Part shown: positions 1-64,000 of the stretch, in pieces
Position numbering within the stretch: the first letter of the stretch is position 1
Layout of the letters: each line of letters begins with the position of its first letter
DNA from: Filimonas sp.
Lineage (GTDB): Bacteria > Bacteroidota > Bacteroidia > Chitinophagales > Chitinophagaceae
DNA length: 64,000 nucleotides
Direction: 5' to 3'
NCBI GenBank assembly: GCA_017306865.1
Contig: JAFKHH010000011.1
Coordinates: 1,054,001 to 1,118,000 of the forward strand
Made by a program: the position numbers and the translations under genes
The notes under the pieces: generated by a model
The model's input: the letters and a program-made list of their open reading frames with translations, nothing else
Told to the model about the DNA's origin: nothing
The model's database searches: none

Positions 1-2
1 TG

Positions 3-908
3 CGGCGCATGGCAAACACACTAGGGCATTCAGATACTGCTTATCAGTCAGCATTATTTGCATTAAACATCAAAGATGTGGACGCTGCCGCATTTGGACG
101 CAGCTCCAATGTATTAGGTATTATGGATCACCCGATGGTGGCAGCTTATTATGGCGCCATTAACCTGGCGGTAAAGAACAGCACAGGCAGAACACCTGAT
201 ATGTATATCAATGACCTGGCAGATAAAAATAACAGTGCAGTAACAACGCTGCAGGCATTTTATCATAAAGAAATGGATACGCGCTACCTGAACCCTGCAT
301 GGATAAAAGGGATGCAGGCACAGGGATATGATGGTGCGCGTTTTATGGATGCTTTCGCGGAAAACCTGATGCTGTGGGACGTAACGAAGAGCGATATGGT
401 GACGGATGAAGATTGGAATAAAGTGTATGAAACGTATGTAGAAGATAAAATGAAGCTTGGTTTGCATGAATTTTTTGAACAGAACAATCCTTATGCAAAA
501 CAAAGCTTCGTGTCTCATCTCCTGGAAGCTGCAGAGAAAGGATATTGGCATGCTTCTGATCGGCAACTGCAAACATTGGCTACTACGTTGTCTAATTCTG
601 TAGTGTCACATGGTGCAACTTGTAACACGGCTGTATGTAATTCTGTAAAGACAAAGAATTTTATAAAACAAGTGTTGGAGAAAGTGCCAGGCGGAAATGT
701 ATTGGCGGCTAAATACGAAGCCACTATCAGCAATTTGAAAACATCTCCCACTACAGCCTCTGCAAAAACGGGAGAGAAGGTGCAGGTGCAAGGTTATGAA
801 GTAAAAGAAACTACTGTGGCACAGAATAAAAACAGTGTTACTTATGTAGCGCTGATACTGCTCATTGTTGTCTTATTGTCCGGTTTTGTTGTTGAGATAA
901 GAAGGTAA
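3..908 (+). CDS. CobN/HmuS-like chelatase, C-terminal part
   Basis: The frame is open to the left edge, so only about the last 300 residues are present. The segment with NPAWIKGM, YDGAR and LLEAAEKGYWHAS matches the C-terminal end of the CobN / magnesium-chelatase H family. The protein then has a low-complexity linker and a final hydrophobic segment (about residues 278-295) followed by a short basic tail, which suggests a membrane anchor. In Bacteroidota, anchored CobN-like proteins include HmuS-type proteins encoded with TonB receptors for haem or corrinoids, whereas true cobaltochelatase subunits are usually soluble. Without the upstream genes the substrate (cobalt, haem or other tetrapyrrole) cannot be decided. 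The family call is secure, the specific role is not. Confidence 0.8.
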   Translation, partial: RRMANTLGHSDTAYQSALFALNIKDVDAAAFGRSSNVLGIMDHPMVAAYYGAINLAVKNSTGRTPDMYINDLADKNNSAVTTLQAFYHKEMDTRYLNPAWIKGMQAQGYDGARFMDAFAENLMLWDVTKSDMVTDEDWNKVYETYVEDKMKLGLHEFFEQNNPYAKQSFVSHLLEAAEKGYWHASDRQLQTLATTLSNSVVSHGATCNTAVCNSVKTKNFIKQVLEKVPGGNVLAAKYEATISNLKTSPTTASAKTGEKVQVQGYEVKETTVAQNKNSVTYVALILLIVVLLSGFVVEIRR

Positions 909-1275
909 AGGGGGGGTCTTTGCGGACTTTGCGTTTCCTCTGTGTTCTTTGCGTTATTCTATCGCAGGGAACGCAGAGGGATTGAGTTGAGAAGAAAATT
1001 GCCACAGAGGCTCAGAAACATAGAGAGAACACCAGGAGTCGCGAAGCGGCTCTTCTATGTGTTCTATGTTTTCTTGAATAAATCAAGTAATGCTGTTGCT
1101 AAAAAGATATGAGTATATCTATGTGACTATGTATCTATGATGCTATGTGTTTAAAAAAGTAAAAGCGACACAGAAAAGTGTTTCCGTGTTTCTGTACCTC
1201 TGTGGGCAAAATATAAAAATGGTTAAACTGCTATTGTAGTAATAACAATTTAACCATTCAACAATCTAACAATCC
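909..1275. repeat. Intergenic dispersed-repeat block (family E type)
   Basis: This 367-bp gap has no convincing gene. It is built of phrases such as CTCTGTGTTCTTTGCG, CTATGTGTTCTATGTT and ACCTCTGTGGGCAAA, which recur in other gaps of this window (about 5990-6035, 17310-17410 and 28540-28645). Its right end carries AACAATTTAACCATTCAAC-like sequence, also related to copies at 16060-16165 and 41577-41615. It lies between convergent genes. Confidence 0.6.
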
Positions 1276-2154
1276 TTAATCCTCTAAATACCCAAACACC
1301 CCTCTGTTAAAATCGCTGAAAGCCTGTTCTAATTCCTCGTGTGTATTCATCAGGAACGGGCCATAGGCTGCAATAGGTTCATCTATTGGTTCGCCACTTA
1401 GTACCAGTACTACGCTATCTTCTGTAGCGGTAATGGTAAAAGTATCGCCGTCGTTTTTGAACAATACAAAATTGTCCTGTGGCGCATCAGCGCTCTCGTT
1501 TACTTTTATACCACCTTCTATAACGACCATGCCGGTGTTGTAATTCTCAGGTAAATTGATCGTTAACGATGTGCCTTTATTGATACGAACGTTATATAAA
1601 TGTATTGGTGTAAATGTAAATGCGCTGCCTTTTACGCCATTGAATTCCCCGGCAATCACATCCACCCGTCCGCCATTACCCGGTATGTCGTAGTGGTTCA
1701 TTTCACCGGCTGTAATAGACTGGTATTTTGGGGTAGACATTTTATCCTTTGCAGGTAAGTTCACCCATAGCTGTACCATCTGGAACAGGCCACCTTGTTT
1801 GCTATACTCAGCCTCATGGTATTCTTTGTGCAATACGCCGGAAGCTGCTGTCATCCATTGTACATCACCTGCACGTATAACACCGCTATGTCCATAGCTG
1901 TCATGGTGCGCTACTGCGCCCTGGTAAGCAATAGTTACCGTTTCAAAGCCACGGTGCGGATGCACACCTACACCTCTTGGTGTTTCGCGTGGCGAGAAAT
2001 CAATTTTAGCATTATAGTCTAACAGGAAAAACGGGCTCATGCGTTTTTGTCCCATATTATATCCACCAGGAAAGAAATTGTGAACCCTGAAACCATCACC
2101 CACCATGTGAGGAGCAGGCGGTGGTAATACTTGTTGAACAGTTTTTGTTTTCAT
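1276..2154 (-). CDS. Pirin family bicupin protein
   Basis: The 292-residue protein has the pirin N-terminal cupin with HPHRGFE (residues 65-71) and the second ligand cluster GVLHKE (His109, Glu111). These correspond to the known pirin metal-binding set of three histidines and one glutamate. The C-terminal cupin (about 165-280) ends in a pirin-type region with GPFLMNTHEEL. Pirins are non-haem iron proteins; some act as quercetin 2,3-dioxygenases and others as redox-sensitive regulators, and the sequence does not separate these. A TACATTTG box (2178-2185, minus orientation) precedes the ATG by about 24 bp and is a possible -7 element. It is a single gene, convergent with the CobN-like gene. Confidence 0.92.
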   Translation of the reverse strand: MKTKTVQQVLPPPAPHMVGDGFRVHNFFPGGYNMGQKRMSPFFLLDYNAKIDFSPRETPRGVGVHPHRGFETVTIAYQGAVAHHDSYGHSGVIRAGDVQWMTAASGVLHKEYHEAEYSKQGGLFQMVQLWVNLPAKDKMSTPKYQSITAGEMNHYDIPGNGGRVDVIAGEFNGVKGSAFTFTPIHLYNVRINKGTSLTINLPENYNTGMVVIEGGIKVNESADAPQDNFVLFKNDGDTFTITATEDSVVLVLSGEPIDEPIAAYGPFLMNTHEELEQAFSDFNRGVFGYLED

Positions 2155-2230
2155 AATATCCTCGTTGTTTGATAATGCAAATGTAACGGGATAATGAAAG
2201 CACGGGATTGATGTATGGTAAGAAGGAGGT

Positions 2231-2340
2231 GATTGGAGATTTGAGATTTGATATTTGAAATTGCGAAAGCAGGCGTCAATGGGTTAAGTCATTGTTATCC
2301 TGTAACTAATCTCAAATCTAAAATTTCAAATCTCAAATCG
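2231..2340. repeat. Inverted pair of family D repeats
   Basis: TTTGAGAT/TTTGATATTTG motifs on the left (about 2231-2265) face the reverse-complement form CTCAAATCTAAAATTTCAAA on the right (about 2308-2340). The right arm runs into the 3' end of the Crp-type gene and supplies its last codon and stop. Other family D copies are near 6190-6236, 17272-17304, 17455-17488 and 45136-45170. Confidence 0.6.
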
Positions 2341-2926
2341 ACTTGAAATTCCTTTTCGCCAATTCCTTTCTTACCCTGCTCAATGATTCAGGTGTAATGC
2401 CGAGATATGATGCGATCATCCATTGCGGAACGCGTAGCGTGAGGCTGGGATATAGCTCTATGAAATCAAGATAACGTTGCTCTGCGGTGGCGCTCAATAG
2501 CAGGTTTACACGACGCTGCATAAAACGGATCAGGTTATTAAGCGCGATCACATTGAAGCGGTTGAATTGCGGTGCATGCTGTCCTGTCCGTTCAAAGAAG
2601 TGCTGGTCTATACAAACAACCTCGCTGTCTTCTATAGCATCTACAATGAATATAGCAGGTTCATTAAAGCAAAAACTATTACGGTCACCCACCCAATTGT
2701 TTTCGGGGGCAAACTGTATCACATGTTCCTTTCCCTGCTCATCAATAGAGTAGGCGCGCAACAATCCTTTCATTACAAAAAATGTGTAGCTGGTAACGTC
2801 ACCCTTTTTTAAAAGAACGCTATCCTTTTTGATCTTTCTTGTTACTACACCCTCTGTAATGCGCTGAAATTGCTCATCGGAGATGCTTGTCTTGGTTTGG
2901 AGATATTCTTTAAAAGCTTGCAGCAT
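2333..2926 (-). CDS. Crp/Fnr family transcriptional regulator
   Basis: From the chosen ATG the protein has 197 residues. It has an N-terminal cyclic-nucleotide-binding-type jelly roll (VLLKKGDVTSYTFFVMKGLLRAY, about residues 38-60) and a C-terminal HTH (MIASYLGITPESLSRVRKEL). The typical RCK-type phosphate-binding cassette for cAMP is not obvious, as in many Bacteroidota Crp-like proteins, so the effector is unknown. I chose the ATG at 2926 rather than the upstream one because a TACATTTG box (2931-2938) ends only 4 bp before it, giving a leaderless or nearly leaderless transcript. The last codon and stop lie inside a dispersed repeat. Confidence 0.88.
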   Translation of the reverse strand: MLQAFKEYLQTKTSISDEQFQRITEGVVTRKIKKDSVLLKKGDVTSYTFFVMKGLLRAYSIDEQGKEHVIQFAPENNWVGDRNSFCFNEPAIFIVDAIEDSEVVCIDQHFFERTGQHAPQFNRFNVIALNNLIRFMQRRVNLLLSATAEQRYLDFIELYPSLTLRVPQWMIASYLGITPESLSRVRKELAKRNFKSI

Positions 2927-2948
2927 ATAGCAAATGTAAGGATAGGAC

Positions 2949-3082
2949 GTGAATCGTGAGACGGCAATCGGCAATCGTGAGACGTGAGTCGTGAATGGGC
3001 TTACTCACCACTGACAACTCACTATTCACTTTACGTTCTCTGCGCTACATAGGCCATTCACGATTGCCGTCTCACGATTCAC
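2949..3082. repeat. Nested inverted repeat, family C arms
   Basis: A perfect 22-bp inverted repeat (2949-2970 and 3061-3082; core GTGAATCGTGAGACGGC) encloses a second pair, GTGAATGGGC (2991-3000) and GCCATTCAC (about 3052-3060). Between them lies CTCACCACTGACAACTCAC, a relative of the arms of the 16.0-16.2 kb palindrome. Family C also occurs at 5801-5829, 28343-28377, 28663-28697 and 41531-41558. It sits in the divergent gap between the Crp-type regulator and the S10 peptidase. Confidence 0.75.
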
Positions 3083-3168
3083 GCAAGAAATCGCCATACA
3101 TAAAGAAGATTTCCCCCCAAAGCCTAATCTGATTATATTTACTCTTTACACATTCCTCAAAACCGTTT

Positions 3169-4692
3169 ATGATGAAAAATCTACTTCTGGCGCTGGTAGG
3201 TCTCACCAGCATCGCAGGTACTGCTATTGCTCAACCAAGAGAGGGCGCACCCAAAAATGATCAGCCCGTTTCCCGCAGCCGTGTTTTAAGTGTTGACTCT
3301 GCTATTGTTACTAAACATGAAGTAACGATCAAAGGGCAGCGCATACCATATACTGCCACAGCAGGCAGCTTGCCTGTGTGGGATGAAGATGGACGCCCTG
3401 TGGCTGGTGTGTTTTATACCTATTATGAGCGTGATGATATTAAGGACAAGGCATCCCGCCCGTTGGTTATCTCCTTCAACGGTGGCCCCGGCACACCTTC
3501 TGTATGGATGGAAATTGGTTATACCGGCCCGCGCATCCTGAATATAGATGATGAAGGTTACCCTGTACAACCTTATGGTATCAAAGAGAACTCCCAGTCT
3601 ATTTTAGACGTAGCAGATATTGTGTATGTAGATCCTGTTAATACAGGCTATTCACGTATCGTAAATAAAGAAACACCTTCAAGCAAATTCTTTGGTGTAA
3701 ATGCTGACATCAAATACCTGGCTGAGTGGATCAATACATTTGTTACACGTAAAAACCGCTGGGCTTCTCCTAAGTTCCTGATTGGCGAAAGCTATGGTAC
3801 TACACGTGTTTCCGGTCTTGCATTGGAACTGCAGAATGCACAATGGATGTACCTGAATGGTGTGATCCTTGTATCGCCTACAGAACTGGGCATAGAGCGT
3901 AACGGCCCTCTAAATGCAGCGCTGAAGTTGCCATACTTTACTGCTACAGCATGGTACCATAAAGTATTGCCGCAAGACTTGCAGCAGAAAGATCTGAATG
4001 CAGTATTACCGGAAGTAGAAGACTTCACCATCAATGAACTGGTGCCAGCTTTGTCAAAGGGTGGTTTCTTAGATGATGCAAAGAAAAAAGCGATTGCGGC
4101 TAAAGTAGCCCGCTATAGCGGTTTGTCTGAAAGAGTTGTATTAGAGAATAATCTTGATGTGTCTACTAATCTATTCTGGAAAGAATTGCTGCGCGATAAA
4201 GGTTATACTGTCGGTCGCCTTGACTCCCGCTACAGAGGTATAGACAAACAGGATGGTGGCGATTCACCAGACTACAACGCAGAGTTAACGTCATGGTTGC
4301 ATTCCTTTACACCTGCTATTAATATTTACCTGCGTGATGAGCTCAATTATAAAACAGATCTTAAGTATAATATGTTTGGCTCTGTTTGGCCTTGGGATAA
4401 CAAAGGAAACCAGACTGGTGAAAACCTGCGCCAGGCAATAGCACAAAATCCATACCTGCACTTGCTGATCCAGTCAGGTTATTATGATGGTGCGTGCGAT
4501 TATTTTAATGCAAAGTATAGCTTGTGGCAACTTGACCCAAACGGCAGACTGAAAGACCGTTTGAAATGGGAAGGCTATCGCAGTGGACACATGATGTACC
4601 TGCGTAAAGATGACCTTGCAACTGCCAATGAAAACCTGCGCAAATTCATTAAAGAATCTTTGCCGAAGAGTGGACAGCCGGCGAAATATTGA
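3169..4692 (+). CDS. Secreted S10 serine carboxypeptidase-like protein
   Basis: The 507-residue protein has a signal peptide (residues 1 to about 21, ending AIAQ). Peptidase family S10 marks are FNGGPGTPSVW (oxyanion region), GESYG with nucleophile Ser208, a YYDG segment with probable Asp440, and SGH with His474 as the rest of the triad. S10 enzymes remove C-terminal residues from peptides. Bacterial members are usually exported and feed peptide degradation in the periplasm or outside. An in-frame ATG three bases downstream is an equally possible start. It is not clearly in an operon: a terminator follows before the ROK gene. Confidence 0.92.
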   Translation: MMKNLLLALVGLTSIAGTAIAQPREGAPKNDQPVSRSRVLSVDSAIVTKHEVTIKGQRIPYTATAGSLPVWDEDGRPVAGVFYTYYERDDIKDKASRPLVISFNGGPGTPSVWMEIGYTGPRILNIDDEGYPVQPYGIKENSQSILDVADIVYVDPVNTGYSRIVNKETPSSKFFGVNADIKYLAEWINTFVTRKNRWASPKFLIGESYGTTRVSGLALELQNAQWMYLNGVILVSPTELGIERNGPLNAALKLPYFTATAWYHKVLPQDLQQKDLNAVLPEVEDFTINELVPALSKGGFLDDAKKKAIAAKVARYSGLSERVVLENNLDVSTNLFWKELLRDKGYTVGRLDSRYRGIDKQDGGDSPDYNAELTSWLHSFTPAINIYLRDELNYKTDLKYNMFGSVWPWDNKGNQTGENLRQAIAQNPYLHLLIQSGYYDGACDYFNAKYSLWQLDPNGRLKDRLKWEGYRSGHMMYLRKDDLATANENLRKFIKESLPKSGQPAKY

Positions 4693-4758
4693 TTGTGAGT
4701 GGTGAGTGAAGCGAGTGAGTTGTGACTAGTCAATATGAAGGTAGATCGTATTTGAATC

Positions 4759-4789
4759 AAACCTTTCATTGCCGTTCGCTTTAGCGAAC
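4759..4789. repeat. Short dispersed repeat with palindrome
   Basis: The phrase ACCTTTCATTGCCGTTCG occurs here and again at about 19770-19787. Here it leads into the perfect palindrome GTTCGCTTTAGCGAAC (4774-4789). It is one of several intergenic repeat families and its function is unknown. Confidence 0.45.
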
Positions 4790-4810
4790 AGGAAAATAGA
4801 ATAGAGAAAA

Positions 4811-4842
4811 AGGCGTCTTGTACAACAAGACGCCTTTTCTTT
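4811..4842 (+). terminator. Rho-independent terminator
   Basis: A perfect 10-bp stem (AGGCGTCTTG at 4811-4820 and CAAGACGCCT at 4826-4835) with a TACAA loop is followed by a T-rich run. It most likely ends the S10 peptidase transcript. Confidence 0.85.
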
Positions 4843-4870
4843 TTATCTTTCCTTATCAATCAGGAATAGT

Positions 4871-5761
4871 ATGAACAACTGGGGAATAGACCTTGGCGGA
4901 ACAAAAATAGAATGTGCGGTACTGGATGAAAATAACCAGGTACGTATTCGTAAGCGGATAGCAACAGAAGCCGCAAACGGCTATCAGCATATTTTATCGC
5001 AGATAAAGACATTGGTAGACCAGGTGGCTGGAGAGCTAGGCGAACAACCTTTGCGTGTTGGCTTTGCGACGCCGGGTGTACTGGAACCGTCCAGCCGGCT
5101 TATGAAGAATAGTAATACGACGGTGCTGAATGGTATGCCTTTGCAAAAAGACCTGGAAGCAAAATTGGGAGTGTCTGTAAAGCTGGCAAATGATGCCAAC
5201 TGCTTTGCCTTAGCTGAGGCATTGATGGGGATAGGAAAAGAGTATAAGACGGATGTGGTGTTTGGTGTGATCATGGGTACAGGTGTAGGCGGTGGTTTAG
5301 TGGTGAATGGAAAGATCATTGAAGGATTACATGGTATAGCAGGAGAGTGGGGGCACAACGAACTGGAACCAGGCGGAGTGGATTGCTATTGTGGTAAGAA
5401 AGGTTGTGTAGAAAAGGTGATTGCAGGCCCTTCACTGGAAGCATATTACTTATCCATAAGTGGCGAACAGAAAAAGTTACAGGAGATTGTAGCAGCTTAT
5501 AAAGCCGGGAATGATACGTATGCTTCACAAACAATAGAAAGGCTGCTGGAGTATTATGGTAAAGCTGTTTCTGTGCTGGTCAATATTCTTGATCCCGGGT
5601 TGATCGTTATTGGTGGTGGTGTGGGCAATGTAGATGAGTTGTACAGCGAAGGATATGAACGCATCAAGAAATATGTATTCAATAAAGGCATTCTAAACAC
5701 GCCTATACGCAAGCCTTTGTTGGGAGATAGTGCAGGGGTATTTGGAGCAGCGTTGTTGTAG
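4871..5761 (+). CDS. ROK family sugar kinase
   Basis: The 296-residue protein begins with the phosphate-binding motif DLGGTK (residues 7-12) and has the ROK zinc site His162 ... Cys172-x-Cys174-x4-Cys179 (CYCGKKGCVE). NDANC and the MGTGVGGG loop also fit the family. ROK kinases phosphorylate glucose, fructose, mannose, allose or N-acetylhexosamines in the cytoplasm. The absence of an HTH domain makes this an enzyme rather than a ROK repressor. Substrate cannot be read from the sequence: glucokinase or fructokinase is likely. It stands alone between a terminator and a repeat-rich gap. Confidence 0.92.
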   Translation: MNNWGIDLGGTKIECAVLDENNQVRIRKRIATEAANGYQHILSQIKTLVDQVAGELGEQPLRVGFATPGVLEPSSRLMKNSNTTVLNGMPLQKDLEAKLGVSVKLANDANCFALAEALMGIGKEYKTDVVFGVIMGTGVGGGLVVNGKIIEGLHGIAGEWGHNELEPGGVDCYCGKKGCVEKVIAGPSLEAYYLSISGEQKKLQEIVAAYKAGNDTYASQTIERLLEYYGKAVSVLVNILDPGLIVIGGGVGNVDELYSEGYERIKKYVFNKGILNTPIRKPLLGDSAGVFGAALL

Positions 5762-5800
5762 GGGGAATTTGAGATTTCATGCAAAGGCGCAACGCATTAT

Positions 5801-5829
5801 CGTGAATCGTGAGACGGTAATCGTGAATG
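5801..5829. repeat. Family C repeat, single copy
   Basis: CGTGAATCGTGAGACGG followed by TAATCGTGAATGA matches the arms of the nested repeat at 2949-3082. Here it stands alone, just left of the first family A element. Confidence 0.6.
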
Positions 5830-5837
5830 AAGAAACT

Positions 5838-5970
5838 TTACTGGCGCAGGCCTCCCGGCCTGTGCTTTGTTGTTACTAATGCTTGCATTCAATTGTTGTT
5901 ATTTAAAATAAGCCTGCTTCAATGTAAGTTAAGTTATGGAGAGACACAGGCCGGAGGCCTGCACCAGTAA
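5838..5970. repeat. Family A REP/MITE-like element, copy 1
   Basis: This about 133-bp element is bounded by TTACTGGCGCAGGCCT and AGGCCTGCACCAGTAA. Each end contains a small hairpin of the type CAGGCC-GGA-GGCCTG, and the two ends are inverted with respect to each other, as in paired REP sequences. The interior carries TTGTTACTAAT and is AT-rich. No transposase gene is present here. Confidence 0.8.
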
Positions 5971-6035
5971 AGCCGTATAGCGGCTTGCCTATGTGATCTA
6001 TGTTCTCTTAAACGAATCGGTATTTGCTATTACAC

Positions 6036-6169
6036 TTACTGGCGCAAGCCTCCCGGCCTGTGCTTCGTTGTTACTAATGCTTGCATTCAATTGTTGTAAT
6101 TTAAAATAAGCCTATTTCTGCGTCAATTAAGTTATAGAGAGACACAGGCCGGGAGGCCTGCGCCAGTGA
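6036..6169. repeat. Family A REP/MITE-like element, copy 2
   Basis: A second copy in the same orientation lies about 65 bp downstream of copy 1, with nearly the same interior (TTACTAATGCTTGCATTC is shared). A family E phrase (CTATGTGATCTATGTTC) fills the spacer. The close direct repetition suggests local duplication. The rest of the 5762-6373 gap holds family D sequence at 6190-6236 and no gene I can support. Confidence 0.8.
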
Positions 6170-6373
6170 AAGAATCAGCTATGTAGTATGATCATTTCAA
6201 ATCTTAAATCTCAAATTTCAAATCTCAAATCTCGAACCAGGCAAAGCTCTGCCATTACATAAAAGTATCTTTCATGCTGCGCTGGGTTGATTATGTAGTA
6301 AGAGTGTGTTAAGGGATGTGTTAGTAAAGTGGAGAAGGGTTGAATGGCTACAATGATTAGCAGTTGCCTAAAG

Positions 6374-6616
6374 TTAGAAACTTGGATACATCGTTTTGAT
6401 TTTCCGTAACCATCCGCTTGCTACTTCTTCCGTAATGGTCGTGCCGAAATTGGGAAGATGGAAGCGGACTGTCATGTTTCTCTCATTCCTGATAAAAATA
6501 AAATTTCCACCAATAAAGATCGAGTACTGCTCCAGTCCCCTTGGGGATTCAATCTGATGAAACTTCCTGGTCATTGTTATCTCCTCAAAATCGGTAATCA
6601 CACATAAGTTTTCCAT
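6374..6616 (-). CDS. Small conserved-looking protein, unknown function
   Basis: The 80-residue product (from the ATG at 6616) has no family I recognise. It is rich in beta-forming stretches (YSIFIGGNFIFIRN; MTVRFHLPNFG) and ends in a basic segment WLRKIKTMYPSF, with no signal peptide or membrane segment. I chose this start because the box TACTTTTG (6623-6630, minus orientation) ends 6 bp upstream, an arrangement repeated before other genes here. The longer reading from 6718 would begin inside repeat-like sequence. Confidence 0.6.
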   Translation of the reverse strand: MENLCVITDFEEITMTRKFHQIESPRGLEQYSIFIGGNFIFIRNERNMTVRFHLPNFGTTITEEVASGWLRKIKTMYPSF

Positions 6617-6622
6617 ATTGCG

Positions 6623-6630
6623 CAAAAGTA
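6623..6630 (-). promoter_or_regulatory. TAnnTTTG -7 box
   Basis: TACTTTTG in minus orientation, 6 bp before the ATG of the 80-residue protein. It matches the Bacteroidota -7 consensus; no good TTTG -33 box is visible at the expected distance. Confidence 0.45.
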
Positions 6631-6909
6631 AGGAATTTGGTAGTATGTACGATGTTAGATGTACGATGTAAAAAGTGGTTGCAGGTTGCCAGTTACCAGC
6701 TAGCCTGTAGCCATCCAAATATCTTGATGAATAGTGAGATGTGGTTGAAGAGTGCGACGCAAGGGACGATGATAGTAGTACTACAGGTGAAGCAAAAAAT
6801 ACCTGGTGTTCCGTAGTGTCTTCCTGTCTTGGTGGCTACAAACAAAAAAGACCAGGATTACTCCCAGTCTCTCTTGCTCAAATTTTTATAAACCTAAAAA
6901 TCGGTCGGA

Positions 6910-7341
6910 TTACATTTTGACAACCTCTACTTTTTCTTCAGTAGTTGTGTTAGTGCTTACAGAGAAGCTACGTTCGATCTGCTGGCCGTCTACACGGATT
7001 ACGAAAGTAGGACGCATTTCAGCAGCTTCGTTTAACAGTTGTACTGTTTTGTTGAAGTGAACGTCAGAGAAATTCTGTTGGTATAAAGTTTCACCAGTTG
7101 CGTCTTTTACCAGCAAAGTGAATTTTTTACCATTTGGGTTTTCGAACTGAATGCGGAAGCTAACTTTATTCGCATCAGCGCTTGTGTATTGTACGGAAAC
7201 CTGTTGTTCAGCTACGCGGTTTTTTTCTTCTTTTGTTTTACCTGAGAAAGCGCTGCTAGGAGTGCTTACAGATACTAATACAACCAGCAGTAAAGCTGTA
7301 AATGATGTCAGGGCAGTTTTGCATACAGATGTAGTGTTCAT
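6910..7341 (-). CDS. Secreted small beta-rich protein, unknown
   Basis: The 143-residue protein has a signal peptide (hydrophobic residues about 10-30, cleavage near PSSAFS). The mature part has alternating hydrophobic patterns with KFTLLVKDATGETLYQQNF and FVIRVDGQQIERSFSV, which suggest a small immunoglobulin-like or T9SS-type beta sandwich. Similar short exported proteins are common in Chitinophagaceae but their role is unknown. A full TTTG-N20-TACTTTTG promoter lies about 100 bp upstream, so it is expressed as a single gene. I cannot assign a function. Confidence 0.75.
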   Translation of the reverse strand: MNTTSVCKTALTSFTALLLVVLVSVSTPSSAFSGKTKEEKNRVAEQQVSVQYTSADANKVSFRIQFENPNGKKFTLLVKDATGETLYQQNFSDVHFNKTVQLLNEAAEMRPTFVIRVDGQQIERSFSVSTNTTTEEKVEVVKM

Positions 7342-7444
7342 AATCTTTTCTTTTTTTTATTTAGTTACATCGTATGGAAGCATCGTGTGTTTTTCTTAAT
7401 CTCAGCTTTCCGGCTTGTTAGCCTTTGTTTGCTTTTTGATGATA

Positions 7445-7476
7445 CAAAAGTATATCGGCACATCACCTGGCACAAA
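7445..7476 (-). promoter_or_regulatory. Bacteroidota-type promoter
   Basis: In minus orientation a TTTG box (7473-7476) is followed after 20 bp by TACTTTTG (7445-7452), matching the TTTG/TAnnTTTG consensus of the primary sigma factor of Bacteroidota. It would start the mRNA of the secreted 143-residue protein near 7438 with a leader of about 100 nt. Confidence 0.7.
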
Positions 7477-8092
7477 CCATGTTTTGCGTGTTTTTATTAT
7501 GGCAAAAGAGTAGAATAAAAAATGAATCCCTTTATTGTCAAGGCTTTCAGCGGAAAAAATGTATAATGGCCAAGCCCAAAAAAAGTTTTTTATTTCTTCA
7601 AAAAAAGCGTAAATGCGAACGCTTGTTATTGAAAAAGACAGGATTTGGAAACAAAAAACAGGTTTTGGGGTACAGGAATGGCTTTTCTGTGATATACAAA
7701 ATATTGTTAACGTATTGGAAATGGGGCTATATGAGAAACGACCACGATCGTAATGCATAAACAGAAATTCTTACCGGAGCAGAAAACCAGTAGCACCGAT
7801 TTTTCGTTTGTTCTGCGTGTAAATCCCCATATATGAAAACGAATCCCACTGTCAGGTACAAAAATTTGGCAATCATAGAAAAAAAATATTACCTGCAATT
7901 AGGTATGCAAGCAATTACAGGCGAAAATTATTTTCGCTGAACGTCAGCGTGTTATAGTGTACTCTTCACATATTTCATTTACTGAAGCATCCTGCGGATT
8001 GCCGTATTTACGCGGTTGGTCCCAGCCAAATTTTTTTTTATATGAATTATTTGTCTTTTCGCCCTATTTTTAAGTGAATCCAATATTTTAGA
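7477..8092. other. Long AT-rich gap upstream of the PKD gene
   Basis: About 600 bp with no gene I can support; short open frames here have low-complexity Lys/Phe-rich products. It contains none of the GC-rich repeat families found in other gaps. It presumably holds the promoter and a long leader of the giant PKD gene. Confidence 0.5.
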
Positions 8093-11000
8093 ATGAAGAC
8101 CCAAAGATGGAAGTCCATCAACCCTTATCTGTGGTTAATGCTGCTATTGCTATGTACAAGTGCAGCGCGAAGCCAGACGATAACGATCGACAACACTAAC
8201 TTCTCAACAGACCCTTATGGCCGAGGCTCCAGCATAGCCCTGCCTATAAGAGTAAGTGGCTGCTTCGCTACAAACAACACATTCAGACTTGTATTGTCAG
8301 ATGCATCCGGCAATTTCTCCCCGGGCACCCAGATCGGTTCATACACGGGCGACTACACTGGTTTTCTCAATGGTACTATACCAAACGGTATAGCTGCGGG
8401 TACGGGTTACAGGTTGCGCGTAGAATCTACCAGCCCCGCTATTATAACGGCGCCAAGTATTCCATTTACAATTGATGCTACCAATGTGCCACCGGCGATA
8501 CAGGTAACACCGGCATCGGCTTCCAGCGTTTTGCAAACGAACTATGCGTATGGCAATTGTACGCCTAACAATAACGCCATCATTATGCTGAACCAGGGTA
8601 CAGCGGGTGCAACAGCCAGCGGTACGTTGATAGATATGGCAGCGGGAGGAAGTGTATCCTCACATACCATAGGTGCGGGCAGTTATACATTTCAGCCGGG
8701 GCAGAGCTATTATACATATATAGTAAAGGCCACACAGAATGGTGTGAACAGTACGCGTGCTTATTTCATTATTAATAATATAACTAAAGTTCTTTTTGGC
8801 GTAGCAGGTGTGCAGGAAGCTTGTATTCCCGATGACTTCGTTTTCCAGGTAGGTGTAACGGGTACCGGTGGTATTATAGATAACTTTCCGGGCCAGACAT
8901 ACACAATTGATTGGGGTGATGGTACAAGTTCTCAATACAGGTATTGCGAATTAATAGCAAGTAATGGCGTAGTGAAGCATCAATACCAGGTTACTTCCTG
9001 TACGATGTCCAATGCTACGTATGATGCTACGCTTACAGTACAATCAAACTGGCCCAACCAGGCCAACTGTGCTACTACATCTCCTGTAAAAACGAATGCA
9101 AAGATTTACAAACGCCCTGTTCCGATATTTATTTACTCAGATACAGCCTGTGTAAATAGCAGCGTGCATTTTGAAAATAAATCTGAACCGGGGCAAAATG
9201 GTTTTGGTACAGATTGTAATATCAACGCGGATTATTTCTGGTATGTAGATGGTGTGTTGGTACAGACCTATTCAAACGTAACGCCGGCTGCTGCTCCGCT
9301 GGATTATATTTTTACAACAACAGGCAACCACACGGTAAGATTATTGGTAGATAATAAAAGTTGCGTAACGAAAGACACGACTATGTCTATCTGTATAGAT
9401 CCGAAGATCATTCCTGACTTTAAGATCAATGGTGCGGACACCGTTAAAGGATGCGTGCCGAGCGTAGTAGTAAGTACAAGCAACCTCACCAATCCGTCTG
9501 TGTGCCGCACACTGCAATACCTGTGGCATGTGTACGATGCTGTTACCAATGCAGAGTACTATCCCGGCTCTGGCTACTATACTGTAGCAAACAGCATGAC
9601 GGATTTTGCGCCTGTGTTTACATTTATTAAAACAGGCAAGTATAACATACAATTGGAAGTAAAAGGAACCTGCGGTACGGAACTATCACCCAAACGTTTT
9701 GTGTACCTGATAGATAAAGCGCATGTAACCTTGCCTGCGGATAAACGTTTTTGCGATAAGCAAACAATAGATTTTTCTACCACCTTTAAACCGACCTATA
9801 ATTCTAATGCAGGGGATGAAACTTATCTGTGGACGATCACCGGCGGCGCTTACTCTTTTGTAGGTGGCACATCAGCCAGCAGCGCATTTCCAAAAATACA
9901 GTTCAGTGCGTATGCTACTTATTCCATTTCGTTGACGTTTACCAATCAGTGCAGCAACGAAACGGCAACAAGAACCATCTATATAGATCAGCCGGCAACT
10001 GCTGCGGTAACATTACCTACAGTTGATACCACCGTTTGTTACAGCACGTCTGCTATTACAGTAAATGGTGTAAGTACGGGTGGTGCATTGGATTCTATCA
10101 GGTGGACGTCATCTGGAAGCGGGTTGTTTGATAACAAACTTTCCAATAACGCAATCTATAGTTTAAGTACGCTTGATAAAAACACGGGTAGCGTAACGCT
10201 GACATACACGGCTTATACTAAAAAGCCAAACGGATGTCCGAACGTAACAGATAATGTAAAGATTAGTATCCGTCCGCGTAATACAGGGCAGGATAGTGTG
10301 CGCTATATCTGCTCAGGGACATCCTTTACATATGTGCCAAACTCTACTGTACCGGGAAGTACTTTTGCGTGGACATCTACAGTAGTATATGGTACTGCTA
10401 CGGGTAATACGGTAAGTGGTACTGGAACCATTACAAATACATTGGTCAATAGCTCTCGTACAGACTCTGCAGTAGTGGTATATACGATTACACCAACGTC
10501 GAATGGCTGTACCGGTGAACCGTTTTCTTTGCGGGTTAAAGTAATGCCATTGCCGCAGATAGACAGCCATCGCTTAAAAGATACCATCTGTAGCAATACA
10601 TCGGCTGGTATAACCATCAGCAGCACTGCTACGAATGTATCTTACTTATGGACATCGGTTGTAACGCAAGGCGCTGGCGTAACAGGCAATACCAGCATTA
10701 CTACAGCTACTTCAAACCCGAACATAACGGATGTGCTGGTGAACAATGGTAATGTAGTTGCCAAAGTGGTGTACACTATCCGCATATTCGGCCCTTCCGG
10801 TTGTGAAGGCGATACAAAGAAAGATTCCGTTTATATATTGCCAAAAGTATCGCAGGCTGTTGCGGGGCCTGACCAGTTGCTGTGTAACCAGTCCTTAGCA
10901 AACCTTACGGCCAACACGCCATTGATCGGGGTGGGTAAGTGGACGCAGTATAGTGGTCCGGCTGCTACGATCATGAATGCGAATCTTCCTAATACTACGG

Positions 11001-14000
11001 TAACAGGCTTGGTCGGTGACAATACTTACAAATTCCTCTATACGATAGATGACGGTACTGGTTGTGCGCCTACAATAGATAGTACGATCATTGTAAACAG
11101 GCCGGATATTACTACGCCGGATGCGGGCCGCGATACAACGATCTGTGATATGACGGCAACGGCCAACAATATCCTGATCCTGCGTGCAAATGCTATCACG
11201 CGCAGCTTTGAAACTGCCACGTGGAAGTTGGTCAGCCAGCCGGCTGGTAGTAATGGCGTGTTTAGTAGCCTTGCAGACCCTAATGCAACATTCTCTTTTG
11301 ATAAGCCTGGTACATATAAGCTGGTTTGGCAAATAAGCAACGATGCAGGTTGTACACCAAAGACAGATACTGTAACTATTAAAGTATATGTGAAACCTGT
11401 AGCTGGCGCTGTAATATTGGGCCAGACAAATGTGTGCGCAGGCACTGACGTTACTTTCACTTCTCCATCCTATACCGGAACGATCCTGAAATGGCAATAC
11501 AAAACCGTGCCGCTGAATAATAATAGCTGGATAGATACCTTGGTGACCGGGCCTGCTATTACTTTCCGCAATGTGCAGGATACGTTTGCCGTGAGAACAT
11601 GGGTAGTATCGGCAGGTGCAGCAGACGGTTGTGGCACGGTAGATACTTCCGGCCCCGTAGTATTGAATGTGGCACCGCAAACACAGATAGGACATATTAC
11701 ACCGGATACATCCGTATGTAAAAATGCGAATACAGGCATAGTGTCTATAAAAGATCATGTAGGGAATATTGTGCGTTGGGAGTTTTCAATAGACAATGGG
11801 TCTAACTGGATCCCGATCAATACGAATAATACGTCTATTACCTATAACAACCTTACACAAACAACATGGTATCGCGCTATTGTTCAGAGTGGCGTTTGCC
11901 CACCACTGCCATCACAGGTAAGTATTGTTACTACGCGTGATGGTGTAACGGTGGCAAATGCCGGCGGCGACCAGGCTTTATGTAACACTACTACAGCATC
12001 GCTGCTTGCGAATGTACCTGCGCTGAATGAAACAGGTTTGTGGTCGCAGGTAACCGGGCCGAATACGGCACTTACATCTGCACTGAACAACAATGCACTT
12101 AATCTTGCCGGTTTAGTGCCGGGTATTTATACTTTTAAATGGACTATCTCCAACAGTGTTTGCCCTTCTACTTCAGCTACGGTAAATATTGTGAATTACC
12201 CGCCACTGACAAACACGATGAATACCGATACGATCAAAATATGTAAAGGACAGTCAGTATCATTAAGTGGTGATGTGCCTACAGGCGGTAATGGCGTGTA
12301 TGTGTACCAGTGGCAGTTTAGCAAAGACAACATTGTATGGAATGATATAATAGGTGCCACCAATCCTAACCTGGTATTTATACCTGATACAGTTGTACTG
12401 ATAAGAAGAGTGGTAACAGCAGGAAGCTGCCAGGTCTTTGGCCCGCCAGTGGTGGTAAAAGTGCAGACAAGCATTATTAATAACAACATCAGCGCAAGCC
12501 AGTCTATTTGTATCAATACTGCTCCGGCAACAATTGTGGGTAGTGCACCTACAGGTGGTGATGGCTTTTACACGTATATATGGGAGCAAAGTACCGATGG
12601 TCTTGTATGGACGCTGATCAACGGCGCTACAGGTAAGGATTATAATCCTGGTGTGATGGCTAGTACAATGGCATATAGAAGAACGGTAACTACATTGTTA
12701 TGTGCAGGGCAGCAGGCAAGCATAAGCGCTCCTGTAGTGATTACGGTAAACCCTGATGCTATAGCGCAATTTACGGCAGTGAAAACCATTGCCTGTGCGC
12801 CATTCAATATTAACAGCCTGAACATTCAGCCAACATTGTACCCGGATAAAAATGGTACGTACAACTGGATCGTAAACGGAACTGTTATTGGTACTACGCC
12901 TGCATTCCCGGGCTATACCATCAACAAACAGTTTGATTCTGTAACAGTACAATTGCTGGTACACAGCAAGTTTGGTTGTAAGAGCGATAGCATGCAATTG
13001 AAGTTCTATACATTCCCTGTACCATTGCCTTCCTTTACTGTAGATAATACGGAAGGGTGTGGCCCATTGACAGTGAACGTAAAAAATACTTCGCAGAATA
13101 AAGCATTGTTTACTTATACCTGGAACTTTGGTAACGGGCAAACAAGTACTGCAGAGAATCCTCCGGCTATTACCTTCCCGCCGTCTCCTTTGTATGTAGA
13201 TACGATCTATCATATTACCTTATCAGCAAGTTCGGATTGCGACACGGCTGTGTTTGATGTGCCGGTTCGCGTGAAATCGAAACCGAAGGCTTTGTTCTCT
13301 CCGGGCAGGGCAACAGGTTGCTCGCCGTTTACCGTTACGTTCACTAACAATTCGCTGGGCAACAACGTTACCTACAATTGGGATTTTGGTGATGGCACTA
13401 CGCAGACAACAACGAGTACAGGGCAGGTGCAACATACATTCATTACAGCACAGCCAAAAACATTTACCGTGCAACTGGTTGCTACAAATGAGTGTGGCAA
13501 TGATACACTGAAGTATGACCTGGTCGTATCTCCTAATACAGTAAAAGTAGATCTTGCTGTAAATGGCAGCGAGGTGAGCGGTTGCGGGCCGCATACCGTG
13601 CATTTCATTAACAATACAAGTGGAGGCAGTTCCTTCAGGTGGGATTTTGGTGACGGTAATATTCTTAATACCACCAAGAATATAGATACGGTTACACACA
13701 CCTTCATCCAGCCGGGTGACTATAAAGTAGTATTGCTGGCTTCTAATGGCTGCTCTGATACTACAGACTTTGAAATGATCCACGTGTTCAAAACGCCGCG
13801 TGTAGATTTCAGCGCTGTACCATATACGGTTTGTATTGGTGATTCTATCCGTTTCAAAAATGAAAGCGATGCACTTACAGGCACGCTTTGGAAGTTTGGA
13901 GACGGTAGCACAACAGCGCTTACAAACCCGGCGCACTATTACAATGCAGCAGGGACATATAATGTTACACTGATCGGTTCTATCCAGTATAGCACAGGTA

Positions 14001-16027
14001 ATGCGTGTATGGATAGTGCAACGAAAAAGGTATCTGTAGTAGCAACACAGCCGGGTGATTTCTCTATGAGTGACACGTTGGGCAAATGTGTGCCGTTTAA
14101 AATTACGTTTACCAACCTGACACATCCTTCTGCATTAACGGTGTGGGATTTTGGCGATGGTAAAAAAGATACCGGAGATGTTGTGATACACACTTTCAAT
14201 AGCGTAGGCGAGTTTGCAGTGAAGATGAGCGCCACACATCCTGCGGGCTGTTCGTTTGGTGCAACGAAGAAAGTTTATATACAAGCGCCATCCGGCGACT
14301 GGAGTTATGATCATGGATATATCTGTGAGAATACACCTGTACGTTACCAGGTAAATGCGCAGAACGTAGATTCTCTCCGTTGGTTCTTCGGTGATGGTAC
14401 AAGTATTACCACTACTACCAACATTGTCTTCCATAGCTATACAAGAAGCGGCAAGTATGTGCCGTATGTATTGCTGATGGCAGGAGAGAAGTGCTCTGTG
14501 TTGTTGCCGGGGCTGGATACGATCAAAGTAGATTACTATGCTGCCGGTTTCCGTTTTGCAGAGCAGCGGGCATGTGGCACCAGTACGGTTTCCTTTATAG
14601 ATACATCCAGGTCTGCATTTGGCATAGCTGCATGGGACTGGAATTTTGGAGATGGCAGCACAGGCTCAGGTGCAAGGCCGCAACATACCTACAACAGTAC
14701 AAACAACTGGCCGGTACAGTTGATCATACGCACTGTAGGCGGATGTACGGATACTACCACATTGCCGGTGTTTGTAAAGGTGAATGATAATCCTGCCGTA
14801 CAGATCAATGCAGAAAGTGAAGTGTGCGCGGGGCTTCCTGTACGCTATGGCTCAGTTGTAAATGCTGTGGACAGCATCGCATTTTATAGCTGGCGGTTCT
14901 CGAATAATTATACAAGTGATAAGAGCAGTGTAAGCAACACGTTTGTAACAGCGGGAACCTATACTGCACAACTGGTCATAAGCACTATATATGGTTGCTT
15001 TGATACGGCGAAACATACCATTACCGTAAAACCTTCTCCGGTAGTGCGTACCAACCCGGATATGAGCCTGTGTAAAGGCCAGTCAACGCCATTATTGGCA
15101 ACAGGTGCTAACGTATACAGATGGCAGCCGCTGAATGGATTGAGTTGCGCAGATTGCGCAAACCCGGTAGCAAATCCGTCTGCCTCGCAGCAATATATTG
15201 TTACAGGTACGAATACGTATGGTTGTATAAACAGGGATACTGTATTCATTACTGTAGCACAGCCTATCAACCTGGAACTGTCAAGAGATGCCACTATTTG
15301 TGTTGGTCAGTCAGTACAGTTGTTTGCAAATGGTGGTTCCAATTATGTGTGGTCGCCTGCCACAGGGTTGTCAGGTGTGTACGACCCTACGCCTAAGGCA
15401 ACACCGCAGTTAACAACAAAATACCGTGTGATCGCAACGGATGATTACAAATGTTTTGCAGATACCGGTTATGTAACCATAACTGTTGGCAACTATCCTA
15501 CTGTGAACCTTGGCCCGGACAGGGTAGCGGCATCCGGTACACAGATACCATTAAAAGCAGTAACGACCAATGGGCCGATACAAACATGGACATGGACGCC
15601 AGCCACAGACCTTACCTGTGCAAATTGTCCTACGCCGGTAGCTACAGTAAAAGGCAGTGTTTGCTACACTGTAACGGTTACCAACCAGCAGAACTGCCCT
15701 GCGTCAGACACAATGTGCGTGAAAGCATTTTGTGAAAGCACACAAGTGTTTATTCCAAACGCCTTTGTGCCTACGGCTAACATCAACAATATCCTGATGG
15801 TGAGAGGGCAGGGTATAAAGATGATCAAGCTGTTCCGCATCTTCAACCGTTGGGGACAAGTGGTATTTGAAAAAGCAAACTTCCCGCCGAACAGTAAAGA
15901 GTTTGGATGGGATGGTAAAATAAATGGCGTACCAGCTCCGCCAGATGTATTTGTGTACACCTGCGAAGTCGTATGCGAAAATGATGTGTCGTACACGTAC
16001 AAAGGAAACGTGGCGATATTGAAATAG
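8093..16027 (+). CDS. Giant PKD-repeat protein, type IX secreted
   Basis: The 2644-residue protein has a signal peptide (about 1-28, ending SAARSQ). Residues about 30-1600 are disulphide-capable Ig-like modules with recurring DTxC and NxC motifs. Residues about 1650-2320 hold eight PKD-type domains, seen as WNFGNG, WDFGDG, KFGDG, FFGDG and WNFGDG motifs spaced close to 84 residues. Three modules with LSCADC or LTCANC patterns follow. The last about 90 residues (VFIPNAFVPT, IFNRWGQVVFE, GWDGKINGVP) match the gliding-motility-associated type B sorting domain used by the type IX secretion system. The product is expected to be a surface or released adhesin. The PorP/SprF gene directly downstream fits the known pairing of type B cargo with a PorP-like outer-membrane partner. 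Confidence 0.93.
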   Translation: MKTQRWKSINPYLWLMLLLLCTSAARSQTITIDNTNFSTDPYGRGSSIALPIRVSGCFATNNTFRLVLSDASGNFSPGTQIGSYTGDYTGFLNGTIPNGIAAGTGYRLRVESTSPAIITAPSIPFTIDATNVPPAIQVTPASASSVLQTNYAYGNCTPNNNAIIMLNQGTAGATASGTLIDMAAGGSVSSHTIGAGSYTFQPGQSYYTYIVKATQNGVNSTRAYFIINNITKVLFGVAGVQEACIPDDFVFQVGVTGTGGIIDNFPGQTYTIDWGDGTSSQYRYCELIASNGVVKHQYQVTSCTMSNATYDATLTVQSNWPNQANCATTSPVKTNAKIYKRPVPIFIYSDTACVNSSVHFENKSEPGQNGFGTDCNINADYFWYVDGVLVQTYSNVTPAAAPLDYIFTTTGNHTVRLLVDNKSCVTKDTTMSICIDPKIIPDFKINGADTVKGCVPSVVVSTSNLTNPSVCRTLQYLWHVYDAVTNAEYYPGSGYYTVANSMTDFAPVFTFIKTGKYNIQLEVKGTCGTELSPKRFVYLIDKAHVTLPADKRFCDKQTIDFSTTFKPTYNSNAGDETYLWTITGGAYSFVGGTSASSAFPKIQFSAYATYSISLTFTNQCSNETATRTIYIDQPATAAVTLPTVDTTVCYSTSAITVNGVSTGGALDSIRWTSSGSGLFDNKLSNNAIYSLSTLDKNTGSVTLTYTAYTKKPNGCPNVTDNVKISIRPRNTGQDSVRYICSGTSFTYVPNSTVPGSTFAWTSTVVYGTATGNTVSGTGTITNTLVNSSRTDSAVVVYTITPTSNGCTGEPFSLRVKVMPLPQIDSHRLKDTICSNTSAGITISSTATNVSYLWTSVVTQGAGVTGNTSITTATSNPNITDVLVNNGNVVAKVVYTIRIFGPSGCEGDTKKDSVYILPKVSQAVAGPDQLLCNQSLANLTANTPLIGVGKWTQYSGPAATIMNANLPNTTVTGLVGDNTYKFLYTIDDGTGCAPTIDSTIIVNRPDITTPDAGRDTTICDMTATANNILILRANAITRSFETATWKLVSQPAGSNGVFSSLADPNATFSFDKPGTYKLVWQISNDAGCTPKTDTVTIKVYVKPVAGAVILGQTNVCAGTDVTFTSPSYTGTILKWQYKTVPLNNNSWIDTLVTGPAITFRNVQDTFAVRTWVVSAGAADGCGTVDTSGPVVLNVAPQTQIGHITPDTSVCKNANTGIVSIKDHVGNIVRWEFSIDNGSNWIPINTNNTSITYNNLTQTTWYRAIVQSGVCPPLPSQVSIVTTRDGVTVANAGGDQALCNTTTASLLANVPALNETGLWSQVTGPNTALTSALNNNALNLAGLVPGIYTFKWTISNSVCPSTSATVNIVNYPPLTNTMNTDTIKICKGQSVSLSGDVPTGGNGVYVYQWQFSKDNIVWNDIIGATNPNLVFIPDTVVLIRRVVTAGSCQVFGPPVVVKVQTSIINNNISASQSICINTAPATIVGSAPTGGDGFYTYIWEQSTDGLVWTLINGATGKDYNPGVMASTMAYRRTVTTLLCAGQQASISAPVVITVNPDAIAQFTAVKTIACAPFNINSLNIQPTLYPDKNGTYNWIVNGTVIGTTPAFPGYTINKQFDSVTVQLLVHSKFGCKSDSMQLKFYTFPVPLPSFTVDNTEGCGPLTVNVKNTSQNKALFTYTWNFGNGQTSTAENPPAITFPPSPLYVDTIYHITLSASSDCDTAVFDVPVRVKSKPKALFSPGRATGCSPFTVTFTNNSLGNNVTYNWDFGDGTTQTTTSTGQVQHTFITAQPKTFTVQLVATNECGNDTLKYDLVVSPNTVKVDLAVNGSEVSGCGPHTVHFINNTSGGSSFRWDFGDGNILNTTKNIDTVTHTFIQPGDYKVVLLASNGCSDTTDFEMIHVFKTPRVDFSAVPYTVCIGDSIRFKNESDALTGTLWKFGDGSTTALTNPAHYYNAAGTYNVTLIGSIQYSTGNACMDSATKKVSVVATQPGDFSMSDTLGKCVPFKITFTNLTHPSALTVWDFGDGKKDTGDVVIHTFNSVGEFAVKMSATHPAGCSFGATKKVYIQAPSGDWSYDHGYICENTPVRYQVNAQNVDSLRWFFGDGTSITTTTNIVFHSYTRSGKYVPYVLLMAGEKCSVLLPGLDTIKVDYYAAGFRFAEQRACGTSTVSFIDTSRSAFGIAAWDWNFGDGSTGSGARPQHTYNSTNNWPVQLIIRTVGGCTDTTTLPVFVKVNDNPAVQINAESEVCAGLPVRYGSVVNAVDSIAFYSWRFSNNYTSDKSSVSNTFVTAGTYTAQLVISTIYGCFDTAKHTITVKPSPVVRTNPDMSLCKGQSTPLLATGANVYRWQPLNGLSCADCANPVANPSASQQYIVTGTNTYGCINRDTVFITVAQPINLELSRDATICVGQSVQLFANGGSNYVWSPATGLSGVYDPTPKATPQLTTKYRVIATDDYKCFADTGYVTITVGNYPTVNLGPDRVAASGTQIPLKAVTTNGPIQTWTWTPATDLTCANCPTPVATVKGSVCYTVTVTNQQNCPASDTMCVKAFCESTQVFIPNAFVPTANINNILMVRGQGIKMIKLFRIFNRWGQVVFEKANFPPNSKEFGWDGKINGVPAPPDVFVYTCEVVCENDVSYTYKGNVAILK

Positions 16028-16190
16028 TGAGTTGTGAGTGGTCAGTAGTGAGAGATCATTACTGCATTGCTTAATTGTTGCATTGTTATATTGTTCTTTT
16101 AGCCCTGGTTCGTGAAGACACGAACCAGGGCAACGAAAAACAGTTAAACAATGTAACAATTGGGCTCACTACTGACCACTCACAACTCAC
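16027..16190. repeat. Nested 164-bp palindrome
   Basis: A perfect 26-bp outer inverted repeat (16027-16052 and 16165-16190; GTGAGTTGTGAGTGG and complement) encloses a second imperfect pair (AATTGTTGCATTGTTA and TAACAATGTAACAATT-like) and a central hairpin with a 13-bp perfect stem, GCCCTGGTTCGTG, and an AAGA loop (16102-16131). The outer arm begins at the last base of the PKD stop codon. It could reduce read-through into the PorP/SprF gene or protect the upstream mRNA end; it lacks a T-run. Confidence 0.85.
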
Positions 16191-16245
16191 AATCCGACCC
16201 CCTGAAACAGAACCAATTTTTGTGCTGTTGGAAAAAAACACATGT

Positions 16246-17271
16246 ATGCAAAAACTAATTGTTTTGATGTTAATGGGAGTACTTGGTGCCATGCAGTTGC
16301 GTGCGCAGGATCTTACCTTTTCACAATTCTATGAAAAGCCACTGCTGCGCAATCCCGCACTTGCCGGGGTGTTTGATGGTGATATCCGCATCAGCGGCAT
16401 CTATCGCAATCAGTGGCAAAGTGTAACAGTGCCATACCAGACAGGTGCTATGAGTGTGGAAGTGAAATTCCCTTTGCCTCAGTGGGAAGACTGGATCACA
16501 GTTGGGCTGCAAGCCACGCATGATGTGGCCGGGGATATAAAGCTGAAGCGTACACAATTATTGCCTGTAGTGAACTACCACAAATCGCTAAGTGGTAACG
16601 CAGACGATTATTTGTCTCTCGCTTTTATGGCAGGGCCGGTAAACAGCCAGTTCGATCCTACATTGCTGAAGATGGATGACCAGTTTCAAAACGGATCATT
16701 CAACCCGAATGCACCTACGCAACAGGTCTTTGACCGCACAGGATTTAGCTATTGGGATGCATCGGCAGGTGTAACATATAGCAGTGGTTTTGGTGAGAAC
16801 AGCCGCTTCTATATAGGTGGTGCGTTGTTTCATTTTAATAAACCCAAAGTTGCTTTTTATACAAGCAATTCAAATGTCATACTCAATCATAAACTGGTTT
16901 TTAATGCAGGTGCAACCATTCCTACATCAGACATAAACAGGATACAGGCGTATGCAGATTATTTCATACAAGGAGGCAACAGGCAGTTTCTTGGCGGCCT
17001 GTTGTATGGCATGGACTTAGCACAGAACTATGATGATGAAAAAGCATTCAGTCTTTACCTCGGTGGTTTGTTCCGCTGGAACGACGCCATCATTCCTGTT
17101 GTAAAAATGGATTTTTACGACCTCTCTGTAGGTATAAGTTATGATGTGAATTTGTCTAAACTAAAAACAGCATCACAAATGCGAGGCGGATTTGAGATCA
17201 CTGCATCTTATAAAGCCAAGTTTACCGGACGCTCATTAGAAGCAAGCAAAGTAAGATGTGTGTGGTTCTAG
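16246..17271 (+). CDS. PorP/SprF family type IX secretion protein
   Basis: From the ATG at 16246 the product has 341 residues, with a signal peptide ending LRAQ followed by DLTFSQFYEKPLLRNPAL and YRNQWQS, the hallmark start of PorP/SprF proteins. The rest is an outer-membrane beta-barrel. These proteins work with the type IX machinery; members encoded beside a type B cargo are thought to attach that cargo at the surface. Longer in-frame readings start inside the palindromic repeat and lack a signal peptide at their N-terminus, so I reject them. The gene is 218 bp from the PKD gene and probably shares its expression. Confidence 0.93.
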   Translation: MQKLIVLMLMGVLGAMQLRAQDLTFSQFYEKPLLRNPALAGVFDGDIRISGIYRNQWQSVTVPYQTGAMSVEVKFPLPQWEDWITVGLQATHDVAGDIKLKRTQLLPVVNYHKSLSGNADDYLSLAFMAGPVNSQFDPTLLKMDDQFQNGSFNPNAPTQQVFDRTGFSYWDASAGVTYSSGFGENSRFYIGGALFHFNKPKVAFYTSNSNVILNHKLVFNAGATIPTSDINRIQAYADYFIQGGNRQFLGGLLYGMDLAQNYDDEKAFSLYLGGLFRWNDAIIPVVKMDFYDLSVGISYDVNLSKLKTASQMRGGFEITASYKAKFTGRSLEASKVRCVWF

Positions 17272-17488
17272 CGATTTGAGATTTGATATTTGTGATTTGA
17301 GATTGTTTACCGCGGAGACCGGGGAGTGGCGCGGAGAAATTATGTATTACTAGTACAAGAATGCAGTTTCTTTATTTCCGCGTTTTCTGTGTTTTCCGCG
17401 AGAGATATCGCAAAGAGCTAGCTATAAGAAACAGGTAATGAAAATAATGTGCCTCATCTCAAATCTCAAATTTGAAATTTCAAATCCA
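17272..17488. repeat. Nested repeat: family D arms around family E
   Basis: Starting one base after the PorP/SprF stop, GATTTGAGATTTGATATTTG (17273-17292) faces CTCAAATCTCAAATTTG at about 17455-17488. Between them GGAGTGGCGCGGAGAAAT and TTTCCGCG phrases form a second inverted set of the kind seen at 911-1215. The block ends at the 3' end of the next, convergent gene. Confidence 0.65.
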
Positions 17489-17490
17489 CC

Positions 17491-17712
17491 TCATTCCTTT
17501 ATCTTCTTAATAATCGTCGTTTCTGCTTTTACCTGTTTGGAAAAATGCGAATGCGCTTTACTGATCAGCCAGCTATAAGACGGGTTTTCAAACGAAGTAA
17601 TATCCCCGTTCATTTTATCTATAATGGATAACTTCATCTGCCCGTCATCATCCATTGACAAATCAATATCATACTTCAATAATACCTGCTTCAGTTTTGT
17701 CGTGTTGCGCAT
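17491..17712 (-). CDS. Small hypothetical protein
   Basis: The 73-residue product (ATG at 17712) starts MRNTTKLKQVLLKYDIDLSM and has a compact alternating beta/alpha pattern with no signal or membrane segment. No family is recognised. The sequence SFENPSYSWLISKAHSHFSKQ suggests a folded small protein rather than a random frame. The reading from 17769 adds a Cys/His-rich extension that looks spurious. It lies 70-odd bp downstream of the LuxR-type regulator gene and could be cotranscribed with it. Confidence 0.55.
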   Translation of the reverse strand: MRNTTKLKQVLLKYDIDLSMDDDGQMKLSIIDKMNGDITSFENPSYSWLISKAHSHFSKQVKAETTIIKKIKE

Positions 17713-17784
17713 ATCGCCTGCAAGATACGGAAAGGCATGTTGTAAGTGCATACACAAGCACCAGTGCATGCCGGATCGTCTGAA

Positions 17785-18531
17785 TTATAATGCAAACAGT
17801 GTTGCATACCGGATCAGGTCTATCGTATTCCTGGCTTCCAGTTTCTGCTTTATCCTTTTGCGATGTGTTTCTATTGTTGAGACTGCTACAAAAAGCGCAT
17901 CTGCTATCTGCTGGCTGGTAAACCCTTTTGTAATTAATGCAAGCACATCTTTTTCCCTTTTAGTCAGGGATGAAAACCGGAGATAGTCAGCGTCTGGTAA
18001 CGGGGCTGCGGGCAATATTCTTTGTATCTGTTCCTGGTGCGTTTTCAGGTTGCTTGCATCTTGCGCCATTAGTATAACGCTGGAACTTGGCGTGCCATCA
18101 CTGGCAGGGAGTATCTGGAAGCTCACAAAAAACCATTTCCAGCTTGTTTGTTTATTCGGGCGTACTTTTTGGAAATAAGTAGATACCCGGCGGCAATCCT
18201 TTGCAGCCACCATGCTGTGAAACATGCTTAATAATTGCGGCATTTCCTGCTCATCAAAAAACTCGTCGAAATAAGCTGCTCCCATTTGCTGCAACTCTTC
18301 TTTTTCTTTTTGCAGTATCCGGCAGCCCGAGTTGCTCATATATACGTTTTTAAGCAACTGCATATCATTGATAAGGATAGAGCCCGGCAGGTAATCGCCT
18401 ATGTCCGAAATAGTATAGGAAGCAGTGGTAAGATCGCTCGTCAACGAGTACAATTGCGAAGAGATCCTCGTAGTTAATTCAGGGAAAGTATGTAGTCTCA
18501 TGGGTAGTTTGGATAGATGCAAAATAGGCAT
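17785..18531 (-). CDS. LuxR-type regulator with PAS-like sensor
   Basis: The about 248-residue protein has an N-terminal PAS-like region (ILINDMQLLKNVYMSNSGCRIL and later WKWFFVSFQILPASDGTPS) and a C-terminal LuxR HTH (LTKREKDVLALITKGFTSQQIADAL, STIETHRKRI). There is no receiver domain, so the signal probably binds the PAS-like part directly. The ATG at 18531 is used; 18501 is another possible start, and a TTG at 18549 is less likely. Neighbours give no clear target. This architecture is common for cytoplasmic regulators in Bacteroidota. Confidence 0.82.
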   Translation of the reverse strand: MPILHLSKLPMRLHTFPELTTRISSQLYSLTSDLTTASYTISDIGDYLPGSILINDMQLLKNVYMSNSGCRILQKEKEELQQMGAAYFDEFFDEQEMPQLLSMFHSMVAAKDCRRVSTYFQKVRPNKQTSWKWFFVSFQILPASDGTPSSSVILMAQDASNLKTHQEQIQRILPAAPLPDADYLRFSSLTKREKDVLALITKGFTSQQIADALFVAVSTIETHRKRIKQKLEARNTIDLIRYATLFAL

Positions 18532-18602
18532 TTCGCTTGCCCAAACCAATTAAAAGAATGTACGCCACATAAGACGCAACTCAGTCGGGTAGCCACTACA
18601 TA

Positions 18603-18875
18603 CTAGCGCTTATTGACACTGTTCAGTAGGATGCCTGCATTTCTCAATACCGGGCGGAGCTTGTCTGCTGACTGGCTCAGTTCATCCATTTGCTGTTTTA
18701 TATCGCCTATCTGTTGAAATAGGGTGTCTGTAGCCGGGAAATACTTTTGAAGAATAACAGAGGCTTCTTCAAGTAATGGGGTGGACTGTGCGTATAGCTT
18801 AAACGTGTAAGGCGGGTCTAAAAAGTATTGTTTGATTTCTGTAAGCCTGATAATATCGCTGTTCGCTATTTTCAT
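18603..18875 (-). CDS. Small helical protein, unknown
   Basis: The 90-residue product is predicted almost wholly helical, with a heptad-like stretch around QQIGDIKQQMDELSQSADKL, and no signal or membrane segment. No family is recognised. The gene is supported by a perfect Bacteroidota promoter whose -7 box ends 4 bp before the ATG, implying a leaderless mRNA. It lies upstream of, and in the same direction as, the PAS/LuxR-type gene. Confidence 0.65.
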   Translation of the reverse strand: MKIANSDIIRLTEIKQYFLDPPYTFKLYAQSTPLLEEASVILQKYFPATDTLFQQIGDIKQQMDELSQSADKLRPVLRNAGILLNSVNKR

Positions 18876-18879
18876 GTTG

Positions 18880-18911
18880 CAAAAATATCACATTTAGCGC
18901 CGCTTTGCAAA
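18880..18911 (-). promoter_or_regulatory. Bacteroidota-type promoter, leaderless start
   Basis: TTTG (18908-18911, minus orientation) is separated by exactly 20 bp from TATTTTTG (18880-18887), and the ATG follows 4 bp later. This is the best promoter match in the window and fixes the start of the 90-residue gene. Confidence 0.75.
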
Positions 18912-18927
18912 TACCTCAAGCTCTGCG

Positions 18928-18960
18928 AAACCTATAAGGTTTCTAAAACCTTATAGGTTT
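18928..18960. terminator. Palindromic hairpin (family F-like)
   Basis: AAACCTATAAGGTTT (18928-18942), CTA loop, AAACCTTATAGGTTT (18946-18960) form a perfect 15-bp stem. It lies between two minus-strand genes and may end the upstream one. It resembles the hairpins at 36416 and 39092 in design but not in sequence. Confidence 0.6.
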
Positions 18961-19010
18961 TTCGGTTCTAAACACCGTTTTAATTGGGCTGCACCTTGAG
19001 ATGAAAGCCA

Positions 19011-19069
19011 GATATTCCATATCTGAAAGTATTTTGGTCATTCATCTGCTATGTGAGATATGGAATATC
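19011..19069. repeat. Family H inverted repeat, copy 1
   Basis: GATATTCCATATCT (19011-19024) and its exact complement (19056-19069) flank 31 bp. Each arm is nearly palindromic itself. A second copy is at 58732-58792. It ends just before the stop codon of the 202-residue membrane protein. Confidence 0.75.
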
Positions 19070-19073
19070 TTTC

Positions 19074-19682
19074 CTAATTAAGCGGCACTTTGAAGTGAAA
19101 GCTTTGTTTCTCTATGTAGCGCTGGTTGATCAGTATAATAATACCGATCAGGACAATACACAGCATCATCATTTCAAAGTAGGACTGTAATTGCCCGCTT
19201 GCGGTAATCTCTTTAGCTTCCTGTTGTAGCTGGTTGCCTACTTTTATCTGTAAATGGTTTAGCTCCTCCAACTTTTGAATAGCCTGTTCAAAAAAGCCCG
19301 TGGCAGATGTTACAGCGGTCTTATTGTATAAATGCAGGTATTCCTTAAATGCCAGCCATTCTGCCTTTTCCGCAGCCGTAAGAAACGTTGTTTCATATTG
19401 TGAGATCAGTGTGTGCATGCTCGTATCAAAATGCTGCTGATCTGCCGGTGTAAACCGGTTAGACAACTGCAGGGTCTCTTTTTTATATAAGAAACCTTGC
19501 ATATCAAACAGGTGCCCAAGCGGAATAAGCCTGTCAGTATAAAGCGAATGCATACTTTTATCCAGGTTCAGGTAATTCTTCTTTTCCAGGAATTGTTTGC
19601 TCAGGATGAGCAGGAGAATGATCCCCAGCAGGGACATAGCAGTGATCCTGTTCTTTTTCGATATGGAAGCAAAGTATTGCAT
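19074..19682 (-). CDS. Membrane protein with four-helix-bundle sensor-like domain
   Basis: The 202-residue protein has a membrane segment near residues 15-32 (AMSLLGIILLLILSK), a helical extracytoplasmic region of about 135 residues, and a second membrane segment near 168-188. This is the layout of the ligand-binding half of methyl-accepting chemotaxis proteins (4HB_MCP type), but the protein ends about 15 residues after the second segment, with no HAMP or signalling domain. It may modulate a partner in the membrane; no partner is evident next to it. Family assignment rests on topology and pattern, so it is moderate. Confidence 0.6.
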   Translation of the reverse strand: MQYFASISKKNRITAMSLLGIILLLILSKQFLEKKNYLNLDKSMHSLYTDRLIPLGHLFDMQGFLYKKETLQLSNRFTPADQQHFDTSMHTLISQYETTFLTAAEKAEWLAFKEYLHLYNKTAVTSATGFFEQAIQKLEELNHLQIKVGNQLQQEAKEITASGQLQSYFEMMMLCIVLIGIIILINQRYIEKQSFHFKVPLN

Positions 19683-19930
19683 AGCAAAGCATTAAGCAGG
19701 GAAATTAGGCAATTTTTCTCTTCTTAGCTCCTTAAACAGGAATACACAAAGGCATCGCAGAGAATTAACCTTTCATTGCCGTTCGTCCAACGAATAGATG
19801 CATCAGAGTGAGCCATTTTCAAAAGATATATTTTCCTGGTTATGGATACACTTAAAAAGTGGCCTACGCTAACCCGACAAAGTTCTGCACATTGCGGACC
19901 CAATCGCATTGCTTTTAGTAATTTGCCGCC

Positions 19931-20761
19931 ATGTCACTTTACATAACATCATTGAATTCGGGGAGTAATGGGAACTGTTATTATATTGGCAACGAAACAG
20001 AAGCCGTGTTGATAGATGCAGGTATATCCTGCCGTGAAACAGAAAAAAGAATGAAGCGGTCAGGCCTTTCTATAGATAAGATAAAAGCCATCTTTATTTC
20101 GCATGAGCATGGCGACCATATAACCGGCGTGCCGGGCCTTTCTAAAAAATACCAGATACCCGTTTACATTACAGACAATACCTTTCAGGCGAGCAATATC
20201 CCGCTGGAAGACAATCTGCGTCTTACCTTCAACATAAAGGACAGCATTACCATTGGCGGCTTAACCGTAACGGCGTTTGCCAAAGCACATGATGCAGCAG
20301 AGCCGCATAGTTTTAGTGTGTCCAGCCAGGACGTTACCATCGGCATATTTACAGACATCGGTGCCGTGTGCGACGGGTTGACTGCGCATTTTCAGAAATG
20401 CCATGCTGCATTTTTAGAAGCAAATTATGATGATACGATGCTGATGAAAGGTAATTATCCGTATCACCTGAAAAAACGTATTAGTGGAGGTAAAGGGCAT
20501 TTGTCTAATGCACAGGCTTTGCAATTATTTATTGCGCACCGGCCTTCCTTTATGCAATTACTGATCCTGTCGCACTTGTCCAAGAACAACAATTCACCTG
20601 CTCTTGTGCAGGAGTTATTCAATGCCCATGCGGGCAATACGGAGATTGTAGTAGCATCGAGATATGAAGAGTCCAAAGTGTTCTTTGTTACCAACAAGCC
20701 TGTTGTAAAGCGCCAATCTGCGCAAGTGGTTTTAAGTGGCCAACAAATCTCTCTTTTCTGA
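19931..20761 (+). CDS. MBL-fold metallo-hydrolase, YycJ/WalJ-like
   Basis: The 276-residue cytoplasmic protein opens with SLNSGSNGNCYYI, typical of the YycJ/WalJ group, and has the metal-binding motif HEHGDH (His58, His60, Asp62, His63). Further ligands are AKAHDA and FTDIGAV, and LSHLSKNNNS near the C-terminus. Members are nuclease-like metallo-beta-lactamase-fold enzymes linked in Firmicutes to DNA repair or cell-wall signalling; in Bacteroidota the role is not well defined. The C-terminal extension (about 235-276) is short and has no added domain. Confidence 0.88.
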   Translation: MSLYITSLNSGSNGNCYYIGNETEAVLIDAGISCRETEKRMKRSGLSIDKIKAIFISHEHGDHITGVPGLSKKYQIPVYITDNTFQASNIPLEDNLRLTFNIKDSITIGGLTVTAFAKAHDAAEPHSFSVSSQDVTIGIFTDIGAVCDGLTAHFQKCHAAFLEANYDDTMLMKGNYPYHLKKRISGGKGHLSNAQALQLFIAHRPSFMQLLILSHLSKNNNSPALVQELFNAHAGNTEIVVASRYEESKVFFVTNKPVVKRQSAQVVLSGQQISLF

Positions 20762-20828
20762 TTTCCGGAAAGACAACTGTAGCTTTTTTCATAGGTAGTT
20801 ATTAAATTAGGTACTCATATATACTATT

Positions 20829-21320
20829 ATGGAAGGAAAATATATTGTGCCTGCAGCTACGCGTATAGGGCACGTACATCTGAAAGTATCCAATATAGAT
20901 CGCGCGCTTGCATTTTACCGCGACCTGCTCGGCTTCCAGGTAATGGCCCGTTATGGCAACCAGGCTGTGTTCCTCTCTGCCGGAGGCTACCACCATCACA
21001 TAGGGTTAAACACCTGGTATAGTAAAGATGCGCCACCGGCGCCGCAGAAGGGTGTGGGGCTGTTTCATACAGCTATTATATATCCAACCAAAAAAGACCT
21101 CGCCGTTATTTATAAACGGTTACTGGATGCAGGATATGAACTTACCGGAGCCAGCGATCATGGTGTATCTGAGGCTATTTATTTGGATGACCCCGATGGT
21201 AACGGGGTAGAGCTGTATTATGACAGGCCGCAAAGCCAATGGCCGCTATTTTCCGATGGGTCGTTAAATATGTACACACTTCCTATGGATATGGATGCTT
21301 TGCTAAAAGAACTGGAATAA
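20829..21320 (+). CDS. VOC family protein (glyoxalase/extradiol dioxygenase type)
   Basis: The 163-residue protein has two paired beta-alpha-beta-beta-beta units. Probable metal ligands are His15 (IGHVHLKV), His80 (GLFHTAI) and Glu128 (NGVELYYD), the usual two-His-one-Glu triad. DDPDGNGVELYYDRP is typical of catechol-2,3-dioxygenase-like VOC proteins, but the single-module length fits many small VOC proteins with other substrates. It is followed by a strong shared terminator. The substrate is not predictable. Confidence 0.88.
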   Translation: MEGKYIVPAATRIGHVHLKVSNIDRALAFYRDLLGFQVMARYGNQAVFLSAGGYHHHIGLNTWYSKDAPPAPQKGVGLFHTAIIYPTKKDLAVIYKRLLDAGYELTGASDHGVSEAIYLDDPDGNGVELYYDRPQSQWPLFSDGSLNMYTLPMDMDALLKELE

Positions 21321-21349
21321 TACTTCATTTGATCAAAGAAAGATAAAAT

Positions 21350-21380
21350 AAGAAAGGATAGCTATCAGCTATCCTTTCTT
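21350..21380. terminator. Bidirectional terminator
   Basis: AAGAAAGGATAGCT (21350-21363), ATC loop, and its exact complement (21367-21380) form a 14-bp perfect stem with A-run and T-run flanks. It serves the convergent VOC and AhpD-like genes. Confidence 0.88.
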
Positions 21381-21387
21381 GATATAA

Positions 21388-21924
21388 CTAGTTTAATGGT
21401 TTTGCCAAAGGCCAGTCAACCGGAATCTCAGTAGCTGCATATAAATAATTGGTGATTGTTTTATCGCCGATCAGGATGATTGCTTCTACCAGGGATGCAT
21501 TGGTGTAGCCGGCAGCATAGAAATTTGCAAGAGATTCTTCATCCGCATGTCCTTTATGCAATGTCAGGCTTTTCACCAGTTTGGCAAGTGCATCCAGCTT
21601 GCTGTCAAAGCTGATCTCAGCTTTGCGTATCTCAATAGTTTGTTCTTCTGTGAAGCCGTTTAGTTTAGCGATTGCTGTATGTGCGCTCAGGCAATACAGA
21701 CAATCATTTACTTCGCTTACCACAAGGTTAATCACTTCTTTCTCTTTTGCCTTAAAGGTGCTTTTGCTATTCTGTAGCGCGAGATAAGTACTTAGCGCAT
21801 ATTCTGATTGTGCAAATGCTGCATACAGGTTAGGAATAAATCCTACATTTTTTTGCAGTGTATCAAATATAGTCTGGTTATTAGCGGAAACTGTCTCTCT
21901 CTGTGGAACGTTGAAATTTTTCAT
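21388..21924 (-). CDS. AhpD-like / carboxymuconolactone decarboxylase family protein
   Basis: The 178-residue protein has the AhpD-type active-site pattern Glu71-x3-Cys75-x2-Cys78-x3-His82 (EVNDCLYCLSAH), where the CxxC pair is redox-active and His/Glu relay protons. Such proteins reduce alkyl hydroperoxides or related compounds using thiols. It lies 100 bp downstream of, and in the same direction as, an AraC-type regulator gene. Together with the peroxiredoxin and thioredoxin genes 3 kb away, this suggests a peroxide or thiol-stress theme. Confidence 0.9.
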   Translation of the reverse strand: MKNFNVPQRETVSANNQTIFDTLQKNVGFIPNLYAAFAQSEYALSTYLALQNSKSTFKAKEKEVINLVVSEVNDCLYCLSAHTAIAKLNGFTEEQTIEIRKAEISFDSKLDALAKLVKSLTLHKGHADEESLANFYAAGYTNASLVEAIILIGDKTITNYLYAATEIPVDWPLAKPLN

Positions 21925-22021
21925 TGTGTTTTTGCTTTTGTTTTACAACACAAATGTCTAACCGTTTGCCACCTTAAAGAATAGAGAGATTTCCCGAAGA
22001 CTTGTGATTATTTCCCTGTTG

Positions 22022-22873
22022 CTAATTTTTATGCTGTTTCCGGAAGTCAGAAGGTGAGGCGCTTGTTGCTTTTTTAAAAGTATTACTGAAATAAGCTGCA
22101 TCTTCAAAACCTAATTCGTAGGCTATTTCTTTAGCTGACTTATCCGTATAGATCAGGAGCCGTTTTGCCTCTAGTAGTATCCGGTCCTGGATAATAGTAA
22201 GCGGCGACTTATTGTTATATAGTGCAAAGAGATTCGTCAATGTCTTTGGAGACCGGTTGAGTTGCTCCGCATAAAAACTGACGCGGTGTGCTGTTTTATA
22301 ATTGTTCTCCACCAGCATGTTAAACGCTCTTATTACATCCAGCTTAGTGTCTGTACTCACTTGTGCAGGCAGGAATTGTTCTTTAGCGAGACGTGTTACC
22401 AGTATGATCAGGCGTTTTAGCAACATGCGCAGCATATCTTCCTGTATATTATCTACAGTATCATATTCCTCCTTGAAAATTTCAAACAGCAAGTCCAGCT
22501 TGTGCGTATCCCTGTCGCCTAATTGCGTAAACATTGTTTGTTGTGCACCATAGAATAAAAAACCTGCACAGCTTACCTCTTTATCATGATCTACGATGCA
22601 GTAGAACTCCCGGTTAAACTGCCACGCAACTATTGCATCTGAGTCAGCCGCGAAGTGAAAACTCTGGTTAACCATAAGAGAAAGGATCGTATTACCCGGG
22701 AATGTGTGTTGTATGCCATCTATCAGTACGTCTGTTGCTGCGCCCCTGTTCCTTGCAATTGTCAGGAATTTATCTTTCCTGTCTTTGCCATAAAAAGTTC
22801 TGTCCAGCGCCTCCTCTTCTGCGGTCAGCCTGCATTCTCCTTTTGTTGTTTTATTTCGATAGATCAGTTTCAT
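22022..22873 (-). CDS. AraC family regulator, paralogue 1
   Basis: From the ATG at 22873 the product has 283 residues. The N-terminal cupin-like domain contains FYCIVDHDKEVSC (Cys92 and Cys102), and the C-terminal AraC domain has KEIAYELGFEDAAYFSNTFKK. It is a clear paralogue of the regulator at 25797-26639, which keeps both cysteines at the same spacing. The reading from 22924 adds 17 residues with no similarity to the paralogue, so I reject it. It is divergent from the spondin lipoprotein gene and just upstream of the AhpD-like gene, both plausible targets. Confidence 0.9.
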   Translation of the reverse strand: MKLIYRNKTTKGECRLTAEEEALDRTFYGKDRKDKFLTIARNRGAATDVLIDGIQHTFPGNTILSLMVNQSFHFAADSDAIVAWQFNREFYCIVDHDKEVSCAGFLFYGAQQTMFTQLGDRDTHKLDLLFEIFKEEYDTVDNIQEDMLRMLLKRLIILVTRLAKEQFLPAQVSTDTKLDVIRAFNMLVENNYKTAHRVSFYAEQLNRSPKTLTNLFALYNNKSPLTIIQDRILLEAKRLLIYTDKSAKEIAYELGFEDAAYFSNTFKKATSASPSDFRKQHKN

Positions 22874-23216
22874 TGTTTTGCATAAAGGTGTAAAAATACT
22901 ATTTGGGAAGAATCTAACCACCAATCATCACCCGGCTATTCCATGAAGGAACATAAGGAAAAGCGCTCGTGTACTTTGTGCAACTTTCGTGGGCTTTGAG
23001 GTTAGATTAATGACATTACTTACGATAACCGTGACGTAAGAAACGGCAAAACCTTACAACGATTTCAGAATTTAACATGCAATTTTTCCCGTTTTGTTAA
23101 AAGGGTTTTACGGGCAATATGGTCAATCTTTCGGGCAATAACGGCATCACGTTCGCCCATTCCACCTGCTACTTTCGCTGCGGATATCCAATACGAATTG
23201 ATAAAAAACTTTTACC
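22874..23216. promoter_or_regulatory. Divergent promoter gap
   Basis: A 343-bp gap between the divergent AraC-type gene and the spondin lipoprotein gene. I see no gene and none of the dispersed repeat families. A TACTTTCG near-match to the -7 consensus is at 23170-23177 but lacks a well-placed -33 box. Operators for the AraC protein are likely here. Confidence 0.4.
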
Positions 23217-24515
23217 ATGAACAAAATCAACTACGCTACAATGATAGGTGCGGCACTCTGTGTTGCATTTACTTCCTGCAAAAAAGACGACAAGAATGAC
23301 ACGCCGGTTTCAACGACCATTACCGTGCAAAATGTGTTGGACTCAAGGCCACTGGTAGAGTCAGGTACATTTGCGCATACAGGTGCCTCTCCACTGACGA
23401 TGCCGGGGGAGTCGGCTAGTTTTTCTTTCTATGCAGCTAAAGGGGAAGCAATCAGCTTTGCCACCATGTATGGCTGGTCAAACGATTTATTTTTTGCGCC
23501 TGCCAATCCGGGCATTGCTGTATATGACCAATCGGGTAACCCGATAGAAGGTGATGTATCGGCTCAGATCAAACTATGGGACAATGGAACGCGCATTAAC
23601 CAGGCACCTGGTGCAAGTGTAGCGCATCCGGGCGTTGCAGAGACTGCAGCTAAAAATATTACGGAAGTAAACGGTACAGATGCACAAGGCAATACATACG
23701 CACCTGCGTCCAGCCTGCTAAAAGCAAGCCTGCACTATGAAGGCAACTCTAAGTTTACATTAACTATTCAGAATGCATCAGGCGGTACCGCTAATCCTAC
23801 GCCATTTAGCCCGGGTGCATGGGCAGTATCTTACATAGCAGGCGGTAGCCTGTTGAACCCTACTCCGTTGTATCAGAGTGGTAAACCTACAGCAAACGGG
23901 CTGACAAATATTGCAGAAGCGGGAGACAATGCACCATTGTCCGCTTACCTTAAAACACAGACAGGCATCTTTACACCTTTATCTCCCGTATTGGTTGTGG
24001 TGTATAATGGCATAGATAACCCGATCTATAAAGTGGGTGAGAATGACCGTGGCAAAGGGCTGACAGCGCTTGCGCAGAAAGGTGATGCGTCTGGTCTTGC
24101 CGCATACCTGAAAACAGTTACCGGCGTAAAGAATGTATATGTATTGCCTGCGGCAAATACAACCATACTCTTGCCGATGATCAATGGGCAGGCAGGTAGC
24201 AGCGTTTCACAGGCATTACAAGTGAATGCAGGCGACCGGATTGCAATAGCAACGATGTATGGCTTTTCGAATGACTGGTTCTTTGCATCTGCAGGTAATG
24301 GTGTAGACGCTACACAGAAAGGCGATATATCTGCAAGCATTGCCTTGTATGACGATGGTACTGCTGTAGATCAGTTTCCTGGTGCTGGTGTAACACAGTT
24401 TAACCTCGCCGGAACACCACTCACAGATAATAAAGCAATCTCCGTTGTGCCCAATCCTAACCAGTACACCACATTACCCCCAATTACAGGAATTATAAAA
24501 GTCACATTGCAATAA
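23217..24515 (+). CDS. Lipoprotein with two spondin-like domains
   Basis: The 432-residue protein has a lipoprotein signal (FTSC, lipidated Cys21, then KKDD). It contains two copies of a spondin_N-like domain: the first at about 36-190 with ISFATMYGWSNDLFFAP, the second at about 250-430 with IAIATMYGFSNDWFFAS, each followed by an acidic DNGTxxNQxPG or DDGTAVDQFPGAG motif and a VTLQ or LTIQ terminal strand. The domain is best known from animal extracellular matrix proteins and binds divalent cations; in bacteria its role is unclear. The gene is followed by peroxiredoxin and thioredoxin genes in the same direction. Confidence 0.85.
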   Translation: MNKINYATMIGAALCVAFTSCKKDDKNDTPVSTTITVQNVLDSRPLVESGTFAHTGASPLTMPGESASFSFYAAKGEAISFATMYGWSNDLFFAPANPGIAVYDQSGNPIEGDVSAQIKLWDNGTRINQAPGASVAHPGVAETAAKNITEVNGTDAQGNTYAPASSLLKASLHYEGNSKFTLTIQNASGGTANPTPFSPGAWAVSYIAGGSLLNPTPLYQSGKPTANGLTNIAEAGDNAPLSAYLKTQTGIFTPLSPVLVVVYNGIDNPIYKVGENDRGKGLTALAQKGDASGLAAYLKTVTGVKNVYVLPAANTTILLPMINGQAGSSVSQALQVNAGDRIAIATMYGFSNDWFFASAGNGVDATQKGDISASIALYDDGTAVDQFPGAGVTQFNLAGTPLTDNKAISVVPNPNQYTTLPPITGIIKVTLQ

Positions 24516-24590
24516 ACCCCTACAGCAGGAAAACGGTAATACCACATTATCGTTTCTCCTGCTTTCTTCTCACTACTTAAAAAAATAAAA

Positions 24591-25250
24591 ATGAAAAAAA
24601 CGAAAACATTTACAAGAATACTTTTTTGCTTAATGATGGTTGCAAGTAGCCTGTCTTATGTACATGCGCAAAGCAATATGCCTATGATGAAAGATAGTAC
24701 AATGGTGCCTGCAAAGCCAGAAGACATAAGCCCATTATTGTATGGAGAACACATTCCGACTGCCATGCTGATGGATGCAAAAGGCGTAGCTTTTGATCTG
24801 AATAAAGCTGTTGCAGCAAAACCTACTATCCTTATTTTTTACAGGGGAGGATGGTGCCCGTATTGTTCTAAACAATTATCCGGCCTGCAGGAGCTAGCGC
24901 CAGATCTGGAGAAAGCGGGTTACCAACTGATCGCAATCAGTACAGATAAACCTGAAGGATTAATGCAGACAAGCGGTAAACAAAAATTAGCATACACCTT
25001 GTTGTCTGATGCCGACTTACGTGTTTCTAAAATGTTTGGCATCGCATACAAAGCGCCTAAAGCGTACTGGAGTATGTTGCCTGAGACGACCGGCGGTAAA
25101 GATGCAGACCTCGCATTGCCAGTGCCATCTGTGTTTATATTGGACAAAAAAGGCGCGATTCATTTTGAATACATCAATCCTGATTTCAAACAACGCTTAA
25201 GCCCGCAATTGCTGAAAGCTGCTGCTATGGCTGTATATCCTGAATTATAA
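24591..25250 (+). CDS. Exported peroxiredoxin-like protein (AhpC/TSA type)
   Basis: The 219-residue protein has a signal peptide (about 1-27, ending VHAQS). The thioredoxin fold contains GGWCPYC with Cys89 and Cys92, then LISTDKPEG-like sequence typical of the AhpC/TSA family. The CPYC pair is more like the PRX-like2 or thiol-reductase group than classical two-Cys peroxiredoxin. It probably works in the periplasm, reducing peroxides or disulphides. The thioredoxin gene starts 10 bp after its stop, so the two are almost certainly one transcript. Confidence 0.88.
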   Translation: MKKTKTFTRILFCLMMVASSLSYVHAQSNMPMMKDSTMVPAKPEDISPLLYGEHIPTAMLMDAKGVAFDLNKAVAAKPTILIFYRGGWCPYCSKQLSGLQELAPDLEKAGYQLIAISTDKPEGLMQTSGKQKLAYTLLSDADLRVSKMFGIAYKAPKAYWSMLPETTGGKDADLALPVPSVFILDKKGAIHFEYINPDFKQRLSPQLLKAAAMAVYPEL

Positions 25251-25260
25251 AAAGAATGTT

Positions 25261-25689
25261 ATGTATAGAAAGATTATGCTTGTTGTTTGTATGCTGGTAG
25301 CACAATATTCATTCGCGCAGAAAAAAGCAACGACGGAAAAGATCGTTTTTGCTACACAAAGCTGGGCAGACGTACAAGCAATGGCTGCAAAAGCGCATAA
25401 GTATATTTTTGTAGATGCTTATACATCCTGGTGTGGCCCTTGCAAAATGCTGAAGACCACAACATTTACAGACGCAAAGGTTGCGGCTTACTTCAACGAA
25501 AACTTTATCAATTTTAGTGCAGATATGGAGAAGGGAGAGGGCGTGACGCTGGCAGAAAAATGGAGTATCAATGCATACCCGACCTTGCTCTTTTTTAATC
25601 CTGAAGGGAAAATGGTATTAATGCAAACGGGATATGTAAATGCTATGCAATTGACTGCGTTGGGAAAAGAAGCGATCGCTAAAAAATAG
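25261..25689 (+). CDS. Exported thioredoxin-family protein
   Basis: The 142-residue protein has a signal peptide (about 1-20, YSFAQ) and a thioredoxin fold with the active site SWCGPCK (Cys58, Cys61) and the cis-proline segment NAYPTLLFF. It resembles DUF255/thioredoxin_7-type exported thioredoxins. With the peroxiredoxin gene 10 bp upstream it probably supplies reducing power to that enzyme or to other exported thiol proteins. Confidence 0.9.
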   Translation: MYRKIMLVVCMLVAQYSFAQKKATTEKIVFATQSWADVQAMAAKAHKYIFVDAYTSWCGPCKMLKTTTFTDAKVAAYFNENFINFSADMEKGEGVTLAEKWSINAYPTLLFFNPEGKMVLMQTGYVNAMQLTALGKEAIAKK

Positions 25690-25796
25690 AATAAATAGGC
25701 AAATGAATTTTAACCAGATAGCAACGATTAAAATGTATTGCCACTGGTTATTGAACATGTAACTTTATTAACTATTAAATAAGCCTGTATAGCAAT

Positions 25797-26639
25797 ATGA
25801 TAAAAGAATACGCAGAGAAAACGACAACAGGCAGGTTTGTTATGCACTTGTATAACGAACAGTTAAGCGGTAAAGGCCTGCGTCTCATTGGACAATTACC
25901 TGTCAATACCTTTGTGTTCAATAAAGGAGAAGCACAACAGGTAGTAATAGATGAAGTAAGTTATACAATGCCTGCATCTTCCATCTTGCCACTAGTGTCC
26001 AATCAGCATTTTGTTTTTGAGCGTCCCGGTGACCTGGTTGCATGGCAGTTTAACCGTGACTTTTATTGTATAGTAGATCATGATAAGGAAGTGGGCTGTG
26101 TGGGCTTTTTGTTTTATGGCATCCGGCATCCCATGTTCATACAGTTGTCCGGTGACGAATGTGCAGCTTTACTGCATTTGCAGGAATTGTTTTTATCCGA
26201 ATGGAAATATGCAGATAATTTCCAGGGCGAGATGCTGCGCATCCTGTTGAAGCGGTTGATCATCCAGACCACGCGTATTGCAAAGTTGCAATGTGAGCAT
26301 TATTCAAAATTCCCTGAGGATAAAATGGATCTCATCAGGCAATTCTCTCTACTGCTCGAAGCAAATTTTAGAAAGGAGCATGAAGTCCGATTTTACGCGG
26401 CGGCATTGAATAAATCACCGAAAACACTGACTAATATTTTTGCTTTGCTGCAACAGTCTTCGCCATCCAAGTTGATCCAGCAACGTATAGTGCAGGAAGC
26501 CATGCGTTATGCCTATTATACGCAAAAGTCGGCTAAGGAAATAGCGTATGAGTTAGGCTTTGAAAGCCCGGCTCATTTTAGCCGTTTTGTCAAGCAACAT
26601 TCAGGTAAAAATATTTCTGATCTCAGGAAAAAAGACTGA
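25797..26639 (+). CDS. AraC family regulator, paralogue 2
   Basis: The 280-residue protein has the cupin-like sensor part with FYCIVDHDKEVGC (Cys91, Cys101), the shared segment NKSPKTLTNIFAL, and the AraC HTH KEIAYELGFESPAHFSRF. It is the paralogue of the regulator at 22022-22873. It lies 107 bp after the thioredoxin gene in the same direction, so it may be an autoregulator of this island. A hairpin terminator follows. Confidence 0.9.
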   Translation: MIKEYAEKTTTGRFVMHLYNEQLSGKGLRLIGQLPVNTFVFNKGEAQQVVIDEVSYTMPASSILPLVSNQHFVFERPGDLVAWQFNRDFYCIVDHDKEVGCVGFLFYGIRHPMFIQLSGDECAALLHLQELFLSEWKYADNFQGEMLRILLKRLIIQTTRIAKLQCEHYSKFPEDKMDLIRQFSLLLEANFRKEHEVRFYAAALNKSPKTLTNIFALLQQSSPSKLIQQRIVQEAMRYAYYTQKSAKEIAYELGFESPAHFSRFVKQHSGKNISDLRKKD

Positions 26640-26661
26640 ACAATCAATAAGTGTAATTATA

Positions 26662-26703
26662 AAACCTCCATTCAACAGCGTGTTTGTTGGATGGAGGTTT
26701 TTT
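26662..26703 (+). terminator. Rho-independent terminator
   Basis: AAACCTCCATTCAACA (26662-26677) pairs with TGTTGGATGGAGGTTT (26685-26700), one G-T pair, followed by TTT. It ends the AraC paralogue 2 transcript. Confidence 0.85.
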
Positions 26704-26722
26704 ATTCTTGCAAAAGAGACGA

Positions 26723-26936
26723 TCGGCCTCAGAAAAGCTGCGTTAAGAAAATTGACATGAACGCCGGAAAAATCCATTGCTGTTTGAGCCATGCGCAACT
26801 TGCTTATTCATGTTGTAAGCGGCGAGTTCAATGGATTTCGGCGGGCGTGACAATTTTTAGCCTGCTTTTCTGCAGCCTTGATTTTTTTGGTTACTTTTTG
26901 TATCAAGACAAAAAGTAACACCGTCGGTAGACAAAT
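26723..26936 (+). repeat. Family G 214-bp element, copy 1
   Basis: This 214-bp segment recurs in inverse orientation at 42428-42641 with the same length and, by eye, about 13 mismatches and no gap. The left end is TCGGCCTCAGAAAAGCTGCG, the right end CGTCGGTAGACAAAT. The two ends are highly conserved and the changes cluster in the middle. The right part could encode FGYFLYQDKK-like sequence, but there is no good start. Confidence 0.85.
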
Positions 26937-26995
26937 GAAAGCTTACATTGAATAGGCTATTGGTACAATGTAATTTTTTATTTATTCGCCATATA

Positions 26996-28222
26996 TTAAT
27001 GCGCTAATACGCCGCTTCCATCACCCGTTACAGCTTCCCCGACAATGCGTTTGCTGCCGAATACCAGGATCAGCAATGCTGAAAATGCAGATAACAACAT
27101 CGCAATAACAACAGGCATTACCGAAGGCTTTTCAAACAGGCTGATAAAGATCGAGATCAGCGAGCCCAATCCCATTTGCATAGCACCTAATGATGCAGAC
27201 GCTATACCTGCATTGTTGGCAAAAGGCGCCAGCGATAAAGACGCCGTATTAGGATTGGTTATGCCTACACATGCAAGGCATAAAAAGAAAAAGATCATTG
27301 TTAGCGGCAATGTCAGCAGGTTGAAGTACGCTGCTATAAAGAACAAGCTGGCTGCAATGCAATAAAAACGGATGGCAAAGCGGATGATCTGTTGTCCGCG
27401 AAATTTGCGCAACATCAACGTGTTTAACTGGCTTGCACCGATAAAACCGATAGAAAGCAATGCAAACAACCAGCCATATACTTTGCCCGTTACATTAAAC
27501 ACTTTCATAAACACAACCGGGGAGCCGGATACATACGCAAACAAACCTGCAAAAGCAAATGCACCTGTCAGTGAGTACGTATAAAATTGCGGATTGCTCA
27601 ATACTTCTTTAAAGCTTTGCAATATTGGCCCAGGTTTTAATGACATTGTTTTGTCTGGCGTGTGCGCATTTGGCAAGAACATAGCCGATGCTGCTAAGAT
27701 CAGTACGCCCAACCCAGCCAGCGCCCAGAATACAGCCTGCCAGCCAAATGCATCTGTAATATAACCGCCGATGGTAGGGGCGAGCATCGGTGATGCGCCC
27801 AGTACTAAGACTAGTAATGCAAATACTTTTGCACTTTCCTTTACCGGGAACAAGTCCCGCACCATTGCTACAGCGGCAACAGTTGCTGCACAGCTACCCA
27901 ATGCCTGCACAAAACGCATTACAATAAGCATGTTGATGTCTTTTGCAAACGCACAACCGATAGATGTAATAATGTAAACCAATAAACCAATGTACAACGG
28001 TATCTTTCGGCCATACTTATCCAGCAAAGGGCCATATAACAATTGCCCTGCTGAAATGCCTACAAAGAAACCCGTTAATGTTAGTGCAACAGTAGATGTT
28101 GCGGTGTTGAAGTGTTTGGCTATGGCCGGGAATCCCGGCAAATACATATCAATGGAAAATGGTGCCAATGCTGTCAACGAACCCAATACCAAAATTAAAG
28201 TCACATACCTTCCGGTGCTCAT
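26996..28222 (-). CDS. Bcr/CflA family multidrug efflux transporter
   Basis: The 408-residue protein has about twelve membrane segments and the Bcr/CflA signature LGSLTALAPFSIDMYLPGFPA-like start (shown in part: PFSIDMYLP), the loop GPLLDKYGRK, and VRDLFPV after segment 4. Members export drugs, dipeptides or sulphonamides by proton antiport at the inner membrane. A TATTTTTG box (28294-28301, minus) lies about 70 bp upstream. It is a single gene flanked by repeat-rich gaps. Confidence 0.9.
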   Translation of the reverse strand: MSTGRYVTLILVLGSLTALAPFSIDMYLPGFPAIAKHFNTATSTVALTLTGFFVGISAGQLLYGPLLDKYGRKIPLYIGLLVYIITSIGCAFAKDINMLIVMRFVQALGSCAATVAAVAMVRDLFPVKESAKVFALLVLVLGASPMLAPTIGGYITDAFGWQAVFWALAGLGVLILAASAMFLPNAHTPDKTMSLKPGPILQSFKEVLSNPQFYTYSLTGAFAFAGLFAYVSGSPVVFMKVFNVTGKVYGWLFALLSIGFIGASQLNTLMLRKFRGQQIIRFAIRFYCIAASLFFIAAYFNLLTLPLTMIFFFLCLACVGITNPNTASLSLAPFANNAGIASASLGAMQMGLGSLISIFISLFEKPSVMPVVIAMLLSAFSALLILVFGSKRIVGEAVTGDGSGVLAH

Positions 28223-28342
28223 ATCTCATTCTTTTGATCTGTTATAAATAAGGCCAGGCTATCGTAGAATTTACCTTTTCAAGAGGAGGGTTGCAAAAAT
28301 AAGTTGAATTAAGCGACTATAAAAAATCATTATATAAATGGT

Positions 28343-28697
28343 GTTTCGTGAGACGTGAAACGGTAATCGTGAATGGGGTTACGCACAACTTTACTGGCGT
28401 AGGCCTCTGGCCTGTACTGTTTTGTTACTAAATTTTGTAATAGAAATGTTTTTATAAGTAATGTACCTTCTTAATTAAAAGAAGTAACAGATGGACACAG
28501 GCCAGAGGCCTGCGCCAGTAAGGCCGCGAAGCGGCAAACCTATGTGCTCTATGCTCTTTTGAATGAATTGAAGATCACTATTGCTAAAAAGCCAAAATTT
28601 ACCCTATGTGCCTATGTACCTACTGTGTCTATGTGGTGAAAAAACTCCGTTCCGGTAGTAAGCCCATTCACGATTACCGATTCACGACTCACGATTA
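28343..28697. repeat. Nested repeat: family C arms around family A and E
   Basis: Family C arms at 28343-28377 and 28663-28697 are inverted (GGTAATCGTGAATGGG and complement). Inside lie a full family A element (28391-28521, ACTGGCGTAGGCCT to CTGCGCCAGTAA) and a family E stretch (28540-28645, CTATGTGCTCTATGCTC). The whole occupies most of the 605-bp gap between the Bcr/CflA gene and the TPR gene, and no gene is seen in it. Confidence 0.75.
28391..28521. repeat. Family A REP/MITE-like element, copy 3
   Basis: About 131 bp with the family A inverted ends and the interior TTTGTTACTAAATTTTG. The interior differs from copies 1 and 2 while the ends are conserved, which points to selection or mobility acting on the ends. 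Confidence 0.75.
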
Positions 28698-28827
28698 ACT
28701 TTAGTGTCTTCGCGCCTGCTCTTGCGCGAAACCCGACGCATTTATTTCGAAAACGCTGCGGCTTAACTATTAGTTAATATAGATGGGCGTTATTTGCCGA
28801 TGGCAACCTTGATTGCCCTTTATTATT

Positions 28828-30477
28828 ATGTTCCAATCTATTTCAACGTGCTGCATACGGTTCATCTGTTTTTTATTGGTCGCTATAGGCGGTGTACAAC
28901 CGGTGCAGTCACAAGAGAAAGACTTTGCAGAGTTACAATACGCAAAACGCCTGAGTAAGCAGTTCCCGGATTCCGCCTTTTTATTACTAAAAGAAGTCTA
29001 CACCCGTTCGCTGGAGAAGAAAGATAAGTTGGCAACAGCAACCTGTTTGCAGCAAATGGGGCAGATATCTTATTACCTGGGTAACTATCCGCAGGCGCTG
29101 GACTTTCATTTACAGGCAGATAAGATCTTTCGCGAAGAAAATAGCCTTGTAAACATTGCGGCTAACCTCAACGACATGGGCATATTATATTATTATAATA
29201 AGCAGCTTGGCTTAGCGCGAAAACAATATGATGAGGCACTACAAATATATCAGCGGATTCACAATGGCGAGGGTACTGCAGATACATATGGCAGGATCGG
29301 GCATTTATATGAGAAACGCCAGCAATATGACAGCGCCTTTTATTATCAACGCATGGCGCTGAGCCAGTACAATAGTATTTCCCAGAAGCAGGGTATGGCA
29401 AAGATCTATGAGAACATGGGAAGCATTTATGAAGACCTGGAACGGTATGACTCTGCACAATCCTATTTCTCCCGCTCACTCGCGCTGTACAACGAAGCGC
29501 ATGAAGGCATAGCAAGTATAGAAGTACTAAACAACCTGGGTGATATTTATCGTAAAACAGGAAAATATGCGGAGGCGCTGGTACAAACGCGGCAGGCACT
29601 TAGCGAGTCGCTTAAAGTAAATGACCTCTACCAGATAGGGGCAGCCTATCGCGACCTGGGTAAAACATATCATCTCTTAAAGCAATATGACAGTGCTTAC
29701 TATTACCTGGAATTGTCACGAAGAAATACGATAGACATTTATTCCAAAGAAAACAATCGACAGACTGCCTTTCTGAATGTATTATATGATATAGGAAAAA
29801 AGAATGCGGAGATCATCAGCCTCGGCAACCAGCAAAAGATTAACCGTGTAGTTACTATTGCAACCATAGTTGTAATAGCCCTGTTTATCGTGCTTGGCTG
29901 GGTAACCTTCAGCCGCCAGAAGTTAAAGATCAGGAATGAGCAGATGGAAGCAGCACAAACGCGCCGTCTGTATGAAACGCAGAAAGAGATAATGGAGCTG
30001 GAAATTAAAAACAAAGCCATACAGGAAACCAAGCTGATGGAGGAACTGGATACCCGCAGCAAAGAGTTGAGTAAACATACGCTTCATATTATACAAAAAA
30101 ATAAACTGGTAGATGACCTGCGGGAACGACTTGAGGTAATGGTGAAGGATGACAAGCGCGATCAAAAACGCCAGTTGCAACAGTTGATCCACCAGATAAA
30201 CCTGAGTGCAAACCAGGAACAACACTGGAGTGAGTTCAGGGAAATATTCGAACAAGTGCACCAGCAGTTCTTCGACAAACTGAAAGAATATTGCAACGAA
30301 CTTACCGGCAACGATATGCGCCTGGTTGCTTTGATAAAACTAAATATGGCTTCTAAAGATATGGCAACACTGTTGGGCATATCGATGGATAGCTTGCGGG
30401 TGGCACGCTACAGGTTGCGTAAAAAGATAAATCTTACTGAAGGCGAAAGCCTTACTTCGTTTATACAGTCGATATAG
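28828..30477 (+). CDS. TPR membrane regulator with LuxR-type HTH
   Basis: From the ATG at 28828 the product has 549 residues: signal peptide, about six tetratricopeptide repeats to residue about 310 (with recurring GxIYxxxxxYDSA motifs), one membrane segment near 340-360 (VVTIATIVVIALFIVLGWV), a coiled coil, and a C-terminal HTH (LVALIKLNMASKDMATLLGIS, RVARYRLRKKINL). This one-component design places the TPRs in the periplasm and the DNA-binding part inside. It lies directly upstream of a TonB receptor gene in the same direction and is the likely regulator of that locus. A longer TTG start is unlikely. Confidence 0.85.
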   Translation: MFQSISTCCIRFICFLLVAIGGVQPVQSQEKDFAELQYAKRLSKQFPDSAFLLLKEVYTRSLEKKDKLATATCLQQMGQISYYLGNYPQALDFHLQADKIFREENSLVNIAANLNDMGILYYYNKQLGLARKQYDEALQIYQRIHNGEGTADTYGRIGHLYEKRQQYDSAFYYQRMALSQYNSISQKQGMAKIYENMGSIYEDLERYDSAQSYFSRSLALYNEAHEGIASIEVLNNLGDIYRKTGKYAEALVQTRQALSESLKVNDLYQIGAAYRDLGKTYHLLKQYDSAYYYLELSRRNTIDIYSKENNRQTAFLNVLYDIGKKNAEIISLGNQQKINRVVTIATIVVIALFIVLGWVTFSRQKLKIRNEQMEAAQTRRLYETQKEIMELEIKNKAIQETKLMEELDTRSKELSKHTLHIIQKNKLVDDLRERLEVMVKDDKRDQKRQLQQLIHQINLSANQEQHWSEFREIFEQVHQQFFDKLKEYCNELTGNDMRLVALIKLNMASKDMATLLGISMDSLRVARYRLRKKINLTEGESLTSFIQSI

Positions 30478-30504
30478 AAAATACATTTTTCTAATGTGTT
30501 GTTC

Positions 30505-30640
30505 ACGGTAACAATTTGTTAATGGCGTTTTATGTTCTTTTAAAATAGTTGATAGTGAGTGAGTTAATGTGTGCTTGTTTACGCTGTCGCCGGTTTGTTA
30601 ACGGTGCCTGTAACGATGTTACCGTTTTGTTTACGGTGCT
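30505..30640. promoter_or_regulatory. Repeated GTTAACGGTG-type motifs, possible operators
   Basis: In the gap before the TonB receptor gene I see several related words in both orientations: TTCACGGTAAC, TTGTTAACGGTG, GTAACGATGTTACCG and TTGTTTACGGTG. They may be binding sites for the TPR regulator encoded just upstream. The assignment is by pattern only. Confidence 0.35.
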
Positions 30641-30730
30641 TTTTTCTGCTTTGATAGATGGTTTTACACTTTTGCGTCCACAACGATGAACATTTAAAAA
30701 ATGCAAAACGTAAAACCTTACCATCCAGCT

Positions 30731-33499
30731 ATGAAAAAATTATGCTGCATGTTTTTACTCCTGGCCCTCGGCGCGCTTCCTGCTTTTTCGCAGGCCGTAA
30801 TGAAAGGGCAGGTAGTGGATAAACAATCAGGAGAACCCTTACAAGGAGCTTTAGTACAAGTAACCTTAAAAGAAGGAAAAAAAGCCGTGGCTTTAACCGG
30901 GCTCAACGGACAATTCGTATTCAGAAACGTATCATCTGCCAGCCACAAAGTAACTGTTACGTATGTAGGTTATGAAACAACCGCAACCGAACTGACTCCG
31001 GGAACAGAACTTAGTATTACACTTGACAGAACGAAGAATGATCTGCAAAACGTAACGGTATCCGGTAAAACAGACCGTGGCGGAGAAAAATATACCATGC
31101 AGATCGATCGCAAAGCGGACATTGTGCAAAACTCCGTTTCTGCACGTGCGATTGAGATTTCACCAGACTTAACAGTAGCAAACGTAACACAGCGTGTTTC
31201 CGGTGTATCGCTGGAGCGCAGTACAAATGGCGAAGGGCAATACCCGATCATCCGCGGTATGGACAAGCGCTACATTTACACATTGGTAAATGGCATTAAA
31301 ATACCTAGCCCGGACAATAAGAACCGTTACGTGCCATTAGATATCTTTCCTTCTGACTTGATGGACAGGATTGAGGTATCAAAAGCGTTGCTGCCAAACA
31401 TGGAGGGCGATGCAATAGGTGGTGCGGTGAATATGGTGATGAAAGATGCGCCAGCTACCTTTTCCGTAAAAGCAAATGCGGCAGTAGGGTTTGCCAACAA
31501 ATTCTTTACAGAAGATTTTACACGTTTCAATAATGGCCCAAGCCTCAACAGCTCTCCAAGACAATTGAATGGTAGTGCTTACCAGGCGGGGATGCAGGAT
31601 TTTCCAAACAGTGCTTTCACTTATATACCTAAGCACAATCCTTTAGCATCTGTTCTTGGCCTATCCATCGGCAACCGCTTCCTGCACGATAAACTGGGAG
31701 TATTGGTTGCAGGTAGTTATCAAAATACTTACCGCAATGTAAATACTGTTTTCTTCGACAGCGAAACGGACCGGAATACAAACAATGCCGTTGTTACTTC
31801 TATTGAGCAAAGGCATTATTCTATTCAGCAGCAAAGAACAGGTTTGCATAGCAAGCTGGACTACAAGTTTGATAACAATAATAAGCTGAACCTGTACGTA
31901 GCTTACATGAACCTGGAAAAGAATGAATACAGGAGTGTGTCTGATACAAGCCTTGAACTGGGACGCCAGGGGCCTGGCACAGGTCGTATTTCTAATAGCT
32001 ACAGAACAATACATGATGTACAGCAGATCTTCAATGCTACGTTGAATGGTGAGCATAGTCTTACTAAACGCTTGTCACTAAACTGGTCGGCCGTTTACTC
32101 AAAAGCAACAGACAATAACCCGGATGTAGCCAAGCTAAATGTAGTGACTGGTGTAGCGAAAGACCCGGTTACGGGCAACCTGGTACAAGCACCGCACAAC
32201 CTTGACGCATCATCTTCAAGACAGTTTTTTCATAATTCAGATGAAGACAAAAGCGGTTATCTCAATTTGAAATACCGTACCGGTTTTGGTAAGTCTAAAT
32301 GGGAATGGTCAGTAGGTGGTATGTATCGCGATAAAAGTAGAAGCAGTACGTACGACAATTACAACCTGCGTCCAACCAACCCAAGCATACAAACGTATGA
32401 CGGAGATATTTCTAAAAACAACTTCTACGTGTTTAACCCTGCAGGAACATTTGATGATGCATTGAACTATGATGCAAAGGAAAAGATTGCAGCAGGTTAT
32501 GCTATGTTGAAAGTAGAATGGAAAAAGCTGGACATCACTGGCGGTGCGAGGTATGAGCATACAGACCTTACGTGGATAAATGCAACATCTACAGCCGTAA
32601 AAGGAAAAACGGGTTCTATTAACTATTACGATGTGTTGCCAAGTGTGTCTGCAAAATATGCATTGTCTAAAAGACAGGCGTTGCGTTTTTCTTACTATTC
32701 AGCCATCAGCCGTCCTAACTTCTACGACATTGTTCCGCACATAGGCGGCGATAATGATGCTGACTGGAAGGAGTCTGGCAATCCTAATCTGAAACGTACG
32801 ACAGCAGAAAATTTTGATCTTCGTTATGAATTATTCCCGCACGATCTGGACCAGTTACTGGCAGGTGTGTTCTATAAAAGACTGAACAACCCGATAGAGT
32901 ATGCATTGGAAAATGTAGGAACGAATGTGTATTATATACCGGACAATTTCGGTAACGCAAGTAACTATGGTTTTGAATTGGATTTTGTAAAATTCTTCCG
33001 CTGGTTTGGTGTTAAAGCAAACTACACATTTACCAACTCTGAGATTACAACAACTAAGGTAAGACGCTTCAGCACACCTACAGGACAAAGCAGTGAACTG
33101 GTAAGTCAGACACGTCCGCTACAAGGCCAGTCTAAGCACATTGGTAACATCTCTGTGTTTGTAAAAGATGATAACAAATTAGGGTTGAATGCACAGTTGG
33201 CACTGGGTTACACCAGCCGCAGGATCAACACCGTATCTCAATACCTGGATAATGATATATGGCAGAAGGGCTTTGCTCAATTGGATTTCTCTGTAGAGAA
33301 AAGAGTAGTGAAACACTGGTATGTGTATGCAAAGGTGAATAACCTGCTGAACACACCTGCAGAGCTGGAGATAAGACAACCTTATACGGGAGCAGCCGTG
33401 GTAGGAGATGTGCCTTACCAGGAAAAAGGCAAGAATGTGTTTATACGTAAAGACACGTATGGTATGAACTTTTTACTTGGTGTGAGATTTAAATTATAA
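30731..33499 (+). CDS. TonB-dependent receptor without SusD partner
   Basis: From the ATG at 30731 the product has 922 residues: signal peptide (ending PAFSQ), a carboxypeptidase-regulatory-like domain (about 22-105, MKGQVVDKQSGEPLQGA), a plug (VTQRVSGVSLERS, PIIRGMDKRY, GDAIGGAVNM), and a 22-strand-type barrel ending GVRFKL. It is not a classical SusC: no SusD gene follows; instead a beta-helix lipoprotein gene starts 21 bp after its stop, and then a MINPP-like phosphatase gene. Substrate is unknown; the neighbours suggest a phosphorylated organic compound. Confidence 0.9.
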   Translation: MKKLCCMFLLLALGALPAFSQAVMKGQVVDKQSGEPLQGALVQVTLKEGKKAVALTGLNGQFVFRNVSSASHKVTVTYVGYETTATELTPGTELSITLDRTKNDLQNVTVSGKTDRGGEKYTMQIDRKADIVQNSVSARAIEISPDLTVANVTQRVSGVSLERSTNGEGQYPIIRGMDKRYIYTLVNGIKIPSPDNKNRYVPLDIFPSDLMDRIEVSKALLPNMEGDAIGGAVNMVMKDAPATFSVKANAAVGFANKFFTEDFTRFNNGPSLNSSPRQLNGSAYQAGMQDFPNSAFTYIPKHNPLASVLGLSIGNRFLHDKLGVLVAGSYQNTYRNVNTVFFDSETDRNTNNAVVTSIEQRHYSIQQQRTGLHSKLDYKFDNNNKLNLYVAYMNLEKNEYRSVSDTSLELGRQGPGTGRISNSYRTIHDVQQIFNATLNGEHSLTKRLSLNWSAVYSKATDNNPDVAKLNVVTGVAKDPVTGNLVQAPHNLDASSSRQFFHNSDEDKSGYLNLKYRTGFGKSKWEWSVGGMYRDKSRSSTYDNYNLRPTNPSIQTYDGDISKNNFYVFNPAGTFDDALNYDAKEKIAAGYAMLKVEWKKLDITGGARYEHTDLTWINATSTAVKGKTGSINYYDVLPSVSAKYALSKRQALRFSYYSAISRPNFYDIVPHIGGDNDADWKESGNPNLKRTTAENFDLRYELFPHDLDQLLAGVFYKRLNNPIEYALENVGTNVYYIPDNFGNASNYGFELDFVKFFRWFGVKANYTFTNSEITTTKVRRFSTPTGQSSELVSQTRPLQGQSKHIGNISVFVKDDNKLGLNAQLALGYTSRRINTVSQYLDNDIWQKGFAQLDFSVEKRVVKHWYVYAKVNNLLNTPAELEIRQPYTGAAVVGDVPYQEKGKNVFIRKDTYGMNFLLGVRFKL

Positions 33500-33520
33500 A
33501 CGCAACACAAACTTATTACA

Positions 33521-34891
33521 ATGAAAACATTACATACTTTATCCTATTCAGCTCTGCTGGCTACTGCATTAGCATGTTTTACTTCTTGTCACAAAGACGA
33601 ATCTGTAGATGTGTCTAAAGCATTGATCTCTGCCGGGCAGGCCATCACCAGCGATACACTTACAGGATCAGTAAAAGGTACATTGATTACTGGCAAGACT
33701 TATTATTTTAAAACAGATATTACCATCAACCAGGGTGATACTTTGTTGATGCAACCGGGGTCTAAACTAATTGCTATCGGCGATGGTTCTGCGGCAGCTA
33801 GCCCGCAGATCACCTGCAATGGTAACTTCATAAGCCTGGGTACAGAAGACAATCACAACTTCATTACCGTACTGCCGGAAAAACGTACTACGGATAATAT
33901 TGGTAAAGGTTTCTGGGGTGGTATCCAGGCGGGTGCTACCAGCGGTGACATGATCATTAAGTGGACGCATATAGAATTTGCCGGCGGCCCTGCAGGGCAG
34001 TCTGCTGATCCTGCGGTATATGCAGCAGGTGATCCACGCTACTCACTCGTGTACACTAACATCAATGGCAATTTTATACTGGAAGATTCCTGGATCTATG
34101 GCAGCACGGATGATGGCTTACGTGTGCTGCACGGCCGCATCAGCATTATGCGCAACACGTTTGAGGCTTGTGGTAAAGCAGGTGGTGAGTCAGTGAATTT
34201 AAAGAATGGTACAGTAGGCGATGTGGCTTACAATCTTTCTATAGGCGCTGCAACAAATGGTTTCAAAGTGTCTAACAGTGGCGATGGTCCGGTGCAGACA
34301 AATGTGTATGTGTACAACAATACCATTATCAATAATGGCGAAAGACAAGTGAAGTCGGGTAGAGGTGGTTCTATTAACTACGAGAAAGGCGCACAGGGCA
34401 AAGTGTATAACAATATGATCGTAAACTGCCGTTTTGGATTGCGCGTTACGCAGGATGCGGATACCAACCATATTGCGTACAATAACCAGTTTTACTATGC
34501 GAATGATCCGCGTTTTACTGCGCAGTTCAATGCTTCTGATGGTATAGCAAGAGCACAAAGCGGAGATGTACGTAGCGCCGAGCCTAAGGTAAATAATCCG
34601 CAGTTTGCAACGTACGATGTAAACCAGTTTGACTTTACAAAAGCAACTATCCCGATGGATATAAAAGCTATGCCGCTTGCTATTATTACGGCCATGAGTT
34701 ATGATTTCAGCTTGTTGCCAGGTTCGCCGGCTTTGAAAAAAGGAAATGCGGATGCGTTTGCACCAATGGCGAAAGTGCCGCAAGGTGGTCTGTATGGCGC
34801 TACAGAAAAAGGGCCGGGTGTAGATATGGGCGCATACCAGTCAGACGGTAGCGGAAACAAACATAACAACACGAGCTTGTCTTTTAAATAG
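33521..34891 (+). CDS. Right-handed beta-helix lipoprotein
   Basis: The 456-residue protein has a lipoprotein signal (FTSC, Cys23, then HKDES). The body has short repeating turns with asparagine ladders (VYVYNNTIINNGE, VYNNMIVNCRFGLRV, HIAYNNQFYY), typical of parallel beta-helix proteins. In place and spacing it takes the position that SusD has after SusC, so it may be the substrate-binding lid or an exposed binding protein for the receptor. Pectate-lyase-like catalytic residues are not evident. The nearest annotated relatives are likely to be hypothetical proteins. Confidence 0.8.
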   Translation: MKTLHTLSYSALLATALACFTSCHKDESVDVSKALISAGQAITSDTLTGSVKGTLITGKTYYFKTDITINQGDTLLMQPGSKLIAIGDGSAAASPQITCNGNFISLGTEDNHNFITVLPEKRTTDNIGKGFWGGIQAGATSGDMIIKWTHIEFAGGPAGQSADPAVYAAGDPRYSLVYTNINGNFILEDSWIYGSTDDGLRVLHGRISIMRNTFEACGKAGGESVNLKNGTVGDVAYNLSIGAATNGFKVSNSGDGPVQTNVYVYNNTIINNGERQVKSGRGGSINYEKGAQGKVYNNMIVNCRFGLRVTQDADTNHIAYNNQFYYANDPRFTAQFNASDGIARAQSGDVRSAEPKVNNPQFATYDVNQFDFTKATIPMDIKAMPLAIITAMSYDFSLLPGSPALKKGNADAFAPMAKVPQGGLYGATEKGPGVDMGAYQSDGSGNKHNNTSLSFK

Positions 34892-34902
34892 TCAATTGAA
34901 TT

Positions 34903-34952
34903 AACCACCAGCATACACAATAGACGCTTATCGTCCTTGTGTATGCTGCGTG
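34903..34952 (+). other. Long stem-loop between lipoprotein and phosphatase genes
   Basis: ACCACCAGCATACACAA pairs with TTGTGTATGCTGCGTGGT with one bulge or mismatch, and the inner part GACG-CTTAT-CGTC adds a tip. There is no strong T-run, so it may be a partial terminator or an mRNA-processing stem that separates expression of the two genes. Confidence 0.6.
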
Positions 34953-34980
34953 GTTGTAATTATAATACTGGCATTACTGT

Positions 34981-36351
34981 ATGTATTTAAACAAAATCAT
35001 TTTTGGACTGGTACTGTCTGCGACAACAATTGCTGTTACGGCACAGGAGAGAAGCCTCTTAGGTACAAAAGCAACTTATCTCTACACACCGGCTGGTGTA
35101 ATGCCGCCACCTGCAGGTTATGCGCCTGTTTTTGTGAATCATGTAGGCAGGCATGGATCCCGCTTTATGACAAAGGCGGGAGCAGATGTGGCAGTGCTTT
35201 ATTGGCTGGAGTATGCAGCAAAGAAAGATGGCCTTACAAATACTGGTAAGGAGTTGCTGAATATGACCCGGCGCTTTCTCTCGATAGAAAAAGGTAATTA
35301 CGAAAATATTACCCTGCTTGGCGCAAAAGAACAGGCGGCTATCGGGGCACGCGTTAAAACAATGTATGCAACTGCATTTAAAGGGAATGGGGTAGATGTT
35401 GTAACTACCTTCAAAGTACGCACGCAGCAAAGCGCTAATGCCTTTATGCAGCCGTTTAAAGATTATAAAGGGACAACGCATTTTACTGTTACAAAAGAAA
35501 CAGAAGATGAGATGTTGCGCTTTTATGACCTTGCACCTGCGTATGAGGCATACACGGCAAGCGCAGCCGTAAAGCAATCGCTGGACTCACTGGAAAAAGA
35601 TAAACGCAATAGCGTAGCTGCAGCACAGGTATTTTCAAAAATATTTACCGGGCAGGTCGCAACGGCACTTGCTGCAGGCAAAGAAGAAGCTGAAGTGAAT
35701 AAGAAGAAAATTGTTTTTTCTCCCGTTGCGTTTGCAGATAACCTGTATGACTTGTATAGCATCTCCGGTTCCTTTTCTGAAGAGATGAAGCGCAACAATA
35801 TACCGGCAGATAGTATTAATTTCTCTATTGCTTTTAGTAAAACTTCTTTGCAATGGTTTGCGTTTAAGAACGGCGCCTCAGATTTTATAGAAAAAGGGCC
35901 TGCGCATGATACATTTGGTGTGCAGGTAAAAATAGCTGCACCTTTGTTGGTTTCTTTTATTAAAACAACGGATAGCATAGTGTCGCATAGAGTGCAGAAA
36001 GATGCTGTTCTGCGTTTTACACATGCAGAAGCTATTTCTCCCTTTGCTACTTTACTCGGCATAAGAAAAGCCAGCCAGCCTGCGTCTTCTATATTTGATT
36101 ACAACAAACAATGGCACCCGGAAGAGATCATTCCATTAAGTGCCAACATTCAATGGATCTTGTACACTAACGGGAAAGAGTACCTGGTAAAAATATTGTT
36201 GAATGAAAAACCAGAAACCATCCCGGTGGTTACAAATACATTCCCTTATTATAAGTGGGCCGATGTACGTGCCTATTATGCAGGACAACTGGCTAAAACC
36301 GGGCTTGCTATCAATGGTGATACACGCCAATTTCTGCAAGCCGTGAAATAA
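34981..36351 (+). CDS. Histidine-type phosphatase, MINPP/phytase-like
   Basis: The 456-residue protein has a signal peptide (ending VTAQ), the catalytic RHGSR motif (Arg57, His58) and, late in the chain, HAE (His348-Ala349-Glu350). In the histidine acid phosphatase superfamily, HD is typical of acid phosphatases and AppA-type phytases, whereas HAE is typical of multiple inositol polyphosphate phosphatases, including characterised Bacteroides enzymes. I therefore read it as a periplasmic or outer-membrane-associated inositol-phosphate phosphatase. Its position behind a TonB receptor and a beta-helix lipoprotein suggests that the imported compound is dephosphorylated. Confidence 0.87.
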   Translation: MYLNKIIFGLVLSATTIAVTAQERSLLGTKATYLYTPAGVMPPPAGYAPVFVNHVGRHGSRFMTKAGADVAVLYWLEYAAKKDGLTNTGKELLNMTRRFLSIEKGNYENITLLGAKEQAAIGARVKTMYATAFKGNGVDVVTTFKVRTQQSANAFMQPFKDYKGTTHFTVTKETEDEMLRFYDLAPAYEAYTASAAVKQSLDSLEKDKRNSVAAAQVFSKIFTGQVATALAAGKEEAEVNKKKIVFSPVAFADNLYDLYSISGSFSEEMKRNNIPADSINFSIAFSKTSLQWFAFKNGASDFIEKGPAHDTFGVQVKIAAPLLVSFIKTTDSIVSHRVQKDAVLRFTHAEAISPFATLLGIRKASQPASSIFDYNKQWHPEEIIPLSANIQWILYTNGKEYLVKILLNEKPETIPVVTNTFPYYKWADVRAYYAGQLAKTGLAINGDTRQFLQAVK

Positions 36352-36415
36352 CTTTGATGCTGGTAAGTAAAAGTGGTCCACTCTGGCGTATCTGCTGGCA
36401 AAATGGAGATTTTAC

Positions 36416-36447
36416 AATCCTGACAGGTCTTAAAGACCTGTCAGGAT
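36416..36447. terminator. Palindromic hairpin, family F copy 1
   Basis: AATCCTGACAGGTCTT (36416-36431) and its exact complement (36432-36447 region, AGACCTGTCAGGATT) meet with almost no loop. The same palindrome, with a TA centre, is at 39092-39125. It follows the phosphatase gene. Confidence 0.7.
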
Positions 36448-36467
36448 TATGTATAAGTTTAGATATT

Positions 36468-36570
36468 TTACTGGCGCAGGCCTCCCGACCATAAGTGTTC
36501 GAAAGACGTTGATATATAATCTCAGCAAAAAATATAGCGTGTACTTGCTATGACAGAGAGCCGGAAACTC
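36468..36570. repeat. Family A left end fused to family B element, copy 1
   Basis: TTACTGGCGCAGGCCTCCCG is followed not by the family A interior but by GTGTTCGAAAGACGTTG, TATAATCTCAGCAAAAA and GACAGAGAGCCGGA. This second part recurs at 58335-58424. The rest of the 36352-36656 gap holds the hairpin at 36416 and a partial family I word, AAAGTGGTCCACTCT (about 36370-36384). Confidence 0.7.
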
Positions 36571-36656
36571 TATTTTATTAACAAAGATGTGGAGGACGCA
36601 GTAGCGTAGCAGTTAAGGGTAGTATTAATGTAAATAATTGAATACTTTTAACTGTT

Positions 36657-38120
36657 ATGAACTACTACCTGGGTATAGATATTGGTACTTCTTTTACAAA
36701 AGCTGTTGCTTTCGACGCAGAAGGTGGCATTGTTGCATCCCTTTCTGCCGGTTATACGATACAGCATCCGCAGCCAAGGTATAGCGAGCAAGATCCTGTA
36801 GCTATTCTCGATGCTGTTATTACGCTTATAAATGCGGTTACGAATGAATTGGGCACACCTGCATTCATCTCTTTCAGTGCAGCCATGCACAGCCTCATAT
36901 TAATAGATAAAGAGGGCGCGCCGCTAACGCAGTGCATTATATGGGCAGATAACAGGGCTGTGAACGAGGCCGCACAACTACGGGAAAGCGAGCGTGCTTC
37001 GGCCTTTTACCAACAGACGGGTGTACCAATACATCCCATGTCTCCTCTTTGTAAGCTGCTATGGTTTAGAGAGAATGAACCGGGACTCTTTCAAAGTGCG
37101 TACAAATTCATCGGTATAAAAGAGTTTGTATTTTATCATCTCACAGGTCAGTACGTCATTGACAGCTCCTGTGCATCCGCTACCGGTTTGTTTGATATAC
37201 ATACCTTACAATGGAGTAATGACGTACTGCAATATGCGGGTATAGCCAAAGAAAGATTGGCTACAATAGTTCCGGCTACACATGTAATTCCATTCCCTGC
37301 GCAAAACAATAGGGTGCTATTGCAAAAAGATGTGTCCTTAGTATTGGGCGCAAGCGATGGTGCGCTTGCTAACGTAGGCTCGGGTGCTACAGCGTCGCAT
37401 ATAATGGCAGTAAGTATTGGAACCAGTAACGCTGCACGTGTGATGGTAAATGCTCCTGTTACAGATGTGCAGATGCGCACCTTTTGTTATCACGTAAAGG
37501 GCAGCCAATATATTGCCGGTGGCGCCAGTAACAATGGTGCTGTCGTATTGCAGTGGTTAAAGGAATCTATTTTGAATACAAGGGAAAGCTATGAGACGCT
37601 GTTTGATGAAGCGGCGAATGTGCCGGCTGGTAGCGACGGATTATTGTTTTTGCCCTATATCCTTGGCGAGCGTGCGCCTATCTGGAACGCACATGCAAAA
37701 GGCGTATTTATGGGGGTGGGTATTCAGCATACACATGCGCATCTGCTGCGTGCTGCTATGGAGGGAGTGATCAGTGTATCTTACAGCATAGGTAAAATAT
37801 TGGCAGAGAAAAAGGAGATAACAGAAATACATGCTTCCGGTGGTTTTACCAAAACGCCGTTGTGGGTGCAGATGCTGGCAGATATGTTTGACAGGAAGGT
37901 GATTGTGTCTGAGAATGGTGAAAGCGCCGCTTTAGGCGCTGTGATAGTTGGTGCGGAAGCATTGGCATTACCCTTTATGAACAAACAAGTTGCCGGAGAA
38001 GTGTATGTGCCGGTAAAAGAGCAGCATGTAGCTGCATTACAGAGATTTCAAGCGTTTGAACGCCTATATACTTTGCTGAAAAATGAATTTAATTCTACAT
38101 TGCCTGCTTCAACTGAATAA
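36657..38120 (+). CDS. gntK: FGGY family kinase, probable gluconokinase
   Basis: The 487-residue protein begins with GIDIGTSFTK (ATP-binding Asp8-x-Gly10-Thr11). GVPIHPMSPLCKLLW is characteristic of FGGY gluconokinases, and GGASNNGAVVLQW and ASGGFTKTPLWVQMLADMF support the family. It would make 6-phosphogluconate from gluconate in the cytoplasm. The gene that follows by one base codes for a gluconolactonase-like protein, which strengthens gluconate over xylulose as substrate. The GntK designation is used here in the FGGY (not the small GntK/IdnK) sense. Confidence 0.85.
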   Translation: MNYYLGIDIGTSFTKAVAFDAEGGIVASLSAGYTIQHPQPRYSEQDPVAILDAVITLINAVTNELGTPAFISFSAAMHSLILIDKEGAPLTQCIIWADNRAVNEAAQLRESERASAFYQQTGVPIHPMSPLCKLLWFRENEPGLFQSAYKFIGIKEFVFYHLTGQYVIDSSCASATGLFDIHTLQWSNDVLQYAGIAKERLATIVPATHVIPFPAQNNRVLLQKDVSLVLGASDGALANVGSGATASHIMAVSIGTSNAARVMVNAPVTDVQMRTFCYHVKGSQYIAGGASNNGAVVLQWLKESILNTRESYETLFDEAANVPAGSDGLLFLPYILGERAPIWNAHAKGVFMGVGIQHTHAHLLRAAMEGVISVSYSIGKILAEKKEITEIHASGGFTKTPLWVQMLADMFDRKVIVSENGESAALGAVIVGAEALALPFMNKQVAGEVYVPVKEQHVAALQRFQAFERLYTLLKNEFNSTLPASTE

Positions 38121-38121
38121 T

Positions 38122-39030
38122 ATGATGCAGGTAAAGCGCTCTAAATATCTTCTGATTGTTGTTGCTTTTTTCTTGTCTCACTCACTCTTTGCGCAATGGG
38201 ATAGCGCAGGGCTAGTAACGTCGGGTGCAAAGCCGGTGCTGATCTCCAGGCAGTTTACTTTTACAGAAGGTCCCGCGCCGGATAAAAAGGGGAATATCTA
38301 CTTCACAGATCAGCCGAATAACCAGATATGGAAATACGATACAGAAGGTAAGTTGTCTTTATTCATGGACAGCGCCGGGCGATCAAACGGTTTGTATATT
38401 GATAAGAAAGGAAACATTATAGCATGTGCAGATGCAAAGAATGAACTGTGGTCTATCTCGCCCAATAAGGAAGTAAAAGTATTGGTCAATAATTATGAAG
38501 GCCATTTGCTAAATGGCCCTAATGACTTGTGGATAGACAGGAAGGGTGGTATTTATTTTACAGATCCTTACTACCAGCGTAAATACTGGACAAGGCAGGC
38601 TACGGAACTGGATGGTATGAAAGTGTATTACCTCGCACCTAAAGCGAGGGTTCCTGTTATTGTAGTCAGTACTATGAGTAAGCCGAATGGCATAGTAGGA
38701 ACTAAAGATGGTAAGACATTGTATGTGGCAGATATAAAAGAAGGCGTGATCAATCGCTTTGCGATTCATAAAGATGGTAGCCTTTCGGAGAAGGAATTGT
38801 TTGTACCGCAAGGTGCGGATGGCATTACGCTGGATGCAAAGGGCAATCTTTATTTGTGTGGAAATGGTGTTACGGTGTATAATAATGAGGGGAGGAAAAT
38901 TGCGCATATAGATATACCGGAAAAGTGGACAGCCAATGCCTGCTTCGGCGGAAAGAACCGCAATATTTTATTTATGACTGCTTCCACAACTGTTTATACG
39001 TTGGAGATGAATGTGAAGGGGATTGAGTGA
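38122..39030 (+). CDS. Exported SMP-30/gluconolactonase-like protein
   Basis: The start ATG at 38122 is one base after the stop of the kinase gene, so the two are translationally coupled. The 302-residue product has a signal peptide (ending SLFAQ) and a six-bladed propeller with the family metal ligands in FTEGPAPD (Glu), NGPNDLW (Asn) and GADGITLD (Asp). SMP-30/gluconolactonase proteins open sugar lactones. Together with the kinase this gives lactone to gluconate (outside the cytoplasm) to 6-phosphogluconate. A gluconate importer is not seen in the window. Confidence 0.9.
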   Translation: MMQVKRSKYLLIVVAFFLSHSLFAQWDSAGLVTSGAKPVLISRQFTFTEGPAPDKKGNIYFTDQPNNQIWKYDTEGKLSLFMDSAGRSNGLYIDKKGNIIACADAKNELWSISPNKEVKVLVNNYEGHLLNGPNDLWIDRKGGIYFTDPYYQRKYWTRQATELDGMKVYYLAPKARVPVIVVSTMSKPNGIVGTKDGKTLYVADIKEGVINRFAIHKDGSLSEKELFVPQGADGITLDAKGNLYLCGNGVTVYNNEGRKIAHIDIPEKWTANACFGGKNRNILFMTASTTVYTLEMNVKGIE

Positions 39031-39091
39031 ATACAAAGTACGAGGTACTAAGTACGAAGTATAAAGTATTAAGAATAGATTCTTCTGCGCA

Positions 39092-39125
39092 AATCCTGAC
39101 AGGTCTTTAAGACCTGTCAGGATTA
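39092..39125. terminator. Palindromic hairpin, family F copy 2
   Basis: AATCCTGACAGGTCTT, TA centre, and complement: the same 16-bp arm as at 36416-36447, 2.7 kb away. Both copies follow plus-strand genes of the phosphatase/gluconate region. Confidence 0.7.
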
Positions 39126-39220
39126 ATTTATACATAGATGAAGTATATGCTGCTGATGAACGGAGCGTCGCAAGTAAAGATGACCAGGGCGATACTGCTG
39201 GTTAAATAATATTCTAAAAA

Positions 39221-39254
39221 AGGAAGCGTCTCACAATATTGTGAGACGCTTCCT
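39221..39254. terminator. Bidirectional terminator palindrome
   Basis: AGGAAGCGTCTCACAAT and its exact complement abut to give a 34-bp perfect palindrome with A-run before and T-run after. It lies between convergent genes and probably ends both transcripts. Confidence 0.85.
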
Positions 39255-39296
39255 TTTTATACTTCGTACTTAGTACCTCGTAGTTTGTACTTTAAC

Positions 39297-40562
39297 TTAG
39301 GCTTCCATCATTGCCGGTGCTTCTGCTGGCGCTTTCTTGTTCATTTTGTCGCGAACCAGTTTGCTTACACGGTACACCATATAGATACAAGGAATGGTGA
39401 GTACAACCATTACATAACCTACAATATCATAGTGTTTCAATGGGCTGGTTTCTGTTTCTTTTACTACGATGAGCCCGGCAATAGCAGCAGCTACGCCGCC
39501 TGCTATTTGTTGCAGCGATGCGTTGATGCTCATAAAGGCGCCTCTGTCTGCCATATCAGGAACGGCAGAAGTGAGGGTAGTAGCAGGAACCATACGGCCT
39601 AATACACCTGCCATCATCAGTATGTTTAATATAACGATGATAGCGAAAGGAGCGGGTGTCAGGTTAGTGTACACGACTACCATCACCATTAAAAACAATG
39701 AGCAGTAGGAGAATAGTTTAAACTTGTCCATCCTGTCACTGAGCTTACCGGCTATCGGCATAATTACGAGAGAACCAAGGCCAGACGCCATAAACAACCA
39801 CATGAGGTCTTCCTGCCTGATGTGCAGGTTATTTACTGCAAAGGCGCTACCGAAAGGCATCATCATAAAGCCACCTATTGATAGCAGGGCTGTTGCTAAG
39901 AAGCCTATGCGATAGTTGCGTTTCTTAAACGTATGCCACAAGTGTGTTAGTGCTGTTTTGTCGTGCTGTATGGCAAGGTGTGCTGTTACCGGTTTCATCT
40001 TTATTAAAATAACCAGCGCAATCACTGTTGCAAGCCCAACCACCATTAAGAACGGCGCTTCCCAACCCCATGTATCAGCGAAGTACAGGCTGATAGGGAT
40101 GCCTAGAACCTGGCTTGCGCCAAAGCCCATCTGGATAAAGCCCATAGCACGTCCGCGTTGTTCCAGTTTAAAGAGGTCTGTAATGATCGCCATAGAAATA
40201 GAGCCGATCACACCGCCGAATAAACCTGTTACAATACGTGCAGCAACCAGCATTACGTAGGTATGCGCAAGGCCACAGCATAAGGTGCCGAGAATAAAGC
40301 CGCAGTAAAAGAATAATAAGAGTTTTTTTCTGTCGAAACGATCTGCAAAACCTGCTGTAAGCAAACCGGAAATACCGGCGCTGAAAGCATAGGCAGAAAC
40401 GACAATGCTGAATTGATTTGGTTTTAAATGCATCGATTTCATCAGCAAGTCTCCCAGCGGAGACATGATCATAAAGTCAAGGATCACGGAAAACTGGGTG
40501 AGCGCCAGTAGTGTGATCGCAAGCTTCTGATATGATGAAAACGGAACGGTCTGTTGTTTCAT
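39297..40562 (-). CDS. MFS transporter, drug/arabinose-efflux type
   Basis: The 421-residue protein has about twelve membrane segments with the DHA1-type motif ADRFDRKKLL between segments 2 and 3 and RIVTGLFGG in segment 4. It is the last gene of a three-gene minus-strand group: TetR regulator, a 74-residue protein, and this transporter, with gaps of about 5 and 30 bp. That context fits a TetR-controlled efflux system responding to a small toxic compound. The substrate is unknown. Confidence 0.9.
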   Translation of the reverse strand: MKQQTVPFSSYQKLAITLLALTQFSVILDFMIMSPLGDLLMKSMHLKPNQFSIVVSAYAFSAGISGLLTAGFADRFDRKKLLLFFYCGFILGTLCCGLAHTYVMLVAARIVTGLFGGVIGSISMAIITDLFKLEQRGRAMGFIQMGFGASQVLGIPISLYFADTWGWEAPFLMVVGLATVIALVILIKMKPVTAHLAIQHDKTALTHLWHTFKKRNYRIGFLATALLSIGGFMMMPFGSAFAVNNLHIRQEDLMWLFMASGLGSLVIMPIAGKLSDRMDKFKLFSYCSLFLMVMVVVYTNLTPAPFAIIVILNILMMAGVLGRMVPATTLTSAVPDMADRGAFMSINASLQQIAGGVAAAIAGLIVVKETETSPLKHYDIVGYVMVVLTIPCIYMVYRVSKLVRDKMNKKAPAEAPAMMEA

Positions 40563-40592
40563 AAAAATTAATAATTGTTGTTGGGTAAAAAA

Positions 40593-40820
40593 CTAGTCTG
40601 TCAGTTCTGCGCAATCGTAGTTGCATTCAGATAACAGATCGATGATGTCTGCGGGCTTTAAATGCCTGGATATTACCCGCAATACACAGTCTACATCTGC
40701 CTGGTCAACATTCCACTCATCGATCAGCTCGTGTTTGTCAAGCACATCTTTGACAAACGTGATATCACGCGGTGTGGAAATATTGGTTTTGAAGATGAGG
40801 ATGTGGTCCAGTGAATTCAT
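40593..40820 (-). CDS. 74-residue protein, ferredoxin-like fold predicted
   Basis: From the ATG at 40820 the product is MNSLDHILIFKTNI and on, with a beta-alpha-beta-beta-alpha-beta pattern like heavy-metal-associated domains but without CxxC; it has single cysteines in DCVLRVI, SECNYDCAEL. The same kind of small protein is often found near TetR genes in Bacteroidota, to my recollection. It may bind a ligand or metal for the flanking transporter. The longer start at 40844 is less likely. Function is unknown. Confidence 0.65.
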   Translation of the reverse strand: MNSLDHILIFKTNISTPRDITFVKDVLDKHELIDEWNVDQADVDCVLRVISRHLKPADIIDLLSECNYDCAELTD

Positions 40821-40849
40821 AACGGCTACATTTTGGTTAAACAAAAGGG

Positions 40850-41440
40850 TTACTTACTCAAAGCTTTCATTACGTATTCAAATGTTTCTTTCATGAGTTT
40901 TTGTGAAAAGGAAAATTTTTTGCCGCCAAGACTTTGCCCTTCATTGTGAAAACGTATCAACGAATACAATGGAGAGAAGGCTATGGACCAATACACTTCC
41001 AGCGGCATTTTATTGACTTCCCCGTTTTTTACTGCGTTCTCCATAAAACTACCCATCGCTTTCTGAAATTCAGCAGAAATGGTCTTCACCATTTTCTCTT
41101 TATAAGCAGAGCTGCGGAGCTGTTCAAAAAATGCTGTGCCTATGTGGTTGTTCAGCATATATTTTGACCTGTTTTTCCATTGTATCCAAAGCCCTTCGCG
41201 GAAAGACATGGTAGGGTCAAACCCGTCAAGGGTAGTTTGCGTCATCTTGAGCCCTTCTTCCTGGCTGATGCTGGTCAGCAGATCATCCTTATCCTTATAA
41301 TAGATATAGATTGTAGCGGGTGAAACACCTGCTGCCTTCGCCAGCCTGTTAATGCCGAAATTGTCCAGTCCTTCATTCGCCACCATTTCGATAGCTTTCT
41401 CTTTGATAGCGCGGATTTTATTTTCGTCTCTTGGTCTCAT
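40850..41440 (-). CDS. TetR/AcrR family regulator
   Basis: The 196-residue protein has the TetR HTH (FGINRLAKAAGVSPATIYIYYKDKDDLL, about residues 22-50) and a helical ligand-binding part. A TATCTTTG box (41446-41453, minus) ends 5 bp before the ATG, giving a nearly leaderless mRNA. It heads the operon with the 74-residue protein and MFS transporter and probably represses it. Confidence 0.92.
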   Translation of the reverse strand: MRPRDENKIRAIKEKAIEMVANEGLDNFGINRLAKAAGVSPATIYIYYKDKDDLLTSISQEEGLKMTQTTLDGFDPTMSFREGLWIQWKNRSKYMLNNHIGTAFFEQLRSSAYKEKMVKTISAEFQKAMGSFMENAVKNGEVNKMPLEVYWSIAFSPLYSLIRFHNEGQSLGGKKFSFSQKLMKETFEYVMKALSK

Positions 41441-41828
41441 GGCTGCAAAGATAAGTGAGCATTTGCTTATTTATAAAATTTTTGAAGAAAAATATGATGA
41501 ATGATGATTTGAGATGCAATGCGGGAGGTAAGCGTGAATCGTGAGACGGCAATCGTGAATAACTTATCCCCCAATAACAACAATTAAACAATGTAGCCGT
41601 ATAACAATTTATCCATTTCCAACCCCCAACCTTTCATCTCGCCTAATAACCACTTATCATTAACCAGTGTTAGGCTTTGGTTAAATGGAGGGAAATGCTT
41701 GACAATACGAAATAAACCGTAGTAAATTGCGTTTAGAAATTTGATACAAACCCTTTTATCCAGGGTGGATTATAATCAGTATTAAGTCTCCCTTCTTGCA
41801 CGTGAGTTGAACAAATAAAAACTCATGT
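41441..41828. repeat. Gap with family C and family K repeats
   Basis: The 388-bp gap between divergent genes has no gene. It contains a single family C copy (41531-41558, GTGAATCGTGAGACGGCAAT), then AACAACAATTAAACAATG-type family K sequence (about 41577-41615), as in the interior of the 16-kb palindrome. Confidence 0.6.
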
Positions 41829-42257
41829 ATGAAAAAGATCCTTTTATTATTGGCAATGGCCGTAGCAACATATAGCTACGCAGGCCCACGCTCCATTCAG
41901 CAAAAACTGGCTGAAGATTTTCCAAATGCAAGTAATGTGCAATGGTACAATGATGATAACGGCTACACAGCCTACTTCTCTACGCCACAGGCACGTGTAA
42001 GAGTGTATTACGACAAGGACCAGAAATTCCTTTATGCACTTAAGTATTATACTGCAAAGGAATTACCACTAAACATTGTACGCAATGCTACTCAAAAGTA
42101 TTCCGGCTACACTATTAAAACGGTAACCGAAATGACAACCGATGAAAGCACCAAGTACGAATTGTTACTGGAAAACGAGACAACGTTTAAGAAAGTGATG
42201 TTCTATGCTGATGGCTCTACTGAAGTGTTGCAGAAAATGACGAAGCAGGCGCAGTAG
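41829..42257 (+). CDS. Secreted PepSY/BLIP-like small protein
   Basis: The 142-residue protein has a signal peptide (about 1-19, YSYAG). The mature part has the repeating pattern of beta-lactamase-inhibitor-like PepSY (DUF2874-type) proteins: FPNASNVQWYNDDNGYTAYF and VRNATQKYSGYTIKTVTEM. Such proteins are abundant in the periplasm of Bacteroidota; their ligands are unknown. It is followed by an imperfect terminator-like stem and stands alone. Confidence 0.78.
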   Translation: MKKILLLLAMAVATYSYAGPRSIQQKLAEDFPNASNVQWYNDDNGYTAYFSTPQARVRVYYDKDQKFLYALKYYTAKELPLNIVRNATQKYSGYTIKTVTEMTTDESTKYELLLENETTFKKVMFYADGSTEVLQKMTKQAQ

Positions 42258-42274
42258 GGTACTCTGTGTGTTAT

Positions 42275-42367
42275 TAAGGGCACAGGGGAAAGTTGGGTAA
42301 GTATATAAAGTTTATATGGTATATAAGTTTATATAGTTGCAAACTTGCTCCTGTGCCTTTTTTTGTG
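42275..42367 (+). terminator. Imperfect long terminator stem
   Basis: GGGCACAGGGGAAAGTTGG (about 42277-42295) pairs imperfectly with CAAACTTGCTCCTGTGCC (about 42340-42358), with a T-run after. The 45-bp AT-rich loop itself contains TATATAAG and TTATATAG repeats. Confidence 0.55.
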
Positions 42368-42427
42368 TTCACTGCATTATCATTATTGCCGAATTCAGTT
42401 CAATGGCTTATATAATTATAAGCTTTT

Positions 42428-42641
42428 ATTTGTCTACCGACGGTGTTACTTTTTGTCTTGATACAAAAAGTAACCAAAAAGATCAAGGCTGCAGAAAAGC
42501 AGGCTAAAAATTGTGCTGCCCACCGAAATCCATTGAACTCGCCGCTTGCAGCGTGAATAAGTAAGTTGCGCCTGGCTCAGACAGCAATGGATTTTTCCGG
42601 CGTTCATCCCAATTTTCTTAACGCAGCTTTTCTGAGGCCGA
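42428..42641 (-). repeat. Family G 214-bp element, copy 2
   Basis: Reverse-complement copy of 26723-26936, same length. Here it starts ATTTGTCTACCGACGG and ends CTGAGGCCGA. It fills much of the 42258-42796 gap, in which no gene is seen. Both copies lie downstream of plus-strand genes but in opposite orientation. Confidence 0.85.
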
Positions 42642-42796
42642 ATGCTTTTTACTATAATTAACTACCTGTGTCTCGTAGTGTATTTTAGCCGGATAGTAAT
42701 GATAACGTTTATAAAATATACGCTTGTATCTTTTTTACGCCTTTCTTAAACCGTATCTCCTTTAGCTACATTATATACTCTATATACATCTAAGTC

Positions 42797-43192
42797 TTAT
42801 TGCTCAAATATATAACGCAGCTTTTCTACGGTAAATGGTTTTTGAATAAAATAGAACAAACCTTTAGCCACCCATTCGGGGTCCGGAGTGGTATATTCTG
42901 GCATTGGCATGGCAGACGTCAATATAAATCTTGGACAGGTTTCGCCCCGCTGGCGGTGTTCATTGTAGATAATATCTGCTACTTCATACCCGTTTCTGCC
43001 TGGCATGTTTATATCCAGTACAATCATATCCGGGTGCATTACAGATATTTCATCAAGCGCCTCTTCGCCATTGGTAGCAACCAATGCCTCGTGGCCTAAA
43101 AAACCAATCATTCGTTGTACAATAAATCTTGTTACGGCATCATCTTCGGCAACCAGGATCCGCAATTGTTTTTGAACATCCATTTGGCTCAT
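42797..43192 (-). CDS. Single-domain response regulator
   Basis: The 131-residue protein is a CheY-like receiver only: acidic pair in VAEDD (16-18), phospho-acceptor Asp60 in IVLDINMPG, Thr92/Ser93 and Lys118 in QKPF. It lacks an output domain. No histidine kinase is nearby, so it may take phosphate from a hybrid kinase elsewhere. MDV at 43183 is another possible start. A PAP2 gene follows in the same direction upstream on the strand, 158 bp away, with no obvious link. Confidence 0.9.
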   Translation of the reverse strand: MSQMDVQKQLRILVAEDDAVTRFIVQRMIGFLGHEALVATNGEEALDEISVMHPDMIVLDINMPGRNGYEVADIIYNEHRQRGETCPRFILTSAMPMPEYTTPDPEWVAKGLFYFIQKPFTVEKLRYIFEQ

Positions 43193-43349
43193 TTACGTTT
43201 TTGATACATAATTGTTCCGGGAATTTTCAAATAAGCGGTATGGATGATAGTCTTCTCTGGAGTATGAATTATATCAGGAGGTTGGTTAAAAGTATAAAAA
43301 AAATCAATTCATTTATTTTAATTCTCCTTAAACCTGGTGTACCTGGAGA

Positions 43350-44180
43350 TCACAAGCCCACATTTACCGTCAGGCCGGAAGCGCCGGGTGTATAATAAGG
43401 GGCAAAAGAAATATTTTGATGTTTATCCTTTATGCGATGTAGTTCTGGGACCAGTATGCCGCTGACTGCGCCGGAAATAAAACCTGCAATTACATCTGTT
43501 TTAAAATGTCTGCCTGCCTTCATCCGGTAATAACCTACAATAGCAGGAGGTACGGCTGCTGCGCCATAGATCAGTATCCTGTTCCAGCCTTTGATATGAT
43601 TATAGTCTGTAAATACCTTAGCTGCAAAAAAAGTTGCAGTGGTACTAAAGCCCATGTGGCCGCTGAAAAATGAATTGCTCTTACCATCGCCGGTCCTGTC
43701 TGCCATACTCACACCCGGGTTGTAAGTAAGCGGTCTTGGCCTGCGTACTGCAAACGCAGCCCCAAAATAAATGGCATTGTCCATGGCATGGGCCACCATA
43801 TACATGGTCAGCAGGTCAAGCCAGTCCTTCCTGATCTTTTTGTCAAACAACATTAGCGCCGGTGACACAACCGATATATTTAGAAACAGGTCTGATGTCT
43901 TTTGCGCACTTGCAAAATGCGATGGGTCATTGAAGGCAATTGGTCTGTCAAAAGCATTAATATCGTTTGGGTTTAACCGCAGTACATCGCTTTCAGACAT
44001 ATAGGAGGTCCGCCCTAATGCTTTGAAGCCAAGATTGGAGAGGCCAATGCAGGCAATGGAAGAGGGTAGCTCGTAGCCTAGGCGCACACGGTATATTTTC
44101 TTGTGCCGGGTACTATCGCTTTGCGAAAAAGAGGCAAAACAATTTAAAAGAACCAGGAGAATAAGCAGTGTTTTTTTCAT
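43350..44180 (-). CDS. PAP2-family membrane or exported phosphatase
   Basis: The 276-residue protein has a signal peptide (ending ASFSQ) and the three PAP2 motifs: RRPRPL, FFSGHMGFS and YYRMKAGRHFKTDV. It is of the type with an N-terminal signal and few membrane segments, ending in a short beta-like tail (ASGLTVNVGL) that suggests outer-membrane or periplasmic placement. Such enzymes act on phosphatidic acid, undecaprenyl pyrophosphate or lipid A phosphates. The substrate cannot be read here. A possible -7 box TATATTTG is at 44197-44204. Confidence 0.9.
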   Translation of the reverse strand: MKKTLLILLVLLNCFASFSQSDSTRHKKIYRVRLGYELPSSIACIGLSNLGFKALGRTSYMSESDVLRLNPNDINAFDRPIAFNDPSHFASAQKTSDLFLNISVVSPALMLFDKKIRKDWLDLLTMYMVAHAMDNAIYFGAAFAVRRPRPLTYNPGVSMADRTGDGKSNSFFSGHMGFSTTATFFAAKVFTDYNHIKGWNRILIYGAAAVPPAIVGYYRMKAGRHFKTDVIAGFISGAVSGILVPELHRIKDKHQNISFAPYYTPGASGLTVNVGL

Positions 44181-44248
44181 AAACAGGTGTAATTTACAAA
44201 TATATTGTACGTGGTATAGCCAAATTCAAATAACTACCCATCACGACT

Positions 44249-44911
44249 ATGAAAATAAAGGCTATTGTAACAGGTGCTACCGGCATGGTGGGAGAGGGCG
44301 TTCTGCATGAATGCCTCAATCACCCTGATGTGGAAGCCGTATTGGTGATCAACAGGCGGCCATGTGGTATGACCCATCCTAAATTGAAAGAAATCGTTCA
44401 CGAAGATTTTTTCAATATGCGAAATATTGCCGGCGATTTAGAAGGGTACAACGCCTGCTATTTTTGTCTGGGCATGTCATCTGTGGGCGTGGCACACGAG
44501 GTCTACTACAGAACTACCTATACGCTTACACTTTATTTTGCGGAGCTGCTAAGCAGGCTCAATCCCGACATGACTTTCTGTTATGTATCAGGTGTGGGAA
44601 CAGATAGTACAGAGAAAGGAAAATATCATTGGGCGCGCGTGAAGGGGAAGACGGAAAATGACCTGATGAAATTGCCTTTTAAACAAGTATTTGCATTTCG
44701 CCCCGGGTTAATGAAGCCCACCAAAGGGTTGAAGCGCGCACATAAGTTGTACGCTTACCTGGGTTGGGTTTTCCCTATAATAAAATTGTTTTCCAAAACC
44801 AGTTTTGTAACACTGAAAGAAGTAGGGCTTGCTATGATCAACGTAACCTTGCATGGCTATGCAGAAAAGATCATCTATCCGAAAGATATAATTGCATTAA
44901 GTAAGAGTTGA
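44249..44911 (+). CDS. NAD(P)-binding Rossmann protein, epimerase/HTATIP2-like
   Basis: The 220-residue protein starts with the dinucleotide-binding motif GATGMVGEG (about residues 8-16). Later features are NRRPCG, a catalytic-like YVSGVGTDSTEKG and FRPGLMKP, typical of atypical short-chain dehydrogenases of the HTATIP2/NmrA type. An active-site YxxxK is not clear. Substrate is unknown; it is divergent from PAP2. Confidence 0.8.
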   Translation: MKIKAIVTGATGMVGEGVLHECLNHPDVEAVLVINRRPCGMTHPKLKEIVHEDFFNMRNIAGDLEGYNACYFCLGMSSVGVAHEVYYRTTYTLTLYFAELLSRLNPDMTFCYVSGVGTDSTEKGKYHWARVKGKTENDLMKLPFKQVFAFRPGLMKPTKGLKRAHKLYAYLGWVFPIIKLFSKTSFVTLKEVGLAMINVTLHGYAEKIIYPKDIIALSKS

Positions 44912-44944
44912 AATTTAAGAATGAATGCCGTTTACGGAAGAAAA

Positions 44945-45020
44945 TTTTCAATGCCCAATGCTCAATTGTCAACGCTCAATTGAATATTGGGCATTGTCTG
45001 TTGAAAATTGAGCATTATAC
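44945..45020. repeat. Hairpin of CAATGCCCAAT type
   Basis: TCAATGCCCAATGCTCAATT and ATTGGGCATTG sequences form an imperfect inverted set (about 44949-45015) with internal GCTCAATTG repeats. It lies between convergent genes and may terminate both. Downstream, 45098-45130 holds a right-hand end of a family A element (ACAGGTCGGGAGACCTGCGC) with a degenerate left side, then a family D copy at 45136-45170. Confidence 0.6.
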
Positions 45021-45097
45021 CTGCTTGCTTGTTACTGCTGTTGTCATTGAAAATACACTTGCTTAGCCCAGTGTTTATATGCGCAAGAGAAGTAATA

Positions 45098-45130
45098 AAA
45101 AAACACAGGTCGGGAGACCTGCGCTAGTTA
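45098..45130. repeat. Family A right end (decayed copy)
   Basis: ACACAGGTCGGGAGACCTGC and CGCTAGT match the right-hand hairpin of family A. The left end is hardly recognisable (CTTGTTACTG near 45026), so this is probably an old copy. Confidence 0.6.
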
Positions 45131-45165
45131 TTATTCATCTCAAATCTTACATTTCAAATTTCAAA

Positions 45166-47655
45166 TCATTTCCTGTACGCCAGCAATCTCAGCGCATTAA
45201 AGACCACTACCAGCGTTGATCCTTCGTGCCCCATTACAGCCGGTCCCATATCGGCAATACCAGCTAATGTAAGTGGTATCAGGATGGCTACCATTCCCAG
45301 GCTGATCACCAGGTTTTGACGAATGATCCTACGCGCCTTCCTGCTAAGCCCGATTGTAAAAGGTAAGTTATCCAGCTTGTCAGCCATCAGTGCAATGTCT
45401 GCTGTTTCTAATGCCACATCAGACCCCGCTGCGCCCATGGCAATGCCAACTGTACTTTTAGCCATAGCAGGGGCATCATTTACACCATCACCTACCATTG
45501 CAACCTTCAGGTCATTTGCCGTCAATTTATTGATCGCTTCTACCTTCTGTTCTGGTAGCAGGTTGCCCCATGCCTCAGTTATACCTATTTCTTTTGCCAC
45601 AGCATCAGCTACTTTCTGGTTATCACCAGTCAACATGATCATTTTCTGAATACCGGTTTGTGTCAATGCAGCCAATGTTGCTTTCGCTTCAGGCCGTGCT
45701 TTATCCATCAGCGCAATGATGCCAATAAATACGCCATCAGATTCTGCCAGCATAGTCGTATTGCCTGCGGCTTCCAGTTCTTCCATTTTTGCTTTCACCT
45801 CATCTGGCAGAGCGCCATTTTTTTCTATAAACAATTCCTTATTGCCTACATATACCTGCTTGCCGCTATACTCAGCCTGCAGGCCGCGGCCAATTATGTT
45901 TTTAATATTTGTTGCAGCAGGCACGTCCTGTTGCAATTGCGCTTTGGCGCCCTTCACTATAGCCGCTGCAAGCGGGTGATCGCTTAACTGTTCTACAGCA
46001 GTTACTATTGTTAGCAGTTCTTCTGTTGAGTGACCATTCAGCGGGAAAGCACCGGTTAGTTGTGGTTTGCCCTCTGTAAGTGTTCCCGTTTTATCAAAGG
46101 CAATAGCTGTTAGTGAGCCGAGCTCTTCCAGCGGTTTGCCGCCCTTGATCAAAACACCGCTTCTTGCAGCGCGGGCTACGCCGCTAAGGACTGCACTAGG
46201 TGTTGCAATAGCAAGCGCACAAGGACTGGCTGCAACCAATACTGCCATTGCACGGTAAAAGCTTTTGCTGAAAGGTTCGTCAATCACTAGAAATGCAAAC
46301 AAGAGCAACACTACCAGGATCAGCACAGCAGGCACATAATATTTTTCTATTTTGTCAGTAAAATTCTGTGTAGGTGATTTTTGTGTCTGTGCCTCGTTTA
46401 CCAGTTGTATCAGCCTTGCGAGTGTAGAGTCCGATGCAGCTCTCGATACTTTTATTTCGAGATTTTCACTTCCATTGATGGTGCCTGCAAAAACCCTGTT
46501 TTGTTCTGGTAGCTTATCAGCACCTTTTATATCTATAACATTATCTTCTACAGCCATTTTATCTACCGGTACACTTTCGCCGGTAATAGGCGCCTGGTTC
46601 ACAGAGCTGCGTCCAGCTATTACAATGCCATCTGCAGCAATTTTTGTGTTAGGTTTTATTAAAATAATATCACCCGGTTGTAACTCTTCTATGCTTACCT
46701 CTACCCATTGTTCATTCCGCTTTACCAGTGCAGTTTTTGCTGCTAGGTCAGCCAGCGCTGCTATAGACTTACGTGCTTTTTCCATAGCATAGTGTTCCAG
46801 TGAGTGCCCGAGACTGAAGAGGAATAGCAGCAATGCGCCCTCTGCCCACGCACCCAGCAATGCAGCGCCTATAGCGGCTACCAGCATAAGGAAGTCAATT
46901 TCAAACTCTCCTTTGCTTATGCCCTCTATCGCCTCTTTAGTTGTATAATAGCCGCCAAAGAAATAAGCAATACAATAGGATACTATAGGTATATAAACAG
47001 AGATGCCTTTGATAAATGAAAGGCCAAAGCCGATGGCAAGAAATGTCCCACAGATAAGACTAAAAATGAGTTCTGTTTTAGTCCCGAATATGCCGCCGTG
47101 TGCATGATTGTGCCCAGCATGGTCGCCATGTTCATGTTTGTGGTCATGCGTATGATCATGTTTGTGCTCATGTGTGTGTGCACCTTCTGCATGATGGTGA
47201 AAGTCTTGCACGCGCTTTATTGCTAAGCCGTTTTTTTTGATCGCATCTGCTATCTCTTTTTCAGACACTTCTTTTTTAGCATATTCCAGTTGTATAAAAC
47301 CGGTGCCGGAAACTGCAACGCTTATAATGCCTTTAAGGTCTGCAAGTTTCAACTCTATCAGTCTTGCATGCCTTGGGTAGCGCACGCCTGATGTTTCTAT
47401 TAATAAGTGCCCGTAAGCTTCGGTTATTTCTGCGCCTGCCTGCTGGGCCATTTTTTCTACCTGGTTAATAGATACAAGATCAGGGTTATAATGGAAACAT
47501 AATTGAGCTTTTGCGCCTTTCTCCTCAGGCACTACATGCACACGCTCTATACCGCGTTTGCTTTCCAGTAAGTGTATAATGCGTGCTACACATTCGTCTC
47601 TTTCATCAGGTACTTCAGGCAGTAAGATCTCAAGATCTATTTGTGTCTTATTCAT
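45166..47655 (-). CDS. P1B-4-type metal-exporting ATPase
   Basis: From the ATG at 47655 the product has 829 residues. Two HMA-like domains without CxxC occupy about 1-150; a stretch with about twenty histidines (HTHEHKHDHTHDHKHEHG, about 155-190) follows. Then come six to eight membrane segments, the phosphorylation motif DKTGTLTEG and hinge GDGVNDAPAMAK. The transmembrane metal site is SPC (SPCALAIATP) and the last segment has HEGST. SPC with HEG(G/S)T is the mark of the P1B-4 group (Co2+, Fe2+ or Zn2+ export), not CPC-type Zn/Cd/Cu pumps. It probably protects against excess iron or cobalt; His-rich loop may buffer metal. Longer starts reach 47766 but lack homology-like sequence. Confidence 0.9.
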   Translation of the reverse strand: MNKTQIDLEILLPEVPDERDECVARIIHLLESKRGIERVHVVPEEKGAKAQLCFHYNPDLVSINQVEKMAQQAGAEITEAYGHLLIETSGVRYPRHARLIELKLADLKGIISVAVSGTGFIQLEYAKKEVSEKEIADAIKKNGLAIKRVQDFHHHAEGAHTHEHKHDHTHDHKHEHGDHAGHNHAHGGIFGTKTELIFSLICGTFLAIGFGLSFIKGISVYIPIVSYCIAYFFGGYYTTKEAIEGISKGEFEIDFLMLVAAIGAALLGAWAEGALLLFLFSLGHSLEHYAMEKARKSIAALADLAAKTALVKRNEQWVEVSIEELQPGDIILIKPNTKIAADGIVIAGRSSVNQAPITGESVPVDKMAVEDNVIDIKGADKLPEQNRVFAGTINGSENLEIKVSRAASDSTLARLIQLVNEAQTQKSPTQNFTDKIEKYYVPAVLILVVLLLFAFLVIDEPFSKSFYRAMAVLVAASPCALAIATPSAVLSGVARAARSGVLIKGGKPLEELGSLTAIAFDKTGTLTEGKPQLTGAFPLNGHSTEELLTIVTAVEQLSDHPLAAAIVKGAKAQLQQDVPAATNIKNIIGRGLQAEYSGKQVYVGNKELFIEKNGALPDEVKAKMEELEAAGNTTMLAESDGVFIGIIALMDKARPEAKATLAALTQTGIQKMIMLTGDNQKVADAVAKEIGITEAWGNLLPEQKVEAINKLTANDLKVAMVGDGVNDAPAMAKSTVGIAMGAAGSDVALETADIALMADKLDNLPFTIGLSRKARRIIRQNLVISLGMVAILIPLTLAGIADMGPAVMGHEGSTLVVVFNALRLLAYRK

Positions 47656-48008
47656 AATGTTGCAATTCTGCATGGTGTAATCAAAGTGGTAAATGAAGTT
47701 ACTTGTTAAACAGGCAAGAGGCTGTATTGTTTTTGCAACACCATTGAAGAACAGCGGTAATTGCATCTTCGCTGCGAAATTTTTTGAATAAACCGGGCTA
47801 AAGTATTCCGAAAGCTGGTGCTTGTATTTATTAGTTCCAGGATTACTGCAAGAGGCCTATTCAAAGCACAGGTAAGGAGATGCAGAATTAGTAATGTTTA
47901 TGGGTACTGGATGCTATTCATTTCCCCTTTGGGAATTTATCTTATTATTCGTAGGTAAGGAGACTAAGAAAGAATATGCTCATCGCTCGCAATTGAATAC
48001 TTGCTTTC

Positions 48009-48677
48009 TTATTTTTTTCTTCGCTTATTTAGTTCAGATTTCATCTGGCTTACCAGGTCGGAGTGTGCATTCATGGTGTCGATCGGCATCAGTTCGTTGT
48101 TGATATAGAAAGATAGCTGCTTGCCGTCTTTAGATATAAGTTTGTACGTTCGTCCGTCAGACGTAGTATGCTCGATTGTTGTTGCATAGTCTGCCGGAAG
48201 TTTGGTTGTGTCGGATGCAGTAGTTATTTCACTTATTTTTTGCGGAGGCGTTGATTGTCTTGTGTACAGGTAAATGCCAATGCCAATGGCTGCTACTGCA
48301 ACTATAGCACCGGGTACTATCCACTGTGCTTTAGTATCTTTTTTCTTATCAGTATCCTTTACTCGGATGGTTGTGCGGATCATATAGCCTCTTTTGGGCA
48401 CCGTCTCAATCAACACTTTTACATCATCGTACAATATCTCACGCAATACAGCAATGGCTTCACGCAGTTCATCATCTGCATTTGCCTCATCGTTCCATAT
48501 TTCTTTCGTGATAATTTCGTGTTCTACTAATTCTCCTTCGCTGTTGATCAGCATACACAAGAGCTGTGTTAAAGGCGTTTCCAGTTTTATTTCCTGCCCG
48601 GAAGAGAGATCTTTGATCAGGTTGTCAGCCGGGTTTACTTCATAATGATCATTGATAAAAAAAGCTGGTTGCGTCAT
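48009..48677 (-). CDS. Membrane-anchored winged-helix regulator
   Basis: The 222-residue protein has an OmpR/ToxR-type winged helix at about 1-105 (LETPLTQLLCMLINSEGELV, VKVLIETVPKRGYMI), then one membrane segment (about 121-141) and a short periplasmic part (about 145-222) with a beta-rich end. This is the ToxR/CadC layout: DNA binding inside, sensing outside. Divergent from it is a serine-hydrolase gene, a possible target. The periplasmic part is small and has no cysteines, unlike ToxR. Confidence 0.82.
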   Translation of the reverse strand: MTQPAFFINDHYEVNPADNLIKDLSSGQEIKLETPLTQLLCMLINSEGELVEHEIITKEIWNDEANADDELREAIAVLREILYDDVKVLIETVPKRGYMIRTTIRVKDTDKKKDTKAQWIVPGAIVAVAAIGIGIYLYTRQSTPPQKISEITTASDTTKLPADYATTIEHTTSDGRTYKLISKDGKQLSFYINNELMPIDTMNAHSDLVSQMKSELNKRRKK

Positions 48678-48882
48678 CGAATTAAGCGGTTATTCTTGGA
48701 TATAGGGTTCAATATAGCGCTTAATGATGATTCTGAAAAATGAAAATGGCTTTTCCTGTAGAACTTGTCGGTGATTGAATGCATGTAATAATTGCAACAA
48801 CATTGATCTGCTTTATATGAATAGTTTCATGAATAGCATAACATTCACGATATTGTATCCTGTCCGGTTAATTCACCATTTT

Positions 48883-50361
48883 ATGAAGAAATATATTAGC
48901 CTCTTATTTGCCATCCAGTTATTATGCCTGTATGCGTTTAGCCAGGTAACTACTACTTACAATGTTGCAGCGAGTAAGCTTGCTGATACAAAAGATGTTA
49001 TCGGAAAACTTCAAAAAGACATACCCGTTTTGTTGCAAAAGGCAGATGTGCCGGGCATTTCTATTGCGTTAATCAGGCATGGTGAATTAGTATGGACAGG
49101 CGCATTCGGTTTATCCAATGCAACTACGGAAAAAGCAGTTAAGGAGAATACGGTGTTTGAAGCTGCATCGCTGAGTAAGGTTGTTTTTGCGTACGCCGTA
49201 TTGAAATTAGTGGATGAAGGAAAATTGAATTTAGATACGCCATTAAATAAATACCTGGGTAATAATTATGATGTGGAAAATGATGATCGCATTAACTTGA
49301 TTACTGCCAGGCGTGTACTGAGCCATACATCAGGCTTTCCTAACTGGAGAGATAATGACGGAACTAAAATGTTGTTGATCCATTTTAAACCGGGTGAGCG
49401 TTTCAGTTACTCTGGTGAGGGAATGGTGTACCTGTCTAAGGTTGTAGAAAAGATTACGGGGTTGCGCTTTGAAAATTTTATGCAGTTATATGCCTTAAAA
49501 CCGTTGGGCATGACGGCAAGCAGTTATATATGGCGTAACCGTTACGATTCCTTAAAAGCATACAGGCATGATATGCTGGGAACATTAAGTGGCAGAAATC
49601 AGCCGGACAACGCGCTGGAAGATACATTGCATGATAATGGAAATGCAGCAGCAAGCCTTGTGACCACCGCAACGGATTATGCAAAATTTGTAATTGCGCT
49701 ATTGAACAAAACCGGCCTGAAGAAACAAACATGGGAGCAAATGTTTACCCCACAGATACAGGTAACAGATGAATACCCATCTATAGCATGGGGACTTGGT
49801 GTAGGGTTGGAAATGATGCCAGGCGAAGAGTTCTTTTGGCATTGGGGAGATAATGGTGATTCCAAAGCATACGTATCTGCCTCATTAAAGAATAAAAATG
49901 CTGTTGTATATTTTGCTGACGGTTCTAATGGTCTCTCTTTCGCTAAGGATATTTTAGATGACGCAATTGAAGGTAACCATCCTGCAGTAGCGTATCTGAA
50001 TTACGAAACGTATAATTCTCCATCCCGTACATTCTTTAAGTCGGCACTGAACAAAGGGGCGGCAGAGGCATTGAAGGACTATCGTGCGCTACGTGCAGCA
50101 GGGGGAGCAAAGATCAATGAAGAAAATATGAATGCCATTGGGTACATGTTTTTGAGACTGAAGAGAATGGATGATGCCATCGCAGTGTTTGAGCAAAATA
50201 CACAGGATTTTCCTGCATCATGGAATGTTTGGGACAGCCTTGCTGAGGCGTATGCCAACAAGGGGGATAAAGAAAAATCCATTCAATACTATGAAAAATC
50301 GTTACAGCTAAATTCTAAGAACAATGGCGCAACGGAAATGATAAAGAAGCTAAAACAATAA
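48883..50361 (+). CDS. Secreted serine hydrolase (beta-lactamase class C fold) with TPR tail
   Basis: From the ATG at 48883 the product has 492 residues: signal peptide (ending YAFSQ), penicillin-binding fold with Ser96-Leu-Ser-Lys99 (the SxxK motif), Tyr176-Ser-Gly178 (YxN position altered to YSG), and HWGDNG in place of the KTG motif. About the last 110 residues form two TPR-like helical repeats (ARKRMDDAIAVFEQN-type). Such proteins are esterases, D-aminopeptidases or peptidases rather than true beta-lactamases. The upstream in-frame ATGs would give a Cys/Asn-rich leader and are rejected. Confidence 0.88.
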   Translation: MKKYISLLFAIQLLCLYAFSQVTTTYNVAASKLADTKDVIGKLQKDIPVLLQKADVPGISIALIRHGELVWTGAFGLSNATTEKAVKENTVFEAASLSKVVFAYAVLKLVDEGKLNLDTPLNKYLGNNYDVENDDRINLITARRVLSHTSGFPNWRDNDGTKMLLIHFKPGERFSYSGEGMVYLSKVVEKITGLRFENFMQLYALKPLGMTASSYIWRNRYDSLKAYRHDMLGTLSGRNQPDNALEDTLHDNGNAAASLVTTATDYAKFVIALLNKTGLKKQTWEQMFTPQIQVTDEYPSIAWGLGVGLEMMPGEEFFWHWGDNGDSKAYVSASLKNKNAVVYFADGSNGLSFAKDILDDAIEGNHPAVAYLNYETYNSPSRTFFKSALNKGAAEALKDYRALRAAGGAKINEENMNAIGYMFLRLKRMDDAIAVFEQNTQDFPASWNVWDSLAEAYANKGDKEKSIQYYEKSLQLNSKNNGATEMIKKLKQ

Positions 50362-50369
50362 ACTGTTCC

Positions 50370-50654
50370 CTAAAAACTGATTGCAAAGATTAAAAAGATA
50401 CCTAACAGGAAGGATGGAACAAAAAAGCAGACGGCCATATTAAAGCGTCGCTCACCATTCTCTGCTGCCGGATAGGTGTTTAGCAACCGTATAATAGAAC
50501 GAACACTGCAATACACAATAACTATGGCTAAGAGTATATTGATAAAGGGGATGGCTTTTTCTATTTTCAACTCTTTAACGAGTGGAATGCCTAGAAAATG
50601 ATTAACGGCAAGCCCTGCCGGCAGCCCTACTACACAACTTAATATAGCTCTCAT
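50370..50654 (-). CDS. Small membrane protein
   Basis: The 94-residue product (ATG at 50654; a TTG two codons earlier is less likely) has about three hydrophobic segments: residues 3-20, 34-55 and 72-93. It has no recognised family. It converges on the serine hydrolase gene with only 8 bp between stops. Confidence 0.65.
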   Translation of the reverse strand: MRAILSCVVGLPAGLAVNHFLGIPLVKELKIEKAIPFINILLAIVIVYCSVRSIIRLLNTYPAAENGERRFNMAVCFFVPSFLLGIFLIFAISF

Positions 50655-50799
50655 AGACAACTGGAATTTGGACTTACAGTATAAAAGTTACGTTTTTTAT
50701 ATTGTAAGTCCAAGTAAGGGTAATAAAAACAGGTGAGGGGCCGTTGATAGGTAGAAAGCGCCTTTAGAGAATATTATAGAAAAATTGAATGCGATAATC

Positions 50800-50931
50800 A
50801 TGAATAAATGGCTACAGATCTATATCGACATATTGGATGGAAAGGAAAATATACCTTCTCCATTTCACAAAGATGGTATATTGGAATCTGCGTTTATTAT
50901 TATAGATAGAGCTGGCTGTAAAGCTGCTTAA
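50800..50931 (+). CDS. Very small ORF, possible gene remnant
   Basis: A 43-residue product (MNKWLQIYIDILDGKENIPS and on) starts with ATG and ends TAA 21 bp before the next gene. The compact soluble sequence and AT-rich codon use resemble the genes that follow. It may be a short real gene or the N-terminal remnant of an immunity-like gene. It is the first member of an AT-rich cluster unlike its surroundings. Confidence 0.35.
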   Translation: MNKWLQIYIDILDGKENIPSPFHKDGILESAFIIIDRAGCKAA

Positions 50932-50952
50932 AAAAAGAAAAATAAAATTAAT

Positions 50953-51312
50953 ATGAGTGTTGTTACAAGCATAATTATAATCTTCCCATATTCCGAGTCA
51001 GAAACAGAGAGGATTGCAGAGATAAACAACTATAGATTTGAAAATAAAACGTATGAATTTAACTGGATTGATAATGAGGGCCTGTCTTATAATTATTACT
51101 CTGGAAATAAAAATTTTAATAGTGTTGTTTTAATGGCCTCCTTCAATAATTTTCCAACAGATGACTTTTTGGTATTTATTGCAACAAAGATAAAGTGGGA
51201 TGAACCGGAATATGTACAGATTTTAATCAATTCTGAAGCTTCAAACGATCGGACATTTAGAATATACAGCAATGCTGGTGCAACATGTCTACAAGAATCT
51301 CGGAAATGGTAA
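50953..51312 (+). CDS. Unknown protein, possible immunity gene
   Basis: The 119-residue product has no signal peptide and no recognised family. It is AT-rich at wobble positions and has features seen in polymorphic-toxin immunity proteins: small, acidic, soluble, beta/alpha (VVTSIIIIFPYSESE, NSEASNDRTFRIY). A decayed copy of its two ends lies at 54303-54434. No toxin gene is present next to it. The call rests on context, so confidence in function is low. Confidence 0.6.
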   Translation: MSVVTSIIIIFPYSESETERIAEINNYRFENKTYEFNWIDNEGLSYNYYSGNKNFNSVVLMASFNNFPTDDFLVFIATKIKWDEPEYVQILINSEASNDRTFRIYSNAGATCLQESRKW

Positions 51313-51465
51313 GTTTCGTTTTTTGTACCCTCCCTTCAGTTTGGTGGTGTCAATGAAGAGAGATTGGAGTTGTGATCTGCGTTTTGATTGAGTTCATAAA
51401 TTGTACAACGTCCTTGTTAGGCTAAGGGGCAAGCGTAAAAGATGTTATAAAAAATAACTAACATT
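51313..51465. repeat. Repeat between immunity-like genes, copy 1
   Basis: TACAACGTCCTTG and AAGCGTAAAAGATGTT (about 51404-51446) resemble ACACAACGTCCTTG and AGCGTAAGAGACGTTGTG at 52778-52823. The pair may be cassette remnants. Confidence 0.4.
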
Positions 51466-51825
51466 ATGAAAACGGCTTTTTATAAAATAGCGGAACAAAT
51501 TGGGAATAGCTCTTTCTATGGTGAAGTTGATTTGGAATTTGTTATCACTACAAATTACGAAGAATTAGTTTTATCCATCGATGATGCATTTGCGCTATGG
51601 CATCCAGGGGTTCTTTTTGGAGCAAGATACTTTTTAGAACACTCTTTTGAAAGGATAGGATTAAGAATAAATGTTAAGTATATTAAATTTAAAGAAGTAG
51701 ACACAACAAATACTATAATTGCATATTTAGTTTACAATGCATTATTAAATGCAACTGAATTAAACGTTCAAAACTCAAAAATTAAATTTGATGAAAATAT
51801 TAGGTCTTTTATTTTCAGTAAATGA
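51466..51825 (+). CDS. Unknown protein, possible immunity or accessory gene
   Basis: The 119-residue product (MKTAFYKIAEQIGNSSF and on) is soluble, acidic and has no recognised family. GVLFGARYFLEHSFE is its most distinctive stretch. Like its neighbours it is AT-rich with long spacers, suggesting horizontally gained accessory genes rather than one operon. Confidence 0.6.
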   Translation: MKTAFYKIAEQIGNSSFYGEVDLEFVITTNYEELVLSIDDAFALWHPGVLFGARYFLEHSFERIGLRINVKYIKFKEVDTTNTIIAYLVYNALLNATELNVQNSKIKFDENIRSFIFSK

Positions 51826-51971
51826 GAAATAATTGAGCCAAGACTGGATTCTCATAGAAGAGTCTATAGAAGTTTGAATTTAACTTCTTTATTTTCGCCT
51901 CCTTCGTATGGATGTGAGTAGGAAGGGGCGCTGCGAAAACACTCCGAATACTCAGCTATCATTGAAATAAC

Positions 51972-52502
51972 ATGAATGAACAAAAATTTATTGAACAATT
52001 AAAATTAATAACTCCTACTGCAGAAGATTTAAAAAGAAAAGGATTGCCTGAGGAATTGGTTGACATTGTCCTTGAGGCATCGGCCTGTCAACCCAAGACA
52101 GTAGAATTTCCCTCGATCCTCACGCAAGAGTCAGTTTTAAGATTATTGGAGGCATATGACTGCACATCACTTCGTATTGGTCTTGTGAGGTTGACCGATT
52201 GTGTTTCTTTTGTGAATTTTTACCAGATAGGTAGTGTTGATGCAGATCCTCTGGTTTTGGACAAAGTAACTAGGAAAATAGAAGTACGAGATTATACAAA
52301 TCCTTCTTATGTAATCTGGCTTTGTGCACACAATGGAGATAACTTTTTGAATGCGTTATTAATCTGTGCTAATGCTTTTTTTCAAATTGTATTAGACATG
52401 GAAAATAATAACGAAATATTTCGGGCTAAAAACGCAAAGCTGGCTGCACAAAAAGCTGGAGGGAATGATTGCCTTTTGTTTTATGAGATGCTGTTTAGTT
52501 AG
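51972..52502 (+). CDS. Unknown protein in accessory cluster
   Basis: The 176-residue soluble product is helical at the start (EQLKLITPTAEDLKRKGLP) and beta/alpha after. It has six scattered cysteines and no recognised motif. It could be an immunity protein of the SUKH-like or related groups, but I do not see a decisive signature. It is the last gene of the AT-rich cluster. Confidence 0.6.
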   Translation: MNEQKFIEQLKLITPTAEDLKRKGLPEELVDIVLEASACQPKTVEFPSILTQESVLRLLEAYDCTSLRIGLVRLTDCVSFVNFYQIGSVDADPLVLDKVTRKIEVRDYTNPSYVIWLCAHNGDNFLNALLICANAFFQIVLDMENNNEIFRAKNAKLAAQKAGGNDCLLFYEMLFS

Positions 52503-52652
52503 GGGAATGTTCCAAATATGTCTGAAGGGTACGTATATTCATTAAAATAAATATTGGATTCTTTCGCTGTTCGGGATGTTCTGCAGGGTATCCCGAACTA
52601 TAAATAAAGGCTTACAATCTCGTAAAAGAAGTACAACATAAGACAGAAAAAT

Positions 52653-52686
52653 AAAGCCTGTTAGCTTGAGAGAGCTAGCGGGCTTT
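52653..52686 (+). terminator. Rho-independent terminator
   Basis: AAAGCCTGTTAGCT (52653-52666) pairs with AGCTAGCGGGCTTT (52673-52686) through two G-T pairs, followed by ACTTTTC. It probably ends transcription from the accessory cluster. Confidence 0.75.
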
Positions 52687-52778
52687 ACTTTTCTCCGCAC
52701 CGTCTCCTCCACCTGGAAAAATGAGTAAGGAGGGACGTTGCGATTATGGTTTGTGTTCTGGTACAGCTAATAAGTTTA

Positions 52779-52823
52779 CACAACGTCCTTGCTATACACA
52801 AATCCAGCGTAAGAGACGTTGTG
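52779..52823. repeat. CACAACGTC inverted repeat
   Basis: CACAACGTC (52779-52787) and GACGTTGTG (52815-52823) are an inverted pair; a related repeat is at about 51404-51446. The rest of the 52503-52915 gap has the terminator above and nothing else I can name. Confidence 0.45.
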
Positions 52824-52915
52824 GGGAAGAATAAACTTTTCATAATACAGCACCGCTTAAAAGCCTCGCATATATTTTATATTCGCCTATAATATTCCTT
52901 TAATACCTGTAGAAT

Positions 52916-54178
52916 ATGCAGCCATTCAAAATAGCAAGACATTTGTTCCTCTTAGCCTGTTTAGCAATCTTAGTTGTATCGGCTAAAGCCAGTCCTGTCC
53001 GTAAAGTCGTGTTTGTAATAGCGGATGGTATTCCTGCGGATGTGATTGAGCGTATAAAGACGCCGAATATAGACAAGATCATTCACGCAGGGCGATATAT
53101 GCGCGCGCATGTTGGCGGCGATAAAGGTACTTATTCTGAAACGCCAACCATCTCTGCTGTTGGCTATAATAGCCTGCTCACCGGTACGTGGGTTAATAAG
53201 CACAATGTGTGGGATAACGATATAAAAGCGCCGGATTACAACTACCCAACCATTTTCCGTTTGCTGAAAGATCAGTACCCGGCAAAAAAAATAGCGGTTT
53301 ATTCCAGTTGGTTAGACAATCGTACAAAGCTGGTTGGTGATGGCATGCAGGAGACGCAAAACATACATGTTGATTATTCGGCTGATGGTTACGAATTAGA
53401 TACTATATTATTTCCGCATGATAAGAAGCGGGATTTTATGCACCGCATAGATGAAAAAGTGATAAGTGAAGCGGTGAAAAGCATTAAAGAAACTGCGCCG
53501 GATTTGTCATGGATCTACCTGGAATATACGGACGACATGGGGCATGGTTATGGTGACTCGCCGGAGTTCTATAAAGCTGTAGAAATGATGGATAAACAAA
53601 TGGGACAGGTGTGGGAAGCCATTCAATACAGGGAGAAAAAGTTTAACGAAGAATGGATGATCGTGATCACAACAGATCATGGCAGATCGGAAGCAAACGG
53701 GAAAGGCCACGGTGGACAATCTGCAAGACAAAGGAATACATGGATCGTAACCAATAACGCGGCTGTAAATAAATATCCATCGTATAAAACACCCGGCATA
53801 GTAGACATCTTTCCAACGATAGCGCGTTACATGAATATCAACATGCCGGAGGCTGTTAGCAGGGAAGTGGATGGCATACCATTTACCGGGAAAGTATCGC
53901 TGATAGATATGAATGTAAACTATTTCCAGGATAAACTGGATCTTGGCTGGACCGCGCTGGATGATAGTGATACGAGTATGGTGAAAATATGGGTAGCGAC
54001 AACAAACGCAGTTAAAACAGGTGGTAAAGACGAGTATAAACTGTTAGGCATTTATCCTATAAAAGACAAACATGCAACCATTGATGTAAAGCAATTCCCT
54101 TCTGACTTTTATAAGGTTGTGATAGAGGGTAAGTATAATAGCATCAATAAATGGTATGTGCCGCCCGCGGCTAAGTGA
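52916..54178 (+). CDS. Exported alkaline-phosphatase-superfamily enzyme
   Basis: The 420-residue protein has a signal peptide (ending AKASP) and the fold of type I phosphodiesterases/nucleotide pyrophosphatases: IADGIPAD (metal Asp), [17 protein letters not shown] (probable Thr nucleophile), DDMGHGYG (metal Asp/His) and TTDHGR (metal Asp-His), then GHGGQS (metal His). It would hydrolyse a phosphodiester or phosphoester in the periplasm. About 80 C-terminal residues form an added beta-rich part. It is a single gene between the accessory cluster and a decayed region. Confidence 0.88.
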
Positions 54179-54302
54179 GGATAGTAAATATTGTTGTGGG
54201 AAAGAAGTTGTATAGAGATTTTTTAATCAATCGGAAGGGTTAAAGGGTGTTTGGATTGTTGACAAGGGTTTTAGTAAGGCTTTCCAAAAAAGAAAGAGAA
54301 TT

Positions 54303-54434
54303 GACACAAGCGTTGTTACAAGTGTAATTATAATTCTCCCTTATGCGGAATGTGTGCAAGGTTTCATCAACCCAGAAGCTTCTAACGATCGGACATTTAA
54401 AATATCATTGTTGACCGGAAAAAACATGCTATGA
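54303..54434 (+). pseudogene. Decayed copy of the 50953 gene
   Basis: Codons 54303-54434 read TSVVTSVIIILPYAE then GFINPEASNDRTFKIS, matching the N-terminus (VVTSIIIIFPYSE) and C-terminal part (ILINSEASNDRTFRIY) of the 119-residue protein at 50953-51312. The start codon is lost and about 75 residues between the two parts are missing in frame. It is a truncated duplicate next to the broken siderophore-interacting-protein gene. Confidence 0.75.
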
Positions 54435-54462
54435 AATGTTTGTAATCCTTTGTGACAAAGAT

Positions 54463-54678
54463 TTATAGCCGAAGAAACACAGTCCTAAAAATCAGGGAGT
54501 CATTTGTGTTCGCTACAGGAATGAATATTTTATTGTTCGCACCAATCGTTAGATTACTGAATAATGTTACCTGCTCATCATCCATATCGAAAATGATGTG
54601 GATATAATGTGGCGCGAGATGTATCTTTTTTTTGACGGTGAATGCAGAACGCACTACCTTCTTTAGTTTTGCTTCCAT
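54463..54678 (-). pseudogene. Truncated siderophore-interacting protein
   Basis: The 71-residue frame (VKKKIHLAPHYIHIIF, GANNKIFIP) matches the start of the FAD-binding domain of siderophore-interacting ferric reductases, which are normally about 240-270 residues. The remainder is missing: the sequence turns into the decayed immunity-like copy at 54434. It begins 6 bp after the MFS gene, as expected for an operon in which the MFS carries the siderophore and the reductase frees the iron. It is almost certainly non-functional. Confidence 0.7.
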
Positions 54679-54684
54679 TTTGTT

Positions 54685-55893
54685 TTACTGTTTTCTTTTT
54701 ATGAATAACATTACCATAGCTGCCAGCGCACTGATTGCTCCAAACAGGTACACCGCTGCGTAGTTAAACCTGCTTGCAATGAGCCCCGCTATTGGCCCGG
54801 CAATACCCAATGAAAGATCGAAGAAGGCAACATATGCACCCAGCGCCGTGCCCCGCATGTGCGATGATACTTTCTTTACTGCCAACACACCAAGGGAAGG
54901 AAATATAAGAGAGAAGCCCGCGCCCGTAAGTATGCAGCCTGCAATAGCCATTGCACCGGATGTGGCAGACCAGATACAAAGCTGTCCTGCTATTTCCACT
55001 ACAAGCGAAAAAAGTGCTACGCGATAACCGCCAAAACGATCGGGGAAAGATGCGCAGAATACCCGCACCAGTACATAAGCGCTGCCGAAGGATGCAAACG
55101 CTGCAGCAGCCTCGCCCCAACCTTTCGTTTTAAAATAAAGTACAATGAAAGAAGATATACAGGCAAAGCCGATAGATGATAAAGCCAGGCCCATTCCCTG
55201 CCCCGCTATGGTGCCAATGACCTTATAAAAAGGTGTTCTCGCATGCGCAGGGTTTGCCGCAAGCATAGGTAATCTTAATGTAGCCAGCCATCCCAATACA
55301 GCAAGTATTATAATAGCGGTAAAAACACTTTGTACGCCCAATGAATGGTATAATCCAATGCCCAGTGGTGCGCCCGCAGCAATACCCGCATACATGGCTA
55401 TGCCGTTTCATGTCATTACCTTGCCCGACTTCTCTGCACCTGCGAGGCCAATTGCCCAGGTCAATGCGCCGGTTACCAGCAGGCTCTCAGCTACGCCATG
55501 TATAATCCTGGATAGCAACAACAACGAAAAAGAGAGGATATAAGAAGAAGAAAAAGGAATGATGCTCAAGTAACACAAGCCTGATAGTATTACGAGGAAT
55601 ACGCCTCTGTATGCACTTACGCTTGCACCCTTTGTGTCAGTTAGCTTGCCTGCGTATGCTCTTGTAAGTAATGTAGCAAGCGCTTGTACGCCCATAGCCA
55701 AACCGATGGCTACATTGCCAGACCTTAACTCATGCTGTATAAAGCCGGGCAATACGCCCAGCGTTATGCCAATAGTAAGATATACGGAGAAAACAGATAT
55801 AATAACCGGGATCATTACTTTGTAAAAAGAAGTGTTGTCATTATTCGGGACAGGGATTGCTTGTTTGTTTCCCGTCATTTGCATTGTATTCAT
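54685..55893 (-). pseudogene. MFS transporter interrupted by an in-frame stop
   Basis: Two open segments (55893-55408 and 55407-54685) are in the same frame and together give a normal MFS protein of about 402 residues, with the 12-segment pattern of YfcJ/YhhS-like transporters. They are separated by one TGA (55408-55410, minus) between GKVMT and NGIAM. In the family the position is occupied by Trp (VMTWNGIAM-type), so a single TGG to TGA change explains it. A TAGTTTTG box (55913-55920, minus) lies about 20 bp upstream. The gene lies between an AraC regulator and the truncated siderophore reductase. Confidence 0.85.
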
Positions 55894-55972
55894 TTCGCCA
55901 GGTATTATGCTGCAAAACTATATCCACGCTATCTCACAACAGGTAGCTATTCCATGGCTATGGTTGGACAAA

Positions 55973-56806
55973 TCATGGTTTGCGCTGGCGAAAGTCAGAT
56001 GCGGTAGTACCGGTATGCGTTTTAAAAAATCGGGAAAAATAAGTGTGGTCTTCATAACCCAGGTCAAAAGCGATCTGTTTAATGTCCAGGTCACTGTAAT
56101 ACAAAAGCCGTCTTGCTTCCAGTATTATCGCCTGGTGTATCCAATAACTCGCAGCAAACCCTGTAATTTGTTTGGATATTTCATTAAGGTACAGTGGTGT
56201 AATGTGCAGTAATGCAGCGTAGTCCTTCACCTGTTTTTTTGTTCTGTAAAGTTTTTGTACCAGTTGTTTGAAATGAGTAACGGTTTTGTATTTCTGCCCG
56301 CCAGCGAGGCCAATGACACTTTGTGTGCTTAGGATCGTTGTGGCTACAAGACCAGCAAGACTGCTGGTCAGCGATTCAATAATATTATCCTGGAAAGGTG
56401 AAGTATTATTTTCAAGCAATTTTTCCATTACTGGTAGAAAAGAGAAAAGTTCATTGCCTTTTTGCTTTAATGCAAACTGGCGTGAATTTAAATGTGTATG
56501 GAAAATATCCCTGTACATAGTGGGAATAAGCGCTGTCTCTATAAATACAAACCAACCCTCACAGTCTTTCTGTTGCAGGTAGTGGTGTACCTGCCCGGGA
56601 GCTACGTAGCAAATGGCTGCACCCGTAAGTTTTATTTGTTGAAAATCCAGCTCCCAAAGAAAAGTTCCTTTCTGTTGAATGATGAACATGTAATGGTCAT
56701 CCCGGTGAGGCGCCCGCGCTACATCATTCAATTCATAGATGTTGCACAGCTCAATGCCGGGCTTTTTGAGTGCTTCTCTATGTATTGTTATCGCTGATTT
56801 TGACAT
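55973..56806 (-). CDS. AraC family regulator of the siderophore-type locus
   Basis: From the ATG at 56806 the product has 277 residues: N-terminal cupin (FIIQQKGTFLWELDF, YVAPGQVHHY) and C-terminal AraC HTH (IKQIAFDLGYEDHTYFSRFFK). It lies 80 bp upstream of the interrupted MFS gene in the same direction and is likely to be its regulator. It is intact by length and motifs. The longer frame starts with TTG and is not preferred. Confidence 0.88.
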   Translation of the reverse strand: MSKSAITIHREALKKPGIELCNIYELNDVARAPHRDDHYMFIIQQKGTFLWELDFQQIKLTGAAICYVAPGQVHHYLQQKDCEGWFVFIETALIPTMYRDIFHTHLNSRQFALKQKGNELFSFLPVMEKLLENNTSPFQDNIIESLTSSLAGLVATTILSTQSVIGLAGGQKYKTVTHFKQLVQKLYRTKKQVKDYAALLHITPLYLNEISKQITGFAASYWIHQAIILEARRLLYYSDLDIKQIAFDLGYEDHTYFSRFFKTHTGTTASDFRQRKP

Positions 56807-56949
56807 CGACAAAAAATGAAATGATGTTTGTAAATATAGAAAGAATCGAACAACAAAAACGATTATATGACTACAGCCATAGCAATACGATTAGCTACTA
56901 ATATACTTTCTACTAAGCTGTATCTTTACAACTCGTGAACCCTTCTACT

Positions 56950-57765
56950 ATGTATTACCAAACGTATGAACCATCTATAGCATTAGCTGATTTTGTAAAA
57001 TGCTTCTGGGTATTGGAAAGCCCGGCATCCACAGAAAATCAGAAACAGCGCATTGTGCCCGATGGCTGTATGGAAATGATCTTTCACTATGGCGATTTGT
57101 ACCGTCAATATATAACAGGAACAGATAGCATTATACAACCGCGCAGTTTTGTCTTCGGGCAGATCACTACTCCGCTGGAAATTGAGCCGACAGGGGAGAG
57201 CGGTATTTTCGCTGTGCGTTTTTTGCCCGATGGTTTTATGCCTTTTGCTACTATGCCATTGCAGGAAATGGCAGATAAAGCAGTGGCCTTGCAGGAACTG
57301 TTTGGTGAGGAAGGTGTGCAACTGGCGGACTCTGTGTTACATGCCACAGATCATACGGCGCGTATTGGCATCATTGAAGCGTTTCTTACAAACAGGTTAT
57401 CTATGCCTGGCGTAATTGACCGCGTAGTGAATATAAGTGTAGCTGCTATCATTGATCTTGATGGGCAACTTTCTGTAAGCGGCCTGGCAGAACAGGTGAA
57501 TGTGAACCGGCGACAACTGGAAAGAAAATTTGCACAGGCCATCGGGTTAAGCCCAAAACAGTTAAGCAAGATCATCCGGCTACAGGCTACGATCAAGCGT
57601 ATGCAATCGCAGGCATTTGACAGCCTTACAGAAATAGCCTACGATGGCGAATATTATGACCAGGCGCATCTTATCCGCGATTTCAAAGAGTTTACAGGCG
57701 TTACGCCAAAGCAGTTTTACGCAAATAACCTGAAAATGTCCGCATTGTTTGCGGGAGCAGAATAG
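56950..57765 (+). CDS. AraC family regulator (DUF6597-type N-terminus)
   Basis: From the ATG at 56950 the product has 271 residues. The N-terminal part (VKCFWVLESP, RIVPDGCMEMIFHYG, FVFGQI) is the DUF6597-type sensor found on many Bacteroidota AraC proteins; the C-terminal HTH is LSVSGLAEQVNVNRRQLERKF with a second helix-turn-helix, EIAYDGEYYDQAHLIRDFKEF. A GTG start at 56935 is an alternative. The gene that follows codes for a DUF6265-like protein 68 bp away and may be under its control. Confidence 0.9.
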   Translation: MYYQTYEPSIALADFVKCFWVLESPASTENQKQRIVPDGCMEMIFHYGDLYRQYITGTDSIIQPRSFVFGQITTPLEIEPTGESGIFAVRFLPDGFMPFATMPLQEMADKAVALQELFGEEGVQLADSVLHATDHTARIGIIEAFLTNRLSMPGVIDRVVNISVAAIIDLDGQLSVSGLAEQVNVNRRQLERKFAQAIGLSPKQLSKIIRLQATIKRMQSQAFDSLTEIAYDGEYYDQAHLIRDFKEFTGVTPKQFYANNLKMSALFAGAE

Positions 57766-57833
57766 CCGTGTCGCGTTTGTACAATTTTAAATTCCCTGTA
57801 CAACTCATTTTTGTTATCTAAATAACACAACAA

Positions 57834-58298
57834 ATGAAATACGTGATGCTGATCGCGATCCTGTTGATCGTAAGTTTTGCTGCTGATGACAAGGCTACTT
57901 TGAAGCAGGCAAACTGGCTGGTAGGAACATGGGAAAATAAAACAAGCCGGGGATCGCTTTTTGAAAGCTGGACCATAGAGAGCGATAGCGCATACCGGGG
58001 TAAAAGTTATTTTCTGAAAAATAATGATACGGTAGTACTGGAAAATATACGACTGGTGCATAATGGGCAAGGGATCTTTTATATTCCCGCGGTCAAAAAT
58101 CAAAATGGCGGCCAACCCATTCCCTTTGCATTAAAGACAATGACCGCTACAGAAATGATCTTCGAAAATCCTGCACACGATTTCCCCCAGGTGATCTCTT
58201 ATAAACGTATTACCAACGATTCATTATTCGCAAAAATATCCGGCACCAAAAATGGCGTGTATCGCGAGCAGGCTTTTCCTATGAAAAGATATAAATAG
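57834..58298 (+). CDS. DUF6265-like exported protein
   Basis: The 154-residue protein has a signal peptide (VSFAADD) and a lipocalin-like small barrel: LVGTWENKTSRGSLFESW, NPAHDFPQVISYKRI. This matches the DUF6265 family of uncharacterised exported proteins. It is probably cotranscribed with, or controlled by, the AraC-type gene upstream. Function is unknown. Confidence 0.75.
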   Translation: MKYVMLIAILLIVSFAADDKATLKQANWLVGTWENKTSRGSLFESWTIESDSAYRGKSYFLKNNDTVVLENIRLVHNGQGIFYIPAVKNQNGGQPIPFALKTMTATEMIFENPAHDFPQVISYKRITNDSLFAKISGTKNGVYREQAFPMKRYK

Positions 58299-58334
58299 AT
58301 ATAGGTGTTAATTGTAGAATACTCCTTGTGCAGC

Positions 58335-58424
58335 TCTCCCGATCGTAGGTGCTCGAAAGACGTTGCTATATAATCTCAGCAAAAATATAACGTGTACTTG
58401 CTAGGACAGAGAGCCGGAGGCTCG
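58335..58424. repeat. Family B element, copy 2
   Basis: GGTGCTCGAAAGACGTTG, TATAATCTCAGCAAAAA and GACAGAGAGCCGGAGG match 36490-36570. Here the left end is CTCTCCCGATC, without the family A hairpin. Confidence 0.7.
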
Positions 58425-58601
58425 ATAGAATGGTAGAAAGATATATCTCACACCAATCAGAGCCGCAGCGCGGCGACAGAATTATTCCCTTGCAAAACGA
58501 TTCATTCTGTCGCTCCTCCGGAGCTCAACTGCTTGTATGAATTATTAAACTACTAATTTGACGTCCCGCTGGGACTTTATTATTTTTTCGAACATTTATA
58601 G

Positions 58602-58720
58602 TCTCCTGACCTGTGCTAAGTTGTTACTAAGCTAAACCTGCAAAAGATTTTGTAAATGCAAGCATACTTTTATATAAATAGTAATAATGAGTAGACACAG
58701 GCCGGAGGCCTGCGCCAGTG
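58602..58720. repeat. Family A element, copy with decayed left end
   Basis: The right end AGGCCGGAGGCCTGCGCCAG is intact; the left end reads CTCCTGACCTGTGC. The interior TTGTTACTAAGC matches the family. Confidence 0.65.
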
Positions 58721-58731
58721 AGAGCGAAAAG

Positions 58732-58792
58732 GATATTCCATATCTCGCTTAGAAGGCTGACAATAGTATGTTCTTGATAGATATGGAATATC
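58732..58792. repeat. Family H inverted repeat, copy 2
   Basis: GATATTCCATATCT (58732-58745) and its complement (58779-58792) flank 33 bp. It repeats the design at 19011-19069. Confidence 0.75.
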
Positions 58793-58821
58793 TATTGTAA
58801 TGCCTGTCACAAATGATGCAA

Positions 58822-58889
58822 AAGAGTGGTCCACTTTCGATATGCTAGTTTTTATCTGGCTGCATATTTCTAGAAAGTGGACCACTCTT
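58822..58889. repeat. Family I inverted repeat
   Basis: AAGAGTGGTCCACTTTC (58822-58838) and its exact complement (58873-58889) form a 17-bp perfect inverted repeat. A single related arm is at about 36370-36384. Confidence 0.75.
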
Positions 58890-59003
58890 GCCTCTGGTGC
58901 TACGTTGTTACTAAACTAAACCCACAAAAAAAATGTAAAAGCAAATATACTTCTATACAAAAAGTAGTAATAGGTAGATACAGGCCGGAGGCCTGCGCCA
59001 GTG
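58889..59003. repeat. Family A element, copy with decayed left end
   Basis: The left end is GCCTCTGGTGCTACG, the right end AGGCCGGAGGCCTGCGCCAG (about 58982-59001). The interior has TTGTTACTAAACTAAACC, like the copy at 58602. Confidence 0.65.
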
Positions 59004-59104
59004 AGCGCAAAACAGGTGATTCCAAAATATTCGACGTAGAAAAGATGTAGTGTTTCATCCTTTATGCTGTGTGCAAGTCTTGCATCAAAGGCATGCTTTA
59101 TATT

Positions 59105-59165
59105 TCGTAACAGCGTTAACATTGTTACGCTTTGCCGTTATACCTAATCGGTAACATTATGATAA
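59105..59165. promoter_or_regulatory. GTTAAC/GGTAAC words upstream of SusC
   Basis: GCGTTAACATTGTTACGC is an imperfect palindrome, followed by ACGCTTTGCCGTTAT and CGGTAACATTATGATAAC. These may be operator sites for an unknown regulator. The relation to the GTTAACGGTG words at 30505-30640 is only suggestive. Confidence 0.3.
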
Positions 59166-59520
59166 CTCTTCAAATTAAATAAAATCTTCACTTCGCTTGT
59201 AGTATTGTGCCCGCAATTATTGAACTAACTATCGACGAATGATTATCAGTTGTGTTTGGCATGCGCAAAAAAAAATGCGCGTCATAAAGCAGTATTCAAC
59301 ACCTTATTAGTTAAGGACTACTGTTTACGTTAATCATACCCATCACATTTTATCGATTGCCAATAGCCCTTTTATCGTAGCCATGCTGCGGATCGGTAAA
59401 GTGTGTACAGTTATCAGCAATGTTAGGTAAGCATACAGCCGTCTTGTACGGTATGTAGCGCAATACTTTTTTATATATCCATATCAGCACAATTCAGAAC
59501 AAAAAACAATTTAACTGTTT

Positions 59521-62500
59521 ATGAAAAGAAAGCTCTATTTGGCGGCATCCCTGTTTGCCCTTAGTATGGGGACCGCAATGGCTCACACGCCGCCCCGGTT
59601 AGATGATGACTACGAGGCTACACAGCAGCGGAAGATTAAAGGTGTTGTTACGGCTGCTGACGGTACACCACTTTCCGGTGTAAATGTGAAGTCAGCATCA
59701 ACCGGTAAAACTGCTGTTACAAACGACAAAGGTGAATTTACCATTGAAGCAGTGGAAGGGGAGAAACTTACTTTCACTTATATAGGACTTGCGCCGGTAG
59801 ATGTAGAGGTGAAAGGAGATAATATAAAGCTTGCCATGAAAGAAGGCAGCCGCCAGTTGGATGAAGTTGTATTAGTAGGCTATGGCAGCCAGACTAAAAA
59901 AGATGTTACGGGTGCTGTAACACAATTGAAGGGTGATAATATCAGGCAGGGTATTAATATCTCTGTAGATAATTTATTGCAAGGCCGGGTAGCCGGTGTG
60001 CGCATTGCACAGTCAAGCGGTGAGCCGGGAGCAGGTGTAGATGTATTTATAAGAGGTGTGGGTTCTATCCGCAGCGGTAGTACACCGTTGTTTGTGGTAG
60101 ATGGTGTGCCGCTTAGCAATGATGGTGTAAGCGCAGCAGGCGCCAACTTTGGCCTTGGTAACTCCGAGGCAAAGAACCCGTTGAACTTTTTAAACACCAG
60201 CGATATTGAAACAGTTACTGTGCTGAAAGACGCCTCTGCTGCTTCTATCTATGGTGCGCGTGGTTCCAATGGTGTTATCCTCATCACCACAAAGAAAGGT
60301 CGCAGGGAAAGGCCAACACTTAGCTACGATACTTACGTAGGTGTATCTAAAGTGATTAAAAAAATGGATGTATTGTCTGCTGATGAATATCGCAAGGCGA
60401 TTAAAGATCCGGCATATGATCACAAAGGCAATACAGACTGGCAGGATGAGCTGTTTCGCAACGCACTGTCACAAAATCATAACGTCTCTTTCTCTAAGTC
60501 AACCAGTACAGGTAACTACCTCGCTACTGTTTCGCGTATGACACAGGACGGTATTATTAAGAACAGCAGTTTTAAAAGAACAACTGCGCGCCTGAATGCG
60601 GAAGAGTCTTTCTTCGATGACAAGCGCCTTGTGGTTCGCTTTAACCTGACTGCAAGCGATATTAATGAAACGGGTATTCCGAACGGTGCCAATGCAGGAT
60701 CGGATGGTCAACTGATCACGCATATACTGATGGCAAACCCAACACGCTCGGTGTATGATGAGAAAGGCAAGTACACGAACTTTAATATGAATGCGCATTA
60801 TAACCCGGCTTATTTGTTGAGCATTTATGATGACAAAACAAATACATTCCGTGTATTGGGTAATGTAGAAGCGCGTTTAAGATTGGTGAAAGGTTTGGAG
60901 TACAGGTTTAACTACGGCGTTGATAAAACCACTTCTGAGCGTAATACAACCATGTTCCCTAACATCACAGACCGTACGCCACTGGGCGCTTATTCACAAA
61001 GCAACCTGTCTTCACTGAATACGCTTGTTGACAACTATCTTACCTATAAGCTGGCTGTTGATAAGCACCAGTTTGAAGTATTGGGTGGTATGTCTTATCA
61101 GAAATTCCAGTTCTCCGGTACAACTTTCGGCGTAGAAAAAATTGCAGACCGTGCCACAGGTGTTGCGCCTGAGTACAACCCAGGTTACTCCGGTACGCCA
61201 ACAGCTCCGGGTGGTTTTGCGCAGGAAAATGAATTGCAGTCTTTCTTCGGCAGGATCAACTATAACTACGATAACAAATACCTGTTTACTACTTCGCTGC
61301 GTGCGGATGGGTCTACACGTTTTGGTGAGGATAATAAATACGGTTATTTCCCGTCTTTCGCATTAGGCTGGGTGATCTCGCGTGAAAACTTCCTGTCGAA
61401 AATACCTGCTATTAAAGAATTGAAATTACGTGCAAGCTGGGGACAGACCGGTAACCAGGAAGTGCCTAACAAGATCACACAGGCAAGTTATTCGCTGGCT
61501 TCATCTGCCGGTTATTACCTGAATAGTGACCTGGTATTGGTAAACGGTGTATTGGTGAACCGTACTGCGAACCCAAAATTGAAATGGGAAGTAGTAGAGC
61601 AGTATAACCTTGGTGTAGACTTCGATCTTTTTGGAAGTAAACTTTATGGTTCTATTGAGTACTATAACAAAACAACAAAAGACCCGATCCTGAACATTCC
61701 ATCTGAACCACTTAGCCCTACAACAACCGTATGGAAAAATGTAGATGCACGTATCATCAATAAAGGTTTTGAAGTAACGCTTGGTTCCCGCATTGTGAAT
61801 ACAAAAAACATCACATGGAATGTGGATGTAAATGCGGCTACATTGTCAAATACAATCAAAGACCTGCCGGTATCGGAGCTTTACTCTGGTTCTATCTCAG
61901 GCCCGGGTTTGTCTGATGTAAAAGCAAACATCTACAAGAATGGTTATGAAGCAGGTTCTTTCTACATGCTGAAACATTTGGGTTATGATGCAAATGGTAA
62001 AGATATTTTTGAAGATAAGAACCGCGATGGATCTATAAACCCGGATGATCGCCAGATCTTCCAGGGCGCTATACCAAATCTTACATTCGGCCTTAACTCT
62101 ACGTTGCGTTACAAACAGTTTGATCTTTCTGCTTCTTTCATTGGGCAGACAGGTGGTTACCTGGTAAACAATACTGCGCTGAACCTGAACATCAACAGCC
62201 TAGCGTCTGACCGCAACGTGCTGAGGAAGTTCTACGAGGCAGGCGCTAATACTTCAAACCAGGTTCAGTTATCTTCTCTTTACCTGGAGAAATCAGATTT
62301 TGTACGTCTGAACAACCTGCGCCTTGGTTATACTATCAGGCCAAATAATCTTACCTGGTTGCAGTCTGTAAACGTATATGTAGCAGCGCAAAACCTGTTT
62401 ACTATTACGAAGTATTCCGGCTACGACCCTTTGGTTAACACAACTAAGACATTGGGTGGTAACCAGTCATTAGGTATTGATTATACAACTTACCCACCTG

Positions 62501-62538
62501 CTAAAACGCTGATGGTTGGTGCTACAGTAAACTTTTAA
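59521..62538 (+). CDS. SusC/RagA-type TonB-linked outer-membrane protein
   Basis: The 1005-residue protein has a signal peptide (ending AMAH), a carboxypeptidase-regulatory-like domain (about 38-110, IKGVVTAADGTPLSG), the SusC-type plug (LDEVVLVGYGSQTKKD, RGVGSIRSGSTPLFVVDG, DASAASIYGARGSNGV) and a 22-strand barrel ending MVGATVNF. It imports a glycan-derived or other large substrate with the SusD-type protein encoded 12 bp downstream. No glycoside hydrolase is seen in the window, so the substrate cannot be named. Confidence 0.95.
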   Translation: MKRKLYLAASLFALSMGTAMAHTPPRLDDDYEATQQRKIKGVVTAADGTPLSGVNVKSASTGKTAVTNDKGEFTIEAVEGEKLTFTYIGLAPVDVEVKGDNIKLAMKEGSRQLDEVVLVGYGSQTKKDVTGAVTQLKGDNIRQGINISVDNLLQGRVAGVRIAQSSGEPGAGVDVFIRGVGSIRSGSTPLFVVDGVPLSNDGVSAAGANFGLGNSEAKNPLNFLNTSDIETVTVLKDASAASIYGARGSNGVILITTKKGRRERPTLSYDTYVGVSKVIKKMDVLSADEYRKAIKDPAYDHKGNTDWQDELFRNALSQNHNVSFSKSTSTGNYLATVSRMTQDGIIKNSSFKRTTARLNAEESFFDDKRLVVRFNLTASDINETGIPNGANAGSDGQLITHILMANPTRSVYDEKGKYTNFNMNAHYNPAYLLSIYDDKTNTFRVLGNVEARLRLVKGLEYRFNYGVDKTTSERNTTMFPNITDRTPLGAYSQSNLSSLNTLVDNYLTYKLAVDKHQFEVLGGMSYQKFQFSGTTFGVEKIADRATGVAPEYNPGYSGTPTAPGGFAQENELQSFFGRINYNYDNKYLFTTSLRADGSTRFGEDNKYGYFPSFALGWVISRENFLSKIPAIKELKLRASWGQTGNQEVPNKITQASYSLASSAGYYLNSDLVLVNGVLVNRTANPKLKWEVVEQYNLGVDFDLFGSKLYGSIEYYNKTTKDPILNIPSEPLSPTTTVWKNVDARIINKGFEVTLGSRIVNTKNITWNVDVNAATLSNTIKDLPVSELYSGSISGPGLSDVKANIYKNGYEAGSFYMLKHLGYDANGKDIFEDKNRDGSINPDDRQIFQGAIPNLTFGLNSTLRYKQFDLSASFIGQTGGYLVNNTALNLNINSLASDRNVLRKFYEAGANTSNQVQLSSLYLEKSDFVRLNNLRLGYTIRPNNLTWLQSVNVYVAAQNLFTITKYSGYDPLVNTTKTLGGNQSLGIDYTTYPPAKTLMVGATVNF

Positions 62539-62550
62539 ATTTTAGACACG

Positions 62551-64000
62551 ATGAAAAAGACAGCAATAAAATTATCTATTATACTGGCCGCGGTTGCAGT
62601 AGCAACCAGTTGCACCAAATTACACGAAGACGTAATTGATGAAGTGCTTGGCTCAGGCAACGCCAGCCCGGAGAATGCTATAGCCGCTGCATACGGCAAC
62701 TTAGGCGATGCTACGTTTGTAGACCACGGAAGTGTGTTTGCCATGCAGGAATATTGTACGGATGAGGCTTTGTTGCCTACGCGTGGCAGTGACTGGGGTG
62801 ATGGTGGTAAATGGAGAACGATGCATGAGTTTACATGGGGTGCAGATGCAGCCGTTGTAACAACTACATGGGACCAGTTAAATGTAGGTATTACCAAGTC
62901 GCTTACGGCTATCTCTACGATCAATGCTTCCGGCAATGCGAATAAGGCATTGTTGCTGGCAGAGGCAAAAGGTTTGCTCGCGTATTATACTTACACTGCA
63001 CTAGACCTGTTTGGTCAGGCGCCATACCGCGATCCGCTGACAGCGAATGCGCCACTGGTAATACGTAAAGCAGATAAAGCGATTGATGAACTGATCACTG
63101 AAGTAGAATCTCTACTACCTAATCTGGCAAACATGGGCGACCAGTCTACACACAACGGTCGCTTTACAAAGCAGGCGGCTTATGCTTTGCTTGCTGATAT
63201 GTACCTGAACCGCGCAGTATTGAAAGATCGCTATGCAGCTACGTTTAATTTTAACGAAGCGGCAGTAAGCGGGCAGGGAACAGATATGGATAAAGTGATC
63301 CAGTACTCATCTGAGATCATCAATAACCCTAAATTCAGCCTGGAAAGCAACTATTTCAGAAGCTTTGATATAGATAACCAGGGACGCCCTGAACTGGTGT
63401 TTGTGGTAGCACAAAAGATCAATACACTGCGCAACAGTGATAACGATTTTGCATACATGTCAATGGAGAGAAATCAAAAACCTTCTCCTGCTAACCGTGG
63501 TACAAATGCGAGTTGCGTTACGCCGGAGTTTTACCGCACATGGGATAACAACCATGATGATCCACGTTTTTCCCGTCGTTACCAGTACGCAGATGGTACA
63601 TGGTTTATGAACGATGGTACGGATGTAAGTGTGCCTGCAACAAGCATAGTGCCTAACAGCAATAACCTGCCTTGGTTCCATTTTAACCGTGGTTTACAGG
63701 TAGGACAGCAGTATGGCCCAATCTTGCTTTCAAACGGTACGTTTGATATGCTGAACGGACGTATTAAGGTTTCTAAATTGTATTGCGAAAAAAATACAAC
63801 ATTGGCTATGGATTTTACACCAGAGCTAAACTTCGATAATCCTGCACAGGCTGTATTTACACAAGCACAGATCAACCGTGGTGTACGTGTGTTCAAATAT
63901 GAATTTGATCCTGAGCGTGACAACTCTTCCAGCAATGTAGATATACCATTGTATCGCCTTGGTGGTATTTACTGTATGCGTGCCGAAGCGTTTTTCCGCA
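62551..64000 (+). CDS. RagB/SusD-type lipoprotein, 3' end missing
   Basis: The frame from ATG 62551 stays open to the window end (483 codons shown). A lipoprotein signal (VATSC, Cys21, then TKLHED) is followed by SusD-type helices: AKGLLAYYTYTALDLFGQAPY, NGRFTKQAAYALLADMYLNRA, and near the edge YRLGGIYCMRAEAFFR. The protein binds the substrate at the cell surface and caps the SusC pore. It is translationally close to SusC (12 bp), so one operon. Usual length is about 480-600 residues, so little is missing. Confidence 0.95.
   Translation, partial: MKKTAIKLSIILAAVAVATSCTKLHEDVIDEVLGSGNASPENAIAAAYGNLGDATFVDHGSVFAMQEYCTDEALLPTRGSDWGDGGKWRTMHEFTWGADAAVVTTTWDQLNVGITKSLTAISTINASGNANKALLLAEAKGLLAYYTYTALDLFGQAPYRDPLTANAPLVIRKADKAIDELITEVESLLPNLANMGDQSTHNGRFTKQAAYALLADMYLNRAVLKDRYAATFNFNEAAVSGQGTDMDKVIQYSSEIINNPKFSLESNYFRSFDIDNQGRPELVFVVAQKINTLRNSDNDFAYMSMERNQKPSPANRGTNASCVTPEFYRTWDNNHDDPRFSRRYQYADGTWFMNDGTDVSVPATSIVPNSNNLPWFHFNRGLQVGQQYGPILLSNGTFDMLNGRIKVSKLYCEKNTTLAMDFTPELNFDNPAQAVFTQAQINRGVRVFKYEFDPERDNSSSNVDIPLYRLGGIYCMRAEAFFR

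Follow-up and report, generated by a model that had tools for sequence, protein, structure and literature searches.

In plants, most organic phosphorus is stored as phytate, which is also an important reserve of it in soils and plant diets. Its passage through the outer membrane of Bacteroidota has so far been inferred from gene neighbourhood alone, in the parts of the literature consulted. The locus described here raises the question of whether four adjacent genes of Filimonas sp. are dedicated to this task. They lie in a stretch of 64,000 nucleotides (the window), in whose numbering all coordinates are given; L and G numbers designate loci and genomes of the comparison sets. An earlier note on this DNA had proposed that the four genes form an inositol-phosphate system.

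The four open frames were found where that note had placed them, all on the forward strand: a one-component regulator (REG, 28828-30477), a TonB-dependent receptor (TBDT, 30701-33499), a right-handed beta-helix lipoprotein (BHLX, 33521-34891), starting 21 bp past the receptor stop, and a histidine phosphatase of the multiple inositol polyphosphate phosphatase type (MINPP, 34981-36351). Eight genes of the module and its surroundings were scanned and none proved to be of the SusD type, in agreement with the note, and the neighbour of the receptor is the predicted beta-helix protein. The genes for an FGGY kinase and an SMP-30 protein that follow the phosphatase (36657-39030) were excluded from the module, because no homologue above 60 bits was found for them in L002-L022.

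The phosphatase is, by its sequence, a MINPP-type enzyme of histidine phosphatase clade 2 (PF00328, E 7.5e-12), predicted to hydrolyse inositol polyphosphates. The two motifs on which the earlier assignment was based are both there: RHGSR at residues 57-61 (35149-35163) and HAE at residues 348-350 (36022-36030), the latter, invariant across 16/16 aligned homologues, being described as the proton-donor tripeptide of MINPPs in the consulted parts of two papers (PMC3969271, PMC9432691). Among 14 matching sequences of solved structures (E up to 0.1; best 4fdt/4fdu, E 1.5e-39), 11 are titled multiple inositol polyphosphate phosphatase and three histidine acid phosphatase (7r5y, 6rxd, 6rxf), and none bears an AppA or PhyA title. 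The heptapeptide RHGSRFM keeps the catalytic RHGxR and lacks the Pro of the full RHGxRxP; a soil MINPP phytase with the heptapeptide RHGSRGL likewise lacks that Pro, according to the excerpted text of PMC9432691. R180, within LRFYDL, is invariant in the homologue alignment and aligns, by our own reading and with a numbering offset of one, with R183 of the Bacteroides thetaiotaomicron enzyme BtMINPP, and PLSAN and LLNE stand at the presumed places of the MINPP motifs PMAAN and LYNE. A signal peptide without lipobox was recognised in 23/25 MINPPs (rough regular expression; near-duplicates included), which, like the partly consulted account of BtMINPP (PMC3969271), fits a putative periplasmic location. 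The window phosphatase is the sole PF00328 match of its genome.

The receptor is assigned by Pfam (PF13715, PF07715, PF00593/PF14905) and carries a carboxypeptidase-regulatory-like N-terminal domain; its true start is probably the ATG at 30731, as homologues begin at this second ATG. Its nearest NCBIfam receptor model, TonB-Xanth-Caul, scores 290 bits vs a cut-off of 310. In BHLX, the Cys of the lipobox (33587-33589) precedes the residues HKDES; no Pfam match was obtained for this protein. Its AlphaFold2 model (mean pLDDT 86.2, pTM 0.87) is a right-handed beta-helix, which bears out the fold that had been announced for it. Compared with known structures by VIA-align, this model gave Z scores of 19.8-24.6 over 243-310 residues for the 50 matches listed, which include lyases, epimerases and NosD and have sequence identities of 8-15%; Foldseek returned none under E 0.001 (best E 1.8e-3). 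By title, no phosphate-binding beta-helix partner appeared in the fold searches, which is no evidence against one. A fused model of the receptor barrel and BHLX reached a pTM of 0.56 and showed no confident interface, the receptor being reduced to its barrel and the alignment being shallow, with 7/27 rows paired. This pTM value fits two domains with undefined orientation. BHLX may act as a SusD-like lid on the receptor.

Such a beta-helix partner had been called unusual, an opinion that did not survive the comparison: a same-strand receptor adjoins BHLX in 116 of the 119 unique BHLX loci, making it the rule in this receptor family, and a similar pair has been published for Flavobacterium johnsoniae (PMC8115612, in part consulted). 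A lipobox was recognised by regular expression in 106/119 BHLX. In itself, the receptor/BHLX pair is not phytate-specific, because 76/119 pairs have no phytase nearby and 31/119 have no phosphatase neighbour recognised by the profiles used. Elsewhere in the family, BHLX has as neighbours purple-acid-type and calcineurin-type phosphoesterases, PF04185-type proteins and a weak EEP (endonuclease/exonuclease/phosphatase-like) group, so labelled from a sub-threshold PF03372 score (16.3 bits vs 24.5). The window's own genome has two more receptor/BHLX pairs, each beside metallophosphoesterases. The clade that contains the window's own BHLX has 16 rows, every one of them associated with MINPP.

Gene order, which was checked in a named collection of 21 loci, is conserved: REG-TBDT-BHLX-MINPP occurs on one strand in eight of them (L003-L010), and REG is divergent in a ninth (L002). 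TBDT-BHLX-MINPP is present in 14/21, and one more locus, L011, has the order MINPP-TBDT-BHLX. In a draw of 195 genomes of the family, ten contain a MINPP-type gene, which in eight of the ten lies at most 6 kb from a beta-helix gene, and this adjacency is therefore not due to chance; in a class-wide draw, BHLX stands beside MINPP in only 2/4 MINPP genomes. Downstream of the L011 module, on the same strand, IolC, IolD and MMSDH were recognised over cut-offs, and IolE and a partial IolG were best matches below cut-off. The window's own genome yielded no IolD above the cut-off.

The regulator is accompanied by phytases of more than one family. REG combines a signal peptide, a TPR domain (by Pfam) that is predicted to be periplasmic, a membrane helix at about residues 345-365, a coiled coil and a C-terminal HTH, its topology and HTH being read from the sequence; a one-component TPR/HTH regulator was thus rightly placed before the receptor by the earlier note. 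Among BHLX loci bearing REG, 31/32 contain a phytase, and these phytases belong to two unrelated families (12 MINPP and 19 beta-propeller phytases, PF02333); the lone exception, L124, has a PhoD-like phosphatase instead. When REG was searched genome-wide in the 195 genomes, 24 of the 27 strong homologues had a phytase (4 MINPP, 20 beta-propeller) at a distance of about 5 kb or less and the other three did not. A quick tree of 38 REGs requires four enzyme changes. The beta-propeller phytases linked to the module are mostly lipoprotein-like (29/40, regular expression). A histidine kinase and a response regulator that accompany the pair in several loci were first taken as PhoBR; this reading was dropped because both kinases checked with NCBIfam (L016, L069) are PorY-family over cut-off.

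A conserved DNA site accompanies the regulator. This candidate operator, a 50-bp double site on the forward strand upstream of the receptor (30585-30634), consists of two 18-bp copies (30585-30602 and 30617-30634), 32 bp apart, of the type TGTNNC-N4-TTGTNNAC. With a weight matrix seeded by eye from four sequences, each positive being scored with its near-relatives excluded from training, 36/39 loci with REG and a phytase outscore the best of 92 upstream regions from loci devoid of REG. No good operator was found anywhere in the stretches of L019 and L050, and in L020 and L124 only weak ones (21.9 and 21.5 bits) were seen, in front of a different cluster gene; chance matches in full scans of REG-less loci reach at most 18.3 bits. 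Scanned over whole loci, the matrix also gave matches of 10-18.3 bits in ten REG-less loci (L011 and L055 being one place). A loose pattern of the operator has one exact match in the window's own genome and none in the reversed control, and across the 195 genomes 15 matches, fewer than the 44 of the reversed control (hand count of the table); among its five matches of 40-base length, four are in regulator-phytase loci (G000, G113, G085, G161) and one is elsewhere (G029:C1). As the loose pattern is not specific across genomes, it was abandoned as a finder by itself, and the weight matrix is therefore the evidence for the operator.

Other elements were noticed around these genes. An inverted-repeat element of the CGGTAACAATTTGTTAATGG type (30500-30525, forward strand) recurs, by eye, in regulator-bearing loci. 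The gap between the lipoprotein and phosphatase genes contains a strong RNA hairpin (approximately 34900-34965, forward strand), not followed by a U tract; the region 34885-34985 folds at -34.4 kcal/mol, with a z of -5.0 vs shuffles. In regulator-less loci (e.g., L014, L017 and L022), TTAAC-like repeats spaced by 11 bp, a possible Pho box, were seen by eye upstream of the receptor.

The proposal of an inositol-phosphate system is very likely correct, because gene order is conserved, the enzyme matches MINPPs, REG and its operator are shared with an unrelated, beta-propeller phytase and inositol genes follow in L011. More specifically, we consider it likely that the four genes constitute a dedicated scavenging module for phytate, i.e., inositol polyphosphate. 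The periplasmic TPR domain of REG could sense the substrate, a breakdown product or the phosphorus state, and its cytoplasmic HTH would act at the 50-bp double site that precedes the receptor gene. Aided by the beta-helix surface lipoprotein, the receptor would then carry inositol phosphates across the outer membrane, and the MINPP-type phosphatase would strip phosphate from them in the periplasm. Since no IolD was found over cut-off in the window's genome, its gain is probably phosphate; the relative carrying L011 probably burns inositol as well.

Other explanations have to be weighed against a phytate module. BHLX could target plant polymers, either as a polygalacturonase-like enzyme or as an adhesin, and would then free or anchor phytate-rich material without serving as a lid. 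It shares its fold with pectate lyases, PL6 lyases and epimerases, such a role has been suggested for Flavobacterium lipoproteins of the same fold (PMC8115612, sections consulted), and the fused model gave no confident interface. However, identity is 8-15% in the 50 structural matches listed, a common fold proves no function, and the pairing with a receptor in 116/119 loci is typical of receptor partners, so that we regard this possibility as rather unlikely. General uptake of organophosphates, such as nucleotides, sugar phosphates or phospholipid head groups, would make MINPP one of several interchangeable phosphatases, as the varied phosphoesterase, PF04185-type and weak EEP neighbours of other BHLX pairs and the two further pairs beside metallophosphoesterases in the same genome might suggest. 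It is quite improbable for the window module, given that phytases of two unrelated families occupy 31/32 regulator-bearing loci, that inositol-catabolism genes follow in L011 and that the BHLX clade of the window is entirely MINPP.

The phosphatase might also act outside the cell, in vesicles or at the surface, with the receptor importing another product. BtMINPP does occur in outer membrane vesicles, as described in the consulted part of PMC3969271, and 29/40 of the linked beta-propeller phytases resemble lipoproteins, but free phosphate released outside would need no TonB receptor. A soluble periplasmic MINPP is simpler, as 23/25 are without lipobox, and an outside location appears very unlikely. 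TonB receptors are classic importers of metal chelates, and phytate is a metal chelator; phytate could thus be brought in as a chelate because of the iron or zinc it carries, and the release of phosphate would be of minor importance. Against this, the eight scanned window genes include no member of a recognised metal-uptake family, phosphatases make up most of the enzyme neighbours in the family at large and comparable Flavobacterium receptors are induced under phosphate depletion only (PMC8115612, as far as consulted), which leaves metal capture with hardly any credibility.

Beyond the phytate module itself, a wider reading can be put forward only tentatively, and we would sooner expect it to fail than to hold: beta-helix lipoproteins would be a separate, widespread class of receptor partners dedicated to phosphorylated ligands and, jointly, REG would sense inositol phosphates directly and form a one-component switch, specific to phytate and equipped with its own operator, into which phytases of two unrelated families and lipoproteins of at least two kinds have been plugged. 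In the open-licence literature, we found no title or abstract opening describing either MINPP with a TonB receptor and a beta-helix lipoprotein, or REG with its operator. The pair of receptor and beta-helix lipoprotein is already known, and it is the regulator-operator-phytase module with exchangeable enzymes that is unreported in the literature searched. Four components of this module can be tested one by one: the receptor, its partner lipoprotein, the regulator and the 50-bp site. Regulator and operator together may serve as a genomic marker of phytate use, whichever phytase is present, and the wider receptor/beta-helix family provides ligand hypotheses for many unannotated phosphorus-scavenging receptors.

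Several known systems resemble the module in part. It shares with SusCD loci the logic of a receptor, a surface lipoprotein, a periplasmic enzyme and a regulator, and differs from them in having neither SusD nor a glycoside hydrolase among the scanned genes. In BtuB-BtuG and XusA-XusB of Bacteroides, the lipoprotein partner is not SusD either. These complexes of a TonB receptor and a surface lipoprotein serve B12 and a xenosiderophore, respectively (PMC10404256, PMC13142918, both consulted in part); as here (116/119), a co-oriented lipoprotein gene adjoins that of the receptor, whereas their ligands are others and the partner here, a putative lid, is a beta-helix. BtMINPP (4fdt) is like the window phosphatase in its HAE, RHG(A/S)R, R183 equivalent and signal peptide (PMC3969271, in the part consulted), while the last residue of the window heptapeptide is not Pro; the word "TonB" is absent from the BtMINPP paper (PMC3969271). 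Receptor and phytase pairs have been described in F. johnsoniae (Fjoh_1368/1367, with a PF02333 phytase; PMC8115612) and Citromicrobium (PMC3400609), with phytate as the proposed substrate, as in our module; unlike for it, the consulted sections of these papers mention neither a MINPP nor a beta-helix lipoprotein nor a TPR/HTH regulator for them. PUSIII and PUSIV of F. johnsoniae (Fjoh_3857/3856 and Fjoh_0545/0546) each associate a TonB receptor with a polygalacturonase-like lipoprotein, Fjoh_0546 being assigned to IPR011050, and are strongly induced by phosphate depletion, according to the excerpts of PMC8115612. They resemble the module, by fold and description, in placing a receptor and a pectin-lyase-fold lipoprotein in a phosphatase or phosphorus context. 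Their clusters, as listed in that part of the paper, have PhoBR or sigma/FecR-type genes and no phytase, whereas in the module described here the receptor and lipoprotein are joined by a one-component regulator of the TPR/HTH type, a double site of 50 bp and a phytase.

The four genes claimed by the earlier note are all present on the forward strand: a regulator (window 28828-30477), a TonB receptor (30701-33499), a beta-helix lipoprotein (33521-34891), whose start indeed follows the receptor stop after 21 bp, and a phosphatase (34981-36351). The regulator is composed of a signal peptide, a TPR domain, a single membrane helix, a coiled coil and a C-terminal HTH; only the TPRs are Pfam matches, the other elements having been recognised in the sequence itself. 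Pfam gives the receptor a CarbopepD_reg-plug-barrel architecture, and it passes the cut-off of no NCBIfam model, the closest being TonB-Xanth-Caul (290.1 bits vs 310). The phosphatase is the sole PF00328 match of its genome (E 7.5e-12) and, among solved structures, phmmer relates it to 14 sequences, of which 11 carry the title multiple inositol polyphosphate phosphatase and 3 that of histidine acid phosphatase; BtMINPP 4fdt/4fdu is the best match (1.5e-39). HAE and the Arg aligning with BtMINPP R183, residues understood here from passages of PMC3969271 and PMC9432691, are both invariant in 16/16 homologues, and the RHGxRxP motif reads RHGSRFM in the window, without its Pro. Between the lipoprotein and phosphatase genes lies a very stable RNA hairpin (about 34900-34965; z -5.0) without a U tract, which could reduce phosphatase expression relative to that of the receptor. 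Further upstream, the ORF list alone reads as two similar AraC-like regulators (22022-22924 and 25797-26639), with lipoprotein-like, peroxiredoxin-like and thioredoxin-like genes between them.

The window's lipoprotein matches no Pfam family; two of its homologues give sub-threshold matches to PF13229 Beta_helix. An AlphaFold2 model built from a 19-row alignment (pLDDT 86.2, pTM 0.87) folds as a right-handed beta-helix. VIA-align gives this model Z values of 19.8-24.6 among the 50 matches listed, which include lyases, epimerases and NosD, and the best Foldseek E is only 1.8e-3. Charged stretches after the lipobox Cys mark surface lipoproteins in this phylum; here HKDES comes after the Cys, relatives often having HKEES or similar, and of the 106 proteins whose lipobox was found by regex, 100 have a K between +2 and +4. 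The earlier note had cast this protein as a possible substitute for SusD. A fused chain of the barrel part and the lipoprotein, with the receptor stop read as Ser (1155 residues; alignment of 27 rows, 7 paired), reaches pLDDT 79.6 and pTM 0.56. Built on a barrel that lacks its plug, with single-chain weights and few aligned sequences, the model predicts both domains but not how they are arranged.

The receptor/lipoprotein pair is conserved and widespread. Searching the named genome collection with the lipoprotein gave 21 loci; the receptor adjoins it in every one, and MINPP, the PF00328-type phytase, stands after the pair in 14, before it in one (L011) and is absent from six, one of them a 3.1-kb fragment. 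The regulator is upstream on the same strand in L003-L010, divergent in L002, and accompanied by another enzyme in L019 and L020. The lipoprotein profile has matches in 48/195 genomes of the family draw (72 places) and 33/395 of the class draw (39 places, 5 already in the family list). Sequence was retrieved for every one of the 72 family places and for 29 of the 34 class places not already covered; together with the named loci and the window, this gave 122 lipoprotein genes, or 119 loci once three near-duplicates (at least 97% identity) were dropped. A same-strand receptor is adjacent at 116 of these, and a phytase lies within 6 kb at 43 (23 MINPP, 20 beta-propeller), one enzyme being counted for both pairs of a tandem, so that two MINPP entries (L013_1, L018_1) are second pairs. 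With Pfam run on representatives to name the neighbour families, 88 loci have a phosphatase-type neighbour (77 without the weakly identified EEP-like group), and in 31 none was recognised by the profiles used. In the family draw, the enzyme is beside a lipoprotein gene in 8/10 MINPP genomes and 11/34 beta-propeller-phytase genomes, that is 19 pairs against about 0.04 expected by chance, according to our own arithmetic. Two further pairs of the window's genome adjoin a purple-acid-type metallophosphoesterase (L045, G000:C13), and a calcineurin-type phosphoesterase together with another gene from that cluster (L046, G000:C39).

On a quick lipoprotein tree (119 rows), the window falls within a starred clade whose 16 rows are all MINPP-linked; MINPP needs six changes, one being the tandem second pairs. 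MINPP-receptor-beta-helix also occurs in another family of the class (L141, G330:C1), and the association is thus not limited to the window's family. L009, with all four genes of the module, is on a contig recorded as Nostoc sp. PA-18-2419 that probably stems from a Chitinophagaceae-like associate. Near the pair in L016, L057, L060, L069, L072 and L074, there are genes for a histidine kinase and a response regulator, the kinases of L016 and L069 being of the PorY family (NCBIfam).

The regulator marks phytases, of either family. At lipoprotein loci with a regulator (profile score above 400), a phytase is present in 31/32 (12 MINPP, 19 beta-propeller), versus 12/87 without regulator. As these loci had been collected through the lipoprotein, 195 genomes were searched with the regulator alone: 27 matches (E <=1e-100) were obtained in 25 genomes, 24 of them with a phytase within about 5 kb (4 MINPP, 20 beta-propeller), under a cut-off that favours such regulators since the profile was trained on phytase-linked ones. 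The match G029:C5 has no phosphatase among the neighbouring genes listed, a second copy in G085 is followed by what we read as a di-haem peroxidase-like and two metallophosphoesterase-like genes, and the G169 match without nearby phytase is at a contig end. On a quick tree of 38 regulators (three near-copies left out), the enzyme label needs four changes, and the beta-propeller locus L114 groups with 10 MINPP loci in a starred set, its exact position being uncertain.

A candidate operator, a double site (window 30585-30602 and 30617-30634), lies upstream of the receptor gene in regulator-bearing loci. Its strict single-copy pattern is found in 19 of 39 regulator-plus-phytase upstream regions (9/12 MINPP, 10/27 beta-propeller) and in 0/92 regulator-less ones. 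A 50-bp weight matrix was built from four seed sequences chosen by eye, and the near-relatives of a positive were excluded when that positive was scored (33 clusters among 40 regions); 11/12 MINPP and 25/27 beta-propeller loci score above the best regulator-less region (2.1 bits), and L124, the sole regulator locus without phytase, scores below it. Since the low-scoring 92 include 23 regions from phytase loci without regulator, the site goes with the regulator rather than with the enzyme. Whole-locus scans, in which regulator-less loci give chance matches up to 18.3 bits, reveal a 21.9-bit site upstream of the L020 phytase, whose gene there precedes the receptor, a 21.5-bit site in L124 between the regulator and the gene that follows it in the cluster, and none above 10 bits in L019, L050 and L051. 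The window's candidate operator is the only site above 10 bits within its 64 kb; a loose pattern has one exact match in its genome and is not specific across the 195 genomes. Upstream of the receptor gene, the regulator-less L014, L015, L017 and L022 carry TTAAC or TTACC repeats with 11-bp spacing, a layout which we take to resemble that of PhoB-like regulator sites.

The lipoprotein slot varies as well. For the 23 beta-propeller-phytase genomes without nearby beta-helix gene, 21 loci were retrieved and 20 read; among these 20, the regulator is present in 8, and four have between receptor and phytase a 342-364-aa lipoprotein-like gene, alike by eye (L148:7765-8796; L153:7633-8658; L158:7532-8557; L151:1662-2756), with no Pfam match in the two scanned. 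The regulator accompanies it in three of the four, L151 starting inside the receptor gene. In some receptor/beta-propeller-phytase loci, this family stands where the beta-helix protein would otherwise be.

Concerning the benefit, myo-inositol catabolism genes follow MINPP-receptor-beta-helix in L011 (9324-17309; = L055): on the same strand after the lipoprotein come a class II aldolase, IolC, IolD and methylmalonate-semialdehyde dehydrogenase (the last three over cut-offs), and, both short of their cut-offs, IolE as a best match and the beginning of IolG, interrupted by one 294-aa frame on the other strand. The L011/L055 record is titled as a Williamsia MAG, a misfit with its Bacteroidota-type gene content. 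No IolD reaches the cut-off in the window's genome (best 256.9 vs 715 bits), so phosphate is the likelier gain for its organism. A compost isolate close to Chitinophaga arvensicola is reported to clear phytate plates (PMC4070677).

Searches of open-licence literature, judged by title and abstract start, listed no paper that deals with this regulator or its operator, with the MINPP form of the module, or with the exchange of enzymes. For B12 and siderophore receptors, partner lipoproteins have been described (PMC10404256, PMC13142918), and in Citromicrobium a receptor was noted beside a phytase (PMC3400609). In F. johnsoniae, a receptor and a pectin-lyase-fold lipoprotein are induced by phosphate depletion, and a receptor with a beta-propeller phytase stands separate from them (PMC8115612).
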